This document shows positions 1-64,000 of a stretch of DNA of 64,000 bases, piece after piece. Below the pieces are notes generated by a model that was not told the origin of the DNA, ran no database searches, and saw only the letters and a list, made by a program, of their open reading frames with translations. Source of the DNA: an uncultured Bdellovibrionales bacterium (GTDB lineage Bacteria; Bdellovibrionota; Bdellovibrionia; Bdellovibrionales; Bdellovibrionaceae); assembly GCA_903926205.1 (NCBI GenBank), contig CAIYID010000064.1, forward strand, positions 1 through 64,000, read 5' to 3'. Position 1 is the stretch's first letter. The number at the start of each line of letters is the position of its first letter. Position numbers and translations under genes: made by a program.

Positions 1-438
1 CACTCAGGAAAAAAAATACAGAAATATTTGGGTATTACCATGGCAAAAAGGGCTTAAAGTCATTGGACTGTAGCGGAGAATATGTGTGACTTCGGTAAAC
101 CGCCTCTTTGAACTGAACTGGAGACCTCTACAATTAAATGTCCTTCTTTTTTAAAGACAGCTTTTTCAAGTTTTTGTAGGCGTTCTTCTCATCCGATTTC
201 ACCAAGGACAGCATTTCTAAGTTTTTTATTCAGCCATGTTCACCAAGAGTCCTCTTCTCAACGAAATATCCAGCAATTCAATACTTGATTCGTTATAAAA
301 TAAATCATAAGTGTATTATATACCTATAATATCAGTAAGATATGAAATATATTGATATATATAGATAACCATACATACAATATACTGTAATATATATATT
401 TCCATAATACATCTATTTGGTAATCTATAGAGAACGGA
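1..438. other. Non-coding stretch, very A/T-rich from about 290
   Basis: I see no convincing gene in these 438 bases. Positions 1-290 have ordinary composition and stop codons in all frames. From about 290 to 438 the sequence is almost entirely A and T, with many TATA-like words, and it ends just before the mobA start. This is probably the promoter and operator region of the mobA/mobB pair. The sharp change of composition fits acquired DNA. Individual -10/-35 boxes cannot be chosen because too many sites match. Confidence 0.5.
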
Positions 439-444
439 ATGTGC

Positions 445-954
445 ATGAAAACAAACAAAAAAAATCTGCTTTCACAGCGACAAATCATTGAAAAAAAAAT
501 CAAACCCTGGCTCTCTTTGCGTGCCGAGGCGATACCCCCTGCTGGCTGGATGAAGGCCATTCGAGGTGCGCTTGGTATCAATACACGCCAACTAGCAGAT
601 CTCATTGGTGTGAGCCACTCCGCAATTACTCAGCTTGAGAAACGCGAACCCCAAAAAAAAGTCACCCTGGAAATGATCGAGAAGGTGGCCGAGTCCATGG
701 AGTGCCGATTTATTTATGCCATCGTACCGAAGTCCCCACATAAAAATCTTGAAGAAATTATCGATCAGCGCGCCTTGCTACTCGCCTCCGATCTTTTTCG
801 TGAAGTGGAGCATACGATGCGTCTTGAGGCTCAAGGTACTGCCAAGAATGATAGCAATAAAAGAATTGAGCAGTTTGCTTTTGAACTTAAAGCAAAGATG
901 GACACACGAATTTGGAATAAAAAACAAAAATCAAAAAAGGCAGAGATTCAGTGA
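445..954 (+). CDS. Mobile mystery protein A-like HTH regulator
   Basis: Small basic protein of 169 residues with a Cro/C1-type helix-turn-helix near residues 45-95 (motif words RQLADLIGVSHSAITQLEKRE). The layout and the following Fic-domain gene match the TIGR02612 family ('mobile mystery protein A'), which is usually paired with mystery protein B. It probably binds DNA and may autoregulate the pair. ATG 445 is preferred over ATG 439 because the purine-rich AGAACGG lies seven bases upstream of it. Its TGA stop overlaps the GTG start of the next gene, so the two are translationally coupled. The family assignment is from memory of the motif and pairing; an antitoxin-like role is inference. Confidence 0.75.
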   Translation: MKTNKKNLLSQRQIIEKKIKPWLSLRAEAIPPAGWMKAIRGALGINTRQLADLIGVSHSAITQLEKREPQKKVTLEMIEKVAESMECRFIYAIVPKSPHKNLEEIIDQRALLLASDLFREVEHTMRLEAQGTAKNDSNKRIEQFAFELKAKMDTRIWNKKQKSKKAEIQ

Positions 955-1313
955 GCAAAATTGAATTCACTTATCCTCCAGGCGCAATCCCTCTTGATCC
1001 TAACAAAACACAAGGATTAATCCCAGATTATATTTCCAATCAAGGTGAGTTGAATCTTTTAGAGAAAGATAACATCTTAGATGCCGTTAGTTGGGCTAAT
1101 GGATTGCTTCATGATACAAAATATTGGGTCGAACATAAAATTTATCCCTGGGACGAACTGGCCACGAGATTTCACCATCGACTTGTGGTCATTCATGCTT
1201 TTGCCAACGGAAATAAGAGACATGCAAGGCTGATGACAAATCAAATTTATAGCTCCCTGCTTGCGTTATTTTCTTTTACCCGAAGACTTTCCAGGCTCGC
1301 TCAATTATCCTGA
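951..1313 (+). CDS. Truncated mobile mystery protein B (Fic domain)
   Basis: 120 residues, GTG start overlapping the stop of the upstream HTH gene (GTGA). The N-terminal words PPGAIPLDPNKTQGLIPDYI and the Fic core around residues 75-95 (HAFANGNKRHAR) identify TIGR02613 'mobile mystery protein B'. Fic enzymes transfer AMP or related groups using the His of HxFx(D/E)GNGR. Here the His is kept, the acidic residue is Asn, and the second Gly is Lys. Family members are usually near 190-200 residues. This one loses recognisable similarity soon after LMTNQIY, and its last ~20 residues look like random frame. It is probably a 3'-truncated, decaying gene and unlikely to be an active enzyme. Confidence 0.65.
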   Translation: MSKIEFTYPPGAIPLDPNKTQGLIPDYISNQGELNLLEKDNILDAVSWANGLLHDTKYWVEHKIYPWDELATRFHHRLVVIHAFANGNKRHARLMTNQIYSSLLALFSFTRRLSRLAQLS

Positions 1314-1321
1314 GCACCGAA

Positions 1322-2587
1322 ATGCAAAAAATAAAAAATTGGATTCGCGACATTAACCATCAAAGAATTGATTTCGGTAAAGAACTGATTCTCCGCTTGG
1401 TGACTTTTCTTTTTGACCGCCCGAGAGGGCAGAGTGACCTCAGCGCCACCGGAAGCCCCAGAATTTCGACAAAGCTCGACCCCTCCAAAGTAAAAAAAAT
1501 CCTGATTTTTCACTTTGATGACAAAATTGGCGATATGGTGGTGAATACTATTTTATTTCGTGAGTTAAAGAATCTTTTTCCGCAAAGTGAAACCTTCATT
1601 GTCACAGGCAAAAATTCTGAAAATCTCATTCGCAACCATTCGCAAATTAACAAATGCTATGTCTTTACCAGAGGAGTTTTTCCTACGATTTTATTGGCAC
1701 TTAAGCTTCGAAAAATTGAATTTGACCTCGTCATCGATATGAGAGCTTTCACCGACGCTCGCACAATATTTGTCGTCAATATGATTCACTCTGCCTACGT
1801 CATAGGTTTTAGCAAAAAAAATTATCGTGCTTACAATGAATCCTTCGAGGATTCTTTTGATACCGTTCACTCCCGAGAGCGGGCGCGCATTCTTCTTGAA
1901 CATCTGGGAGCAAAAAATATTGATTTAAAATACAATCTAGAACTAGCGCCAGAGATTTTTCAAAAAGTAAGAACTCTGCTTGAGAACTCCACCGAAAGTC
2001 AGTCCCCCGCCAAACGTCAGTCCCACTCCGAAAGCCACCGCATCATTATCAACGCTTTTTCTGCGGCTCGGTTTAGATCACTCACAGATGAGACTCTGAA
2101 AAAAGTCATTGAACTGACCACGAAACAATTTCCGAATCATCGAATTCATCTTATCGCTCCGCCGGAGCAGCATCTTAGAATTCAAAAATTAGTAAAATCA
2201 TTTTCCAGCTCACAGCGCCAATCATTTTCTGAATCATTGACCGGGTCATCGCCCCAGTTCTCAACGCAATCATTGCCAGGCGAGGGCCTCCAATTTCATG
2301 ATCAAATTTCGACCATTTCAGAAATCTCCGCTTTGATTTCAATGAGCGAACTGGTTATTTCCGTGGACACTTCCATTCTTCATATCGCTTCTGCCTTTAA
2401 TATTCCAGTGATTGGTCTTTATCGCGACGAGGGCGATCAACCTGAGAAAAACTCTATCAAATGGGCCCCGGTCTCAACTCAAAGCTTTGTGATTAAAGGC
2501 TATGGAAAAACCGATGGCTACCTTGATGTGAATACTTTTTCAATGGAAGAACTAACTTCAGCACTCAAGCAACTGAGGTTGGGGTAG
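1322..2587 (+). CDS. Glycosyltransferase family 9 (heptosyltransferase-like)
   Basis: 421 residues. The N-terminal Rossmann half has KKILIFHFDDKIGDMVVNT at about 58-76, the usual GT9 start (ADP-heptose:LPS heptosyltransferase type). The C-terminal half has the nucleotide-sugar site region ISVDTSILHIASAFNIPVIGLY near 345-366. It probably adds a sugar to LPS core at the inner face of the cytoplasmic membrane; donor and acceptor cannot be told from sequence. Three Ser/Gln-rich low-complexity stretches (about 36-54, 218-235, 295-325) interrupt the fold and contain similar words (RQSHSES, RQSFSES). The 3' end overlaps the convergent ABC transporter gene by 23 bases. Confidence 0.8.
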   Translation: MQKIKNWIRDINHQRIDFGKELILRLVTFLFDRPRGQSDLSATGSPRISTKLDPSKVKKILIFHFDDKIGDMVVNTILFRELKNLFPQSETFIVTGKNSENLIRNHSQINKCYVFTRGVFPTILLALKLRKIEFDLVIDMRAFTDARTIFVVNMIHSAYVIGFSKKNYRAYNESFEDSFDTVHSRERARILLEHLGAKNIDLKYNLELAPEIFQKVRTLLENSTESQSPAKRQSHSESHRIIINAFSAARFRSLTDETLKKVIELTTKQFPNHRIHLIAPPEQHLRIQKLVKSFSSSQRQSFSESLTGSSPQFSTQSLPGEGLQFHDQISTISEISALISMSELVISVDTSILHIASAFNIPVIGLYRDEGDQPEKNSIKWAPVSTQSFVIKGYGKTDGYLDVNTFSMEELTSALKQLRLG

Positions 2588-4349
2588 GGTCCGCGCCGGA
2601 ATTCTGAAGCTGATAAAAACGGAAATACTCTTTCTGAGCCTTGAGTAATTCCTGATGAGTGCCGACTTCAATAATACGACCACTCTTCATTACATAAATG
2701 CGACCGACCGCTTGAATGGTCGACAGTCGATGAGCCACCACAAAAGTTGTTCGACCTTTCATCAGCGCCTCTAAACCCCGCTGCACATCGGCCTCGCTCG
2801 AAGAATCCAAAGCGCTGGTTGCCTCATCCAAAATCAAAATCGGCGCATTCTTAAACAAAGCCCGCGCAATACTGATTCTTTGTTTTTCGCCACCGCTCAG
2901 TAAGCCGCCTCGGTCTCCAACCACTGTCTGAAAATCATTCGGCATTTTGGAAATAAAATCATAAGCATTGGCGGACTTGGCAATTTCTACGACCTCAGTA
3001 TCTGAACGCTCTGAGCTTCCAGCTAAAATATTATTTTGAATGGTGTCGTTAAATAAAAAGACATCCTGGGAAACCAAGGCCATGTGATTGCGCAAACTTT
3101 TTAGCTCAAATTTTTCCAGAGAAACGTTATCCACCAAAATTTCCCCGCTGGTGGGCTCAAAAAATCTCAGCAGCAAATTTAAAATCGAAGATTTTCCGCT
3201 TCCGCTTTCACCCACCAAAGCCACAGTGTCTCCGCGATGGACTTCAAACGACACTTGTTCAAGAACATTGTTCCCGCCCAAAGTCAGCGACACGTTTTTG
3301 AAACTAATTTTCTCCCAATTTTCAGGAAAAAGACGACCCAGCTCACCCGTAGCGACCTCGTGCGGAGCTTCCACGATTTGGTAAATTCGTCCCGCCGCCA
3401 CCAACACTTCTTGAATGCGCACATAAGTTTCTTGTGCTCGCTTCAATGATGGATTCAACATCAACAAAGAAGTCGTGTAAGCCATGAAAGAGCCCGTCGT
3501 GGCCTTTCCTAGCGCCACTTCCTTAGTAATATAAAAAAGCACAATCATAAAAATGGAAGTCGCAATCATCTCGGTCAGTGGACCAGCCAATTCTGTCCGC
3601 GAGTGAACCATTTTTCGAGTGTCCGTGTAGGACGTTCCCACATCACGAAATTTTTTCTCGATGATCGGTGCTAAATTAAAAGCCTGAATGATTCGCACTC
3701 CATCCAAAGTTTCTTTGATGATACCCGCCATTTTCTCTAAATATTGAAAACCCATGGGCGTGTATTTTCGAATACTTCTGGAGATGTTTTTTAAAAGAAT
3801 CGCAATGAAGGGAAGCGAAGAAAACGCAAAAAGAGTGAGCTTCCAATCCAAGTAAATTAAATTTCCGAGCAACAAAACAAACAAAACTGGATGTAAAAAA
3901 ATATCTGCCACCATCCGCAGTCCATCCTGAATGGTACGCACATCACTCAAAGTGCGACTGATCAAACCGCCAGGCCCCGTGGTATATGAATTGTGAAACG
4001 ACAAACTTAGTTGGCTAAACTTATATTGAAGTTTATTTCTTAAACTTTGACCGACGAGCTCTGTGATATAATTCATCAAATAAAGGTGAAAATACTTGCA
4101 CACATTTGAAACCAAAGCCAAAGCCAACGCGATCCCAATGGTTCCCTTGATTTTTTCTGTGTCCCCTTGACCTAAAAAATCCGTCAAATCTTTTAGCAGC
4201 AGAGCCAAGCGACTGTAAGCTCCTGCGTAGATCACCCCAGTAATGGCAACAATAGCGATCAGTCGACGGTGTCCCGTCACTTCGCCAATTAGTTTCTTTA
4301 ACTCCGCATTTAATTTGAACCTTGCCATAAGGTCGGCATCTTTACGCAT
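2565..4349 (-). CDS. MsbA-like lipid ABC exporter (fused permease-ATPase)
   Basis: About 594 residues in the half-transporter layout: six membrane segments in the first ~330 residues, then an ATPase domain with Walker A GESGSGKSS, signature LSGGEKQR, Walker B ILILDEATSALD and H-loop VVAHRLSTI. This is the MsbA/lipid A flippase group: it would act as a homodimer and move lipid A-core or another lipid across the inner membrane using ATP. The neighbouring glycosyltransferases fit envelope assembly. The start is uncertain: TTG 4367, ATG 4349 and ATG 4328 are in frame and none has a good Shine-Dalgarno sequence. Substrate is inferred from family only. Confidence 0.85.
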   Translation of the reverse strand: MRKDADLMARFKLNAELKKLIGEVTGHRRLIAIVAITGVIYAGAYSRLALLLKDLTDFLGQGDTEKIKGTIGIALALALVSNVCKYFHLYLMNYITELVGQSLRNKLQYKFSQLSLSFHNSYTTGPGGLISRTLSDVRTIQDGLRMVADIFLHPVLFVLLLGNLIYLDWKLTLFAFSSLPFIAILLKNISRSIRKYTPMGFQYLEKMAGIIKETLDGVRIIQAFNLAPIIEKKFRDVGTSYTDTRKMVHSRTELAGPLTEMIATSIFMIVLFYITKEVALGKATTGSFMAYTTSLLMLNPSLKRAQETYVRIQEVLVAAGRIYQIVEAPHEVATGELGRLFPENWEKISFKNVSLTLGGNNVLEQVSFEVHRGDTVALVGESGSGKSSILNLLLRFFEPTSGEILVDNVSLEKFELKSLRNHMALVSQDVFLFNDTIQNNILAGSSERSDTEVVEIAKSANAYDFISKMPNDFQTVVGDRGGLLSGGEKQRISIARALFKNAPILILDEATSALDSSSEADVQRGLEALMKGRTTFVVAHRLSTIQAVGRIYVMKSGRIIEVGTHQELLKAQKEYFRFYQLQNSGADPTPTSVA

Positions 4350-4492
4350 TTTGAGAGTTTTTTGCAAGCCTTTGGCAAGCCCAGAGCAAGCCTCTGGCTA
4401 TCGAACTCCTTGTTCATGTCTAATGACGCAATCTTACAAAAAAAATGGTCGCTTGCCAGAAGCGCTCTTGCTTCAACTCCCGATTTAAGAAT

Positions 4493-5524
4493 ATGTTGGC
4501 GCCACAAATGAAACAGCGCCTAAAATCCACCTTTTCTTCGCTCCTCAAATTTCTGTTTTCCGCCCTGATTATTTATTGGCTGGTCACCACAGGGAAACTT
4601 GATTTTTCAGCCATGCAACAACTCCTTTCTTTTCAGACTTTAGCCGTTTGTGTCTTATTGATGGCTGGCAACTTTTTATTTGGAAACGAGCGCTGGAGTC
4701 TCCTTCTTAAATCGCAAAATATTTTTCTCTCTCGCTTCGAAGTTTGGCGCCTCACCTTGATCGGTGTTTTCTTCAACTTCGTCGTTCCCGGCGGCGTCGG
4801 CGGTGACGTCATCAAGGGTTATTATATCGCTCAAGCCAATCCTACCCACCGTTTAGCCTCTGTCCTTACCGTCGCTATGGATCGATTGATTGGCCTTTTT
4901 ACCATGGTCTTCATGGCCGTCGCGGTAATGATCTGGGATTGGGAGCTCGTCACTCAGCATAATGAACTCCAATTTATTTTCTATTTTCTACTCATGATCA
5001 CCGCGGGATTTTCGTTTTTTTGGCTCATTATTTTTTCCCGCAGAATTTCTGGACATTCTTGGCTCGAAAAAAATCTTGAAAAATTACCCAAAGGCCACCA
5101 TCTCGTGCACTTACTTCAAACATTTTCTTCCTACGCCAAAAGAAAAGATCTCTTTTTTAAGAGCCTCGCCCTGAGTTTAGTGGCACAAATTTTTTCCGTG
5201 GCACTCTTTGCTTACCTTGGTCATATTTTGGGATTCAGTGAAATCTCTATTCGTACTTATTTTTTCGTCGTACCCATTGGCTTTATGGTGACCGCCGTTC
5301 CTGTTTCTCCGGCCGGAGTCGGCGTGGGACAAGCGGCTTTTTATTATTTATTTAATCTCGTCACTGGACACGAAAGTTCTGTTGGAACTTCCACCATCAC
5401 TGCAACACAAATTTTGCAATTTGCTTTCGGCCTTATTGGAGCTTGGTGCTACATCACCTTAAAAAAGAAAAATCCCGAAATGATGACCGCGCGTGCGGTT
5501 CAGGAGCCAACGGTTCAAAAATAA
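4493..5524 (+). CDS. Lysylphosphatidylglycerol synthase TM-region family protein (flippase-like)
   Basis: About 343 residues from ATG 4493 (ATG 4508 is an alternative; the longer frame back to 4445 has a non-hydrophobic, unlikely N-terminus). The protein has about seven to eight hydrophobic segments and the family signature FNFVVPGGVGGDVIKGYY, plus the later AVPVSPAGVGVGQAAFYYLF. This is the PF03706/COG0392 membrane family, which includes the flippase half of MprF and many stand-alone proteins beside glycosyltransferases. It lies between a lipid exporter and a GT2 gene, so a role in moving or modifying a lipid-linked sugar is plausible but not shown. Confidence 0.75.
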   Translation: MLAPQMKQRLKSTFSSLLKFLFSALIIYWLVTTGKLDFSAMQQLLSFQTLAVCVLLMAGNFLFGNERWSLLLKSQNIFLSRFEVWRLTLIGVFFNFVVPGGVGGDVIKGYYIAQANPTHRLASVLTVAMDRLIGLFTMVFMAVAVMIWDWELVTQHNELQFIFYFLLMITAGFSFFWLIIFSRRISGHSWLEKNLEKLPKGHHLVHLLQTFSSYAKRKDLFFKSLALSLVAQIFSVALFAYLGHILGFSEISIRTYFFVVPIGFMVTAVPVSPAGVGVGQAAFYYLFNLVTGHESSVGTSTITATQILQFAFGLIGAWCYITLKKKNPEMMTARAVQEPTVQK

Positions 5525-5529
5525 ACATC

Positions 5530-6327
5530 CTAACAGTATCGATCTCGAATCTTTTTCATATCCAAAAGCACCCGGAAAATTTCTTTGAAAATTTTCACTT
5601 TAGAGCCCGGAACATCATGCCATTGGTTCACCGGAAACTCGACCACCTGCTTTTCACCAATGCGTAATAAAATTTCTAAATCAAAAATCCAACGACTGAT
5701 AAACTCTTCCTGAAATATTTTTTCTAAAATGCTTCGATGAAAGAGCTTTGCTCCACATTGACTATCATAACTCCGCACCTTCAACATCAGCGCCGCCAGT
5801 GTTGCAAAAGCCCGCCCTAAATAATGGCGCAGAACTGATCGCTCAATCTCGGCGCCCAACCGTAAAACTCGCGAGCCAAAAATCGCCTGCGCCTGCGGAG
5901 CAAAATCCCTCTGAAAACGCAAAAAAAGCTCCACTTCGCCAAGCGGAGTTGCCAGATCGGCATCCCAAAAGCCCACCCACTCAATCTCCTTTGGCATTCC
6001 CTTTTTTAGCAAATCCAGCGCGGCGGCACGAATGATTCCGGCTTTGCCCAAATTTGTTTCTGATCGAAATACTGTGACCAAGGGATGACCCTCAAAATAT
6101 TTTCGCAAAAGATCACTTGTACCATCCTTGGAGCCATCATCAGCAAAACAGATGTAATTTCCCGCTGACACAAAGGCATGAAACTGCTCCGGCGAAATAC
6201 GACTGGCCTCGTTATAACAAGGCACTATAAGTAAGGCGCGCGGCACGCGTAAAGTTTGAAAATCTATTATTGCTGAGCCCATATGCAACTTCATCCTGCC
6301 TCGAAGTGCCAAAAAAGGCAATTTCAT
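5530..6327 (-). CDS. Glycosyltransferase family 2, dolichyl-phosphate-glucosyltransferase-like
   Basis: 265 residues with a GT-A fold: PCYNE at 36-40, DDGSKDGT at 63-70, and the metal-binding DADLATP at 122-128, followed by SQCGAKLF near 189-196 and a conserved RWIFDLEILLR segment. It resembles enzymes that transfer a sugar from a nucleotide donor to a polyprenyl phosphate. No C-terminal membrane segment is seen, so it is probably peripheral. It converges on the upstream flippase-like gene with only a few bases between stops, and the pair may serve one lipid-linked sugar pathway. The ATG at 6327 has AAGGG a few bases upstream. Confidence 0.8.
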   Translation of the reverse strand: MKLPFLALRGRMKLHMGSAIIDFQTLRVPRALLIVPCYNEASRISPEQFHAFVSAGNYICFADDGSKDGTSDLLRKYFEGHPLVTVFRSETNLGKAGIIRAAALDLLKKGMPKEIEWVGFWDADLATPLGEVELFLRFQRDFAPQAQAIFGSRVLRLGAEIERSVLRHYLGRAFATLAALMLKVRSYDSQCGAKLFHRSILEKIFQEEFISRWIFDLEILLRIGEKQVVEFPVNQWHDVPGSKVKIFKEIFRVLLDMKKIRDRYC

Positions 6328-6409
6328 TGCCCTTGAATTCTAAATTTCGTTAGAATCATCCGAATTCATAGCAGACCGCAAAATTCTGACAAAAAAACAG
6401 GAGTAAATC

Positions 6410-6937
6410 ATGACCTTGCTATTGAAACAGCTTTTTGCCTTTCTCAAGTTACTCAACAGCGACACTGGCACAAACCAATTGGCCACAGGCCTTTCCTTGG
6501 GTCTTGTTCTTGGATTTTCGCCCTTTCTCTCCTTGCAGACCTTTCTGATCCTTATTCTCTGTTTTTTCTTTCGAGTGCAATTGGGAGCCGCCTTTCTTTC
6601 GGCGTTCTTCTTTAAATTTGTCGCTTTTCTTTTTGATCCGATCACTGACAGTCTGGGCCGCGCAGTTTTAGAAAACGCCGGACTTCGTCCACTTTTTGTG
6701 AGCCTCTACAATATGCCGCTAGTTCCACTGACTCGATTCAATAATTCCATTATCATGGGCTCAGGTCTAGTTGGTTTGATTTTAGCACTGCCTATGTTTT
6801 TCATTTTTAAAAATTTAATTGTGAAATACCGACTTCACATCCTCGAGCGTATCAAAGGGACTAAATGGTGGAAAGCCATGCAGGCCACTTCGCTCTTCAA
6901 ATGGTACAACACTTACGACAAACTTTACGGGGCATAA
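6410..6937 (+). CDS. TIGR03546 family membrane protein
   Basis: 175 residues with three to four hydrophobic segments; GLSLGLVLGFSPFLSLQTF near residues 28-46 resembles the DUF2062-type motif. Together with the next gene it matches the TIGR03546/TIGR03545 pair, uncharacterised proteins that travel together. AGGAG lies eight bases upstream of the ATG. One base separates its stop from the next start, so the two are almost certainly co-translated. Function is unknown; the pairing suggests a membrane component acting with the large TIGR03545 protein. Confidence 0.75.
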   Translation: MTLLLKQLFAFLKLLNSDTGTNQLATGLSLGLVLGFSPFLSLQTFLILILCFFFRVQLGAAFLSAFFFKFVAFLFDPITDSLGRAVLENAGLRPLFVSLYNMPLVPLTRFNNSIIMGSGLVGLILALPMFFIFKNLIVKYRLHILERIKGTKWWKAMQATSLFKWYNTYDKLYGA

Positions 6938-6938
6938 C

Positions 6939-8993
6939 ATGAGCGACACAACTTCAAACAACTCAAATTCTGACAAAGCTAATTCCGCCAGCACAAAATC
7001 AACAGAGAAAAATTCTTCTGAAACAATCTCTACAAAGTCGAAATTAAAAAAATCGACAAAGAACAAAGGTCCTGTTCGTACCGAGGCCGTCATTCCTTTT
7101 CTTATTGTAGCGATTTTGACTTATGGATATTTTGCGTTTTTCTTCGACATGAATCTCCGCTCCGCCTTGGAATTTATCGGCTACGAAGTGATCGGAGCCG
7201 AAGTCGATATTGCTAAAATCGAAACCAGCTTTTTGCACGGAAGTTTTCGCATGCAAGGAGTGGAGATCACCAATCCCGACAAACCCAACATGGACATGGT
7301 AAAAATCGGTGATATTCGTTTTGCACTTTTGTGGGACGGTCTTTTAAGAGCTCGCTTCGTCGTCGATGAAATGGCCGTGGAAAAAATCGAAATCAGCGTT
7401 CCAAGAACTCACGCAGGAAAAGTAAAACCTCCTCCTCCGCCTCCCGCTCCACTAAAACCGGGCGAACAGTCGGCCCTTGAAAAAGAGGCTCTGAAGGCGG
7501 GTAAACAAGCAATGGATGTCACAAAAAACAAATTTCAGGGTAATGTGCTCGGCGATATTGCGGCCGTCTTAGGCGGCGGCGCGGGCGCGAATTCTGGCGA
7601 CGATCAATTAAAAAACATCGAGCAAAATCTTCCCTCGAAACAAAAACTCGATGCTTTTTCCAAGGAGCTAACAGAGAAACAAAAAAAGTGGGAAGAAAAG
7701 CTAAAAACTTTACCGCAGAGCAAAGAGATCGAAGCCCTGGGCCAAAGAATCTCCACCGTGAAAACAAATAATTTTAAATCTCCGCAAGAAGTGGTCGAAA
7801 GCCTTCAAAAAATCAGTGAAATCCTCAAAGAGGCTGACAGCAAATACAAAACGGTTTCCTCTGTGGCGACCGAGCTTAACTCTGATATTAACTCCGCCAA
7901 CTCTCAATTCAAAGAAATCAACGAACTGGTGAATAAAGACATTGCCAATCTTCAGTCTCATTTTCACATTCCCAATATCGATGGAAAAAGTCTGAGTGCC
8001 AGTATTTTGCAACAATACCTGGCTCCTTATTTAGCCAAAGTGAATCACTACAAATCCTTGGCCAACAAGTATGTGCCACCAAACATGATGAAAAAAGGCG
8101 AAAAAGAGCCCGACGTTTCGATGAAGCCTCATCCCCGCGCCAAGGGTGTGACCTATGAGTTTGGGCGGCAAAACTCTTACCCGCTTTTTTGGATCAAAAA
8201 AATCAGTGTCAGCTCCAAAGCGGTGCCTTCAAATAAAATGTTGGGCGACTTGAGCGGTCAGATCACCGATGTGACTTCCAATCAACTTCTCACTGGTCAT
8301 CCGACCGTGGGAACTCTGCAAGGGAATTTTCCAGGTATGAATGTGAGTGGCGTGAAAGGTCGTTTTTCCTTTGATAATCGGCACGTCGATGCAGTGACTG
8401 ATTTTGATTTTTCTGTCGACAGTTACCCCATTGATGGACGTGATGTGATGAATTCCCCAGACGCGAAAATTGCGTTCAAAACGGCCACCGGAACTCTAAA
8501 AACTCACGGAGACCTCACGGGGCTCACGCAAATTGATTTTTCTTTGAGTAACCAAGTAAGCAAAATTGACTATGATATTTCCGCGCCAAACGCCCTCCTC
8601 AACGATATTTTAAAAAATGTTTTTGCCGGAATTCCCGTGGTCGACATTCAAGCTAAAGGCAAAGGCGATTTGCCGGATGTCGCTTTGGACGTTAACTCCA
8701 ATATCGGCCCTGAGCTCCAAAAAGGCTTCGAAAAGCAAATCAGCCACAAAATTGAAGAGGCCAAAGCAAAATTGCAGGCCGCCATCAATCAAGCCATTGG
8801 CGGAGAACGTTCCAAGGTTGAAGCTCAATTGAGTCAGGCGAAGGGCCAAGTCGATGGCCAAGTGAAAAAAATTGAAGAGGCCTTGAACACTCAAAAAGCC
8901 AAAGCCGAAAAGCAATCGAGCCAAGCCCAAAAAGGCAGCCAAGGTGACGTTCAAAAGAAATTGGACGATCTCAAAAAGTCTTTGGGGTTTTAG
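6939..8993 (+). CDS. TIGR03545 family protein, large membrane-anchored coiled-coil protein
   Basis: 684 residues. A Ser/Thr/Lys-rich cytoplasmic N-terminus (1-45) is followed by one membrane segment near 50-70 and then a large, probably periplasmic, part. The first part after the membrane (GAEVDIAKIETSFLHGSFRM, about 85-105) resembles AsmA/DUF748-like beta domains. A proline run follows (PPPPPPAP near 165), then a long Lys/Glu/Gln-rich coiled coil (about 210-330), a beta-rich segment (about 395-560), and a second helical Lys/Gln-rich tail. It belongs to TIGR03545 and is coupled to the TIGR03546 gene. AsmA-like proteins often act in lipid traffic between membranes; that role here is inference. 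Confidence 0.7.
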   Translation: MSDTTSNNSNSDKANSASTKSTEKNSSETISTKSKLKKSTKNKGPVRTEAVIPFLIVAILTYGYFAFFFDMNLRSALEFIGYEVIGAEVDIAKIETSFLHGSFRMQGVEITNPDKPNMDMVKIGDIRFALLWDGLLRARFVVDEMAVEKIEISVPRTHAGKVKPPPPPPAPLKPGEQSALEKEALKAGKQAMDVTKNKFQGNVLGDIAAVLGGGAGANSGDDQLKNIEQNLPSKQKLDAFSKELTEKQKKWEEKLKTLPQSKEIEALGQRISTVKTNNFKSPQEVVESLQKISEILKEADSKYKTVSSVATELNSDINSANSQFKEINELVNKDIANLQSHFHIPNIDGKSLSASILQQYLAPYLAKVNHYKSLANKYVPPNMMKKGEKEPDVSMKPHPRAKGVTYEFGRQNSYPLFWIKKISVSSKAVPSNKMLGDLSGQITDVTSNQLLTGHPTVGTLQGNFPGMNVSGVKGRFSFDNRHVDAVTDFDFSVDSYPIDGRDVMNSPDAKIAFKTATGTLKTHGDLTGLTQIDFSLSNQVSKIDYDISAPNALLNDILKNVFAGIPVVDIQAKGKGDLPDVALDVNSNIGPELQKGFEKQISHKIEEAKAKLQAAINQAIGGERSKVEAQLSQAKGQVDGQVKKIEEALNTQKAKAEKQSSQAQKGSQGDVQKKLDDLKKSLGF

Positions 8994-9105
8994 ACGAAGC
9001 TATTATTCACAACATTCGCGCAAGCCCCCGCTACATTCGCGCAAGTTCTCGCCTCACTTGTGCCGTGCAATCACTCATCTCTCTGATTATCCTTACAGAT
9101 CCAAC

Positions 9106-9723
9106 TCACTGATGAGCGGTTGCCAGCAGTTCTTTCACGTAAGCTTCTGATTCCGGAGTGTGCCAGTTGATAGAACCAATAATTTTTTTCACCAGTTTTC
9201 CATCTTTTCCGACAATGTAACTTTCAGGCATTCTCTCAGTCCCATATTTCTCCATGAGCGAATGTGTTTCATCCCAAACGATGGAGATATTCTCATTTTT
9301 CAGCTCAGGAAAAGACTTCAGAAAAGCTTTAATATCGTCAAGGCTGTTATCACCAGAAATAGCAATGAGGGCCACTTGTCCTTTAAAAGATTTAACCAGC
9401 GAGACCAAGGAAGGGATTTCAGCAACACAGGGTTCACACCATGATGCCCAAAAATTTACAATCAAAAGTTTTCCTTTAAATCCTACCGAGGAAACTTCAA
9501 CACCACTGATAGTTTTAGCCGTGAAGGGAGGAATACCTTGAGCCTCCATAGAGTCTAATTGTTTGATTGCCTTTGCACTTTCTTTTGGCGCTGTCTTTTC
9601 CTTCCAGACGGAGAACAATGTAACAATCAGGACCGCACCAAGCGCTGTAATCATCGTAGCTTTCATCATGGCGATGTTTTTTTGTTGGCGCTGAGCCGTG
9701 CGTTCTGCTTGGTGATCTTTCAT
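9106..9723 (-). CDS. TlpA/ResA-like membrane-anchored thiol-disulfide oxidoreductase
   Basis: 205 residues. One N-terminal membrane anchor (about 22-40) is followed by a thioredoxin fold of the AhpC/TSA-Redoxin type, with active site WASWCEPC and cysteines at 96 and 99. Later motifs are LIAISGDNS and a cis-Pro loop at MPESYIV. Such proteins reduce disulfides in the periplasm, for example in apocytochrome c maturation. The start ATG has AGGAG upstream. The gene stands alone between the envelope genes and the rplQ terminator, so its partner is not evident. The catalytic CxxC is intact. Confidence 0.88.
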   Translation of the reverse strand: MKDHQAERTAQRQQKNIAMMKATMITALGAVLIVTLFSVWKEKTAPKESAKAIKQLDSMEAQGIPPFTAKTISGVEVSSVGFKGKLLIVNFWASWCEPCVAEIPSLVSLVKSFKGQVALIAISGDNSLDDIKAFLKSFPELKNENISIVWDETHSLMEKYGTERMPESYIVGKDGKLVKKIIGSINWHTPESEAYVKELLATAHQ

Positions 9724-9834
9724 AGGAGCTCCTTCATCAATATTCTATTTTATCCATTGAATTTAACTGAGATCAATCGGTGTTATTCTTTAGTTGTTTC
9801 AAGCCAACAAAAAACCATTAACAAAGTTTTGTCT

Positions 9835-9918
9835 CTTTGTTCTTTTCTTTGTTCTTTTCTTTGTTCTTTTCTTTGTTCTTTTCTTTGTTCTTTTCTTTGT
9901 TCTTTTCTTTGTTCTTTT
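9835..9918. repeat. Seven perfect copies of a 12-bp tandem repeat
   Basis: CTTTGTTCTTTT is repeated seven times head to tail without a mismatch, and is flanked by partial copies. It lies in the spacer between rplQ and the tlpA-like gene, about 110 bases upstream of the latter. One strand is purely pyrimidine apart from the G. The length is a multiple of three, so a plus-strand frame would give a repeated CSFL peptide, but nothing else supports a gene there. Such arrays change copy number easily by slippage. Confidence 0.95.
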
Positions 9919-9964
9919 TTCAATCTATCGACATGTTCTTTAGTCTAAAGAAATCAAAAAAATG

Positions 9965-9993
9965 AAAAAAAACCCCAGTTTTTGACTGGGGTT
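9965..9993 (-). terminator. Rho-independent terminator after rplQ
   Basis: A perfect 9-bp stem (AACCCCAGT at 9971-9979 with ACTGGGGTT at 9985-9993) and a 5-base loop. On the minus strand it is followed by a run of T's. It lies about 110 bases past the rplQ stop and ends the large ribosomal block. Confidence 0.9.
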
Positions 9994-10105
9994 CTGAAAT
10001 ATGAATTTATTTCCTGTAACCTTTGACGACTTATCTCTCGTTGGTATCGCAGCCACGCAACTCAATACTTGAGCTGTTCTGAAATACTCATGCTGCCGCT
10101 CGGGT

Positions 10106-10651
10106 TTATACCCTTGCTGCCGCTCGAGATTTCTTTTGCACTTTTTTTGCTGCAGCTTTTTTCTTTGCTACAACAGAATCAGTTTTAGCTTTGGGTGCTT
10201 TTTTTGGTTTCTCAGCATCGGCTTTTTCACCTTTTGCTGCTTTTGCTGGAGTTTCAGCTTTTTTTCCATCATCTTTTTGAGCTGTTTTTGTATAATCGTA
10301 ATCAACGAACTCAATGAATGCCATCTCTACAGTATCACCAGGACGACGTCCGATTTTAATAATTCGAGTGTATCCACCATTACGATCTTTGAATCGCGGA
10401 GAAAGATCACTCAAAATAGTATCAACAGTTTTTTCATTAGGAATTCTTGAAAGTAATAAACGACGACTTGCTAGGTCATTTTTCTTACCTAAAGTAATCG
10501 CTTTTTCTACATAGCTTCGCAATTCTTTCGCTTTATCAACTGTGGTTTTAATTCGACCGTGTTCAACTATGTTGACGATCAAACCGCGCCACAAAGCTTT
10601 CAGAGCTGTGGATTTACGACCGAAATGCTTATTTTTTCTTCTGTGTCTCAT
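10106..10651 (-). CDS. rplQ: 50S ribosomal protein L17
   Basis: 181 residues. The first ~120 are normal L17 (MRHRRKNKHFGRKS, RGLIVNIVEHGRIKTT, RPGDTVEMAFIEFVDYDY). L17 is usually about 120-130 residues; here a Lys/Ala-rich tail of about 60 residues follows (AKAAKGEKADAEK, KKKAAAKKVQKKSRAA), which is probably disordered and RNA-binding. L17 sits near the exit tunnel of the large subunit. It is the last gene of the alpha operon, after rpoA, and a strong terminator follows it. Confidence 0.97.
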   Translation of the reverse strand: MRHRRKNKHFGRKSTALKALWRGLIVNIVEHGRIKTTVDKAKELRSYVEKAITLGKKNDLASRRLLLSRIPNEKTVDTILSDLSPRFKDRNGGYTRIIKIGRRPGDTVEMAFIEFVDYDYTKTAQKDDGKKAETPAKAAKGEKADAEKPKKAPKAKTDSVVAKKKAAAKKVQKKSRAAARV

Positions 10652-10681
10652 TCGCTTAACCTCGTGTTCAAAACCAACTCT

Positions 10682-10819
10682 AGGTTGATTTTCTATCTTA
10701 AGGAATCAACTTCAATTCCTTCATTTTAGGAATCAACCTGATGTTAATTCCGTTCTCTTTACTAGAACTCAATCAAAAACTGAGTCCCACTTCATCACAA
10801 TGAATCGATTTATCGATTC
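10682..10819 (-). other. Hairpin-rich rpoA-rplQ spacer
   Basis: The spacer holds several inverted repeats. AGGTTGATT (10682-10690) pairs with AATCAACCT (10731-10739) around an inner AGGAAT/ATTCCT stem; an ACTCA/TGAGT stem lies at 10765-10787; and a perfect GAATCGAT/ATCGATTC hairpin lies at 10802-10819. None has a T-run, so they are not classical terminators. They may protect or process the mRNA. Confidence 0.6.
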
Positions 10820-10826
10820 GATCTAA

Positions 10827-11858
10827 TTACTGCTGTTCTCTTTTTGATGGAGGGGGGATATTTGGATCCCAACCTACTGGCGGCCATCCATCAATTTTCA
10901 TTCCAAGGCCTAAACCCATCTCGGAAAGAATTTCTTTAATTTCATTCAAAGACTTACGGCCGAAATTTTTTGTTTTCAGCATTTCAGCTTCTGATTTAAC
11001 TACCAACTCGCCAATGTAACGAATGTTAGCATTTTTCAAGCAATTCGCTGAACGAACGGAAAGCTCCAAATCGTCCACTGAACGGAAAAGATTTTCGTTC
11101 AATGTTGGAGAACCCTTTTCACGAGCTTCTTCTGCGGGCTCCATTGCTTCGTCGAAAGTTAAGAAAATTTGCAATTGTTCTTTAAGAATCTTTGAAGCTA
11201 AAGAAACCGTTTCTTCTGGCTTCAAACTTCCATCAGTCCAAACTTCCAATGCCAAAGCATCATAGTCTGTTCGCTGACCAACACGTGCATTTGACACTGT
11301 GTAATTCACCTTACGAACAGGACTGTAAAGAGCGTCCACGGCAATAAAGCCGATCGCTAATTCAAGATTACGGTTTTCAGCGGCTTCATAACCACGCCCA
11401 AAAGTAACCATGATCTCTGCATTGAAATTCGCATTGGCGCTCAAAGTGGCAATGTGTTGTTCTGGATTTAAAACTTCGATTTTATCACTCACTTGAATGT
11501 CAGCAGCTGTGATTTTTCCAGGACCTTTTTTGGAAATTTTCAAATTCAAAGCATCTGGACTGTAGTGACGAAATCGAACTTCTTTTAAATTCAAAATAAT
11601 ATCTGTAACATCCTCAAGAACGTCTGGAATTGTTGTGAACTCATGAAGTACTCCATCGAACTTCACTGCAGAAACTGCAGATCCCATCATTGAAGACAGA
11701 AGAATTCGTCGCAAACTATTTCCAAGAGTGACACCAAAGCCTCTTTCGAGTGGTCGAATAATGAATTTAGCGTAATCATCACGCTGAGATTCACGATCGA
11801 TTTCGAAGCCTTTTGGTTTAATCAGTTCTCTCCAAAACTTATAATAATGCTGTTGCAT
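10827..11858 (-). CDS. rpoA: DNA-directed RNA polymerase alpha subunit
   Basis: 343 residues. The N-terminal assembly domain has [19 protein letters not shown] near 37-55 and [12 protein letters not shown] flexible linker of about 20 residues is followed by the C-terminal domain (about 262-330) with [21 protein letters not shown] and [18 protein letters not shown], which bind UP elements and activators. Alpha dimerises and nucleates core polymerase. It lies between rpsD and rplQ as in the classical alpha operon. Confidence 0.98.
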
Positions 11859-11883
11859 AGCTCTCCCGTTTGTTCAAAATTAT

Positions 11884-12510
11884 CTATCTAGAATAGTACT
11901 CAACGATCATTGCTTCTTCGACTGGTACTGAAACTTCATCACGTCCGACGATGTCTTTAACAGTTCCTTTGAACTGAGAGTGATCAACTTCCAACCATGA
12001 AGGAACAGTTCGTTTTGATACACCCTGAATTGCATTCAGGATGCGAACACCTTGACGGCTTTTTTCTTGAACTTCAATCACATCACCTTTGTTGACGACG
12101 TATGAAGCAATATTTAAACGCTTACCGTTCACAAGAACATGATTATGACTCACCAATTGGCGAGCTTCTCGACGTGAAGAGCCGAATCCCATGGTGTAAA
12201 CAACATTGTCTAAACGAGACTCTAAAATTTTCAAGAGTGCAAGACCGGTAACTTCTTTCGAAGCATCGGCAACACCGACATAACGGCGAAACTGTTTTTC
12301 AGAAAGACCGTAAAAACGCTTTGCTTTTTGTTTTTCACGCAATTGCAATGCGAATTCAGAAAATTTCAAACGAGATTGTCCATGTTGTCCCGGAGGATAT
12401 GGACGGCGCTCGAATGAACATTTATCCGTGTAGCAACGATCACCCTTCAAAAAGAGCTTTGCGTTCTCACGGCGACATAATTTGCAGACACTTTCATTTT
12501 GGCAACCCAC
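11884..12510 (-). CDS. rpsD: 30S ribosomal protein S4
   Basis: 208 residues, normal length. The N-terminus keeps four cysteines in a zinc-knuckle pattern (CQNESVCKLCRRE and later C26/C31-type positions). An S4 RNA-binding domain follows at about 100-165 (ESRLDNVVYTMGFGSSRREARQLVSHNHVLVNGK). S4 starts 30S assembly on 16S rRNA and often represses its own operon. It sits between rpsK and rpoA. Confidence 0.97.
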   Translation of the reverse strand: MGCQNESVCKLCRRENAKLFLKGDRCYTDKCSFERRPYPPGQHGQSRLKFSEFALQLREKQKAKRFYGLSEKQFRRYVGVADASKEVTGLALLKILESRLDNVVYTMGFGSSRREARQLVSHNHVLVNGKRLNIASYVVNKGDVIEVQEKSRQGVRILNAIQGVSKRTVPSWLEVDHSQFKGTVKDIVGRDEVSVPVEEAMIVEYYSR

Positions 12511-12527
12511 GATTCACCTCAGTTTTG

Positions 12528-12615
12528 CGAATCAACCCTAGGTTGATTCGTCTTTTTGCAAATCGATCCCAGACCGATTTGATTATTACCCGAATCGATC
12601 TTCAGACCAATTCGG
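12528..12615 (-). other. Three consecutive hairpins in the rpsK-rpsD spacer
   Basis: CGAATCAACC/GGTTGATTCG (12528-12550) is a perfect 10-bp stem with a 3-base loop. AAATCG/CGATTT (12560-12580) and CCGAAT/ATTCGG (12590-12615) follow. There is no poly-T tail on the minus strand, so processing or stability elements are more likely than terminators. Confidence 0.65.
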
Positions 12616-12622
12616 TTTATCG

Positions 12623-13015
12623 TTAAATACGACGACGTTTAGGAGGACGACATCCATTATGAGGAACAGGAGTCACGTCCTTCATTAAAATGACTCTCAT
12701 TCCAAGACCCGCTAGAGCACGAACAGCAGGTTCACGACCAGCGCCAGGACCTTTCAAAAAGACTTCAAGTGAACGCATTCCTGCTTCCATCGCCTTTTTT
12801 CCAGCATCTTCCGCTGCGACTTGCGCTGCGAACGGAGTTCCTTTACGGCTGCCCTTAAATCCCAAATGTCCAGCTGACGACCAAGAGACAGTATCTCCCG
12901 CCATATCAGTGATAGTTACGATCACATTTCCGAACCCTGCTTGCACGTAGCAACGGCCAGTGGGCACGTTCTTCTTAACTTTTTTCTTTACAACTTTTTT
13001 CTCAACTTGGTTCAC
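12623..13015 (-). CDS. rpsK: 30S ribosomal protein S11
   Basis: 130 residues, normal length. Typical S11 words: [49 protein letters not shown] at the C-terminus. The N-terminus is a Lys-rich leader ([12 protein letters not shown]). S11 lies on the 30S platform. It follows rpsM and precedes rpsD in the usual order. Confidence 0.97.
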
Positions 13016-13069
13016 ACGATCTCCTCAGTATTTTCAAGTTTTACTCAAACGCTAAGCTCCAGGAGCAAA

Positions 13070-13088
13070 CACTCGCAACAAGCGAGTG
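13070..13088 (-). other. Perfect hairpin in the rpsM-rpsK spacer
   Basis: CACTCGC/GCGAGTG, seven base pairs with a five-base loop, with an outer GAGC/GCTC pairing. There is no T-run after it on the minus strand. It is one of the series of spacer hairpins in this ribosomal block. Confidence 0.55.
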
Positions 13089-13096
13089 CTCATTCA

Positions 13097-13471
13097 TTAA
13101 ACGGCTTTTTTCTTATTAGCGACCGTTTTTCTAGGACCCTTACGAGTACGAGCATTGGATTTGGTTCTTTGACCACGAACTGGCAAACCTTTTCTATGGC
13201 GAATACCACGGAAACAGTTCAAATCCATTAAACGTTTAATTGCCATTCCGACCTCACGACGAAGATCACCCTCAACCTTGAAGTTTCCTTCAATGATCGA
13301 GCGCATTTTCGCAATGTGTTCGTCAGTCAATGCATCTGTGCGAAGAGTGTCTGGAATACCGGCATCCTTACAAATCTTTCGAGCGCGAGGACGTCCGATA
13401 CCGAAGATGTATGTTAATGCAACTTCAACTCTTTTATTTCTTGGAAGGTCAACACCTGCTAAACGAGCCAT
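13097..13471 (-). CDS. rpsM: 30S ribosomal protein S13
   Basis: 124 residues. The family start [27 protein letters not shown] is clear, and the basic tail [26 protein letters not shown] contacts tRNA and 16S rRNA in the 30S head. Normal length. It lies three bases downstream of rpmJ, as in most bacteria. Confidence 0.97.
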
Positions 13472-13474
13472 TAC

Positions 13475-13588
13475 TTAACCCTGCCTTTGCTTATGCTTGG
13501 TGTTTTCACAAATGACGCGGATCACACCTTTTCGCTTGATAATTTTACACTTATTACAAATTTTTTTTACCGATGGCCGAACTTTCAT
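13475..13588 (-). CDS. rpmJ: 50S ribosomal protein L36
   Basis: 37 residues: [11 protein letters not shown], then [17 protein letters not shown] and a short tail ending HKQRQG. This is the zinc-binding form of L36 with the C-x2-C...C...H pattern intact (C11, C14, C27, H32). It lies directly before rpsM, the expected place. infA, which often precedes rpmJ, is not found here; adk is about 150 bases upstream instead. Confidence 0.95.
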
Positions 13589-13739
13589 AACAAAAACCCA
13601 CCCTAAAACACCAACGTTTATTTATTCTAACTCGTTGATATTATTGTTAATTTCAAAATTTACAAAACCAAGAATTAATTTCGCAGTTGGCCAACCTAAC
13701 ACCAAAGGAGCAGGTTGTCCAGAAAATCAAGCACTTTTT

Positions 13740-14381
13740 TTACTTGCCTAATTCTGCCTTGATAGAAACAAAAACTTCTTCAGAATTCCTATCCCCATCG
13801 ACAGCGACTAATTTCCCCAAGGATTTGTAATATTGTTTTAGAGGCGCAGTACTTTCTGCGTAGGTTTTAAGTCTTGTGGCTATCACATCTTCTTTGTCGT
13901 CATTTCTTTGAATGACCTCCCCACCGCAGGAATCACAAACTCCTGTTTTATGAGTGGGTTTCGAAGCGATATGATAGACAGCCCCACAGGACTTACATAC
14001 TCGACGACCTGTTAACCGAGAAAGTAGCGCCTCTGACGGTACTTCTAAGAAAACAGCTTTCCCAATTTCTAATTGCCTTTGGCTTAGGATCTTCCCTAAA
14101 GCCTCCGCCTGAGCAACGTTACGAGGAAAACCGTCCAGGATAAAATTTTTACCATTTAAATTTGCCAAAACTTCATCCACCATTCCGATCACAACGGAAT
14201 CTGGGACTAGCTCTCCCTTGTCCATATAGGACTGGGCAGTTTGGCCAAGAGCTGTTTTATTTTTAATTGCAGCTCGAAAAAGATCACCTGTTGATATTTG
14301 CAGAAAACTCAACTTCTTCACTAGAAGTTCAGACTGAGTTCCCTTTCCCGCTCCAGGAGCGCCAAACAACAGGATATTCAT
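13740..14381 (-). CDS. adk: Adenylate kinase, zinc-binding LID type
   Basis: 213 residues. P-loop [10 protein letters not shown] at 7-16, AMP site ISTGDLFR near 29-36, DGFPRN near 83-88. The LID carries C129, C132, C149 and C152 (CKSCG...CDSCG), the four-cysteine zinc form found in Gram-positives and some deltaproteobacterial relatives. It interconverts AMP, ADP and ATP in the cytoplasm. Its start codon overlaps the secY stop by one base, so it is co-translated with secY. Confidence 0.97.
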
Positions 14382-15709
14382 CAGTATTGAACCCTTCGAC
14401 TACGAATTTTAGCGCCCTTTAACAAGCCTTCATACTTTTGAGAAATCAGATGAGATTGAATTTGTTGTGAGGTATCCAAAGCCACACCCACCAAAATAAG
14501 CAAGCTAGTTCCACCGAAATAAAACGGCACTTTTGCTAGATTCATTAAAAGACCTGGCATAACACAAACAACACTCAGGTAAATAGCGCCCAATACGTTC
14601 ACGCGATCCATGACTTTTTGAATATGCTCAGAAGTGCTTTTTCCTGCGCGAACCCCAGGAATAAATCCACCATATTTTTTGAGATTTTCTGCCACTTCCG
14701 TTGGATTGAAAACAATCTCTGTATAAAAGAAACAGAAAAAGACAATCAAAGCAACGAACAGAATATTGTACATTGTTCCTGAAGGACTCAAAGAATCCTG
14801 CAATGCTTTCAACCAAGGCCATTGAGCAAATTGCGCCATGGTCGCTGGAAACATCAAAAGAGAACTTGCAAAAATTGGCGGAATAACGCCTGAAAAATTA
14901 ATTTTAATAGGAAGATGGCTCGAAGGCACTGCCATCGCTTGCATACCTTGACCACGCTGAGAATACTGAATTGCAATTCTTCGCTGTGCAACTTCCATAA
15001 AAATAACACCAGCAATAATTGCTACCATTACAGCAAGAAGTCCTAATACCACGGCAGAACTCATCTCATTATTCTGAACCAATTGCCACAGACGAGAAGC
15101 TCCTCCAGGAACTCCTGCTGCAATACCAGTAAAGATAATCAAAGAAGATCCGTTCCCGATTCCCTTTTCTGTGATTTGCTCCCCTAGCCACATGATGAAG
15201 CATGTTCCTGCGGTGAGCGTGATAATCGTCATAATTTTAAATGGAACAAATCCACCTACCATCGCCGATATCACAAGATTTTTTCCTGTCGGGCTATGAG
15301 AATTAGCAAGCCAAGTACTTATCCCATAACCTTGAATCACAGCCAGGACGACTGTTGCATAACGAGTGTATTGATTGATTTTTTTTCGTCCGTGTTCGCC
15401 CTCTTTTTTTAAGGCTTCCAAATACGGTACAGCTGAACCTAAAAGCTGAAAAATAATTGAAGAAGAGATATAGGGCATGATTCCAAGTGCAAAAACTGAA
15501 AACTGATTTAAAGCTCCGCCAGTAAACGTATTGAATAAACCGAAAATTCCAGCTTTTTGAGCCTCAAAAAAAGACATCACCGCCGCGCCATCAACACCTG
15601 GCGTTGGCACATGAACTCCAATGCGATAAACTGCCAGCATGGTTAATGTGAAAAGAATTCGTCTTGTTAAATCCGAGTTTTTTGCCGTTTCTAAGTTGTT
15701 CTCTGCCAC
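14381..15709 (-). CDS. secY: Preprotein translocase subunit SecY
   Basis: 442 residues with ten membrane segments. Landmarks: [13 protein letters not shown] near the start, [15 protein letters not shown] near 75-90, the cytoplasmic loop [21 protein letters not shown] near 250-270, and a C-terminus ending KIRSRRVQY. It forms the protein-conducting channel with SecE (also in this window) and SecG. It lies between rplO and adk in the spc operon. Confidence 0.98.
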
Positions 15710-15723
15710 TCTTCGCCTTTCTC

Positions 15724-15804
15724 AACCGAACTACCCTGAAAGCTATTCGGTTACCAAATCACCTTAACAGTGATTTGGTTTCAAATTCATCAACCGAAGT
15801 TGAT
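15724..15804 (-). other. Three back-to-back hairpins in the rplO-secY spacer
   Basis: AACCGAA/TTCGGTT (15724-15752), a perfect 10-bp ACCAAATCAC/GTGATTTGGT stem (15753-15779) and ATCAAC/GTTGAT with a CGAA loop (15789-15804, touching the rplO stop) almost fill the spacer. There is no T-run. They may separate secY-adk expression from the ribosomal genes upstream. Confidence 0.65.
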
Positions 15805-16238
15805 TAAAGAACCTCAACTTTACCACCAGCTGCTTCAATAGCAGCTTTGGCAGCAGCGCTAAATTTATTAGCCTTAACTGTTAAAGCCTTTGTCAATTTT
15901 CCATTGGCAAGAATTTTAACTGGAAAATAATGAACAACACCAGCTTTTTTCAAAGTTTCAGGCGTCACTTCACCAGTGAAGTTTTCTAATTGAGCCAAAT
16001 TAACTACTGAGTATTTTGTCTCAAATTTAACATTGCTAAAACCAAATTTAGGCAAACGACGCATCAGAGGAGTTTGTCCACCCTCAAATCCGCGGCGAAT
16101 CTTACCTCCGGAACGAGCTGTTTGACCTTTACCACCTTTACCAGAAGTTTGTCCTAAGCCCGATCCACGGCCTCTACCAAGACGTTTTGTATAATGCGTT
16201 GAGCCCTCTTTAGGAGCCAGAGTTGATAAGAGACTCAT
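15804..16238 (-). CDS. rplO: 50S ribosomal protein L15
   Basis: 144 residues, normal length. Glycine/arginine-rich N-terminus ([43 protein letters not shown]) and a C-terminal alpha/beta domain ending [13 protein letters not shown]. It is a late-assembling large-subunit protein. It follows rpmD by eight bases. Confidence 0.97.
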
Positions 16239-16246
16239 AATTACCT

Positions 16247-16471
16247 CTATTTCGACCGTGCCGTAGCATCGGTTCGTGTTTTAGTCGCTGGTTGAACTTC
16301 AACTTCAACCAGATGTTGAACTTTCATGATTTGTCCTCGATTAGCAGCATTGTCTGCCACAACCACTGATTTGTGACGACCGCGCAATCCCAATGCTTCC
16401 ATAGTTAGACATTGAGTTTTACTGCATCCAATCAAAGACCTTTTTTGTGTAATCAAAAATTGCTTAGCCAT
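16247..16471 (-). CDS. rpmD: 50S ribosomal protein L30
   Basis: 74 residues: [29 protein letters not shown] and [23 protein letters not shown] are the standard L30 fold. It runs a little longer than the usual ~60 residues because of a short polar C-terminal tail. It lies between rpsE and rplO as expected. Confidence 0.95.
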
Positions 16472-16478
16472 TTTAACC

Positions 16479-16934
16479 TCAAACTTTTTTCTGTGCTTTG
16501 AGCTGTTTCAATCCATCCATTGTCGCCCGAACTGCATTATGCGGATTACGACTGCCCAAACATTTAGTTAGGATATCCGTAATTCCAACTGATTCTAATA
16601 CTGCTCGAACCGCTCCACCCGCGATCACACCAGTTCCTGCTGATGCAGGCTTCATGATCACAGTCGTGGGACCGAACTTGCCCACGATTTCGTGGCCAAT
16701 GGTTCCGTCTTTCAAATTCACCAAAACAGTAGCTTTTTTTGCACAACGGCCAGCTTTGCCGATGGCTTCTGGAACTTCACCAGCTTTGCCAGATCCAAAT
16801 CCAACAGTTCCAGCTTTATTTCCTACTACTACGAGAGCAGCGAAAGAAAATCGACGTCCACCTTTTACAACCTTGGTTACGCGATTAATTGTCACAACTC
16901 TTTCTTCGAATTCTTGTGTCATTTGTCGTTCCAC
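16479..16934 (-). CDS. rpsE: 30S ribosomal protein S5
   Basis: 151 residues: [41 protein letters not shown], and [19 protein letters not shown] with [16 protein letters not shown] at the C-terminus. Slightly shorter than E. coli S5 at both ends but all core segments are present. S5 helps keep decoding accurate. An in-frame start three residues later (MTQEFEE) is possible. Confidence 0.97.
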
Positions 16935-16952
16935 TCAGTTCCCCTTACCTCT

Positions 16953-17038
16953 GAATCAACTTTTGGTTGATCCACTTTACATTTGAGTCAACTTCAAGCC
17001 GACTCACTTTACATCTGAATCCACCACAAGGTGAATTC
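16953..17038 (-). other. Three consecutive hairpins in the rplR-rpsE spacer
   Basis: ATCAAC/GTTGAT (within 16953-16973), TGAGTC/GACTCA (16984-17006) and GAATCCACC/GGTGAATTC with one mismatch (17017-17038). They share the CAAC/GTTG core words with hairpins in other spacers of this block. There is no T-run on the minus strand. Confidence 0.6.
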
Positions 17039-17041
17039 CGT

Positions 17042-17410
17042 TTAGAAGTTAAGTCCACCTTCACGAGCGCCATCAGCCAAAGCCTGTACTCGGCCATGAT
17101 AGATGAAGCCATTTCTGTCAAACACAACATTTTTAATACCTTTAGAAATTGCGATTTTCGCTAGTTCTTTACCAACCAATGTTGCCAATTCTTTTCCCGA
17201 TTTTCCTTCATCTAACTTAAGAGAAGAAACTGTGAGAATAGTAGTTGCCGCAACGTCATCGACAATTTGCGCGTACATGTGCTTAGCACTGCGAAAAACG
17301 CATAAGCGAGGTCGCTCAGGAGTTCCATTCACAGTTTTTCGAATTCTAATTTTTTTCGTTAACCGAGCAATTTTTCGTGTACTGGTTTTACGAGTCATTT
17401 TAAGTTTCAT
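17042..17410 (-). CDS. rplR: 50S ribosomal protein L18
   Basis: 122 residues: a basic N-terminus, then [20 protein letters not shown] and [32 protein letters not shown] at the end, the standard L18 C-terminus. It binds 5S rRNA together with L5. Normal length and position between rplF and rpsE. Confidence 0.97.
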
Positions 17411-17422
17411 TTGCTACCTCTC

Positions 17423-17965
17423 TTACTTACCAGCCGACTTACCCGCTTTTTTACGGATATGCTCGCCTTGATATCGAACACCTTTGCCCAAATATGGCTC
17501 TGGTGGACGGAAACTACGTATTATGGCAGAAACTTGGCCAACAACAGCCGCATTTGCTCCGGATACCGTAATTGTTGTTTGTTTATCAACCTTCACTTCA
17601 ATTCCTTCTGGAATATCGAAATTGATTGGATGACTAAATCCCAAAGAAAGCTCCAGCTTTTTACCAGCGACGTTGGCACGATATCCAACCCCGTGAAGCT
17701 CAAGAATCTTGGTAAATCCTTTAGTCACTCCTGTGACCGCACTTTGAACTAAAGCACGATACATTCCGTGAAGAGATTTAACCTCTTTTGTTTCTGCATC
17801 TCTCAAAAGCGTGATTTTCTTGCCTTCAATTTTAGCAGTTACCTGAGGAAGCATTTTGATTGTAAGAGTGCTCTTAACACCCTTAACAATCACCTCATTC
17901 GCAGGAGTTACTGTCACCTGCGCTTTATCATCAAAATAAATTGGTGCTCTTCCGATTCGCGACAT
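17423..17965 (-). CDS. rplF: 50S ribosomal protein L6
   Basis: 180 residues from MSRIGRAPI, the conserved family start; the frame extends further upstream to 18028 but that part overlaps rpsH and lacks similarity. Core motif GVGYRANVAGKKLELSLGFSHPI near residue 90, and the C-terminal RPPEPYLGKGVRYQGEHIRKKAGK. It lies near the factor-binding site of the large subunit. Four bases separate it from the rpsH stop. Confidence 0.97.
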   Translation of the reverse strand: MSRIGRAPIYFDDKAQVTVTPANEVIVKGVKSTLTIKMLPQVTAKIEGKKITLLRDAETKEVKSLHGMYRALVQSAVTGVTKGFTKILELHGVGYRANVAGKKLELSLGFSHPINFDIPEGIEVKVDKQTTITVSGANAAVVGQVSAIIRSFRPPEPYLGKGVRYQGEHIRKKAGKSAGK

Positions 17966-17969
17966 ATTA

Positions 17970-18359
17970 TCACCAAACCTTACAGATAAATTCGCCGCCA
18001 AGATTGTTTTTCTTCGCTTCGTCACCACTCATCAGACCTTGGCTTGTGCTGATAATGGTCATTCCTAAGCCTGATCGAACTGTTGGAATTTCGCCTGATT
18101 TAACATATACGCGTCTGCCTGGTCGGCTCACACGTTGAATGTTAGTGATCGCATGCGCACCCACTTCGTCATAACGAAGATAAACGCGCATAACACCTTG
18201 CTTTGTATCTTTCGCAACTTTATAGCTGCGTATGAAACCGGTGTTAGCCAAAATTTCCGCCAATCCAACTCTCAATTTAGAAGATGGGACATCGACTTTT
18301 TCATGTCGAGCCACACCTGCATTTCGAACTCTTGTCAAAAACTGAGCAACTGTATCCAT
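17970..18359 (-). CDS. rpsH: 30S ribosomal protein S8
   Basis: 129 residues: AQFLTRVRNAGVARHEKVDVPSSKLR near the start, then IQRVSRPGRRVYVK and GLGMTIISTSQGLMSGDEAKKNNLGGEFICKVW at the end. S8 is a primary 16S rRNA binder and represses the spc operon in E. coli. Normal length and order. Confidence 0.97.
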   Translation of the reverse strand: MDTVAQFLTRVRNAGVARHEKVDVPSSKLRVGLAEILANTGFIRSYKVAKDTKQGVMRVYLRYDEVGAHAITNIQRVSRPGRRVYVKSGEIPTVRSGLGMTIISTSQGLMSGDEAKKNNLGGEFICKVW

Positions 18360-18371
18360 TGCCTTCTCCTA

Positions 18372-18677
18372 TTACCAACTTGCCTTGGTTACGCCTGGTA
18401 GTTTTCCTGCTAAAGCCAATTTTCTAAATTCCAATCGGCAAAGTCCAAATTTTTGATAGTTGCCACGAGGACGACCAGTCAACTCGCAACGACTTCTCAC
18501 TCGATTCGGAGATGCATTTTTTGGTAGATCTTGCAATTTCTTGCGAGCTGCCACTCTCTCTTCATCTGAAAGTTTCAAATCCAAACTCTTTACTCTCAAC
18601 TCCTTACGAAGCTTCAAATACTTGAGTGATGCCTTTTTTCGACGATTATTTTTTTCAATAGCTGCCTTGCGTGCCAA
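18372..18677 (-). CDS. rpsN: 30S ribosomal protein S14 (zinc-free form)
   Basis: 101 residues, the long cysteine-poor (C-minus) S14 form: ends with [38 protein letters not shown]. The zinc-type CxxC...CxxC is absent. It binds 16S rRNA in the 30S head. It lies between rplE and rpsH. Confidence 0.96.
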
Positions 18678-18691
18678 AGTTCACCTACCTA

Positions 18692-19231
18692 TTACTTTCT
18701 AAAAGGCATTCCTAATGCCTCTAATAACGCGCGACCATCAACATCGTTCCCTGCTGTCGTGCAAATTGTGATATTCATTCCACGAACTTTCTCAACGCGA
18801 TCGTAGTTAATTTCGGGAAATACGATCTGTTCTTTTAAACCCATATTGTAGTTTCCACGACCGTCAAAACCTTTGCTAGGCAAACCACGGAAGTCACGAA
18901 CGCGAGGAAGAGCCAAATTAGTCATGCGATCCAAAAACGCCCACATTTTTTCACGGCGTAAAGTAACACGCACACCTATTGGAATCCCTTCACGAAGTTT
19001 AAAATTCGATATCGCTTTTTTCGCTCGAGTTTGTACTGCTTTTTGCCCAGTGATCGCTGTGATTTCATCCACAACTCCATTCAAGAGTTTTGGATTTCCT
19101 ACAGCATCAGAAGTACAAACACTGAGAATAATCTTTTCTAGACCTGGAACCTGCATCACGTTCTCTTTGTTCAACTGTTTCTTCAGTTGTGGAACAATTT
19201 CTTTTCTGTATCTTTCTTGTAATCGATTCAT
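18692..19231 (-). CDS. rplE: 50S ribosomal protein L5
   Basis: 179 residues: RLQERYRKEIVPQLKKQL, the loop SNFKLREGIPIGVRVTLR, and GNYNMGLKEQIVFPEINYD. L5 binds 5S rRNA and touches the P-site tRNA. Its start lies only nine bases after the rplN stop, which leaves no room for rplX (L24), the gene usually found between them. Confidence 0.97.
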   Translation of the reverse strand: MNRLQERYRKEIVPQLKKQLNKENVMQVPGLEKIILSVCTSDAVGNPKLLNGVVDEITAITGQKAVQTRAKKAISNFKLREGIPIGVRVTLRREKMWAFLDRMTNLALPRVRDFRGLPSKGFDGRGNYNMGLKEQIVFPEINYDRVEKVRGMNITICTTAGNDVDGRALLEALGMPFRK

Positions 19232-19240
19232 AAGTTCCCC

Positions 19241-19609
19241 TTAAAGTACTTCTGGAGCCAAGGAAACAATTTTCACAAATTGTTTCGCACGAAGCTCACG
19301 AGCAACTGGTCCAAAAATACGAGTTCCAATAGGCTCTTTTGCCGCATTGATAAGAACTGCTGAGTTATCATCAAAACGAATATAAGAACCATCTGGGCGA
19401 CGCAATTTATGCACTGTTCGCACAACAACTGCTTTTGCCACATCACCCTTTTTTACTTTTGCATTTGGAGCCGCTTCTTTAATTGAAACGATAATAATAT
19501 CGCCAATTGAAGCATAGCGCTTTTTAGATCCACCGATGACCTTGATGCACATTACTTCGCTTGCACCGGAGTTATCAGCAACATTGAGTTTAGTTTGCAT
19601 TTGAATCAT
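19241..19609 (-). CDS. rplN: 50S ribosomal protein L14
   Basis: 122 residues, the usual length: [37 protein letters not shown] and [29 protein letters not shown]. It lies at the subunit interface. It follows rpsQ and is followed directly by rplE rather than rplX. Confidence 0.97.
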
Positions 19610-19617
19610 AGGTCACC

Positions 19618-19929
19618 TCAGTTCTTTGCTGCTTCAACGACTTCAACCAATGTCCATCGTTTTGTTTTGCTGAGTGGACGACTTTCACGAATACGAACCA
19701 TGTCGCCGATTTTCGCTTGGCCTTTTTCATCATGAGCTTTGAATACAGAAGATCGCTTCATGTATTTTCCATATTTCGGATGACGAATGGTTCGGTAAAT
19801 CAAAACAGAAATGGTTTTATCCATTTTATCGCTGATCACTTCACCAACCACTTCAATTTTTCGACCACGAGGAGCTACCTCAGCTTGGTCTTTTTTTGGT
19901 GCTTTTGTGCTTTGCTTTTCTTTTGTCAC
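19618..19929 (-). CDS. rpsQ: 30S ribosomal protein S17
   Basis: 103 residues from a GTG start with GAGG upstream. The OB-fold core [42 protein letters not shown] and [18 protein letters not shown] are typical. It has about 20 extra Lys-rich residues at the N-terminus compared with E. coli. Primary 16S rRNA binder; lies between rpmC and rplN. Confidence 0.96.
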
Positions 19930-19941
19930 ATTCTACCTCAG

Positions 19942-20172
19942 TTATTTCTTCGCCACTTTTTTAGTGGCTTTGCCTGCAACTTTCGTCACGGCATTTTTCG
20001 AAATCGCAGTTTTAAATTGTGCAACTTCGCGGCGAAGTTTTCTGATTTCCATGGGGTTCGCCAATTGACCCAATGAGTTTTTCATTTTCAAAGTGAATAA
20101 CTCTGAAGTTGCAGCCTTGCATTTCTTCACTAACTCTTTTGCAGATAATTCTTGAATCTCTGTGTATTTCAT
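19942..20172 (-). CDS. rpmC: 50S ribosomal protein L29
   Basis: 76 residues: [17 protein letters not shown] and [31 protein letters not shown], the family's two-helix hairpin, with a Lys/Ala-rich tail. L29 is at the tunnel exit and helps bind trigger factor and SRP. It follows rplP. Confidence 0.96.
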
Positions 20173-20181
20173 AGCTTACCC

Positions 20182-20589
20182 CTACTCCCGTGCCAAAAAT
20201 TTTGTTTTGAATGGAAGTTTATGTGCAGCACGAGTGAAAGCTTCTTCTGCTTGTTCTCGAGTCACACCGTTCATTTCAAAAAGAATTTTACCAGGAAGAA
20301 CGCGTGCAATCCAAAACTCCGGATTACCTTTACCACTACCCATACGTACTTCAGCTGGTTTTTTTGTTACAGGAACATCTGGATACACTCGGCACCAGAT
20401 TTTTCCACCACGCTTGATACTTCGAGCAATCGCGATACGAGCTGCTTCTAGCTGGCGAGCCGTCATGCGGAATTCAGCAACAGCTTGCAAACCATAATCA
20501 CCGAAATCGAGGTTGCTACCACGATATGCAAGACCACGAGCACGACCCACGAATTGCTTACGATGTTTAACTCTCTTAGGACTTAACAC
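20182..20589 (-). CDS. rplP: 50S ribosomal protein L16
   Basis: 135 residues from a GTG start that overlaps the end of rpsC by 14 bases. Landmarks: [43 protein letters not shown] and [22 protein letters not shown]. It helps shape the peptidyl-transferase A site. Normal length. Confidence 0.97.
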
Positions 20590-21241
20590 GGCCAGCCTCC
20601 TCTACCTCACGAGCTGAGAGAATATCACCCTTGTAGATCCATACTTTCAAGCCAATCAATCCGTAAGCTGTTAAAGCCTCAGCTGTTCCGTAATCGATAT
20701 CTGCGCGCAAAGTATGAAGAGGAACGCTCTTCTCATTGTACCATTCTGTACGAGCAATCTCTGCTCCATCCAAACGGCCAGAAACTTTAATTTTAATACC
20801 ACGAACACCGCCCTTGATCGCTGCAGCGAGAGATTTCTTCATCGCTCGGCGCCAAGAGATACGCTTTTCCAATTGAAGAGCGATATTTTCAGCCACCAAT
20901 TGTGCATCGATGTCTGGCTTACGTACTTCTTGTATGCTCAAAAAAACTTCATTTGGAGTCAATTTTTGAACATCAGCCTTCAATCCATCAATTCCAGTTC
21001 CTTTTTTTCCGATAACAACACCAGGACGAGCTGTATGAATGATGATTTTGATTTTGTTTGCAGCACGCTCCATTTCAATTTTTGAAATACCCGCGTGTTT
21101 TAGTTTGTCTTTCAAATATTTTCGCAAGCGAATATCTTCATGAAGATTCAAAGTGTAGTTTTTGCCTTTAGCATACCACCGAGAATCCCAAGTACGAATG
21201 ACGCCAACTCTAAGCCCTACTGGGTTAACCTTTTGTCCCAC
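20576..21241 (-). CDS. rpsC: 30S ribosomal protein S3
   Basis: 221 residues: [24 protein letters not shown], a KH domain with [23 protein letters not shown], and a C-terminal domain with [24 protein letters not shown]. It sits at the mRNA entry channel. Two bases separate it from the rplV stop and it overlaps rplP. Confidence 0.97.
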
Positions 21242-21243
21242 GA

Positions 21244-21576
21244 TTACCTCTCATCCAAAACGACGTTAATGTGGCTTGTTTTTTTACGAATACCAAAAGC
21301 GCGACCTTGAGCGCGAGGACGCCATCTTTTCAGAACTGGCCCTTGATCAACCCAAATCGACTTCACGTATAACTTATCCAAGTCCATGGTTTTTTTGTAA
21401 TCTGCATTAGCAACAGCAGACTCGATCAATTTCTTGATGATCGAAGCTGTTTTCTTATTAAGAACTGTGAGTGTTTTAATTGCTTCACTCACATTTTTTC
21501 CACGAACAACATCAGCAACGAGTCTTGCTTTTTGAGCGCCCACTCGTGCTTGTGTTAAACTTGCTTTAGATTCCAT
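21244..21576 (-). CDS. rplV: 50S ribosomal protein L22
   Basis: 110 residues: [28 protein letters not shown] and the tunnel-reaching hairpin [23 protein letters not shown]. Normal length, between rpsS and rpsC. Confidence 0.97.
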
Positions 21577-21591
21577 AATTCACCCCTGGCC

Positions 21592-21894
21592 TTACTTCTT
21601 AGCTGCCGCTGGAGCACCAGCTGCTGGAGCCGCTTTTTTCTCAGCATGCCCGTTAAATGTTCGCGTTGGAGCGAACTCACCAAGTTTATGACCGATCATA
21701 TTTTCAGTAACGTACACAGGAACGAATTTTCGTCCGTTGTGAACTGCGAAAGTCAGGCCGACTGATTCTGGAAATACAGTTGATCGGCGAGACCAAGTTT
21801 TGATGACTTTTTTATCGTTCTTTTCAATCGCATGATCGATCTTTTTTTGAAGATGATTATCGATGTATGGTCCTTTTTTAACTGAACGTGCCAC
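21592..21894 (-). CDS. rpsS: 30S ribosomal protein S19
   Basis: 100 residues from a GTG start: [66 protein letters not shown] short Ala/Pro/Lys tail ([15 protein letters not shown]) extends it beyond the usual ~92 residues. It lies in the 30S head next to S13. Confidence 0.97.
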
Positions 21895-21906
21895 AATTCA
21901 CCCCTG

Positions 21907-22725
21907 TTATTTTCTTCTTTTAACAATCGAACTATTTGTTCGTTTGTTGTGACGAGTTTTATACCCTTTGGATGGCTGACCCCAAGGAGTCACTGGGTGA
22001 TGTCCTTTACCCACTCCTTCACCGCCACCCAATGGATGGTCGACAGGATTCATTGCCATACCACGAACGGAAGGACGCTTACCAACCCAACGAGACGCTC
22101 CAGCTTTTCCAAGCTTTACGTTTTCATTGTCAGTGTTTCCTACTTGACCGATCGATGCTTTACAGACAGACATAATTTTTTTCACTTCACCGGAAGGAAG
22201 ACGGACTTGACAGTAGTCAGTATCTTTCGCAATCAAGATCGCGCCAGCTCCTGCACCACGAACCATTTGTCCACCTTTTCCAGGTCGCATTTCCACGTTG
22301 TGAATGGTTGTACCAACAGGAATTGATGCTAACGGAAGAGAGTTCCCTGGCTTGATATCTGCTTTCTCACTTGCGAGAACATTGTCTCCAACATTCAAAC
22401 CTACTGGGCAAATGATATAAGCCTTGTCACCATCTATGTAGGAAACCAAAGCAATACGGCAAGTACGATTTGGATCATACTCAATCGCAATAACTTTAGC
22501 GGGCACATCTGTTTTTGTACGCTTGAAGTCAATTACACGATAGCGTCTTTTATGACCGCCACCTGTGCGCCAGCTGCTTGTCATACCTGTATTACTTCGA
22601 CCGCCAGATTTTGACAATTTTTCTGTTAATGATTTCTCTGGGTAATTCTTAGTGATTTCCTCGAAATCAAATCCGATCTTACCGCGAGTTCCCGCTGTGC
22701 GAGGGTTAAATACCTTGATACCCAT
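21907..22725 (-). CDS. rplB: 50S ribosomal protein L2
   Basis: 272 residues, the standard length: [28 protein letters not shown] near 40-68, and the C-terminal [37 protein letters not shown] that approaches the peptidyl-transferase centre (conserved His present). It binds 23S rRNA and bridges the subunits. Lies between rplW and rpsS. Confidence 0.98.
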
Positions 22726-22727
22726 GA

Positions 22728-23006
22728 TTACACTCCTTCAAATAGAGCGATTTTCTCGCCCGGAGCTAATCGAACAAAAGCCTTTTTCCAGTGAGGAACT
22801 CGACCAAAACCAAATTTATTGGCTTTTGCAGATCCTCGGCAGTTCGATGTCTTAATTGATAATACTTTCACGCCAAAACCTTTTTCGACCGCAGTCTTAA
22901 TTTCTGGTTTTGAAGCTTCCGCAACAACTTCGAATACATAAACACCAGCTGCATTGAGTATGGTGTTTTTTTCTGTAATGAGTGGTTTTTTTATTAATTG
23001 TTTCAT
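22728..23006 (-). CDS. rplW: 50S ribosomal protein L23
   Basis: 92 residues: [44 protein letters not shown], then [21 protein letters not shown]. It docks trigger factor and SRP at the exit tunnel. Slightly shorter than E. coli L23 in the loop. Order rplD-rplW-rplB is standard. Confidence 0.96.
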
Positions 23007-23018
23007 ATTTACTCCACC

Positions 23019-23651
23019 TTATTCCGCTGCTTTTTCGAGGCAACGCTCGGTGATTTTCGCAACAGATTCTTTTGTAATAACCGCTGCATCGTATTTTAAT
23101 AGATCAAATACATTCAAACCTTCCACTGGGAAATATTTGAAAGTTGGCAAATTGTCTGAAGCCTGTTTGAACTTTTTATCCACCTGAGCATCAATCAAAA
23201 CTGCTTTTTTTATTCCGAAAGCTTCCAAACGTTTTGCTAGTTCATTTGTTTTGCCTTCAGACTTCATGCTCTCAACGACAAAGAGCTTTCCCTCTTTGGT
23301 CAAATGAGACAAAGCCATTTTCAAAGCAAGAGCACGAACTTTTTTAGGAAGTGCAAAAGCGTATGATCGCGGATGTGGTCCAAACATTTTACCACCGCCA
23401 GGCATCAACGGAGAACGAGATGACCCTTGACGAGCTCCGCCTGTTCCTTTTTGTTTGAACGGCTTTTTACCACCACCAGCTACGAGACCACGAGTTTTCA
23501 CCATCGCAGTACCTGAACGACGAGAAGCCAACTGCCAGTTCACAACCGTATGAAGAATATCTTTTTTTACTTCAGCTGCAAAAACGTCCGAAGACAATTC
23601 TACACTACCAACTTTTTCTTTTTTCCAATTTAACACATCTACTTTTGACAT
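23019..23651 (-). CDS. rplD: 50S ribosomal protein L4
   Basis: 210 residues: QLASRRSGTAMVKTRGLVAGGGKKPFKQKGTGGARQGSSRSPLMPGGG is the tunnel-lining loop, followed by RSYAFALPKKVRALALKMALS. In E. coli L4 also represses the S10 operon; no evidence for or against that here. Normal length. Confidence 0.97.
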   Translation of the reverse strand: MSKVDVLNWKKEKVGSVELSSDVFAAEVKKDILHTVVNWQLASRRSGTAMVKTRGLVAGGGKKPFKQKGTGGARQGSSRSPLMPGGGKMFGPHPRSYAFALPKKVRALALKMALSHLTKEGKLFVVESMKSEGKTNELAKRLEAFGIKKAVLIDAQVDKKFKQASDNLPTFKYFPVEGLNVFDLLKYDAAVITKESVAKITERCLEKAAE

Positions 23652-23652
23652 C

Positions 23653-24345
23653 TTATACCTCCTTCACCAGACGAACGAGTGTGTGACGGCCTCCGGGAAC
23701 TGGTCCCTTAACCATAACAACACCTTCCTGAGGAAGAACGTCGACGATTCTTACAGATTTAACAGTGACAACTTCATCTCCCCAGTGACCTGGGAATTTT
23801 TTACCTGGCATAACTCGACCTGGCCAAGTTCTGTTACCAGAAGACCCAGGACGACGATGGAATTTAGATCCATGCGAAGCTGGTCCACCTTGAAAGTTCC
23901 AACGGCGCTGAGAACCTTGAAAACCACGGCCTTTTGATTTGCCAGTAATTTTTACAATATCGCCTTTTTTCAAACTTTCGATAGAAAGCTTAGCACCGAG
24001 TTTTACATCAGCAGGAATTTCATGACGAAGCTCCCTAACAAATGCAGCACCCGTCTCAAAGCCAGCTTTTTTCAAATGCCCTTTTTCAGCAGCAGATGAA
24101 TTCTTTGCTTTTTTAGGCCGGCATGCCAACTGAATGGCTGCATATCCATCATTTTCTTTAGTTTTAATTTGAGAGACAACCCAAGGTTCGTATCGAAGAA
24201 CAGTTACAGGAACTGCCTCACCTTGATCGTCATAAATCGTTGCCATTCCTTCTTTGAAGGCAAACAATCCATTCAGCTTCAGCTGATTGCTTCCTTGATC
24301 GCTAGAGGATGCGCCTGCATCATTAGCTTGTGTATTTTCGCTCAC
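23653..24345 (-). CDS. rplC: 50S ribosomal protein L3
   Basis: 230 residues from a GTG start with AAGGAG upstream. Family words: LFAFKEGMATIYDDQGEAVPVTVLRYEP, GRGFQGSQRRWNFQGGPASHGSKFHRRPGSSG and GRVMPGKKFPGHWGDEVVTVKSV. It has about 20 extra polar residues at the N-terminus. One base separates its stop from rplD. Confidence 0.97.
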   Translation of the reverse strand: MSENTQANDAGASSSDQGSNQLKLNGLFAFKEGMATIYDDQGEAVPVTVLRYEPWVVSQIKTKENDGYAAIQLACRPKKAKNSSAAEKGHLKKAGFETGAAFVRELRHEIPADVKLGAKLSIESLKKGDIVKITGKSKGRGFQGSQRRWNFQGGPASHGSKFHRRPGSSGNRTWPGRVMPGKKFPGHWGDEVVTVKSVRIVDVLPQEGVVMVKGPVPGGRHTLVRLVKEV

Positions 24346-24384
24346 ACTTTACTCCTTCAGCCTTCGGCTGAGTCTTACTATCTG

Positions 24385-24705
24385 CTATTTAACAGCGGAC
24401 AGTTTAATTTCTACATCAACGCCAGCAGAGAGGTCGAGTTTCATGAGCTGATCGACAGTCTGCTGAGTGGGTTCCAAAATATCCAAAAGGCGTTTGTGCG
24501 TTCTGATCTCAAATTGCTCACGTGATTTTTTATCAACGTGGGGAGAACGAAGAACCGTGTATCGATTAATACGTGTAGGGAGCGGAATTGGTCCCGCAAC
24601 CTTAGCGCCTGTTCTTCGTGCTGTCTCAACGATCTCTTTAGTCGATTGGTCCAGCAACTTATGATCGAAAGCCTTCAAACGAATTCTAATCTTTTGACTT
24701 TGCAT
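24385..24705 (-). CDS. rpsJ: 30S ribosomal protein S10
   Basis: 106 residues: [42 protein letters not shown] and [40 protein letters not shown]10 also works as NusE in antitermination. It is the first gene of the S10 operon, behind a leader of nearly 400 bases. Confidence 0.97.
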
Positions 24706-25083
24706 ATTCCCGCTCTCTTACCTGGAATCACTTTTTGAGCGATTCCCTTAAAAATTTGATGGCAAATTCCACCAAATCTTCTTTTTAACAACTTATTTTT
24801 CCCCTGCTTGAGATCACTCAAGTGGTTGGAAAAATTATACTTTTTAAATTTCAAAATCTTCTGCAGCGTTAAGAAAAGCCACCCCTTACCACTAAAACAC
24901 GTTTCAGATCTTATGAATTTGACCTGACTGCTATTTTATTGGTCGTCATAACTTCTGTTTGACGCTGCAAGAGCGCATTTATGCTACGAAGCGTTTTCAA
25001 TTGTCAAAGGGAAATAATCTTTTTTTAAAATATTTTTTAGACAGCCTTTAGGCTAGCCGCATAAGTCTTAATTTTAGGCAGAT
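24706..25083 (-). other. S10 operon leader / fusA-rpsJ spacer
   Basis: This 378-base gap has no gene. On the minus strand it holds a likely promoter (about 24978-25007), a second perfect TATAAT at 24834-24839 without a good -35 box, a CTTGAG/CTCAAG hairpin at 24807-24822 and a GGAATC/GATTCC inverted repeat just before rpsJ. Transcription from the promoter would give a leader of about 260 bases. No known S10-leader structure was recognised. Confidence 0.55.
24978..25007 (-). promoter_or_regulatory. Candidate sigma70 promoter of the S10 operon
   Basis: A perfect -35 box TTGACA (25007-25002) lies 18 bases from CATAAA (24983-24978), which matches the -10 consensus at four of six positions. It is the best promoter-like pair in the fusA-rpsJ gap and points toward rpsJ. 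Based on consensus match only. Confidence 0.55.
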
Positions 25084-27186
25084 TTATCGTCCCAAATGGA
25101 CGAGTATTTCATCTCTTTGCTTGGTAGGAATAGCCTCATAAGACTTAAATTCCATACTAAAACTAGCTCGGCCTTGACTCAAACTTCGAAGGTCAGTCGC
25201 ATATCCAAATAAAGAGCCTAAGGGTGCTTCAGCACTAATGATTTGCCCACCACCAGCTTTTACATTCATCGAGTGAACTTTGCCCCGGCGAGAGTTTAAA
25301 TCTCCAATCACTGGCCCAACAAATTCATCTGGAGATGCTACTTCCAGTCGCATGATTGGTTCTAAAAGTTGAGTTTGTGCTTTTTTCACAGCCTCACGCA
25401 TCGCAAGAGAGCTCGCTGCCTTGAATGCCATCTCCGACGTACTTTGTGGATCCCTAATTTCTATGCCAGTAAGGGTTCCTTTAAGATCAATCATCGAGTA
25501 ACTAGCGATTGGCCCCACTTCAGCAGACTCTCGAAAACCAGACTCGATGGCTTTTGCTAATACCGCAGTCAACTGTGGATTTTTTACCAAATTAGAAAAC
25601 TGAATTCCCGAACCCCGTGGCAGCGGCTCAAGAGTAATATCAACCCGGGCAAACTGAAGCTCACCTGCCATCAAGCGATCCACCGTTGCACTTCCAGACG
25701 CTTTTTGCGAGATTGCCTCTCGGTAGGACACCTGTTGCTTACCAACATTCGCTTGCACTTTATGCTCTCGAAACAAACGATCGACTAAAATCTCTAAATG
25801 CAATTCACCCATACCTGAAAGAAGCGTCTGACCAGTTTCAGGATCCTGTCGCAAACGACAAGAAGGATCTTCTTTCGCAAGTTTTTCCAAACCAACCATC
25901 ATTTTCTCTAAGTCACCACTTGATTTTGCTTCAATGGCAACACTGATAACAGGCTCTGGAAAAATCATCGATTCAAGTGCCACGATATGTTTTACGTCAC
26001 AAAGAGTGTCTCCAGTTCCCGTAAATTTAAGCCCAACCACTGCTCCAATATCGCCAGCTTTCAGAAGCTGAACCTCTGAGCGCGAATTCGCATGGAGTTT
26101 CACTAGCCTTTGAATGCGCTCACGTTTTTCCGTGCGCGGATTAAGCAAAGTCTCGCCCGCCTTCACTGTTCCGGAATAAACACGCACAAAACTGAGCGTT
26201 CCAGCAAAAGGATCTGTCGCAATTTTAAAAGCTAAAGCAACAACGGGAGCTTCAAAATCTACCTTGCAAATAATATCTTTTTCTGGTTTTTCAGGATCAT
26301 GACCAGTGACAGCTCCGCGATCAATAGGAGTAGGCAAATAGTCAATGGCTGCATCAATCAGAGGTTGCACACCTTTGTTTTTAAAAGCCGATCCACATAA
26401 AACAGGAAAAGCTTTCAGCGAAAGCACACCTTTTCTCAATGCGGATTTAAGTTCCTGCGGAGTCGGTAGATCGCCTCCCAAATATTTTTCCATTAAAGCA
26501 TCGTCAAATTCCACGATTTGCTCAATCGTCTGAATTCGTACTTTTTCAACCTCGTTCGCAATGTCAGCAGGAATCTCTGTCACCGAAAAATCTTCGCCCT
26601 TACCAAAGTTGTCCCAAATATAAGCTTTATTTTCGATCAAATCGACAACGCCGATGAAACTGTCTTCGAGTCCGATTGGTACTTGAATGGGAATAGCATT
26701 TCCGAATAATTTTTCTTTGATTGAGTTCACACTCATCACAAAGTCTGCGCCCACTCGATCCATCTTATTAATGAAACAAATTCGCGGAACTTTGTATTTG
26801 TCTGCCTGGCGCCATACAGTCTCAGACTGAGGTTCAACGCCATTCACTCCATCAAACACCGCGATCGCGCCGTCAAGAACGCGCAGTGAGCGCTCAACCT
26901 CAATTGTGAAGTCCACATGTCCGGGAGTATCGATGATATTAAGACGATGATCTTTCCATGCAACCGTGGTGGCCGCCGCAGTGATCGTGATTCCACGCTC
27001 TTGCTCTTGCTCCATCCAGTCCATGACGGTATCACCATCATGAACTTCACCGATTTTATGACTTTTTCCAGAGTAGAAGAGAATCCGCTCTGTTGTAGTG
27101 GTCTTTCCCGCGTCGATGTGAGCCATGATCCCGAAATTTCGAGTCCATTGAAGCTCACCGACGTTTTGTGGATCAAGTGCTGACAT
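25084..27186 (-). CDS. fusA: Elongation factor G
   Basis: 700 residues, the full length of bacterial EF-G. G1 [15 protein letters not shown] near 22-36, G3 DTPGHVDF near 90, G4 NKMD near 145. Domains II-V follow, with the switch and tip regions in order. It drives translocation with GTP. It lies third in the str operon (rpsL-rpsG-fusA). tuf is not here but downstream of the tRNA cluster at 41-42 kb. One complete copy; a second may exist outside. Confidence 0.98.
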
Positions 27187-27225
27187 CCCGGTAGACCACT
27201 CTTAAGTTTAAAATTTAAATAGAGA

Positions 27226-27699
27226 TTACCAATTGTAGTGAGAGAACGCTTTATTCGCCTCTGCCATTTTATGAACGTCTTCACGTTTTTTGATAGCATT
27301 ACCACGATTATTGAAAGCATCCATCACTTCGCCAGCCAAACGCTTAGCAAAATCTTTTTCGCCACGTGCACGAGAATACTCGATCATCCAGCGCATAGCC
27401 AAAGCTAAGCGACGTGATGGGCGAACATCTGTCGGTACTTGATAAGTCGCACCACCAACTCGGCGGGAGCGAACTTCCAAAGAAGGTTTACAATTTTCAA
27501 GAGCTTTTTTGAAAATAGAGATTGGCTCTTCGCCAGCCACTTTTCCTTTGAGCTCATCCATTGCAGCGTAGAACAATTTTTGTGCTACTGCTTTTTTACC
27601 TTGGATCATCATTTTGTTAACGAATTTTGCAATAACCACATCCTTGTAAACAGGATCTGGAATGACTTCTCTTTTAAATGTTTTTGAACGACGAGACAT
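27226..27699 (-). CDS. rpsG: 30S ribosomal protein S7
   Basis: 157 residues: MSRRSKTFKREVIPDPVYKDVVIAKFVNKMMIQGKK, the beta-hairpin RVGGATYQVPTDVRPSRRLALAMRW, and NKAFSHYNW at the end. S7 nucleates the 30S head and contacts E-site tRNA. Normal length. Confidence 0.97.
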   Translation of the reverse strand: MSRRSKTFKREVIPDPVYKDVVIAKFVNKMMIQGKKAVAQKLFYAAMDELKGKVAGEEPISIFKKALENCKPSLEVRSRRVGGATYQVPTDVRPSRRLALAMRWMIEYSRARGEKDFAKRLAGEVMDAFNNRGNAIKKREDVHKMAEANKAFSHYNW

Positions 27700-27745
27700 A
27701 AATCACCTCACTAATCCAACTTCCCAGAGGGAAATTGGGTCAAAA

Positions 27746-28120
27746 TTATTTTTTAGGACGTTTCGCGCCATATTTAGAACGACTGCGTAAGCGGCCATTC
27801 ACACCTTGTAAATCCAGAACTCCACGAACGATGTGATATCTCACACCAGGAAGATCTTTTACACGGCCTCCACGGATAAGAACCACACTATGCTCCTGAA
27901 GATTGTGACCAATCCCTGGAATGTATGAAATCACTTCAAAGCCATTGGACAAACGAACTTTAGCCACTTTTCTTAAGGCTGAGTTCGGTTTCTTTGGAGT
28001 TGTCGTGTACACACGAGTGCAGACTCCGCGGCGCTGAGGACAATTTTGCAGCGCGGGTGACTTCGTCGAATTTTTTTGTACGCTTCGCTCTTTTTTAATG
28101 AGCTGGTTAATTGTTGGCAT
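27746..28120 (-). CDS. rpsL: 30S ribosomal protein S12
   Basis: 124 residues from [10 protein letters not shown], chosen because AGGAG lies six bases upstream and the family starts there; the frame runs nine codons further upstream. [18 protein letters not shown] shows the wild-type lysines whose changes give streptomycin resistance. [12 protein letters not shown] and [12 protein letters not shown] close the protein. First gene of the str operon. Confidence 0.98.
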
Positions 28121-28554
28121 TTTTTCTCCTTGTTGAGATGCTCTCACTTCACTTGCTCTATCTTCACTCTGTGTTTTTATCGTCTAAGACGATTCCTGAT
28201 CCGGAACACAGAATTACTCAATTACCGTTAGGATCAAATACGGAACGGGCAAAGTACTGAATTCAGGGGCTCCGGGTCAAGGGAAAACTGGCAAGCCAAG
28301 GAGAAAGTCAGGAAACGTCGAACGAAATGGAGTTCTACTTTTCAAAGATCGAAATAAGTACTTAAAAGTTTTTAATAAACACTTTATATTTCGATAGGTT
28401 GCGCTTTGTTTCTCTTCATAACAGTTCTTATGAACCACAACCTCAACAACAGATTCTTCCGAGTTTAACAGAAAAACAAGCTCCAGATCTTAACCTTTAT
28501 TGGCCACCGAAGGCTGACAGTAACGCATTTATTTTGTTCACACCACGCCACTCC
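28121..28554 (-). other. rpoC-rpsL intergenic region with str leader
   Basis: No gene is supported in this gap. On the minus strand it holds a possible promoter (28251-28280). Beyond it is a structured leader where TCTGTGTT (28168-28175) can pair with AACACAGA (28205-28212) around an inner ATCGTC/GACGAT hairpin (28079-offset equivalent: 28179-28193). The leader may control rpsL-rpsG-fusA. The part upstream (28281-28554) shows nothing but the rpoC terminator at its edge. Confidence 0.5.
28251..28280 (-). promoter_or_regulatory. Candidate sigma70 promoter of the str operon
   Basis: TTGACC (28280-28275) and TACTTT (28256-28251) are 18 bases apart and point to rpsL. The -35 matches five of six bases, the -10 is weaker. 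It lies after the strong rpoC terminator, where a new promoter is needed. Confidence 0.45.
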
Positions 28555-28591
28555 AAAAAAAAAGGGCTCGAGTTGCCTCGAGCCCTTTTTT
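28555..28591 (-). terminator. Rho-independent terminator after rpoC
   Basis: GGGCTCGAG (28564-28572) and CTCGAGCCC (28577-28585) form a perfect stem with a four-base loop. Nine A's on one side and six T's on the other make it functional in both directions. It separates the rpoBC unit from the str operon. Confidence 0.92.
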
Positions 28592-28614
28592 GAATTGAAT
28601 CTAAATACTTTAGA

Positions 28615-31600
28615 TTAGCCTGGTTGAGTCGCCGTTGTTGCAGCTCCAAAACCTGGCAGTGTTGTCACACTGACGGGATCTTCATCCACCACTTCGACTT
28701 TCCAACGTTTGTAACTGGTCAAACCAGTTCCCGCAGGAATCAATCGACCCATGATGATATTTTCCTTCAGCCCACGCAAAGAATCTGTTCGACTGTTAAT
28801 CGCCGCTTCCGTCAAAACTTTTGTAGTTTCTTGGAAAGACGCTGCCGAGATCCAACTGTCTGTACTCAAAGATACTTTTGTAATACCAAGAAGCAATGGA
28901 CGCGCTGTGGATGGTTGGCCACCCTCCTTCATCACTCGTATATTTTCAGCTTCAAAAGCAAGTTTTTCAGCATGCTCTCCAGACAAGAATCGAGTGTCTC
29001 CAACGTGGTCAACTTCTACTTTACGTAACATCTGACGAACAATCACTTCGATGTGCTTGTCATTGATTGCCACCCCTTGCAAACGATAAACCTCTTGGAT
29101 TTCGTTCACCAGATAACCAGCTAATGCTTTATCACCAAGTACGGCCAAGATATCATGTGGGTTCGTTGGTCCATCCATCAAAGCTTCACCGGCTTTAACG
29201 TATTCACCTTCTCGAACGGCAACGTGCTTACCTTTAGGGATAAGATATTCTTTTTGCTCACCAACCTCAGGGGTCACGATCACACGCTGTTTACCTTTAA
29301 CGTCTTTACCGAAAGTCACATAACCGTCGATTTCAGAAATAATTGCAGCTTCTTTTGGTTTACGAGCTTCGAACAATTCCGCCACGCGAGGAAGACCGCC
29401 CGTGATGTCACGAGTTTTTGTCGCCTCACGATGGAGTTTCGCTACCACGTCACCGGAATGAACCTCTTGAGACTCGGTGGCAAGCAATTGCGCACCAACT
29501 GGAATCAAGTATCGAGCAGGAATTTCACGACCTGGAAGATTGATCGGATTTCCATTTTCATCTGTCACCAAAACGGCTGGCTTTACATCTGACTGTTTAG
29601 ATTCAGTGATCACTTTGGTCGCAAAACCAGTCACCGCATCCACTTGCTCAGTCATAGTTGATCCTTCGACGATATCTTGGAATTGGATCTTACCAGAAAC
29701 TTCGGCAATGATTGGATTTGAATATGGATCCCACTCAGCTACTGTCGCACCTTTTGGAACCTTGTCGCCGTCCTTGAAATTCAAAATAGCACCGTACACG
29801 AGTTTGAAGTGCTCTCGCTCACGGCCTGTTTCATCCACAACGATCGCATCACCATTTCGATTCATCACTGTGAGTTTACCGTTGCGATTAGGCACATGGT
29901 GAACGTTTTGTAATTTCAAAGTTCCTTCATAACGAGAAGCATGCACTGATTGCTCAACGGAACGAGAGGCAGCTCCACCTAAATGGAAAGTCCTCATGGT
30001 TAACTGAGTTCCTGGTTCACCGATGGATTGTGCAGCGATAATACCTACCGCTTCACCCAAATTCACCGTGTTACCACGAGCCAAATCTCGACCATAGCAT
30101 TTCACGCAAACGCCACGTTTTGCTTTACAAACGAGAGCTGAACGGATTTGAACTTTCTCAATTCCAAGCTCATCAATTTTATTAATATTTGCTTCGGTAA
30201 GTTCTTGACCCGCACGAACCAAAACTTGGTTGGTATAAGGATCAATAATATCTGCCAATGCTGTTCGACCAAGAATACGATCACCTAAGGCTTGAATTAT
30301 CTCTCCACCTTCATAGAGCGGAGTAATTTCCAAACCGTCAGTGGTTCCGCAATCTGGCTCTGCCACGATCACATCTTGAGCCACATCCACCAAACGACGA
30401 GTCAGGTATCCTGAATTTGCAGTTTTAAGTGCTGTATCTGCCAAACCTTTACGAGCTCCGTGAGTTGAGATGAAGTACTGAAGTACAGTCAAACCTTCAC
30501 GGAAATTCGCAGTGATTGGAGTTTCGATGATCTCACCTGATGGTTTCGCCATCAGACCTCGCATCGCACCCAACTGACGAAGCTGAGCCGCAGATCCCCG
30601 CGCTCCTGAATCCGCCATGACGTAGATTGGATTGAAACTTGGTCCCACGATCTCTTTGCCATCAACGATGAATTTTTGTTTTTCGATAATATTCATCATC
30701 TCTTTAGCGATTTTGTCCGCAGTTTGAGCCCAAATATCCACAACTTTATTGTAGCGCTCACCATCGGTAATCAAACCTTCATCATACTGACCTTGAATTT
30801 CAGAAACCTGAGCTTCTGCATCCAACAAAAGCTTAGCCTTACTAACAGGAGAAACCATGTCATCGATACAGATTGAAAGACCTGCTCGAGTTGAGTATTT
30901 AAATCCCAATTCCATGATTTTATCAGCCAAAATACAAGTCGCTTTCGCGCCTGCTACTCGGAATGTTTTATCGATCAAATTCGCAATGGCTTTTTTGTTC
31001 AACACAACATTGCAATCTTCAAAAGCAACCTCTCGAGGAACAACTTCGCTAAGAATTGAACGACCAACAGAAGTCTCTCGGATTTTTCCATTGATACGGA
31101 CTTTACAAGCCGCTTGTAAATCAACAAGTCCTTGCTCGTAAGCGTAAGCCGCCTCTTGAACTGAAGCAAAAACACGACCAGTACCTTTTGCTCCTGGGCG
31201 CATACGAGTCAACCAATACAAACCCAACACGATATCTTGTGATGGATTGATGATTGGTTTTCCGTTCGCAGGAGACAGAATATTATTTGTCGACATCATC
31301 AATACGCGAGCTTCCACTTGAGCTTCCACAGAGAGTGGAACGTGAACAGCCATTTGATCTCCGTCAAAGTCAGCATTGAACGCCGTACAGACCAAAGGAT
31401 GCAATTGAATGGCTTTTCCTTCGTGTAATACTGGTTCGAAAGCTTGAATACCAAGTCGATGCAACGTTGGAGCACGATTCAAAAGAACAGGATGTTCTTT
31501 CACCACATCAGCCAAAATATCCCAGACTTCTACTGTTTCTTGCTCAACAAGTTTCTTCGCTTGTTTAATTGTTGTCGCAAGACCTTGCTCTTCTAATTTG

Positions 31601-32748
31601 TTATAAACAAATGGTTTGAATAATTCCAAAGCCATTTTTTTCGGAAGACCACATTGGTGCAAACGCAAGTTTGGACCAACGACGATCACCGAACGACCAG
31701 AATAGTCGACCCGTTTTCCCAAAAGATTCTGACGGAAACGACCTTGTTTACCTTTGAGCATATCGCTCAATGAACGAAGAGGGCGTTTATTTGGACCAGT
31801 GAAGGTTTTACCACGACGACCGTTATCCAAAAGAGCATCAACAGACTCTTGCAACATCCGTTTTTCATTGCGGATAATGATGTCTGGAGCATTCAACTCT
31901 TGAAGACGTTTCAAACGATTATTACGGTTGATCACGCGTCGGTAAAGATCATTCAAATCAGAAGTCGCAAAACGACCGCCATCCAAAGGAACTAAAGGAC
32001 GTAAATCAGGAGGAAGAACAGGAAGTGCCTCAAGCATCATCCAATCACATTTGTTGATTGAGTTTTTAAAGGCCTCAACCACTTTCAAACGCTTAGTCAA
32101 TTTCTTGATGCCTGCTTCTGATTTAGTTTCCTTCAAATCGACTCGCAATTTACGAGACAAATATTCCGGGTCAATTTTACGAAGTAAATCTCGAACCGCT
32201 TCTCCGCCCATTCCCGCTTTGAAATTTGGACCGTATTCAGCCTGAGCCGCCTGATAAGCCTCCTCAGTCAAAATCTGCCCTTCCTCTAAGGCGGTTTCCA
32301 TTGGGTCAATGACCACGTGAGCTTCACAGTAAAGGACCTTTTCCACTTCTTTCAAAGAAAGATTTAAAAGATTACCGATACGTGAAGGCAAAGACCGCAA
32401 GAACCAAATATGAGCCGTTGGCGTTGCCAACTCGATATGACCCATACGTTCACGACGAACTTTTGATTGAGTGACTTCAACGCCGCATTTTTCACAAATC
32501 ACACCGCGATATTTCATTCGCTTGTATTTACCGCACAAGCATTCGTAGTCCTTGATTGGACCGAAAATTTTCGCACAAAACAAACCATCGCGTTCTGGTT
32601 TGAAAGTACGGTAGTTGATAGTTTCAGGTTTTTTTACTTCACCAAAAGACCATTCCCGAATCATTTCGGGAGAAGCCAATGACACCCTTACGGCATCAAA
32701 TGCGAGTGGATCTTTTGGTTTATCGAAAAAGTTTAATAAGTCTCTCAA
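28615..32748 (-). CDS. rpoC: DNA-directed RNA polymerase beta' subunit
   Basis: About 1377 residues. Zinc site [20 protein letters not shown] near 70-88, the catalytic [10 protein letters not shown] near 462-471 with its three Asp, bridge-helix and trigger-loop region, and the second zinc site (C...[19 protein letters not shown]). TTG 32748 is the preferred start because AAGGAG is seven bases upstream; the TTG two codons before (32754) is too close to it. It forms the active-site side of the polymerase clamp. It follows rpoB after a spacer holding a perfect hairpin. Confidence 0.98.
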
Positions 32749-32786
32749 GGGCAAACTCCTTGTAAGTTTTTAATTTATTCACACAC

Positions 32787-32813
32787 CTCGGATCCGTCCA
32801 CGACCGATCCGAG
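32787..32813 (-). other. Perfect hairpin in the rpoB-rpoC spacer
   Basis: CTCGGATC and GATCCGAG pair perfectly over eight bases with an 11-base loop, with no T-run. It belongs to the series of spacer hairpins in this block and could be a processing site. Confidence 0.6.
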
Positions 32814-32848
32814 CCACCAAAACACATGAAGCTCGAAGCCACCTCAAC

Positions 32849-35800
32849 TTAGTGAGGCTGCTCCGTTGAAGAGCTCGCTGCCGGAGGTAAATTACCACCG
32901 TCATCGTCTCCACCTTCTCCATCCTCATCAACATGATCCGTCAGAATGTCAGACTCCATGAGTTCAACATTCAATGCTAGGGCTTTCAATTCGTTCACAA
33001 GAACGTTGAATGACTCTGGCAATCCCGGCTCAAGGATGTTTTCACCTTTGACGATGCTTTCATACATTCTAGTTCTTCCTGCAACGTCATCCGACTTAAC
33101 AGTTAGGAACTCTTGCAATGAATAAGCAGCGCCATAAGCCTCGATAGCCCAAACCTCCATCTCTCCAAGACGCTGACCACCGAACTGAGCTTTACCACCC
33201 AGAGGTTGTTGCGAAACAAGAGAATAAGGCCCGATGGAACGAGCATGGATTTTTTCTTCTACCAAGTGATGCAGTTTCAGCATGTACATGATTCCCACGG
33301 TCACCGGATTTTGGAACGGTTCACCAGTACGACCATCGAATAGAATCGCTTGTGCTGTTGATGGTAGCTCGGCGCGTTTCAAAATGTCTTTCACGTCAGC
33401 TTCACGAGCTCCGTCAAAAACAGGCGTTGCAACATGGACACCGTATTTCATAGTGTTCACTAAACGCTTCAATGAAGTTTCATCAGCACTTTCAATTTTT
33501 GCGGAGATTTCCGCGTCGTTGAAAGCCTCTTTTAGCTGTTTTCGTGCTTCATCCGCTTTCCAGTTGTCTACCAGCTGGCCAATCTGTTTTCCGAGATTGT
33601 GCGCAGCCCAGCCCAAGTGAACCTCAAGAATTTGTCCGATGTTCATACGAGAAGGAACGCCCAATGGATTTAGGACCATATCAACCGGTGTACCATCAGC
33701 CATGTAAGGCATGTCTTCCGCAGGAAGAACCTTCGAAACCACACCCTTATTTCCGTGGCGGCCGGCAAATTTATCACCGACTTGAAGTTTACGTTTAATC
33801 GCAACATAAACTTTAACCATTTTGATCACACCAGGAGGTAACTCATCACCTTTTTTCAAGCGATCGATTTTCTCATTGAAAACTAATTTAACAGCTTCCA
33901 ATTGATTTCGAGCGCCATCTAAAATTTTAGTCACTTGATACTCAAGCTCTTGCTCCAAAGGAATATATTGCAAGAGCTCAAATGGAATGATTTCCAAATC
34001 AGCAATAGAAATGTCTTGTCCCTTGTTCAAAAGCTTCTGACTTCCGTCTTCATTCAAGAGAACGCCAGTGGTTTTCTTTCCAACCAAAATATCGCGCAAT
34101 TTTTCAATCGCATTATTGCGAATTACGTTTTGCTCAATAGATAAATCTTTTTCTAATTTTCGACGTTTTTCCTCGATAATAACCGCCAATCGCTCATCGC
34201 GATCAGAGCCTTCTCGAGAATAAACTTGCGCATCAATCACTGTTCCGTAAACACCTGACGGCACACGCAAAGAAGTGTCACGCACATCGCCGGCTTTTTC
34301 TCCGAAGATCGCACGCAAAAGTTTTTCTTCAGGAGAAAGTTGAGTTTCACCCTTCGGAGTCACTTTACCTACTAAGATAGTTCCAGGCTTAACATCCGCA
34401 CCAATGCGAATAATACCAGAAGTATCTAAGTCTTTCAGCGCCTCTTCACCCACATTGGCGATATCACGAGAGATCTCTTCTTTTCCAAGTTTAGTGTCAC
34501 GAGCCACACACTCAAACTCTTCGATATGAATTGAAGTGTAAACGTCGTCTTTCAACATACGCTCAGAAATCAAAATAGAATCCTCGAAGTTATAACCCTG
34601 CCAAGGAGTGAAGGCGACCAACACGTTTTGACCGAGGGCTAATTCACCCAACTCGCTTGAAGGACCATCCGCAATGATGTCGCTCTTCTTCACTTTTTCG
34701 CCAACATTGACGATCGGTTTTTGATTGAAGCATGTGTTTTGATTGGTTCGTTGATATTTGGTCAAGTTGTAGATATCGACGTTAGCGCCAAGCTCTCCAC
34801 CTTTTGCCAAACGACGAACAACGATTCGAGAAGCATCAACTTCCTCGACAATACCGTCATTCATTGCCACGACACAAGTTCCTGAGTCACGGGCAACCAA
34901 TCGCTCGACACCTGTTCCAACAAGTGGAGCTCGGCTACGAAGAAGTGGAACCGCTTGACGTTGCATGTTCGAACCCATGAGGGCTCGATTGGCATCATCA
35001 TGCTCAAGGAATGGAATCAAAGATGCGGCGATTGAAACCAACTGGGAGGGTGAAACGTCCATCAAAGAAATTTTTTCTTTATCAGTGACTTCGTACTCAC
35101 CATCACGACGGCACACCAAACTTTGTGTGACCATTTCGCGAAGACCAGAATTTTCCCGAGTTGCAGGAGCGATCACGTGTCCGGCTTCTTCCAAAGCTGA
35201 CATGTAATTGATCTCTGTTGCAATCTTACCCGTTTCAACTTTTCGATAAGGAGTCTCAATGAAACCATGTTTATTGATACGAGCATAAGTTGCCAAGGAT
35301 GCAATCAAACCGATGTTTGGTCCCTCTGGAGTTTCAATTGGGCAGATCCGTCCGTAATGCGTAGGATGCACGTCACGCACTTCGAATCCGGCGCGGTCAC
35401 GAGTCAAACCACCAGGTCCGAGGGCAGACAAACGACGTTTGTGAGTAATCTCAGAAAGAGGATTTGTTTGATCCATAAATTGAGACAATTGCGAAGATCC
35501 GAAGAATTCCTTCACCACGGCATTGACTGGTTTTGCATTCACCAAGTCATGAGGCATCATGGTTTCAACGTCCTGCAAGCTCATGCGTTCACGAATAGCG
35601 CGCTCCATTCGAACCAAACCGATGCGATATTGATTTTCCAATAACTCGCCGACAGATCGAACGCGACGATTTCCCAGATGATCGATATCGTCGACCACGC
35701 CACGACCATTTTTGAGATCAATCAACATTTTTACAGTTGAAAGAATATCTTTGTTCGTCAAAATTCGGTGTTCAGGAGGACACTCCTCAAACGAAATACC

Positions 35801-37060
35801 AAATTTGTGATTGATCTTAATACGACCAACTTCAGACAAATCATAAGTCTCTGGATCAAAGAATAAACGATGGAAGAAATTGATAGCAGCTTCACCTGTT
35901 GGAGGCTCACCAGGTCGCAAGTGTTGATAGATTTTCATCAAAGCTTCTTCTTTAGAATTCACTTTATCAACCAACAGAGTATTACGGAGGAATGGACCAA
36001 CAGTTAGACCGTCAAAGAAAATCAATTGGAATTTATTAATTCCAATTTCAATCGCTTTCAAAACTGAGTTTTTATCAAGCTCTTGATTGGCATCTGCAAT
36101 GATTTCACCAGTTGATTCGTCAATCAGAGGTTTTGCCAACACTTTTCCTTCAAGATCTTCAGGCGTCACTTCGATCTCTGTGAGATTCAAAGCCTGCACC
36201 TTTTTCACGATAGCGCGAGTGATACGACGACCCGCCTTAACTAAAGCTTCCCCGGATTTTGGATCAATGATGTCAACCAAAGCTCTTTGGCCTGACATTC
36301 TCTCGATATCCAATTTACGGAAAAGTTTTTTTCCTTTTACAGAAACTTCATCCAAGTCATAGAAATACTCGAGAAGTTGCTCATTACCGTAACCCAATGC
36401 TTTTAAAAGAATAGTTACTGGGAATTTACGTCGACGATCGATCCTCACATGAATGAGGTCTTTTTGATCGAATTCAAAATCCAACCAAGATCCACGATAC
36501 GGAATCACTCGAGCCGAATATATTAATTTACCAGAAGCGTTGTTTTTGCCGCCATCATCGTCAAAAAACACACCTGGTGAACGGTGTAACTGAGAGACCA
36601 CGACGCGCTCAGTACCATTAATAATGAAAGAACCATTAGCCGTCATCAGAGGAATTTCGCCAAGATAAACTTCTTGCTCTTTTACGTCACGAATCGAACG
36701 GGCTTCTGTTTCTTCATCAACATCAAAAACGATCAAACGAAGTGTCACTTTTATTGGTGCCGCAAAAGTCATTCCTCGTTGTCGACATTCATCAACATCG
36801 TACTTTGCTGGCTCCAAGGTGTAAGACACGAATTCAAGTGAGGCTGTGTTGTTAAAATCTGAAATTGGAAATACAGATTTAAACACGGACTGCAGACCCG
36901 CTTCTAAGCGACGATCTAAATCAACATCCTTTTGCAAGAAAGCCTCATAAGAACTTTTTTGCAATTCAATCAAATTTGGAATGTCGATCACTTGTTTGTT
37001 TTTTGCGAAAGACTTACGAATCCGCAGATTCGAAGCTACTATTGGGGTGGTTGTTCCCAT
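32849..37060 (-). CDS. rpoB: DNA-directed RNA polymerase beta subunit
   Basis: 1403 residues, slightly longer than the E. coli protein. The rifampicin-pocket segment reads [31 protein letters not shown] and has wild-type-like residues at the common resistance positions. Other landmarks are [35 protein letters not shown] and [17 protein letters not shown]. An acidic tail ([15 protein letters not shown]) ends the protein. GAAGGAG lies upstream of the ATG. It follows rplL after a structured spacer. Confidence 0.98.
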
Positions 37061-37084
37061 TCTTTCTCCTTCTTCATTCAGTCT

Positions 37085-37308
37085 TCAATCACAAACATCA
37101 AAGATGTCTGTTTTCTATCTCAAGCATCTTCGATGCTTGTTTTCATTCTCAACCGCCTTTAATCACCGATAAAAATTACGATGGCGGTTTTCTAATTTGT
37201 TCTCTCGTTTTTTCATCCGAGAGGAATGCGAACTCTTTGTGCGGAGGAAGTTCGTGAACCCCACTGAATTAGGAGCGATCAGGCGGCCCTGGATTGTTGC
37301 CCAGGACC
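37085..37308 (-). other. Hairpin array between rplL and rpoB
   Basis: Six short inverted repeats follow one another: ACATC/GATGT (37091-37111), CAAGCATC/GATGCTTG (37121-37139, perfect), AACCGCC/GGCGGTT (37151-37189), CTCTCG/CGAGAG (37202-37223), CGAACT/AGTTCG (37229-37254) and GGCCCTGG/CCAGGACC (37285-37308). No stem has a proper T-run on the minus strand. In E. coli this spacer holds a partial terminator and an RNase III site, and a similar tuning role is likely here. Confidence 0.6.
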
Positions 37309-37330
37309 ATCCTTCAGAAACATTTTTTGA

Positions 37331-37699
37331 TTATTTAATTTCAACTTTGGCGCCAGCAGCTTCCAAAGCTTTTTTAATTTTCTCAGCGTCTTCTTTATTT
37401 GCGCCTTCTTTAACTGTTTTTGGAGCGCCTTCAACAAGGCCTTTTGCTTCCGCAAGTCCCAAACCAGTTATAGCGCGAACTTCTTTAATAACATTGATTT
37501 TGTTTGCGCCTGCTTCTTTAAGGATAACGTCGAATGCCGTTTTTTCCTCAACTGGAGCCGCCGCACCGCCAGCTGCTACAGCAACTGGAGCCGCCGCAGA
37601 AACACCCCATTTTTCTTCGAGCATTTTTACGAGTTCTGCGATTTCAATCACTTTCAAATTTGAAAGTTCTTCAATTAATTGTTCTTTTGTTAAAGCCAT
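37331..37699 (-). CDS. rplL: 50S ribosomal protein L7/L12
   Basis: 122 residues: N-terminal dimerisation domain ([31 protein letters not shown]), an Ala/Pro-rich hinge, and the C-terminal factor-binding domain ([39 protein letters not shown]). It forms the ribosomal stalk with L10. Normal length; AAGGA upstream of the ATG. Confidence 0.98.
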
Positions 37700-37748
37700 T
37701 TTTTAATCCTTCCGATAATTATTTAAAAATTTTTAAAAATTCAATTTG

Positions 37749-38261
37749 TTATGCTTGTGCAGGTGCTGCTTCGCCATTTTTTTTGGCATACATATCTAGA
37801 ACCCGTGCCATTTTTGCAGATGGTTCTTTGAACAGTGCCAAAAGTTGAGCGCGTAGTTGATCTTTTCCAGGCAATGTAGCCAAGAATTTGATCTTACTTG
37901 CATCAAGCGCCTCGCCTTCCATCATCCCTGTCTTGATTTGCAGAACTTCAACGTCCTTTGCAAATTCAGCCAAGGCTTTCGCTGTTGCTGTGACTTCTCC
38001 ATAAGAGAAAACAATCGCATTTGTGCCCTTCATAGAGCCTTCAAACGCTTTTGCAGCACCAGGATGGCTAGCAAATGCTCGCTTTGCGAGTGTATTTCGC
38101 ACGACCTTCATCTCTGACTCGCTCTTGTGGAGTTTCTTCCTGAGGTTTGTCACCTGCTCCACTTTGATGCCTTTAAAGTCAACGATGAAAGCCCCTTTTG
38201 CCTTCGCAAATTTCTCTGCGATCGCTTTGACCTGAGTCTCTTTATCAGCTCGAGTGATCAT
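37749..38261 (-). CDS. rplJ: 50S ribosomal protein L10
   Basis: 170 residues from the ATG at 38261, which has a strong AAGGAGGT upstream. An in-frame extension to 38327 is ignored. Family words: [34 protein letters not shown] and [11 protein letters not shown]. It anchors L7/L12 dimers to the stalk base and normally represses its own mRNA through the L10 leader, which is present just upstream. Confidence 0.97.
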
Positions 38262-38431
38262 CAGCGGACCTCCTTTCGTGAGTTTCGTTAAGACCTCTAT
38301 TTCTTTTGGTCTTAGCGGTTTTAACAACTTCCCGGGGGATGTTGTTCGATCTAGGTTCCCTAAAGAAAAAAGATCTGGTTAAGTTGACTCGCGTTCAGTG
38401 GCTCAAGGAGGTGAATTTATCCGTAAATCCC

Positions 38432-38575
38432 ACTCTTGCCCGTCTCGGCAGGCCCTCAAAACTTGAGGATTAAACTTTGCCCAGGAATCTCCAAAATTTT
38501 AAAAAATTTCTTTTATAAAATTCAATCGAAGATCTCCCTGACTTCAGAACCTACTGTCTCTGACCGCAAGGGTTC
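38432..38575 (-). ncRNA. Ribosomal protein L10 leader RNA
   Basis: On the minus strand the leader has AGACAGTAGG (38560-38551) and, further on, CCTGCCGAGA (38452-38443), the two most conserved words of the L10 leader family, in the expected order and spacing. L10 or the L10-L12 complex binds this kink-turn element and lowers rplJL expression. The element lies about 170 bases upstream of the rplJ start. Recognised from memory of the family; no covariance search was run. Confidence 0.78.
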
Positions 38576-38581
38576 ATTTCA

Positions 38582-38605
38582 GTAGGACTGCTTTCACAGT
38601 CCTAC
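38582..38605 (-). other. Perfect hairpin after rplA
   Basis: GTAGGACTG and CAGTCCTAC form a nine-base-pair stem with a six-base loop just past the rplA stop and before the L10 leader. There is no T-run after it, so it is more likely a 3'-end protector or processing site than a terminator. Confidence 0.6.
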
Positions 38606-38620
38606 ATTCATTTCTGCAAA

Positions 38621-39325
38621 CTATTTTTCTTCAGTACCAGCCAAGGCAACTGCATCCAGTTTAATGCCAGGACCCATAGTTGAAGAAAGAGTGATCGATT
38701 TCAGATAAGTTCCTCTTGAAGCTGATGGTTTTGCTTTGATCACAGAACCCATCAACGCCATGAAATTATCTTTCAATTTCGCTTCACCCATGGATTTTTT
38801 GCCGATCATGGCGTGAACAACTCCCGCCTTATCAACTCGGTAATCCAATTTACCTTTTTTCTCTGCAGTAACTGCTTCGCCGACATTCATTGTCACTGTT
38901 CCCACTTTTGGATTGGGCATCAAACCACGAGGCCCAAGGACCTTCGCAACTTTTGATACAGTGGCCATCATGTCTGGAGTCGCAATTGCTTTATCGAATT
39001 CCAACCAACCGCCTGTGATTTTAGCCACGAGGTCATCAGCTCCTACAAAGTCTGCTCCTGCATTTTTAGCTTCTGCTTCTTTCGGACCCTTGGCGAAAAC
39101 AACAACGCGTACGTTCTTACCCATTCCATTAGGAAGAGCAATAGCGCCACGAACTTGTTGGTCACCTTGTTTAGGATCAACACCCAGACGAAGAGCAACT
39201 TCGATAGATTCGTCAAATTTTGCTGTTGCAGAGGCAATAACTAATTTGAAACCTTCATCAACCGTGTGCTTTTTCGCTGCGTCGATAGCTTTTCTAGAAT
39301 TTTTTAATCGTTTTCCTTCAGCCAT
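38621..39325 (-). CDS. rplA: 50S ribosomal protein L1
   Basis: 234 residues: [35 protein letters not shown] near 37-70, and [24 protein letters not shown] near 132-155. It forms the L1 stalk and often represses its own operon. AGGAG lies upstream of the ATG; nine bases follow the rplK stop. Confidence 0.98.
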
Positions 39326-39334
39326 CTTCTACTC

Positions 39335-39760
39335 CTAATCCATCACTTCGAGGCCCATGCTCTTAGCAGTGCCTGCGACTTGTGACATAGCGGACTCTAC
39401 TTTGAGACAATTCAGATCTGGAAGTTTTGTTTCCGCGATCTTTCTGATCTCCGCCATTTTTACTTTTCCTACTTTGTCCTTCTGAGGCATTTTCGAGCCG
39501 GACTCGAGTTTCAATGCCTTTTTCAGCAGATTCGACACTGGAGGCGTCTTGGTGATGAAGGTAAATGTACGGTCTTGATAAACCGTGATGATAATCGGAA
39601 TAACGTTATCACCCATTTGCTGAGTTCTTGCATTAAACTGCTTGCAGAACTCCATAATGTTTACCCCATGCTGTCCGAGCGCCGGTCCAACGGGAGGAGC
39701 TGGATTAGCTTTCCCTGCCGGGATCTGCAGTTTGATCATACCTGTAACTTTTTTTGCCAT
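39335..39760 (-). CDS. rplK: 50S ribosomal protein L11
   Basis: 141 residues from [43 protein letters not shown] 39760 is chosen because AGGAG is eight bases upstream; a GTG three codons before is an alternative. C-terminal rRNA-binding part [19 protein letters not shown]. It helps form the GTPase-associated centre and is needed for RelA sensing. Confidence 0.98.
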
Positions 39761-39874
39761 ATGACCCACTCCTGCTTGGGTTATTGTTTACTTTCCTCCA
39801 GCGAGCCTATCCCACCGAAGGACTTTCTAAATTTCTAACCGCTTAGAACAGTCAGAGTTTAAAACCTTTCAAAG

Positions 39875-39895
39875 GCATCTTCCTAAAAAAGATGC
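39875..39895 (-). other. Perfect hairpin in the nusG-rplK spacer
   Basis: GCATCTT and AAGATGC pair over seven bases with a seven-base loop just after the nusG stop. No T-run follows on the minus strand. It is one of the spacer hairpin series. Confidence 0.5.
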
Positions 39896-39907
39896 TAACA
39901 AACAGTA

Positions 39908-40465
39908 TCAGGCTTTTTCCACCTGAATAAAATCCAACTCCACTGGAGTCGGTCGACCGAAGATAGAGACAAGCACTTTTACTTTGCCCTTTTCTTCGTT
40001 AATATCTTCAACAGTTCCTGCGAAATTACTGAAAGGGCCATCTACGACGGTCACACTTTCACCATGACTAAAATTAATTTTCGCACGAGGTTTCTCCGCA
40101 CCAACTGTCATCTGCTGTGTCACTCGCAAAACTTCAGCTTCAGGAACCTCTGGAGGTCGAGTTTTTTGTCCTCCCACAAAGCCAGTCACTTTTGAAGAAT
40201 GACGAACTAAATGCCAGGTTTCATCGCTCAAAATCATATTAACAAAAATATATCCAGGGAAAAACTTACGTGATTTTGTTTGTTTTTGCCCCTTCACCAA
40301 TTGAACAACGTTCTCCGAAGGAATCAAAATTTCACCAAACTGGGCTTCTACTTTTTGAGAGCGAATGCGCTCTTCAATGGCTGACTTTGCCATGGATTCA
40401 CAACCCGTGTGAACATTCACAATGTACCACTTTTTAGTTTGAGCTGCAGTCATCATTGTCCCCAT
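39908..40465 (-). CDS. nusG: Transcription termination/antitermination factor NusG
   Basis: 185 residues: KKWYIVNVHTGCESMAKSAIEERI, the NGN core (QTKSRKFFPGYIFVNM) and a C-terminal KOW domain (SHGESVTVVDGPFSNFAGTVEDINEEKGKVKVLVSIFGR). It binds RNA polymerase and links it to Rho or the ribosome. Two bases separate it from the secE stop. Start could also be M4 or M5. Confidence 0.97.
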   Translation of the reverse strand: MGTMMTAAQTKKWYIVNVHTGCESMAKSAIEERIRSQKVEAQFGEILIPSENVVQLVKGQKQTKSRKFFPGYIFVNMILSDETWHLVRHSSKVTGFVGGQKTRPPEVPEAEVLRVTQQMTVGAEKPRAKINFSHGESVTVVDGPFSNFAGTVEDINEEKGKVKVLVSIFGRPTPVELDFIQVEKA

Positions 40466-40467
40466 TC

Positions 40468-40845
40468 TTATTTCATCAGTCCATTGATCACGTACCCAGA
40501 TACGAAATCAAAACTTGTTACAATCACACTAGAAATCAAAACCATAACCACAACAACGATCGTCATTGCTGTCATGTCTTTTTGGCTTGGCCAAACTACT
40601 TTGCGAACCTCTTGAACAACACTTTCGCCCCAGACCAAAACACGAGAGTTAAATTGTAAAACAAAGAAAACGGCTAAGCCTAAAGCTACTGGCAAGCCAT
40701 GACGAACCAAATCAGAATCAGCCATTTTTGCAACGAAGCCAAATGCACCAGAAAAAGATTTAATCAACAGGTTCGAAGTCAATCCTGTCAGTGCGGCCGC
40801 TATTGCAAAACTCAGCGTAAGAACCTTTGAATTTGTTTTATCCAT
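40468..40845 (-). CDS. secE: Preprotein translocase subunit SecE
   Basis: 125 residues with three hydrophobic segments (about 8-28, 50-70 and 95-118). The conserved amphipathic region ESVVQEVRKVVWPSQKDM precedes the last segment, as in all SecE. The three-segment form resembles that of E. coli. It stabilises SecY. It precedes nusG as usual. Confidence 0.95.
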   Translation of the reverse strand: MDKTNSKVLTLSFAIAAALTGLTSNLLIKSFSGAFGFVAKMADSDLVRHGLPVALGLAVFFVLQFNSRVLVWGESVVQEVRKVVWPSQKDMTAMTIVVVVMVLISSVIVTSFDFVSGYVINGLMK

Positions 40846-40931
40846 ACTTTTTAAACCTTCTTAAATTTTAAAATCTTCTTGGGAAAGATTTTAAGTAGTA
40901 AAAAACTGCAGCCAAAACAACATCTAAAACT

Positions 40932-41007
40932 TGGCAGGGGCGGAGGGATTCGAACCCACGACCTAACGATTTGGAGTCGTTCGCTCTACCGCTGGAGCTA
41001 CACCCCT
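40932..41007 (-). tRNA. tRNA-Trp (anticodon CCA)
   Basis: Full cloverleaf of 76 bases with encoded 3' CCA. Acceptor stem AGGGGTG/CGCCCCT, anticodon loop CTCCAAA with CCA, T-loop GTTCGAATC, and G73 as in tRNA-Trp. It lies between tuf and secE. Confidence 0.95.
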
Positions 41008-41115
41008 GCAACCCCTTAAAACACACTTCATCATCAAACAACGATGGGGACATCTGTTTAGATGCCCCCACTTCGCGTTTTATCTGCGTTTTATTCGCAT
41101 TTAAAACAGTTGATA

Positions 41116-42306
41116 CTACTCAACGATTTCAACGACAACACCAGCACCAACAGTTCTTCCGCCTTCGCGAATCGCGAAACGAAGTTCTTTTTCCATTGCT
41201 ACAGGCGCGATCAACTCAACATTCACTTCAACACGATCACCTGGCATAACCATTTCAGTTCCAGCTTTCAAAGTCACAACGCCAGTCACGTCGGTCGTTC
41301 GGAAGTAGAATTGTGGACGGTAACCATTGAAGAATGGAGTATGACGTCCACCTTCTTCTTTAGTGAGGATGTAAGCTTCGCCTTTGAATTTTTTGTGTGG
41401 CTTGATAGTTCCTGGTTTAGCAAGAACTTGTCCGCGCTCAACATCTTCCTTCTTAGTACCGCGAAGTAAACAACCACAGTTGTCGCCAGCTTGACCTTCA
41501 TCTAACAACTTACGGAACATTTCGATTCCAGTCACAGTTGTTTTTTGAGTTGGTCGAATTCCAACAATTTCAATCTCGTCATTGATTTTCACGATTCCGC
41601 GCTCAATACGGCCAGTCACAACAGTGCCACGACCAGAGATAGAGAACACGTCCTCAACAGGCATCAAGAAAGTTTTATCAATCGCACGAGCTGGAGTCGG
41701 AATGTATTCATCAACCGCATCCATCAATGCTTTGATTGATTGAGTTCCTAATTCAGAAGGATCACCTTCTAATCCCAATTTCGCAGAACCACGAATGATT
41801 GGAATTTTGTCGCCAGGGAATTCATATTTCGAGAGAAGTTCACGAACTTCAAGCTCAACAAGGTCCAAAAGTTCTTTATCATCAACCATGTCACATTTAT
41901 TCATGTATACAACAAGCGCAGGAACACCCACTTGACGAGCAAGAAGGATGTGCTCACGAGTTTGTGGCATAGGACCGTCCGCTGCAGAAACAACGAGGAT
42001 TCCACCATCCATTTGAGCCGCACCAGTGATCATGTTTTTTACATAGTCAGCATGTCCAGGACAATCAACGTGAGCATAGTGACGTTTATCTGTTTCATAT
42101 TCAACGTGAGTTGTAGAAATTGTAATACCACGTTCTTTTTCTTCAGGTGACTTATCGATTTGATCGTAAGCTTTAGCTTCTGCTTTACCTTCTTTTGCAA
42201 GAACAGTAGTGATAGCCGCTGTCAAAGTCGTTTTACCATGATCGACGTGACCAATAGTACCGATGTTCACATGGGGTTTATTTCTATTAAACTTCTCTTT
42301 TGACAT
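41116..42306 (-). CDS. tuf: Elongation factor Tu
   Basis: 396 residues, full length. G1 [10 protein letters not shown] near 19-28, switch [13 protein letters not shown]3 [21 protein letters not shown] near 81-101, G4 NKCD near 136. Domains II and III complete ([29 protein letters not shown]). It delivers aminoacyl-tRNA to the ribosome. It has AGGAGG upstream and lies downstream of four tRNA genes, in the tufB-type context of E. coli. Confidence 0.98.
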
Positions 42307-42431
42307 GTTGTTTATCCTCCTGGATTGGACTTTTTTTAAATTTTTTAAACCTTACTTCAAACTTTATTTTTAAAACTTACTACTTACTTCAAATCCTTCA
42401 AAACTATTTACTCGTGCACTCGTCCGGTTCA

Positions 42432-42506
42432 TGGAGCCCGTGATCGGAGCCGAACCGACGACCTCACCCTTACCAAGGGTGTGCTCTACCACTGAGCTAC
42501 ACGGGC
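42432..42506 (-). tRNA. tRNA-Thr (anticodon GGT)
   Basis: 75 bases with encoded CCA. Acceptor GCCCGTG/CACGGGC, anticodon stem CACCC/GGGTG with loop TTGGTAA. Last of four tRNA genes before tuf. Confidence 0.95.
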
Positions 42507-42516
42507 ATCTAGTTTT

Positions 42517-42593
42517 TGGAGCGGGTGACGAGTCTCGAACTCGCAACCCTCAGCTTGGAAGGCTGATACTCTAGCCAATTGAGCTACACCCGC
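42517..42593 (-). tRNA. tRNA-Gly (anticodon TCC)
   Basis: 77 bases with encoded CCA. Acceptor GCGGGTG/CACCCGC, anticodon stem TCAGC/GCTGA with loop CTTCCAA. Third tRNA of the cluster. Confidence 0.95.
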
Positions 42594-42658
42594 CCACACG
42601 CCATGTCCGAACTTTTGCGTTTTTCATTTTTCGTTCCGTGAAGTTTTCAAGAAGCACC

Positions 42659-42744
42659 TGGTGGAGGAGATAGGATTCGAACCTATGTAGGCGTTAGCCA
42701 GCAGATTTACAGTCTGCCCCCTTTAGCCACTCGGGCACCCCTCC
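42659..42744 (-). tRNA. tRNA-Tyr (anticodon GTA)
   Basis: 86 bases with a long variable arm and encoded CCA. Acceptor GGAGGGG/CTCCTCC, anticodon stem GCAGA/TCTGC with loop CTGTAAA. Second tRNA of the cluster. Confidence 0.95.
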
Positions 42745-42832
42745 GATACCGTAATCTCTCTGGGAAAGATCACTTCTTCTTAAGAAAACTCCTATCAAAC
42801 ATCACTGTTTGAACGGCACGTAAAACAAAAAC

Positions 42833-42908
42833 TGGAGCTGGTTATGGGACTCGAACCCGCAACCTGCTGATTACAAATCAGCTGCTCTACCAATTGAGCT
42901 AAACCAGC
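42833..42908 (-). tRNA. tRNA-Thr (anticodon TGT)
   Basis: 76 bases with encoded CCA. Acceptor GCTGGTT/AACCAGC, anticodon stem GCTGA/TCAGC with loop TTTGTAA. First gene of the tRNA-tuf unit, about 20 bases downstream of a predicted transcription start. Confidence 0.95.
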
Positions 42909-42935
42909 CCAAAAATTTTGAGACACGACCGGACT

Positions 42936-42965
42936 GTTCTAGTCGAAAAAACAATGGTGAGTCAA
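42936..42965 (-). promoter_or_regulatory. Candidate sigma70 promoter of the tRNA-tuf unit
   Basis: TTGACT (42965-42960) and TAGAAC (42941-42936) are 18 bases apart and point at the first tRNA. The -35 matches five of six and the -10 four of six consensus bases. It sits just past the rlmB stop. Confidence 0.55.
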
Positions 42966-42989
42966 AGGCTATTATCATATTTTCTTGAG

Positions 42990-43904
42990 CTACTTTTTAG
43001 AAATCAAAATTTCCTGCTGCCGGAAAGTCTCGATCAGAGCCATCGCCGCAGCTACTGAAGCGTTATAACTTGACGCAGCATCAGCTTGAGGGATGCGTAC
43101 AATTTCATCACATAAACGCTCTGTTGTGACTCGTAATCCTTTGTCTTCAGCGCCCACGCACCAAGCAATTTTTTCAGGCACTTTGACATCGAACAAAGTC
43201 CCTTTTCCCTCATGTCCAAGTCCAAAAATCCAATATCCCATTTTCTTAAGATCTTCCAGGGTATTAGCAAAATTATGACAGATCTCAACTGGCACATGCT
43301 CTGCCCCTCCACAGGCCACCTTGTGAACCGTCGGAGTCAAGTGAACAGCACGATCCTGCGGAATCAAAATCGCATCAACTTTCAAGAGCCAACTCGTTCG
43401 CAAAATCGCACCCAGGTTATGAGGATCTTCAATACCATCCAAGACTACGACTCTCGAAGTCTTCTTGCTCGCCAAGGCGGCCCAATCAAGCTCCGGGGCT
43501 TGATTTAAAAATAATGCTGCCCCTTGATGTGAATGAGCGAGTCTGTCTAAAAAAGCATCAGGTTTGATCTCGATTTTTGGAATTTTGTTTTTATAATCAT
43601 TGTGTAACTGTTTCAAGTCTCTGGACGATTCAAAACCTTGCTTCAACCACAAACACTCCACCCAACTTGAGTGCAAACGCAAAGCTTCCGCAATCGCATG
43701 ATCACCCACAACGGCACGCCACTCTCGAGGATAAAGAGGCCCTTGGGGAACGTGGGTATTCACCTTTGGCGCTGACCTAGGAACTGATCTTGACGTTGAG
43801 TTTGAAGGCCGTGGACCACCAGCCCCGGGTTTTCCACGAGGCCCACCACGAGAATGAGATGAAAATTGAGAGCTTGATTTAGGTTTTGATTTTTGAAATT
43901 TCAT
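42990..43904 (-). CDS. rlmB: TrmH/SpoU-family 23S rRNA 2'-O-methyltransferase (RlmB-like)
   Basis: 304 residues. A basic Gly/Pro/Ser-rich N-terminal tail (about 1-55) precedes a substrate-binding domain and a SPOUT domain. The three family motifs are present: NLGAILRTSWLLKVDAILIP, then WCVGAEDKGLR, then IPQADAASSYNASVAAAMALIE. RlmB methylates G2251 of 23S rRNA with S-adenosylmethionine; the exact target here is inferred. The unusual tail is longer than in E. coli RlmB. It is upstream of, and probably separate from, the tRNA-tuf unit. Confidence 0.85.
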   Translation of the reverse strand: MKFQKSKPKSSSQFSSHSRGGPRGKPGAGGPRPSNSTSRSVPRSAPKVNTHVPQGPLYPREWRAVVGDHAIAEALRLHSSWVECLWLKQGFESSRDLKQLHNDYKNKIPKIEIKPDAFLDRLAHSHQGAALFLNQAPELDWAALASKKTSRVVVLDGIEDPHNLGAILRTSWLLKVDAILIPQDRAVHLTPTVHKVACGGAEHVPVEICHNFANTLEDLKKMGYWIFGLGHEGKGTLFDVKVPEKIAWCVGAEDKGLRVTTERLCDEIVRIPQADAASSYNASVAAAMALIETFRQQEILISKK

Positions 43905-44001
43905 ACAAGGTTCGAACGTCTACAGCAAAATGAGCTCTCGGTCACATTTTTCTCACACAGCTTCCAGGATTTTTCAAAACACTAATGATAGCCTGTAAGT
44001 G

Positions 44002-45561
44002 TTACATAGATTCAAAGACGCTGCTGCATTTCAACGAGGATCGATTAGGCTTCTTGGCAACAGGAGACTTGATCTTCAAAAGATTTGCTTCGAGCCATTC
44101 TTTTCTTCGATTCGGATCTTTGATCGAAAGCGATTTTCTCAAAACCTGATACTCCGCAGGCTGAGCGTGCGACTGTGAAAAGGTATATGCAGCCAAACTT
44201 TCCAAAGTCTTCGAGTCAGCTTTTTCGATCATCAAAATCTGGTAATTTTTTTTGATGCCGATTGCTGGCGCATCGTAAAGCGACTTTGCGATCAGACCAT
44301 TTATCTCGGCGTCGACATTAGCCTCTATCAAATTTCCGATCATTTGCCAGTTTTGTGTAGCAAAAAGTTTAGGGATTTCATGGTCTGGGTTTTCAAGAAC
44401 CGGAGTCCACTCTGGGTATTTTTTGATCAGATCTTTTTTCTTTGAAAAGGCCGTCAAGCGATAGACATTTGGCTCCAATCCCAGGTCAGCCAGTGTGACT
44501 TTCAGCGAAAGTGAGGCATTCGTTTGAAGCTCAAGTGCATCTCTTATTTGAGCTTCAAATAAAAAACCTTCATCAGTGTTCTTGAGTTGAGAAAACTCCG
44601 CTTTGATAGCTTCTTTTGATGCTTCACTTCCCTCAATTAAAGCGCTTTTTAAAGTTCTCAATCGTCGACTTTCATCCGCAAACCTCTGTCTAACCTCCGA
44701 CTTTTGCCACCAGGCTTTAATATCCTTCATAAATTCTAAACTTTGCTTTTTAGACACTGAGCCATCCATCTCTTTACCGGTTGGGCTAATGGGATGGTAG
44801 TGTCCGTTCGCAAAGACAATCCGAGTGGAGCGATCTGTATACCGCGGCATCTGCTCGTAGCTGATGATGGATCCATGCATGTCAGAAACGCCTTCATTAT
44901 TTACTGAAGGATTTAAGTGAACCAAAAACGCTCTTGATGACGGGTGGCTTGAAGTCGAGCTGATAATAAGTTGTGTTTTTAATTTTGAGCTTAGTTCGGG
45001 ATAATTTTCACCAATGACACCTGAAATAGTTCCGGAATAACCTGTATCTACAAAAAGTACTTTTTTACCAGACTTAAGCGTCTCATTGGAAATGCCATTT
45101 TCCTTCAAATATGATTTCAAATTAGGATCGCGCATGTTCCCCCGCGAGACATTTAGCAAATGAATCTGCTCAGCTCTTGGCGTACCGTCAGTTACAAGTT
45201 TTGCCACGTCATAGAGAAATTCGGAATCTCGCGCCAAAAAATAAAGATGCGTGTTCTCAGAGTACATTTCAAGAAGCTCCGCCACAAAAGAGAAATGCGC
45301 GGCTCTCATCGCCTCCCAATTAGAACCAAGTTCTTTCTCTTGAGCCTGAATCCTCAAAATATCCGGACGCCCTAGATAAGACTCCCAGCCCGAAGGAATC
45401 GCCGACTCGGCCGTGGCATGAGCTGCGAGCATTGCCTCAAAGATCAAAATTCCATTTCCGTTGGACTTGAGACCCACGAAAAACGCAAAGCAGATGACTA
45501 AAAGATAGCCAATGGCACGGGCTAAAATGGTCTTAAATCGCTTCTGCACTAACTTCTGCAC
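44002..45561 (-). CDS. Unknown membrane-anchored protein with ARD/SR/DTGYSGT motifs
   Basis: 519 residues from a GTG (a second GTG lies four codons in). One hydrophobic segment near 14-30 suggests a signal anchor, leaving most of the protein outside the cytoplasm. Visible motifs: HLYFLARDSEFLYDVAK at 105-121, LLNVSRGNM at 135-143, and KKVLFVDTGYSGTISGVI at 166-183. This order (ARD, SR, D-x-G-x-x-G-T) recalls a domain seen in some polysaccharide-biosynthesis HAD-like proteins and loosely recalls PRPP-binding loops. No family was firmly recognised. The C-terminal ~250 residues are helical and charged. Function unknown; the gene stands alone between rlmB and pyrF. Confidence 0.7.
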   Translation of the reverse strand: MQKLVQKRFKTILARAIGYLLVICFAFFVGLKSNGNGILIFEAMLAAHATAESAIPSGWESYLGRPDILRIQAQEKELGSNWEAMRAAHFSFVAELLEMYSENTHLYFLARDSEFLYDVAKLVTDGTPRAEQIHLLNVSRGNMRDPNLKSYLKENGISNETLKSGKKVLFVDTGYSGTISGVIGENYPELSSKLKTQLIISSTSSHPSSRAFLVHLNPSVNNEGVSDMHGSIISYEQMPRYTDRSTRIVFANGHYHPISPTGKEMDGSVSKKQSLEFMKDIKAWWQKSEVRQRFADESRRLRTLKSALIEGSEASKEAIKAEFSQLKNTDEGFLFEAQIRDALELQTNASLSLKVTLADLGLEPNVYRLTAFSKKKDLIKKYPEWTPVLENPDHEIPKLFATQNWQMIGNLIEANVDAEINGLIAKSLYDAPAIGIKKNYQILMIEKADSKTLESLAAYTFSQSHAQPAEYQVLRKSLSIKDPNRRKEWLEANLLKIKSPVAKKPNRSSLKCSSVFESM

Positions 45562-45711
45562 TATGGATTCTCCTGAATACTTTTATTGCAAGAAGCTGAC
45601 TCAGACCCGTGCAACTGCGATGGCCGAATTGCCTGTAGGCACTGGCGATTATTTTTTGACAATTGAATGCCATATATGGCGCTATAAACTTGCACTTTTA
45701 TATACTTGGAA

Positions 45712-46437
45712 CTACTCACCCACCATCGATAGAGAAATTTCCATGGCGGCCTTCCAAGGGTCGGCAGCCTCGATGATCGGGCGTCCGACCACTAAAGCAG
45801 ACGCCCCAGCTTTCATGGCCTCAAAAGGTGTTTTGGTTCGTTTCTGGTCATTTTTAGAATTTTTCTCTAAACGAATACCGGGAGTGACTAAATATAAATT
45901 TTTTCCAAGAAATAAATCCAGCTCTTCGGGAGAGCAAACCACTCCAGATAAACCCGAAGCTTGCACCAAATCCACCAAGTTTTGCACATGTTGATCCACA
46001 GGCAAAACTTTAAAATTAGCAGGAAAACTTTGCTCATTCCAGCTCGTCAAAATTGTGACACACAAAATTCGAAAAGAACGTTCCTGATTTAATTTATTCT
46101 CAAGTTCCGCCAAACGAGTGAGAGCTTCGATCCCGGCCAGGGCATGCACCGTTACCAAGGAGGCTCCCGAATCAAAACAAGCTTGAACGGCCGCCTCCAT
46201 CGTGGAAGGAATATCAAAAAATTTGCAGTCCACAAAAACTGGAGCGATCTTTGCAATTTTTTCGCTGAGTGTTGGGCCGTAGCGATGGAGAAGTCTTGGC
46301 CCTAATTTATAGCCGCCTGCAAATTCGGACAAATTATTGGCCAATTTAAGTGCCTGTTGATCTGAATCAACATCCAAAGCAATGATCAGAGGGTTCTTTA
46401 AAGGTCCAAAACGGTCATCCAGTGAATTTTTTTTCAT
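45712..46437 (-). CDS. pyrF: Orotidine 5'-phosphate decarboxylase
   Basis: 241 residues. TIM-barrel start LIIALDVDS near 17-25, catalytic D70-x-K72-x-x-D75 in VDCKFFDIPST, phosphate-binding ALVVGRPIIEA near the C-terminus, and VTPGIR near 180. It makes UMP from OMP in pyrimidine synthesis. Normal length; the loop before GRPI contains an extra charged stretch (KNSKNDQKRTK). It diverges from the following cNMP-binding gene. Confidence 0.95.
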   Translation of the reverse strand: MKKNSLDDRFGPLKNPLIIALDVDSDQQALKLANNLSEFAGGYKLGPRLLHRYGPTLSEKIAKIAPVFVDCKFFDIPSTMEAAVQACFDSGASLVTVHALAGIEALTRLAELENKLNQERSFRILCVTILTSWNEQSFPANFKVLPVDQHVQNLVDLVQASGLSGVVCSPEELDLFLGKNLYLVTPGIRLEKNSKNDQKRTKTPFEAMKAGASALVVGRPIIEAADPWKAAMEISLSMVGE

Positions 46438-46485
46438 GAGAGTTTGATCTTTCTAGCTAATCTCTATCATTATAGAGACAGGACC

Positions 46486-47634
46486 ATGAAAATTGAAACA
46501 AGAAAAATCATCTTAAGCACTTATCATCTCGAAAAAAAGGGGAATGACTTAATCATTTCCTCACCACGCGGGCATAAGAGTATTATTATATCTCCTTTAC
46601 AGGCTCAACTGCTGAGCAAGCTTGCACAAGACAAAACCATTGAGGACATTGTTCTTGAATCGCTCAGCAAAGATGAGGATCTTTCTTTTCGAGAACTCTA
46701 TAAATTAATCGAAATATTGCTTTCTTTGGAAATTATCACAGATTCTTTTGTGCGAAATTATTTTGATCCTGCAGAAAATCATAACCTCAATCATGGTCTT
46801 GATAAATCGACACGCGTGGCTCCCACAAGCGGGGAATCCCTGATGAGCAAGTGGTCAACTCAACGTTTAGTGGAGCTGCCTTTTTTTCGAAATCTTCCAG
46901 ATTCTTTACTAAGAACCTTTATCGCACACGCAGAACTGCTAGAGGTCCCAGAGCGCACGAAGATCATCAACGCTGGCGACAAAAATCGAGATCTGTTTGT
47001 GATCTTTCAAGGCGAAGCTTCAATTTATATTCCTGGACTTAAACATCGCCAATTAATCACGACCATTCCGGCAGGCTCAGTTTTTGGAGAGGGCGGATTT
47101 TTCTTTGGTCACTCGAGATCAGCGGACGTCATTTCAAATGTTCCAACCGTTTATGTTAAAATTAAATACGACGATAAAGATTTTCATTCTTTAATTCACG
47201 CCCCTGGAACAAATCTTTTACAACAACGGCTTTGGATTCTTCATGGACTGCTTTCTTCGCCACTTTTCCACCATGTACCGGCAGAAACAATGGACCGGTT
47301 TGTGCTGGCTGGAAAATTACGTACTCTCAAATACGGAGAAACTCTGTTTAAACAGGGAGAACCTGGCAATAGTTTTTTTGTGTTGATTCAGGGGCAACTC
47401 GATATAGTTCATAATAACAAAGTTGTAAAAAGTTTAAAACAAGGGGACCTTTTTGGAGAGGTGGCTCTGATGATCAATCAAGGAGAACGCACCGCCACCG
47501 CGATGTCTCGTTCAGATGGACTCTTGCTCGAAGTGCACCGGGACGAGTTTTTTAAAGTATTGGCTCAAAATTTAATTCTAGCGAAAGAAATCGAAGACAT
47601 CGCCCACCGTCGCTACAATAATATGTTTGCCTAA
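46486..47634 (+). CDS. Protein with two cyclic-nucleotide-binding domains
   Basis: 382 residues from ATG 46486, which has an AGGA-like site upstream; the frame opens earlier at 46444. An N-terminal region (1-115) of unknown fold is followed by two CNB beta-roll domains, roughly 125-235 and 245-365. Both keep the phosphate-binding cassette: FGEGGFFFGHSRSADV in the first and FGEVALMINQGERTATA in the second, with the conserved Arg. No helix-turn-helix, kinase or cyclase domain is attached, so it may be a regulatory subunit or a sensor acting through a partner. Bound nucleotide unknown. Confidence 0.8.
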   Translation: MKIETRKIILSTYHLEKKGNDLIISSPRGHKSIIISPLQAQLLSKLAQDKTIEDIVLESLSKDEDLSFRELYKLIEILLSLEIITDSFVRNYFDPAENHNLNHGLDKSTRVAPTSGESLMSKWSTQRLVELPFFRNLPDSLLRTFIAHAELLEVPERTKIINAGDKNRDLFVIFQGEASIYIPGLKHRQLITTIPAGSVFGEGGFFFGHSRSADVISNVPTVYVKIKYDDKDFHSLIHAPGTNLLQQRLWILHGLLSSPLFHHVPAETMDRFVLAGKLRTLKYGETLFKQGEPGNSFFVLIQGQLDIVHNNKVVKSLKQGDLFGEVALMINQGERTATAMSRSDGLLLEVHRDEFFKVLAQNLILAKEIEDIAHRRYNNMFA

Positions 47635-47679
47635 TTTTTCAGACGAAAATATAAGAGAAAATTAAGACAAGGAAAAAAT

Positions 47680-49182
47680 ATGTCACAAACCGCAATTCAA
47701 CCCACTCGAGCTCAAAATTATCCAGAATGGTACCAAGAAGTTATCAAGGCTGCCGATATGGCAGAAAATTCTCCAGTGCGAGGCTGCATGGTGATTAAAC
47801 CGTGGGGATATGCGATTTGGGAAAATATGCAAAAAGTTTTGGATCGAAAATTCAAAGAAACCGGGCACACCAACGCTTATTTTCCACTCTTAATTCCACT
47901 GAGTTTTATGGAGCAAGAAGCAAAGCACGTTGAAGGTTTTGCCAAAGAATGTGCCGTTGTTACTCATCATCGCTTGAAGGCAGGCCCTGATGGTAAATTA
48001 ATTCCAGATGGCAAATTAGAAGAACCTCTGATCATTCGTCCGACGTCTGAAACCATCATCGGTCATATGTACGCCAAATGGGTGAAATCCTATCGTGATT
48101 TACCCGTACTTATGAATCAATGGTGCAATGTCATGCGCTGGGAAATGCGCACACGATTATTTTTGCGTACAGCCGAATTTCTCTGGCAAGAAGGACACAC
48201 CGTCCACGCCACGGCCAAAGAAGCCCAAGAAGAAACTCTGCAAATGTTGCAAGTGTACGCAGATTTTGCAGAAAACTACATGGCGATGCCGGTGATTAAG
48301 GGCATGAAAACTCCTGATGAAAGATTTCCAGGCGCGGTTGATACCTATTCGATCGAAGCAATGATGCAAGATAAAAAAGCTCTGCAAGCCGGAACTTCGC
48401 ATTTTCTCGGACAAAATTTTGCGAAATCTTCAGGGATCAAGTTTCTCAATGCCGAAGGCAAGGAAGAGATCGCCTGGACCACTTCTTGGGGCGTTTCTAC
48501 ACGCTTGATTGGTGGCCTGATTATGAGTCATAGCGATGATGATGGCTTAATTTTACCTCCGAAATTAGCTCCTATCCAAGTTGTGCTTTTACCGATCTTC
48601 CGAAATGAGGAAGAAAAATCTCAAGTACTAAATTTCGTTGATTCTTTAGCTAAAGACCTCCGAGCACAGAAATTCGATGGTGAAGCTATCAGCGTGAAGG
48701 TGGATCTTCGTGACTTACGTGGTGGAGAAAAAGCTTGGCAATACATCAAGCAGGGGGTCCCTTTACGCGTTGAAATTGGCCCAAGAGACATTGCAAAAAA
48801 TGAAGTTTTTGTTGGCCGCAGAGACAAAGCGGTCAAAGACAAATCAAGTTTTGCTCGCGCAGCCTTTGTAGAAAATATCGGAAATATCCTCCAAGAAATT
48901 CATCAAAATATTTATGCCAGAGCCAAAGCGAACATGAAAGCCAACACGAAAGAGATCAATTCTCTGTCCGAGTTTACGGAATTCTTTGGTGGCAGTGAAG
49001 AATCTCAAGCTGGTGGTTTTGCGATGGCCCATTGGAACGAAGCCGCTATTGGACACGAGATTCTAGGCAAACTCAAAGTCACTCCTCGTTGTCTTCCCCT
49101 CGAAGGGAAGACCGAAAACGGCATTTGCATTTTCACGGGCAAGCCTTCAACGAAAAGAGTGATTTTCGCTAAATCGTACTAA
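47680..49182 (+). CDS. proS: Prolyl-tRNA synthetase, archaeal/eukaryotic-like type
   Basis: 500 residues, the short ProS type 3 without the bacterial editing insertion. Class II motif 1 region PVRGCMVIKPWGYAIWENMQ, motif 2 VMRWEMRTRLFLRTAEFLWQEGHT, and motif 3 TSWGVSTRLIGGLIMSHSDDDGLILPPKLAP. A C-terminal anticodon-binding and extra zinc-like domain follows, ending IFAKSY. It charges tRNA-Pro. AAGGAAAAAA precedes the ATG. Starts 45 bases after the cNMP gene. Confidence 0.96.
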   Translation: MSQTAIQPTRAQNYPEWYQEVIKAADMAENSPVRGCMVIKPWGYAIWENMQKVLDRKFKETGHTNAYFPLLIPLSFMEQEAKHVEGFAKECAVVTHHRLKAGPDGKLIPDGKLEEPLIIRPTSETIIGHMYAKWVKSYRDLPVLMNQWCNVMRWEMRTRLFLRTAEFLWQEGHTVHATAKEAQEETLQMLQVYADFAENYMAMPVIKGMKTPDERFPGAVDTYSIEAMMQDKKALQAGTSHFLGQNFAKSSGIKFLNAEGKEEIAWTTSWGVSTRLIGGLIMSHSDDDGLILPPKLAPIQVVLLPIFRNEEEKSQVLNFVDSLAKDLRAQKFDGEAISVKVDLRDLRGGEKAWQYIKQGVPLRVEIGPRDIAKNEVFVGRRDKAVKDKSSFARAAFVENIGNILQEIHQNIYARAKANMKANTKEINSLSEFTEFFGGSEESQAGGFAMAHWNEAAIGHEILGKLKVTPRCLPLEGKTENGICIFTGKPSTKRVIFAKSY

Positions 49183-49206
49183 TCTCCGCTGCAAATTAAT
49201 TTTGCC

Positions 49207-49228
49207 GAAGAGCTCAGCCGAGCTCTTC
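49207..49228. terminator. Possible terminator between convergent proS and ntrX
   Basis: GAAGAGCTC/GAGCTCTTC, a perfect nine-base-pair stem with a four-base loop, overlaps the ntrX stop. The T-run after it on the plus strand is short and imperfect, so termination efficiency is uncertain. Confidence 0.45.
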
Positions 49229-50632
49229 ATTACCTTTTTGTATTTCAAGACCAAAAGCTTTGATCTTACGATGCAAATAACTTCTCTCTAAGCCGATCAC
49301 TTCCGCCGTGCGAGAAATATTTCCATTATTTTCTTGAATTTTCTGCATGAGATATTCTTTTTCAAATTGCGCCCGAGCTTCACGGAAAGTTGCAAGCTCG
49401 TTGGCTGGATTTCCACCACTGGCTGGGCCCGACAATCCGGCGAATCGCAAATCATGAACGTCAACAAATTCACCTGGAGTTAAAATATAAACTCGCTCAA
49501 TAAAATTTCTTAACTCACGAACATTTCCCGGCCAACTGTGCTGGATCATGGCTTCCAAAGCGTGCTGTGAAAATTCCTTTTTACTGAAGCCGCCTTCTTT
49601 GGCGACTTGATCGCAAAAGTGCGAAGCCAGTGCCGGAATATCCTCTGGACGAGCGCGCAACGCAGGCACCGCAAGAGTCACGACATTGATTCGATGATAA
49701 AGATCTTCCCTGAAACGGCCTTGAGCGATTTCCTCAGTCAAATCCTTGCATGTAGCGGCTATTAATCGCACGTCCACTTCAATAGGATGAGAGCCGCCCA
49801 CTCTCAAAAATTTTCTTTCTTGCAAGAGACGCAGCAAACGTTCTTGGGCTTTCAAGGATAAATCGGCAACATCATCCAAGAAAAGAGTCCCTCCGGCCGC
49901 CAATTCAATTTTTCCTTTTTGAGCCCGCTCTGCCCCAGGCAGGGCCCCTTTTTCGTATCCAAAAAGCTCTAACTCAATCAAATCATCGGCCAAATTCGAA
50001 CAAGTTAATTCAATAAAAGGACGACTGACCCTGGTGCTCAAATAATGAATATTCTGAGCCACCAGCTCTTTTCCCGTTCCATTTTCACCTTGTAAAAGCA
50101 CCCAGCTTTGAGTCGGAGCTGTGCGAGCAAGCATTTGCTTCAAGTTCACCATTTTCGGCGCTTCGCCAACGATGGCAATATTCTTGCGAAGCTTATTTAG
50201 CAAAGCTTCTTTTTCCATTTTCTCTTGCTGGTAATGAAGAATATTTGAAATCACAATCGTGATTTTATCCATCGACAAAGGCTTCTCGATAAAATCCCAA
50301 GCTCCAAGTTTTGTGGCCTTCACCGCGGTCTCAATCGTTCCGTGGCCTGAGATCATCACGAACTCTAAATTCGGAAGTTGTTTCCGAGCCTCGGTCAAAA
50401 CCTCGATTCCATCGAGACTTCCTGGCATCCAAATATCGAGGAATACCACTTCTGGCTGAAATTCTCGCATGGCTTTCAAGCCCGTGTCAGCATCGTGCGC
50501 CGTTTGAACAATATGACCTTCATCACGAAGACTCGCGGACAAAACCTCACGAATAGGAAGTTCGTCATCGATGATTAATATTCTTGCTGGCCGAATAGGC
50601 TGCGAATTTCTTGAGTTCAAACCACGATTCAT
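49214..50632 (-). CDS. ntrX: NtrX-like response regulator with altered GAFTGA motif
   Basis: 472 residues from ATG 50632 (a GTG two codons earlier is possible). Receiver domain with phospho-acceptor D66 (VVFLDIWMPG), AAA+ domain with Walker A GENGTGK at 182-188, and a FIS-type DNA-binding end (NNGNISRTAEVIGLERSYLHRK). The sigma54-contact loop reads GALPGA (229-234) in place of GAFTGA, and the Walker B acidic pair is DD (253-254) in place of DE. Both changes are unusual for a sigma54 activator. The C-terminal helix and the NtrY neighbour identify NtrX. It follows ntrY by about 26 bases. Confidence 0.85.
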   Translation of the reverse strand: MNRGLNSRNSQPIRPARILIIDDELPIREVLSASLRDEGHIVQTAHDADTGLKAMREFQPEVVFLDIWMPGSLDGIEVLTEARKQLPNLEFVMISGHGTIETAVKATKLGAWDFIEKPLSMDKITIVISNILHYQQEKMEKEALLNKLRKNIAIVGEAPKMVNLKQMLARTAPTQSWVLLQGENGTGKELVAQNIHYLSTRVSRPFIELTCSNLADDLIELELFGYEKGALPGAERAQKGKIELAAGGTLFLDDVADLSLKAQERLLRLLQERKFLRVGGSHPIEVDVRLIAATCKDLTEEIAQGRFREDLYHRINVVTLAVPALRARPEDIPALASHFCDQVAKEGGFSKKEFSQHALEAMIQHSWPGNVRELRNFIERVYILTPGEFVDVHDLRFAGLSGPASGGNPANELATFREARAQFEKEYLMQKIQENNGNISRTAEVIGLERSYLHRKIKAFGLEIQKGNEELG

Positions 50633-50658
50633 GTTCACTTCTTTCCGCTAAATATCTC

Positions 50659-52905
50659 TTAGGAGTCTTCTTGTTTATCAGATCGTGGGGTGGGTTTCCA
50701 AGCACCAACCTCATTGACTGGGAGCTCGATAACCATCTTGGTACCCTTGGGTACGCTTGCGAAGGCTCGAATGAAACCGTTATGATCTTCAATAATTCTC
50801 TTAACAATAGCTAAACCAAGTCCCGTGCCTTCTTCCTTGGTACTGAAGTACGGTTCGAATACGCGCGCCCTTTGAGCAGAAGGAATTCCACTGCCCGTGT
50901 CCGACACGGTTAGTCGTAGAATCTTCAAATCTCCATCGTACTTTGTTGAAACACGCACTCGCTTAACAGCTTCTGTTTTAACTGCTGAAATGGAGTTATC
51001 AATCAAGTTCACCAAAACTCGATTCATTTGACCAGGATCAAATTTAAATTCTGGAACTCTCTCATCAAGCTCAGTAATCAATTCCACCATTGGATGCGCC
51101 GGTCGAAAAAGAGCCATGGCCTCTTCGACTGATTTATTGATCGAGCCAAACACTGGTCGCGCCTGTGGCAAACGAGCAAATTGACTGAACTCATTCACTA
51201 AATTTTTTAAATCTTCCGTCTGCCGAATTATCATCGTCGTGCATTCGGAAAAAGCGGGATCTGTGATGGACTCACCAAATTTTCTCTGCAAGCGCTCCGC
51301 GGATAATTTGATCGGCGTGAGTGGATTTTTAATTTCATGGGCTATTCTTCGTGCCACATCCGTCCAAGCAGCGGCCCGCTGGGCATTCACGATGGGACTT
51401 AAATCATCGAAGACCAAAATTTTTCCAATTTCTTCCCCTCGATCATTTTTCAAAATAGAAAGAGTCATCAATAAAGGGAGCGTCTCACCAGCAATACTGA
51501 TCTTGATCTCTTTTTGCAGACTTTCTACTTTGTGCTCGGCCATAGTTTTTAATAACTCGGAAAAAGTACGGAAATATTCCAGAGTAAGAAGTTCCCGAAC
51601 GGGTCGACCAACAAAATTTTTCGGATCAATCTTAAGCAAATCACCGGCATGCTTGTTCAGGGTGGTCACTCGCCCCGCTTTGTCCACGGAAATCACTCCG
51701 GCAGAAACACTACCAAGCACCACTTCGATATAGCGTGTGTGCTCATCGAGATCAGCGAGTGTTTTACGCATATTTTGATTGGCCTGTTGCACTTCGGTTT
51801 CAGAATTGGAAAGGTTCGAGGTCATTTGATTGAAGCTATCGACTAAAAAAGCGATTTCTTCAGAGCCTGTACGAATCTCAACTTTGGCGTAATCTCCTCC
51901 GGCCACCCTTTTCGTGGCACGCCCGAGCAGCACCAAAGGAGTCGAGAGCTGCTTGGCGAGGTAAAATCCAAACCAAGTCGCCGCCAAAAGAATCACCAAG
52001 GTCATCAAGATAAAAATAATCAAATAAATGGATTTCAGTGGATACTGGAGCGGATTGACATCTCTAAAATCATCGTAAGCGTTTGCTATGTCCGTCATTT
52101 TCGAAATCAAAGAGAGCGGAACAAAACTCGAAACCACCACAGCACCCTTTGAAGACCCTTCCTGCACAGGAACAATAACCCTAACAAGATTTCCTTCGCC
52201 AAATTGATGGATGGTGCTCGCGTCCACTTGAGCGCGAATTCCTTTTTGCAGAAACTCCATTGAGGCTTTTGGAATCAAGGGAATGATTTCATCATTTGAA
52301 ACCACTAATTCACGAGCGCCAAAAAGATTGGGATAATACTCGACGGCATCCAAATTATAAAGCTTCAAGTCCTTCATGAGACTTGCTCGAAGGCGAGCCC
52401 TCGACTGAGACCCCTTCACTTCAAGAGCGATTTGATGAGCGAAATGATAATTTCTTTTTTTGGCATTGAAGTAATAGGCGTTCGTGACTTCGAGCGAACT
52501 TTTAAGAACTCCTGCCATTTTAACGCTGAACCATTTATCAAAGCTGGAATTAATATAAAATACGGAGGTCACCATCAATAAAACCGTTGGAATCGAAGAA
52601 AAGGCGACGAACGCGACGATGAGTTTCGATTTTAGAGAGCTACCGAAAAGTTTCCCCCTGCGCTCGACAAAAGTCTTCACGATGTTCCGGAAAATCATGA
52701 AGGCCATAAATAAAAACAGTATGATATTAAAATTAACTAGACCGAAGAAAAAGATGGAATGGACAAAAGGCAATTGTTGAGAAATTCCGAAGAGTCGCAC
52801 CTCAAACCAGGTTAAAAGCAAAAACAAAAAAGCGACGAAGAACACCAAAATAAGTTCCCGTCGCCGTTTTACACCTTCGTCTTTAACACCTGTGTGATCC
52901 GCCAT
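50659..52905 (-). CDS. ntrY: NtrY-like membrane sensor histidine kinase
   Basis: 748 residues. Membrane segments near 18-38, 50-72, 92-118 and 292-318 enclose an extracytoplasmic sensor region (about 120-290). HAMP (about 318-370), a PAS domain (about 390-500), then HisKA with the phospho-acceptor H523 in ARRIAHEIKNPLTPIKLSAERL, the NtrY signature, and an ATPase domain with N-box NLIDNSIS and G-boxes DTGSGIP and GTGLGLAIV. It should phosphorylate the adjacent NtrX. Signal unknown. It follows the small 86-residue gene by 13 bases. Confidence 0.93.
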   Translation of the reverse strand: MADHTGVKDEGVKRRRELILVFFVAFLFLLLTWFEVRLFGISQQLPFVHSIFFFGLVNFNIILFLFMAFMIFRNIVKTFVERRGKLFGSSLKSKLIVAFVAFSSIPTVLLMVTSVFYINSSFDKWFSVKMAGVLKSSLEVTNAYYFNAKKRNYHFAHQIALEVKGSQSRARLRASLMKDLKLYNLDAVEYYPNLFGARELVVSNDEIIPLIPKASMEFLQKGIRAQVDASTIHQFGEGNLVRVIVPVQEGSSKGAVVVSSFVPLSLISKMTDIANAYDDFRDVNPLQYPLKSIYLIIFILMTLVILLAATWFGFYLAKQLSTPLVLLGRATKRVAGGDYAKVEIRTGSEEIAFLVDSFNQMTSNLSNSETEVQQANQNMRKTLADLDEHTRYIEVVLGSVSAGVISVDKAGRVTTLNKHAGDLLKIDPKNFVGRPVRELLTLEYFRTFSELLKTMAEHKVESLQKEIKISIAGETLPLLMTLSILKNDRGEEIGKILVFDDLSPIVNAQRAAAWTDVARRIAHEIKNPLTPIKLSAERLQRKFGESITDPAFSECTTMIIRQTEDLKNLVNEFSQFARLPQARPVFGSINKSVEEAMALFRPAHPMVELITELDERVPEFKFDPGQMNRVLVNLIDNSISAVKTEAVKRVRVSTKYDGDLKILRLTVSDTGSGIPSAQRARVFEPYFSTKEEGTGLGLAIVKRIIEDHNGFIRAFASVPKGTKMVIELPVNEVGAWKPTPRSDKQEDS

Positions 52906-52918
52906 GGATCACAGTGTC

Positions 52919-53179
52919 TTACATCAAATACTCTTTGTAAATAGCTTGTCCAACGTGGAACGCTGGTCCGCCCTGATTAATGAGCTTCAAACACAAAGTT
53001 TTAGCTTGTTCGTTAGTTAATTCCAATTCATTGTCGATCATCATGCCCGTTGAAATTTTCGCCGAATCTAAAAGAAGTTTGGCATTATTCAAGCTTACTT
53101 TTTGCTCTAGACGAGTAAGAATAATTTTTGCGGTAATAGCCTTCGTTTGAGTTTCCACTTGCGACACGAGAACCTCCAT
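52919..53179 (-). CDS. Small unknown protein between ribH and ntrY
   Basis: 86 residues, mostly helical, without membrane segment or cysteine pair (one Cys). The end reads ALCLKLINQGGPAFHVGQAIYKEYL-like words (LCLKLINQGGPAFHVGQAIY), a distinctive segment I do not recognise from any family. It lies 34 bases after ribH and 13 bases before ntrY on the same strand, so it is probably co-transcribed with both. Coding is supported by position, tight spacing and even composition. Function unknown. Confidence 0.65.
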   Translation of the reverse strand: MEVLVSQVETQTKAITAKIILTRLEQKVSLNNAKLLLDSAKISTGMMIDNELELTNEQAKTLCLKLINQGGPAFHVGQAIYKEYLM

Positions 53180-53213
53180 CTGTATAGGACCAATTGTTGA
53201 TTTTTTAGTTAAA

Positions 53214-53747
53214 TTATTTTCTAGTTTTTTTTGCGGAAACTTTTGGGATTTTACTCTTTGGCAGTCTTCCTCTTAAGACTTTACTCGCTTTCGCCGGTTT
53301 AGCTACTGGTTCTATTGGTTTTTGCAGATTTTCCAAAAGACCGATCATTTCTAAGACAACTTGAGCACAGTCCACGCCTTTATTACCGTGTTTGCCGCCA
53401 GCTCGATCATGTGCTTGCTCTTCATTTTCAGTCGTCAACACTCCAAATCCAATGGGTTTTTTGTATTCCAACATGAGCGCAGTCACTCCCCGCTCAACGC
53501 TGTTGCAAACATAATCATAGTGAGATGTTTCCCCGCGAATCACCGCTCCGAGCGCGACCACGCCCTCACAGCCTTGTTCAAACAAAGCTTGGCAAGCCAA
53601 GGGAATTTCCACGGCACCCGGCACACGTACTGATAGAATTTCAATATCTAAGTCCACGGTCGATAAGTAATCGATGGCACCGTTTTCAAGTTTGCTTGTC
53701 ACTTCATCATTGAAGCGAGAAGTTACCACTCCGATTTTTAAGCTCAT
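53214..53747 (-). CDS. ribH: 6,7-dimethyl-8-ribityllumazine synthase
   Basis: 177 residues from MSLKIGVVTSRFNDEVTSKL, chosen because GAGG is seven bases upstream and the family begins there. Substrate-site words VRVPGAVEIPLACQAL and ALGAVIRGETSHYDYV (with the catalytic His) are intact, as is FGVLTTENEEQA. A Lys/Pro/Arg-rich tail of about 30 residues follows the enzyme core (KASKVLRGRLPKSKIPKV). It condenses the RibB product with the pyrimidine intermediate. It overlaps ribBA by 41 bases. Confidence 0.95.
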   Translation of the reverse strand: MSLKIGVVTSRFNDEVTSKLENGAIDYLSTVDLDIEILSVRVPGAVEIPLACQALFEQGCEGVVALGAVIRGETSHYDYVCNSVERGVTALMLEYKKPIGFGVLTTENEEQAHDRAGGKHGNKGVDCAQVVLEMIGLLENLQKPIEPVAKPAKASKVLRGRLPKSKIPKVSAKKTRK

Positions 53748-54903
53748 GCACAGCCTCATCCTCTGAATTCGCACCGAGCGCGATTTCTGAATTATTTTTT
53801 AAAGGGACCATTTCCACAATTTCAATATCAAAAGCCTTCAACCCCACCAGTCGGTCCACTTTGTTCGTCAGTAAACGAATTTTTCTCGCGCCCACTGATC
53901 GCAAAATTTGGGCTCCAATGCCATAATCACGAGAATCCATCTCAGAAGAGGCCTGATCACCTAGCAGACTACGCACCTCTTGCACCAAGCCCTGCGGACG
54001 ATTCATACCTCTCAGTAGAACAAAAAGACCGGACTCTTCAGAATGAAAGATTTGCTTCAAAGCTAACTGAGCGGACGTTTGTCCCTGACGAAGGGTTGCA
54101 AAGATATCTCGAGAATAAGCATCAAGATTCACTCGCACGAGCACAGGCTCGTCGGGCTTGATCTCACCTTTTTGTAAGACCAAATGCTCGACGCCATCAA
54201 TTTTACTCTTAAATACACGAGCCCGTAACCCTTGCATGGATTCGGGCAATTGCACGTCTAAAAGCTCTTCAACCAAAATGTCTCTTGAAAGGCGATACTC
54301 GATCAAATCAACAATTGTTCCAATTTTGATTTTGTGTTTTCTGGCGAACTCCTTCAAATCCTGAACGCGCGCCATGGTGCCATCATCTTTCATCACTTCG
54401 CAAATCACGGCGGCCGAGTTAAGTCCTGCCATTTTTGCTAAATCCACACTGCCCTCAGTGTGACCAGCACGACGAAGAACGCCTCCGTCTTGCGCTCGAA
54501 TGGGAAAAATGTGGCCAGGCATGTGGATATCTGTGGCTTTGGCCTCTGGACGAGAAGCCACTCGCACTGTGTGCGCGCGATCTGCGGCTGAAATTCCAGT
54601 AGTGACGCCCTCTGAAGCTTCAATGCTCACGGTGAACGCCGTCTTGTTTGGAGAAAAATTATGATCATCCCGCACCATTAAAGGAAGTTGCAACCGATCG
54701 ATTTGAGTGGAGGAGAGAGAAAGGCAAACCAAACCACGTGCCTCTTTGGCCATAAAGTTAATTGCGGCAGGAGTCACATGATCAGCAGCAAGAACAAGGT
54801 CACCCTCATTTTCCCGATCCTCATCATCGACAAGAATAACCATTTTTCCATTTCGAATATCTTCGATCAATTCTTCGGTGGAGTTAAATTCTTGATTATT
54901 CAT
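53707..54903 (-). CDS. ribBA: RibBA-type protein: active DHBP synthase, degenerate GTP cyclohydrolase II
   Basis: 398 residues. Residues 1-200 are a good 3,4-dihydroxy-2-butanone-4-phosphate synthase: DDEDRENEGDLVLAAD, GVTTGISAADRAHTVR, MPGHIFPIRAQDGGVLRRAGHTEGSVDL. The second half keeps the GTP cyclohydrolase II fold words (DSRDYGIGAQILRSVG, LLTNKVDRLVGL) but not its active site. The zinc ligands of the C-x10-C-x-C pattern are gone (VNLDAYSRDIFATLRQGQT). The catalytic RHEGRGIGL-type loop reads LRGMNRPQGL. It should make DHBP but not open GTP. Start overlaps the ribE stop (ATGA). Confidence 0.9.
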   Translation of the reverse strand: MNNQEFNSTEELIEDIRNGKMVILVDDEDRENEGDLVLAADHVTPAAINFMAKEARGLVCLSLSSTQIDRLQLPLMVRDDHNFSPNKTAFTVSIEASEGVTTGISAADRAHTVRVASRPEAKATDIHMPGHIFPIRAQDGGVLRRAGHTEGSVDLAKMAGLNSAAVICEVMKDDGTMARVQDLKEFARKHKIKIGTIVDLIEYRLSRDILVEELLDVQLPESMQGLRARVFKSKIDGVEHLVLQKGEIKPDEPVLVRVNLDAYSRDIFATLRQGQTSAQLALKQIFHSEESGLFVLLRGMNRPQGLVQEVRSLLGDQASSEMDSRDYGIGAQILRSVGARKIRLLTNKVDRLVGLKAFDIEIVEMVPLKNNSEIALGANSEDEAVHELKNRSGNFSLQ

Positions 54904-55529
54904 ACTCGATTTGCTCCTGATTCTTGAATGTTTAACAACGAATGATTCACCACTGCGCGAGCCATATAGTCTGGCTCAACTGTCACTTGATCGCCGAGTT
55001 GCACTTCGCCCAAATTAGTTCGTTTTTGAGTCTCTGGAATCAAGCAGACTCCGATCTTATTGCCTACGACGCTGTTCACAGTCAAACTAGTTCCATTCAA
55101 AGTGATACTCCCTTTCTTCCATACAAAGGGAAGAACTGAATTCATCACCTCGACATCAAGGAACAAAGACTCTCCCTCTTGCCGTCGCTCAGTGACTTTA
55201 CCCATGCTATCAACATGCCCAGTCACAAGGTGGCCGTGAATACGATCACCAAAACGAAGGGAGCGTTCGAGATTTAATTTTTGACCAACAAGATCTTTCA
55301 CGGCTTCCGATTTGAGACCCAAAATTTTAAGAGTTTCAGCCGCAAGAGCAAAAGTGATTTTTAATGAATCAAAAGCTTCGACGGTCAAGCAAACACCATT
55401 GGTTGAAACGCTGTCTCCGATTTTTATATCATTGAAATCAGTGGGTTTTTTAACATCAATCCGAATCACACCTGGGAATTCGACGACGGAGAGAATGGGA
55501 GAAACTGCTTCAATAATACCGGAAAACAC
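54900..55529 (-). CDS. ribE: Riboflavin synthase, alpha chain
   Basis: 209 residues from GTG 55529 with AGGAG eight bases upstream; the first residues then read as the family start (x-FSGIIEAVSP, compare MFTGIIE). Two lumazine-binding repeats: the first has SVSTNGVCLTVEAFD, the second GSITLNGTSLTVNSV; GHLVTGHVDSMGKV joins them. It dismutates two lumazines to riboflavin. The longer frame back to 55607 runs through a terminator hairpin and is unlikely. First gene of the rib run. Confidence 0.95.
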   Translation of the reverse strand: MFSGIIEAVSPILSVVEFPGVIRIDVKKPTDFNDIKIGDSVSTNGVCLTVEAFDSLKITFALAAETLKILGLKSEAVKDLVGQKLNLERSLRFGDRIHGHLVTGHVDSMGKVTERRQEGESLFLDVEVMNSVLPFVWKKGSITLNGTSLTVNSVVGNKIGVCLIPETQKRTNLGEVQLGDQVTVEPDYMARAVVNHSLLNIQESGANRV

Positions 55530-55587
55530 GTGAAAGGCTCCTGTCCGTAAATACTGATTATTGCAACAATCAGCCAACTGAAAAAAC

Positions 55588-55618
55588 ACCTGCGGGCTTT
55601 TTAACAAAGCCCGCAGGT
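55588..55618. terminator. Strong bidirectional terminator before ribE
   Basis: ACCTGCGGGCTTT (55588-55600) pairs perfectly with AAAGCCCGCAGGT (55606-55618) around a five-base loop, with T-runs on both sides. On the minus strand it ends the upstream lipoprotein-like gene and lies 59 bases before the ribE start. A gated attenuator is possible, but there is no room for a full FMN riboswitch in front of it. Confidence 0.85.
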
Positions 55619-55705
55619 TTTTACAATGATAGACAGGTAACTGGACCGTGGAATTTCGCTAATCAGGAAGATTTTACCTCTTATTTTGGAGCTTATTTCA
55701 GTTGT

Positions 55706-56908
55706 TTATTTTCCAGTGCAAGTTCCCACTGGCAATTGGCAAACTCCTGTTGCTGTTCCAGCCTTTGTCGCGGCTTGCACTGATTGCAAAGCCTCTAAAG
55801 TTTGATGCATATAAACACGGGCTCCTGCGTAGACGGTGTCGTTTTGTTGAGGATAAGTCGAGTTGCCTTTCAAAATTTGAGCAGCAGCTATATTGTCGCC
55901 AACACTCACAATTTGGGCATAAGAGACTGGATTTACATCTGGAACATCCCCTAATGACGTGGAATCACAAACCGGTCCATCCCAAATATAAGTTACGTTT
56001 TTGATCGCTAGGATGTCGCCGGTTTTTAGTCCCAAATCAGTTGAACCATTCACATAGATATAAGTTCCGCAGGCTTTCAATACAGTGGTGTACCAAGGAT
56101 CTTGTGTCGACCAAGCCGATGCTAAATCTTTGGTGGCACCAGTTAAACCATTTTGAACGATCGTTGATAATGGAGTGGTGTAATACCCCGATGGGCCAAG
56201 AGCCAAAGATCCCAGATTGATGGTTGCAGACAAACTGCCGCCATAACCTTTAGCATTTTTGATCGCACTTACAAAAGTAAAGCCTCCTTGATCAAGCGGT
56301 TTTTTTGCCGTCATCTCGACTTGCAAAGTGTAAGACTGGAATGTGAAATTCAAACTTGGCAAGACTGATGTGTTAGCTAGAGATAGAGACAATCCTCCAC
56401 CGCCAACCAAAGTAAAATCATTAATTGAACCATTCACAACCGCCTGAGGCATATTGATCACACAAGAATTTGATTTAGATGTTATTTCTGTCAAACCGCT
56501 CATACTTATTTGCGAAGAAATGAATTCCGGTGCTGCCTGCAATTCTGTCGTGGAAGTGCAATTATTGAAGTCATGGGTGATCTCAGCCGCTAATCCAGCA
56601 GGAGTGTAAGTCATCCCCAAATCAATATTCGCAGTAGAAAAGGATTGAGTCGTATTCAAAACATTCTGCATCTGTTGGTTAGCCACAAATTGAAAGTTGA
56701 ATTGTTGATTGCCGATCGACGGAGGAAGAGTGATCGGTGGCGCAACGATCTGTCCTAACTGAACTCGGCGAGCCAAAACTCGCGCCGGAGGAGCTTTTTG
56801 ACAGGCTTGGTTGCCCATCAAACTGGCGCTCATTCCAATCAGCACAATGGCTTTCGTCGTCAGCCAAGCCAAATTCCCTTTTGCTTTACTCTTTGTGATT
56901 GTATCCAC
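55706..56908 (-). CDS. Unknown secreted, probably lipoprotein-like protein
   Basis: About 400 residues from GTG 56908, which has a GGGGGAG run just upstream; the frame is open back to 57040 but that part is hydrophilic and would block a signal peptide. A basic start (KSKAKGN) and hydrophobic core (LTTKAIVLIGMSASLMG) end at NQAC, a weak lipobox. The rest is Ser/Thr/Asn-rich and probably beta-rich, without known motifs, with scattered Cys pairs (e.g. near CGTYIYVNG and CQLPVGTCTGK at the end). No family recognised. It probably sits at the outer membrane or in the periplasm. Confidence 0.6.
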   Translation of the reverse strand: MDTITKSKAKGNLAWLTTKAIVLIGMSASLMGNQACQKAPPARVLARRVQLGQIVAPPITLPPSIGNQQFNFQFVANQQMQNVLNTTQSFSTANIDLGMTYTPAGLAAEITHDFNNCTSTTELQAAPEFISSQISMSGLTEITSKSNSCVINMPQAVVNGSINDFTLVGGGGLSLSLANTSVLPSLNFTFQSYTLQVEMTAKKPLDQGGFTFVSAIKNAKGYGGSLSATINLGSLALGPSGYYTTPLSTIVQNGLTGATKDLASAWSTQDPWYTTVLKACGTYIYVNGSTDLGLKTGDILAIKNVTYIWDGPVCDSTSLGDVPDVNPVSYAQIVSVGDNIAAAQILKGNSTYPQQNDTVYAGARVYMHQTLEALQSVQAATKAGTATGVCQLPVGTCTGK

Positions 56909-57289
56909 GCTCTCCCCCTTTTTGTAAATCAACTGACCCTGGTCTTCTCGAGTCACATGACCTTTGTCGGTGCGACTGGAATTTAGTATAGTCCAGTTTT
57001 TTTTGCTCGCACTGGGTGGAAGATTTGATTGTGGATTCATTCACTTGAATAAGAAAAGATCGAAAAAGAGACACGTTAAGTATTTGAAATATCTTAAAGC
57101 AAAGCTCGATGGGAGTTTTAAAATAAAATTAAGGTGAAAACAATTTCTCCAAACTTAGATTCTTTTCTTTGTTTTTTTTCAGCGTCGACTTTTTTATTAA
57201 AAAAATTTGTCGATCTCGTGAACATCCTCGACCAAAGTTCTGTTTATTGTAATAGAGATAAAAGACGGTATGTTCCATCCTAAGCTCAA

Positions 57290-57790
57290 TCACCATTTTT
57301 CAGTAAATTCCAGAGGCGCAATAAAAACCTCGCGGCAAAGTGGCTGAGAGATATAGCCCGGCAATGCGGACGCCGCTGACAACTTTGACAGCGTCAACGC
57401 TTTATCGATTGCAGCATCTAGGTCATTGGTAATTAATTCTGTGTCAATGTAGTTTCGGTAATACTGAGCTCAAGCAAATTCTGAAAATGGTTTTTTTGAC
57501 TTTGTAAATCCATTTTGCTCCCGCACAAAATAGGCCAGACTTCGATGAGGGTCATCTTGCAATGCCTCAATGTGCTGAGGAAGATCTGCCGGGTCGATAG
57601 CTTTGCCGTTGGAATCTATCAGATAGGTGAATTTTTTCTCTATCATTTTCTGCCAAAATTTTCTTTTACTTTCTCTCGACCAATCGCTCAATACCGCGAC
57701 GTAAGCCGATTTAACTCCGATCTCAAACAGTGCTCGAGTCAAATGATGATGATCAATCATATAAAGTTCACCCCTGGGACCACGAACCAC
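57290..57790 (-). pseudogene. ParB-like nuclease-domain protein (ParBc_2 type), broken
   Basis: The frame gives VPVVRGPRGELYMIDHHHL, LSDWSRESKRKFWQKMIEKK and DDPHRSLAYFVREQNGF, typical of the PF08857-type ParB-like family. A TGA follows FSEFA, but the same frame continues without interruption with AQYYRNYIDTELI, AAIDKALTLSKL and ALPGYI, which is the expected family C-terminus. The stop replaces what is normally Trp (FSEFxWA), a one-base TGG to TGA change. The N-terminal part is also missing: a stop (TAG) lies a few codons before AKFRLPVPV. Two defects make it a pseudogene. Confidence 0.8.
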
Positions 57791-57960
57791 TGGAACAGGA
57801 AGTCGGAATTTTGCCTAAAAATATGATCAAAATATGACTGAAAAAGCATACCACGATGACAATTTGCCGCTATCGTCTAAAATATTGCCACCAAATTTCT
57901 TCCAGAATCCCCCTTAAAGATATGCTGTATATCTCTCATATTTGCAATCATAGCTGTCTT

Positions 57961-59055
57961 ATGAAACAGGTCTTATTGCTTTTGGTAAACCTAATTTTAA
58001 TCTTCACCCCCATATATGGACAGTCGCAAGGTCGTATTTGCTCGGAGGTCCTAACCACCATTACAGAGCTTGATTTGACAAGGAGTGCTCCAAAAGAGAC
58101 TCCATCAGAAACTCCATCAGAAACAAGTGACCCTCGCTTGAAACAAGATTCCTTGGATGATTTTAAAGAACAAATCGAAGCGGGGGACCTCTGGGCAAAC
58201 TGGCCCGTGGTTTCACAAATGAAACAAAATATACGCAGTAAAATTGAAACAACCTGTCGTAATCCACGAAGCTGTTCTCCAGAACAAATCACCAATATTG
58301 TTGAAACAAGTGTTGTCGATTCCTTTAGCCGCGTGGAGACCCTTAAAACCTTCAGTCGCCAGATTCGTAGCTATGCAATATTAATTAGCGTCTCCGTTGG
58401 AATTGCCTATGGTAACCACGTGATTAAAGCCGATTTGCCGCAATCACTTCAATTCACTTCAGATTTTGTGAGCCTTGCGACCTCCATTGGTTTATTAAAA
58501 TTGGGCGCTCCATTCTGGGATTATGTCGGAGGTCTTTTAAATTTGGGGTCTCATCGCATAAAAGGTAATAAAAGTTTTTTTCGAGACTCAGGAATGGCCA
58601 CAAGACTAGATGAACGATATCGTCGGCTCCAAGGAAAATTCACGCCTTGGCAACAGACCGAAATGAAACGCGTTAATGATTTTATGAAAGAAGTGGAGTC
58701 TAACTCTTTTGCAGCTATTGAATCGACGCTGGATAAGGGTATCGCGAAGGGACGAGTAGAACGTGCCTCCGTGCGATTGGCTTTGATTGCAAAAAGTTTG
58801 CGGACAAATTATCCAGAATTAACCGGTCAAGATTTCGAAATTTTAAATCGTATTCGCGTGATTTTCACCAATCCTTTGCAGGAGCATGTAAAGAACGGCG
58901 ATGTGGAGCCGGAAGTTTTCGATAAGCTTTATGAACTCACAATGCAGTCCATCGAAAAACTTGATCCAGAGGATTTTAAAAAAAAGGATTCCTGCGAACG
59001 ATATCATACGAACATTCGCCTGTGGTTGGATTTGCCTCAAATCTCGGGTTGTTGA
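57961..59055 (+). CDS. Unknown secreted/membrane protein
   Basis: 364 residues from ATG 57961 (an upstream in-frame start at 57856 has no signal peptide). A clear signal peptide (KQVLLLLVNLILIFTPIYG) is followed by a short TPSETPSET repeat, a helical part, one or two hydrophobic segments near 135-190 (IRSYAILISVSVGIAYGNHV, LATSIGLLKLGAPFWDYVGG), and a long charged helical C-terminus. Six bases separate its stop from the end of convergent clpB. No family recognised; codon use looks like the neighbours, so it is probably real. Confidence 0.6.
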   Translation: MKQVLLLLVNLILIFTPIYGQSQGRICSEVLTTITELDLTRSAPKETPSETPSETSDPRLKQDSLDDFKEQIEAGDLWANWPVVSQMKQNIRSKIETTCRNPRSCSPEQITNIVETSVVDSFSRVETLKTFSRQIRSYAILISVSVGIAYGNHVIKADLPQSLQFTSDFVSLATSIGLLKLGAPFWDYVGGLLNLGSHRIKGNKSFFRDSGMATRLDERYRRLQGKFTPWQQTEMKRVNDFMKEVESNSFAAIESTLDKGIAKGRVERASVRLALIAKSLRTNYPELTGQDFEILNRIRVIFTNPLQEHVKNGDVEPEVFDKLYELTMQSIEKLDPEDFKKKDSCERYHTNIRLWLDLPQISGC

Positions 59056-59061
59056 GTGCAC

Positions 59062-61689
59062 TCACTCCACTTTAAATTTCAAGCCCGTAGAGTCCCTTCC
59101 TCCTGCGCCTTCGGCTGTCGCGGTCACGAAAACTTTGGCGCCAGCCTTGATCGCGCCAGAAATAATTTCGCGGCTGAGGGGATTGAGCAAGTCAGTTTGA
59201 ATTACCCGCTTCAAGGGACGAGCTCCGTAAACAGGATCGAAGCCTTTTTTTGCTAAAAACTCCACCGCTTTTTCGTTGATGTCGATCTCAATGCGTTTGG
59301 CTTTGAGACGCTCTGCCACCTGCTTGAGTTGCACTTTTACGATGCCTGCGATCTGTGCTTCACCCAAAGAATTGTAAACAATCGTTTCATCCACGCGATT
59401 TAAAAATTCTGGACGGAAATGATTTTTCAGCGCCAGCATTACGGCTTCCTGTTTTTCTTTCTCACTCATTTTTGGATCAATGATTACTTGCGAGCCAATA
59501 TTTGAAGTCATGATGATCACCGTATTTTTGAAGTCCACCGTGCGCCCTTGACCATCCGTCAAACGGCCATCATCCAAGACTTGCAAGAGCACATTGAACA
59601 CATCCACATGCGCTTTTTCGATTTCATCCAAAAGCACCACGCTGTAAGGGCGACGACGAATGGACTCCGTCAATTGACCCCCCTCTTCATAACCCACATA
59701 TCCCGGAGGCGCTCCGACCAATCGAGAAACCGAGTGTTTCTCCATGTACTCGCTCATGTCGATTCGTACGATGGCCTGATCATCATCAAATAAAAATTCC
59801 GCCAAAGCTTTTACAGTTTCGGTTTTACCAACTCCCGTCGGTCCTAAAAACATGAAGGTACCAATCGGTCGATTGGGATCAGAAATTTCTGCCCGAGCCC
59901 TGCGAATCGCATCGGCGATAATTTTTAAAGCATGATCCTGCCCCACCACGCGCTCGGAAAGTTTTTGTTCCATCGAGAGCAGCTTGGCCGTTTCACTTTC
60001 AAGCATTTTTTGAACAGGAATCCCAGTCCACTTGGCGACCACTTCTGCCACGTCCTCAGGCCCCACTTCTTCTTTTAAAAGTCGTTTTTCTGTAACAGTT
60101 CCTGCCGATTTTTTTGCAGAAGAACGCTCTTCCATTTTTTTGAGTTTGGATTCCAAATTTGGCAATTGCCCGTATTTCAACTCTGCCGCTTTACCGAGCT
60201 CACCAACACGTTCCGCTTTTTCCATTTCCAACCGAGTGTTTTCAATTTGAAGTTTCACTTGCTTGATTTCATTGAGACCTCCTTTTTCAAATTCCCATTG
60301 TTCACGAAGAATTTGGTTTTGGGCGGAAAGCTCCTTGATTTCAGTTTCAATTTTTCCTAAACGATCTTTCGAAACCTCGTCTTTTTCTTTTTTCAAAGCT
60401 TCGCGTTCAATACGACGTTGCATCAGGTCTCGCTCGATTTTATCAATTTCCTCAGGAACTGACTTGGACTCAATGCCAAGCTTTGAGGCTGCTTCATCGA
60501 TCAAATCAATGGCCTTATCAGGCAAAAATCTAGAAGTAATATATCGGTGCGACAATTTCACAGCAGAAACAATGGCCGAGTCCATGATTCGTACGCCATG
60601 ATGAACTTCATATTTTTCTTTAAGCCCCCGCAAAATCGAGATGGCGTCATCGACGGAAGGTTCGTCGACCAAGACCGTTTGAAAACGACGCTCAAGAGCG
60701 GCATCTTTTTCAATGTACTTACGATATTCATCTAAAGTGGTGGCTCCAATACAGTGCAACTCTCCGCGCGCCAAAGCCGGTTTTAAAAGTTGACCGGCGT
60801 CCATGGCCCCTTCCGATTTACCTGCACCAACAAGAGTGTGGATCTCGTCAATAAAAAGTAAAATCTGTCCTTCGCTCGAGGTCACCTCTTTGATCACAGC
60901 TTTCAAACGCTCTTCAAACTCACCTCGATATTTGGCACCTGCGATGAGAGCCCCCATATCTAGGGCCAACAGTTTTTTTCCAATCAAATTTTCAGGCACA
61001 TCCTGCTTTATAATTCGAAGAGCCAAACCTTCCGCGATCGCGGTCTTTCCCACGCCAGGCTCGCCGATCAAAACTGGATTATTTTTCGTGCGTCTTGAGA
61101 GCACCTGAATCACTCGACGAATTTCCGAGTCCCGACCAATCACCGGGTCTAATTTTCCCTCTGCAGCGAGAGCGGTCAAATCACGAGCATATTTTTTCAA
61201 AACCTCATATTTATTTTCAGGATCATCGTCAGTAACTTTTTGAGAACCCCGAATTTCAGCTAGAGCAACTTTGATTGCCTCCAGCTTAACACCCGCCTTT
61301 TTCCAAATCGTATTCAAGTCAGAATCACTGACCTTCAACAGGGACAAAAGAAAATGTTCAGTGGATACATAGGAGTCGCCGAATGACTGAGCCTCAACTT
61401 CAGCCCCACTAAAAATAGTTACCAAACGCTGACTAGGGGAAACTTTAAGTCCAGAGCCCGAAACTCGAGGAAATTTATTGATTCGGGTCTCCACGTCCAA
61501 TTGCAGACTTTTAACATTCACTCCGGCTTTTTCAAACAGTCTGACGACAACGCCTTCTGATTGCTGTAGTAAAGCCATTAATAGATGTTCGGGCTCGACG
61601 GTGGGGCTTTGCTTTGTCTCAGCCATTTGGGCTGCAGCAGACATCGCCTCTTGGCTCTTCCTGGTCATTTTATCCATTTCATTAGCCAT
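59062..61689 (-). CDS. clpB: ATP-dependent disaggregase ClpB
   Basis: 875 residues. N-terminal Clp repeats (about 1-145), first AAA+ with Walker A GEPGVGKT near 205, a coiled-coil middle domain (about 410-525, [19 protein letters not shown]) that marks ClpB, and a second AAA+ with GPTGVGKT near 610 and arginine-finger [11 protein letters not shown]. It rescues aggregated proteins with DnaK. GGAGG lies upstream of the ATG. No heat-shock promoter could be named in the short upstream gap. It has no ClpP-binding loop, as expected. Confidence 0.97.
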
Positions 61690-61839
61690 GATAAACCTCC
61701 AAAAATTCCGCTTGAGTTAATGGCACCCACCACTCTGATTGCCATCCCACATAAATTCTGGGTTTATTTTTAAAAATGTCAATGCTTCGCCAGCTCAATA
61801 AACAAACAGAATTATAGACAGCCAAAAACCTCCGTGCTA

Positions 61840-62097
61840 ATGACTCGTCCTGAAATGTCCACGAGAAATCCCACTCCAAAAAGAATTCAACCCAGCATCA
61901 AACACGAGGCTGTCAATCCTCGTGATTACCTAAAATATAATTTGCCGTGGGCCTGTGAAGATTGCTCTCATTATAATTTCGAAAATGATAACTGCTCTTT
62001 TGGCTGTCACGTTAAGTGGCACAAAAAAGAATATCAAAAACACGCCTATGAGCTGAGCGGACGTATGGCTTTATGCCGTTTTCAAGAAATTGACTAG
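61840..62097 (+). CDS. Small cysteine-rich protein, possibly zinc-binding
   Basis: 85 residues from ATG 61840 (GTG 61834 or ATG 61855 also possible). The centre has CEDCSHYNFENDNCSFGCHVKWH and a later LCRF: CxxC and CxxxC with His, a pattern that could bind zinc or iron. The N-terminus is basic and Pro-rich. It diverges from clpB. Coding is supported by the clustered Cys/His and even composition; no family recognised. Confidence 0.5.
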   Translation: MTRPEMSTRNPTPKRIQPSIKHEAVNPRDYLKYNLPWACEDCSHYNFENDNCSFGCHVKWHKKEYQKHAYELSGRMALCRFQEID

Positions 62098-62235
62098 TCC
62101 TTGGCCTAAAATAAAACCCCTCGAGTGTCAAATTTCCCTCTATTGGAGCTCATTTCCAGTCCATTGTCCCTAGAGTTAATATCTGATGAAAGTCTAATTT
62201 TAAATTTTCTAGAAAAAAACAGGCCTACGGTCCTG

Positions 62236-62262
62236 TCAACTTCATAACATATCTGTCGATCA
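62236..62262 (+). promoter_or_regulatory. Candidate sigma28 (FliA) promoter of the flagellin gene
   Basis: TCAA (62236-62239), a 15-base spacer, and GTCGATCA (62255-62262) compare with TAAA-N15-GCCGATAA. Three of four and six of eight bases match, with exact spacing. Late flagellar genes use sigma28 in many bacteria. Confidence 0.5.
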
Positions 62263-62494
62263 GTCCTGTGTCACACGTTTGACTGTGTGGGAAATAAATA
62301 CGGATGAAGGATTCACCCAGAGAAGCCGTCAGTTCTCTGAGAAAAAAGAAAAGGAGGTTTTCACGGAAGAGTACTAAATACTGAAGCAGTATTTTTAGGA
62401 AATAAGTGAGAACGAAAAGGAAATCTTAAACTCACTTAAGGCTCGGAAGCCGTCCCCAGTAGCAAGGGGAACTTAAACAAGGAGGAAATTTTTT

Positions 62495-62512
62495 ATGAAT
62501 TTAATAAATTAA
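62495..62512 (+). CDS. Five-codon leader mini-ORF before fliC
   Basis: ATG AAT TTA ATA AAT TAA encodes MNLIN. A strong AAGGAGG is placed properly upstream, and the stop is 23 bases before the flagellin ATG, which has its own GGAGG. Such a well-placed start with an immediate stop suggests a translated leader or a ribosome standby site. No experimental support. Confidence 0.4.
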   Translation: MNLIN

Positions 62513-62535
62513 TTATTTTAACGGAGGAATTTTAT

Positions 62536-63369
62536 ATGGGTATGCGTGTAACAACAAATATAGCAGCTTTAAATGCTCAAAGAAATTTAATTGGTAGCCA
62601 ACGTCAAATCAGTAAAAGCATGGCGCAGTTATCTAGCGGTAGTCGTATCAACATCGCGGCGGATGATGCTGCCGGGTTGGCCATCAGTGAACGCTTGAAA
62701 TCAAGTATCCGATCTGCTCGACAAGCCAATCGCAATGCGAACGATGGTATTTCGCTAGTGCAAACGGCTGAGGGCGGCTTGAATGAAATCGGAAATATCG
62801 TCACTCGTCTGCGTGAGTTAGGAATCCAAGCATCATCTGACACCGTCGGAGATACAGAGCGCGGTTTCATTCACAAAGAGGTCGCTCAACTAAAAGAGGA
62901 AATTCAACGGATCTCTGCAACAACCTCTTGGGGCAAAACTAAACTCTTGGACGGTTCTACTCAATCATTCGATTTTCAAGTTGGTATCTATAACAATGAG
63001 AAGGAAGATCGAATCTCTTTCAACGCAGCAGAAAATAATGCGTCTCTAGACTCATTAGGATTGTCAGGAATTGACTACACTTCTAAAGAGGGAGCTCAAC
63101 AAGCTCTGTCGCAACTAGACACGGCACAAACCAGCGTCAATGGATTTCGTGCAAATCTGGGAGCTCTGCAAAATCGACTATCTTCTACAGTTGATAACTT
63201 AGCTGTTTATGAAGAAAACATGAGTGCAGCGAATTCACGAATTCGTGATACAGACGTCGCTCAAGCGTCTTCAGAGATGACTCGCAATAACATCTTATTA
63301 CAAGCTGGGACTGCGACCTTGGCTCAAGCCAATCAAGTGAATCAATTAGCCTTGAAACTCTTGGGTTGA
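62536..63369 (+). CDS. fliC: Flagellin
   Basis: 277 residues, the short form with only D0/D1 domains. The conserved N-terminus (VTTNIAALNAQRNL, LSSGSRINIAADDAAGLAISE, NANDGISLVQTAEGGLNEI) and C-terminus (ENMSAANSRIRDTDVAQ, LQAGTATLAQANQVNQLALKLL) pair to form the filament core. There is no variable D2/D3 region. It is exported by the flagellar secretion system. GGAGG lies ten bases upstream. Only one flagellin lies in the window; relatives often have several. A terminator follows. Confidence 0.97.
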   Translation: MGMRVTTNIAALNAQRNLIGSQRQISKSMAQLSSGSRINIAADDAAGLAISERLKSSIRSARQANRNANDGISLVQTAEGGLNEIGNIVTRLRELGIQASSDTVGDTERGFIHKEVAQLKEEIQRISATTSWGKTKLLDGSTQSFDFQVGIYNNEKEDRISFNAAENNASLDSLGLSGIDYTSKEGAQQALSQLDTAQTSVNGFRANLGALQNRLSSTVDNLAVYEENMSAANSRIRDTDVAQASSEMTRNNILLQAGTATLAQANQVNQLALKLLG

Positions 63370-63391
63370 TATTAGAATCAAATAAATAATG

Positions 63392-63430
63392 AAATGGCTC
63401 ATGTTAAAAACATGGGCCATTTTTATTTTA
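63392..63430 (+). terminator. Rho-independent terminator after fliC
   Basis: AATGGCTCATGTT (63393-63405) pairs with AACATGGGCCATT (63409-63421) with two G-T pairs and a three-base loop. It is followed by TTTTATTTTATC. About 25 bases past the fliC stop. Confidence 0.88.
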
Positions 63431-63612
63431 TCGTTTTATCGATCGATACTTAAAAACTGCTTAAAATCCTTTTTCAAAAAATATGAAAATATTTTCTACA
63501 CTTCGTGATTTCCAATTGCTTTTTTTTGTGTAGGAACTTTTCAGGACCACAAAAATTCACCGAATGATTTCCGAAGTGTCTAAGTTTTTACCAATAATTT
63601 CAATAATTTAGC

Positions 63613-63640
63613 TAAAGACTTTGGGCGTGTTTTCCGTTAT
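63613..63640 (+). promoter_or_regulatory. Weak sigma28-like promoter before the lipoprotein gene
   Basis: TAAA (63613-63616), a 16-base spacer, and TCCGTTAT (63633-63640) match the sigma28 consensus at four of four and five of eight bases, with a spacer one base long. It lies 35 bases before the ATG. A sigma70 -10 (TATAGT at 63639) overlaps it, so the sigma factor is unclear. Confidence 0.3.
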
Positions 63641-63674
63641 AGTTATTGTAAACCAAACCACTTTGGAGGGGACC

Positions 63675-64000
63675 ATGAAACAAACACAAAAAATAATTCA
63701 ACCTTTAATAGCCTCAATCATCGCACTTTCACTCAACACTGCGTGCGGTCCTGGTGTTCAGAATAAATCGGCAGCCGTTGATTCACCGGTTACTAATCAA
63801 GCTCCAGGCGCAGTAACTCCAACCGCAAATTGGCAGGCCGTTTCACAAGCAATGGATTCAACGGTCAGCGGTGGTCCAATGAATTCATACCCACTGATTC
63901 AAATAGACTCCGTCGCACAAACGGTCGAGCTTTTAATTCCATTTAGTTTCTCCTTGGGACTTGGATCGCTCACTCCAATATTACCTGGCTCAATTTCAAT
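63675..64000 (+). CDS. Unknown lipoprotein, N-terminal part (runs off the window)
   Basis: The first ~108 residues are seen; the gene continues past the end. A basic start (MKQTQKIIQP) and hydrophobic stretch (LIASIIALSLNTAC) end at a cysteine, giving a lipoprotein signal with an unusual Asn at -3. The mature part begins GPGVQNKSAAVDSPV and is rich in Ser, Thr, Pro and Asn, typical of a flexible linker after a lipid anchor. GGAGGGG is well placed before the ATG. No family could be recognised from this part. Confidence 0.75.
   Translation, partial: MKQTQKIIQPLIASIIALSLNTACGPGVQNKSAAVDSPVTNQAPGAVTPTANWQAVSQAMDSTVSGGPMNSYPLIQIDSVAQTVELLIPFSFSLGLGSLTPILPGSIS

Follow-up and report, generated by a model that had tools for sequence, protein, structure and literature searches.

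A conserved mini-ORF and GGA-loop hairpins in the flagellin leaders of Bdellovibrionota suggest a CsrA/FliW-controlled translation switch

The window, a 64,000-nucleotide stretch of a Bdellovibrionales genome, carries near its end fliC (62536–63369, ATG at 62536, 277 aa), one of the eight flagellin genes of that genome, which, like all leader features described below, lies on the forward (+) strand. It is preceded by a leader of about 265 nt containing hairpins, three Shine–Dalgarno (SD) sites and a mini-ORF encoding MNLIN, behind a FliA (sigma28)-type promoter, TCAA-N15-GTCGATCA (62236–62262). The same promoter pattern, in the form TCAA-N15-[GC][TC]CGA[TA][CA]A, recurs upstream of fliC in many relatives, and the consensus published for Bdellovibrio bacteriovorus FliA is TTAAG-N16-CCGATA (PMC3627812). 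Transcription is predicted to start at about 62268–62274. Between a ClpB-like gene and fliC lies a small Cys-rich ORF (61834–62097, 87 aa, CEDCSHY...); a similar protein is encoded in the same position upstream of fliC in L139, and this neighbourhood is thus conserved.

Reading towards fliC, the leader contains a first candidate CsrA site, the hairpin GG-UGAAGGAUUCA-CC with GGA in its loop (62302–62318; counterparts GGTTGAAGGAATCAACC and GGTTGATGGATCAACC in relatives), and directly after it a hairpin of the form CAGAGAA-loop-TTCTCTG (62318–62339). The stem of the latter covaries in about 15 relatives, and GTCA recurs in its loop, frequently as part of GGTCA; neither is a CsrA motif. Beside it stands a conserved module that combines an SD-like site with two GGA motifs, AAAGGAGG-N-TCACGGAAGA (62349–62370), a candidate pair of CsrA sites. 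Next come the hairpin AAATACTG/CAGTATTT (62376–62394), shared with a same-genus leader, and the hairpin UAAGUGAG/CUCACUUA with AGGA in a large loop (62403–62438). The main candidate CsrA site is the hairpin GGC[UCGGAA]GCC (GGCUCGGAAGCC, 62440–62451), separated by a UCCCC/GGGGA hairpin (62453–62470) from the mini-ORF ribosome site ACAAGGAGG (AAGGAGG, 62479–62485), which itself overlaps a candidate CsrA site. The mini-ORF ATGAATTTAATAAATTAA (MNLIN*, 62495–62512) and the fliC ribosome site ACGGAGG (62521–62527) complete the leader. In total, it contains 13 GGA motifs, and SD-like GGAGG occurs at 62353, 62481 and 62523.

An earlier note on this DNA had described the promoter, the three SD sites and MNLIN with its own ribosome site, and all were found where it placed them. 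In place of its four successive hairpins, we count six or seven local ones. A repeated word, GAAGCCGTC, which it also pointed out, is present in the window but absent from the leader of every relative, and its repetition is put down to chance. Three of the local hairpins are more stable than nearly all shuffled sequences, namely 62376–62394 (z −6.7), 62403–62438 (z −2.7) and 62453–62470 (z −2.7). Given that the whole window leader is not unusually stable relative to shuffles (z −1.0), folding of this single sequence is weak evidence, and the case rests on comparative data. RNAalifold on four full leaders gave no convincing global structure except for the 62440–62451 hairpin and the adjacent one, and an Rfam search returned no match at the gathering score and nothing relevant below threshold.

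For the comparison we assembled 86 flagellin leaders, 78 from public genomes and 8 from the window's own genome. Each was searched for an SD-driven ATG ORF, closed before fliC, within the last 75 nt. Such a mini-ORF was found in 57 of the 86 leaders against 3.0 ± 1.55 in shuffled leaders (maximum 7), counts that are non-independent because the leaders share ancestry. Applied to the genes of the window as a control, the same search succeeded for only 2 of 43, fliC included. Closure before the fliC start was observed for 57 of 58 candidates with SD and ATG, where 29.6 would be expected from shuffling the stretch between both starts, and in three further leaders (L040, L057 and L088) GTG or TTG replaces ATG. 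The mini-ORFs are 3–9 codons long and have very strong SDs; the distance from their stops to the fliC ATG, 0–33 nt, would suit coupling. They thus share the layout known from iraD: a short ORF with its own SD and a stop beside the target start.

Non-conservation of this layout had been named in the earlier note as grounds for discarding its proposal; instead, conservation across the order holds for the mini-ORF and its SD as well as for the GGA-loop hairpin. Conservation of the mini-ORF even extends to other families of the phylum, where it is present in 21 of 39 flagellin leaders (shuffled 1.4). Outside the phylum, no mini-ORF was present in a small outgroup of 10 flagellin leaders (Actinomycetota, Bacillota and Pseudomonadota), though several of them have CsrA-like GGA hairpins. 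Two entries, L053 and L080 (CALQIT020000018.1 and CALQIT020000013.1), are titled Streptomyces griseus and encode Bdellovibrionales-type flagellins, probably reflecting a mislabelled metagenome bin. Within the window's genome, two of the eight flagellins have a mini-ORF (MNLIN* at fliC and MQGG* at L105) and six have none, which counts against the switch proposed below. Flagellin paralogues that lack a mini-ORF, namely L103, L082, L092 and L247, have in common the leader word CAACGTG between promoter and ATG.

Some mini-ORFs, that of the window among many, end upstream of the fliC SD in any frame; others cross it. Those that cross it and are closed use the frame GGA-GRN-stop in 38 of 39 cases (23/24 in the order and 15/15 outside it), and when closure is not required the proportion is 39 of 42. 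Neither a binding site nor a spare SD would require such a fixed frame. The encoded peptides, by contrast, vary (MNLIN, MKNKY, MELKT, MQGG, MFEGD), while start, SD and closure are kept; since the peptides are unconserved, it appears to be the act of translation, not its product, that has been maintained. We accordingly rejected a functional peptide. A translated-looking ORF is conserved, as would be expected if the peptide itself acted, by nascent-chain stalling or as a small protein, but with 3–9 residues of unconserved sequence, whose terminal GG or GD follows from the SD sequence, the chance of this is close to nil.

The second conserved element is the GGA-loop hairpin. In the form GGC[UNGGAW]GCC it recurs upstream of the mini-ORF SD. 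Every one of the 41 aligned leaders retains the GGA, while both strands of the stem vary (GC to AU in five and in two rows). Covariation of this hairpin scored 0.250 versus 0.130 ± 0.014, with none of 500 shuffles as high, in an alignment anchored on leaders picked for a stem, so that pairing was favoured by construction. A sequence pattern that makes no use of stem choice still matched 19 places in 18 of 60 genomes, mostly beside flagellin, against 5 for the reversed control. A covariance model, likewise independent of that choice, found matches in 27 of 40 genomes, nearly always once each and for the most part at flagellin genes (gene context was examined for some). Two of its matches, L235 and L236, are not at flagellin; L235 lacks the GGA and both lack a mini-ORF, and they were set aside as chance hits or another target.

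Moreover, GGA motifs are in excess in the leaders, with 138 of them in loops versus 51.6 ± 6.2 after shuffling, and the module AAAGGAGG-N-TCA[AC]GGANGA is present in 28 of 86 leaders, where shuffled sets average 0.02. GGA also overlaps the SD at both ribosome sites, ACAAGGAGG for the mini-ORF and ACGGAGG for fliC. An ANGGAN hexaloop is a high-affinity CsrA/RsmE site (PMC7652899); relative to this RsmE consensus, the first loop base of the hairpins described here is mostly U. With the invariant GGA in its loop, the hairpin has the form of a CsrA site, and it may bind CsrA.

Both proteins that such regulation would require are encoded: csrA and fliW occur together in 33 of 33 complete genomes. 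In the window's genome they adjoin, in the order flgL-csrA-fliW, where flgL is named from its sequence. The CsrA encoded there has 75 aa, retains the RNA-binding residues L4 and R44 as read from the translation, and aligns up to residue 74, including the C-terminal extension, with the CsrA chain of the solved CsrA–FliW complex 5dmb; the FliW likewise matches the FliW chain of that complex.

Considering these elements together, we regard it as fairly probable that the leader is a CsrA/FliW-controlled translation switch in which fliC is coupled to the mini-ORF. The data suggest that a ribosome first has to read a tiny gene before flagellin is made. The earlier note had listed CsrA, FliW and mini-ORF coupling as separate options for the control of flagellin translation; the comparative evidence favours all three, which would fit together as one mechanism. 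In the proposed sequence of events, transcription from the FliA promoter would yield the leader of about 265 nt, whose several GGA sites, some in hairpin loops, would bind CsrA dimers. The decisive sites are probably the 62440–62451 hairpin and, some 35 nt further on, the GGAGG within the mini-ORF ribosome site, and CsrA bound there would keep ribosomes off the mini-ORF. Once FliW released the leader from CsrA, ribosomes could load at the strong mini-ORF site, read 3–9 codons and terminate at the fliC ribosome site or shortly ahead of it, and would then either re-initiate on fliC or leave its ribosome site open for the next ribosome. Flagellin output in the window's organism would thereby be tied to FliW and hence to flagellar export.

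The main weakness of the coupling model concerns the fliC SD. Its mean unpaired probability is 0.48 across leaders and 0.30 in the window, so that predicted sequestration is not clear; as the site is not clearly buried, fliC may also be translated without the mini-ORF. A rival scheme is CsrA/FliW control of the kind known from Bacillus hag and Campylobacter flaA, in which CsrA occludes the SD and FliW lifts the block (PMC7652899, PMC4894983). Here fliC would be repressed at its own SD, and the mini-ORF would be a side effect of a strong upstream SD serving as a CsrA site. Both SDs do contain GGA and resemble CsrA sites, the fliC SD is not strongly buried, and CsrA-like hairpins occur in paralogues and in other phyla where no mini-ORF is present. 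Nevertheless, the start of the mini-ORF, its alternative starts, its closure and its frame are conserved beyond shuffles, and a CsrA site needs none of these, which makes direct repression at the SD an unlikely account of the leader.

There are two further alternatives. The mini-ORF and its SD might mainly load ribosomes, boosting and protecting a very abundant mRNA without any involvement of CsrA. Very strong SDs, very short ORFs ending beside the fliC SD and the abundance of flagellin would all agree with such a role, which we nonetheless consider improbable, as it leaves the covarying GGA-loop hairpins, the GGA excess and the constant presence of csrA and fliW unexplained. The leader might also act chiefly as a sponge, drawing CsrA off other flagellar mRNAs by titration, a role suggested for the Campylobacter flaA leader (PMC4894983), and the number of GGA motifs in the window leader would suit it. 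As the chief function this is highly improbable, given that it does not explain the conserved mini-ORF, but titration could coexist with the coupled switch.

The coupled switch that we favour has its closest counterpart in E. coli iraD, where CsrA blocks a short leader ORF (ORF27) whose stop overlaps the iraD start, and repression acts entirely via coupling (PMC5574718). As in iraD/ORF27, several CsrA-type sites are found here, one of them over the SD of a short leader ORF that ends at the start of the regulated gene. The differences are that gene and phylum are others, that E. coli lacks FliW, that the 3–9-codon ORFs described here often cross the target SD and that the fliC SD shows no clear sequestration. 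With Bacillus subtilis hag (PMC7652899, PMC6529632), the leader shares a flagellin mRNA, the presence of csrA and fliW, and an upstream GGA combined with a GGA over the SD; hag, however, has two sites, and its SD is occluded directly, without any reported mini-ORF, whereas more GGA sites and a mini-ORF are present here. Campylobacter jejuni flaA (PMC4894983), with two GGA hexaloops under CsrA–FliW control, is likewise a sigma28-dependent flagellin mRNA, and its hexaloops recall the covarying GGA-loop hairpins of this study, but its leader is only 45 nt long and no mini-ORF has been reported for it. The leader of the window joins both anatomies, an iraD-type upstream ORF and candidate CsrA sites like those of hag and flaA. 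In the open-access papers searched, no account of such a leader turned up, nor any report that links CsrA to Bdellovibrio flagellin in the relevant sense.

A broader proposal is that the arrangement is a Bdellovibrionota-wide element, in which CsrA and FliW would gate a mini-ORF whose translation is obligatory. Ribosomes would read it as far as the flagellin SD or across it, keeping to the fixed frame GGA-GRN-stop where they cross, and would then terminate and re-initiate; we consider this generalization about as likely as not. If true, it would constitute a distinct regulatory architecture in these predators and their relatives, absent from the few flagellin leaders checked elsewhere, and control by CsrA via an upstream ORF, known from iraD, would extend to flagellin. 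The combination of a variable peptide with a constrained frame, found far beyond Bdellovibrio, would also offer many natural variants for the study of re-initiation after very short ORFs. Bdellovibrio alternates between a flagellated hunting form and a form that grows without motility. FliA has been proposed as its global attack-phase regulator (PMC3627812), and gating of a mini-ORF by CsrA/FliW would give the switch between the two forms a further, translational level of control.

Long FliA-dependent flagellin leaders have a precedent in the genome G036, which we take to be that of B. bacteriovorus HD100. The attack-phase transcript APsRNA3 (561,854–561,981; L247:455-582 on G036:C1) has a FliA promoter (PMC3627812). 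Its start lies 276 nt before the ATG of a flagellin gene (562,130) and is immediately preceded by a FliA-like element. This indicates that FliA starts at about this distance from flagellin do occur, although the flagellin concerned is a paralogue that lacks the mini-ORF layout. Karunker's APsRNA4 was also weighed as a possible flagellin leader but discarded, because it maps immediately behind a flagellin gene. APsRNA3 itself probably represents the 5' portion of a flagellin leader and not an independent sRNA.
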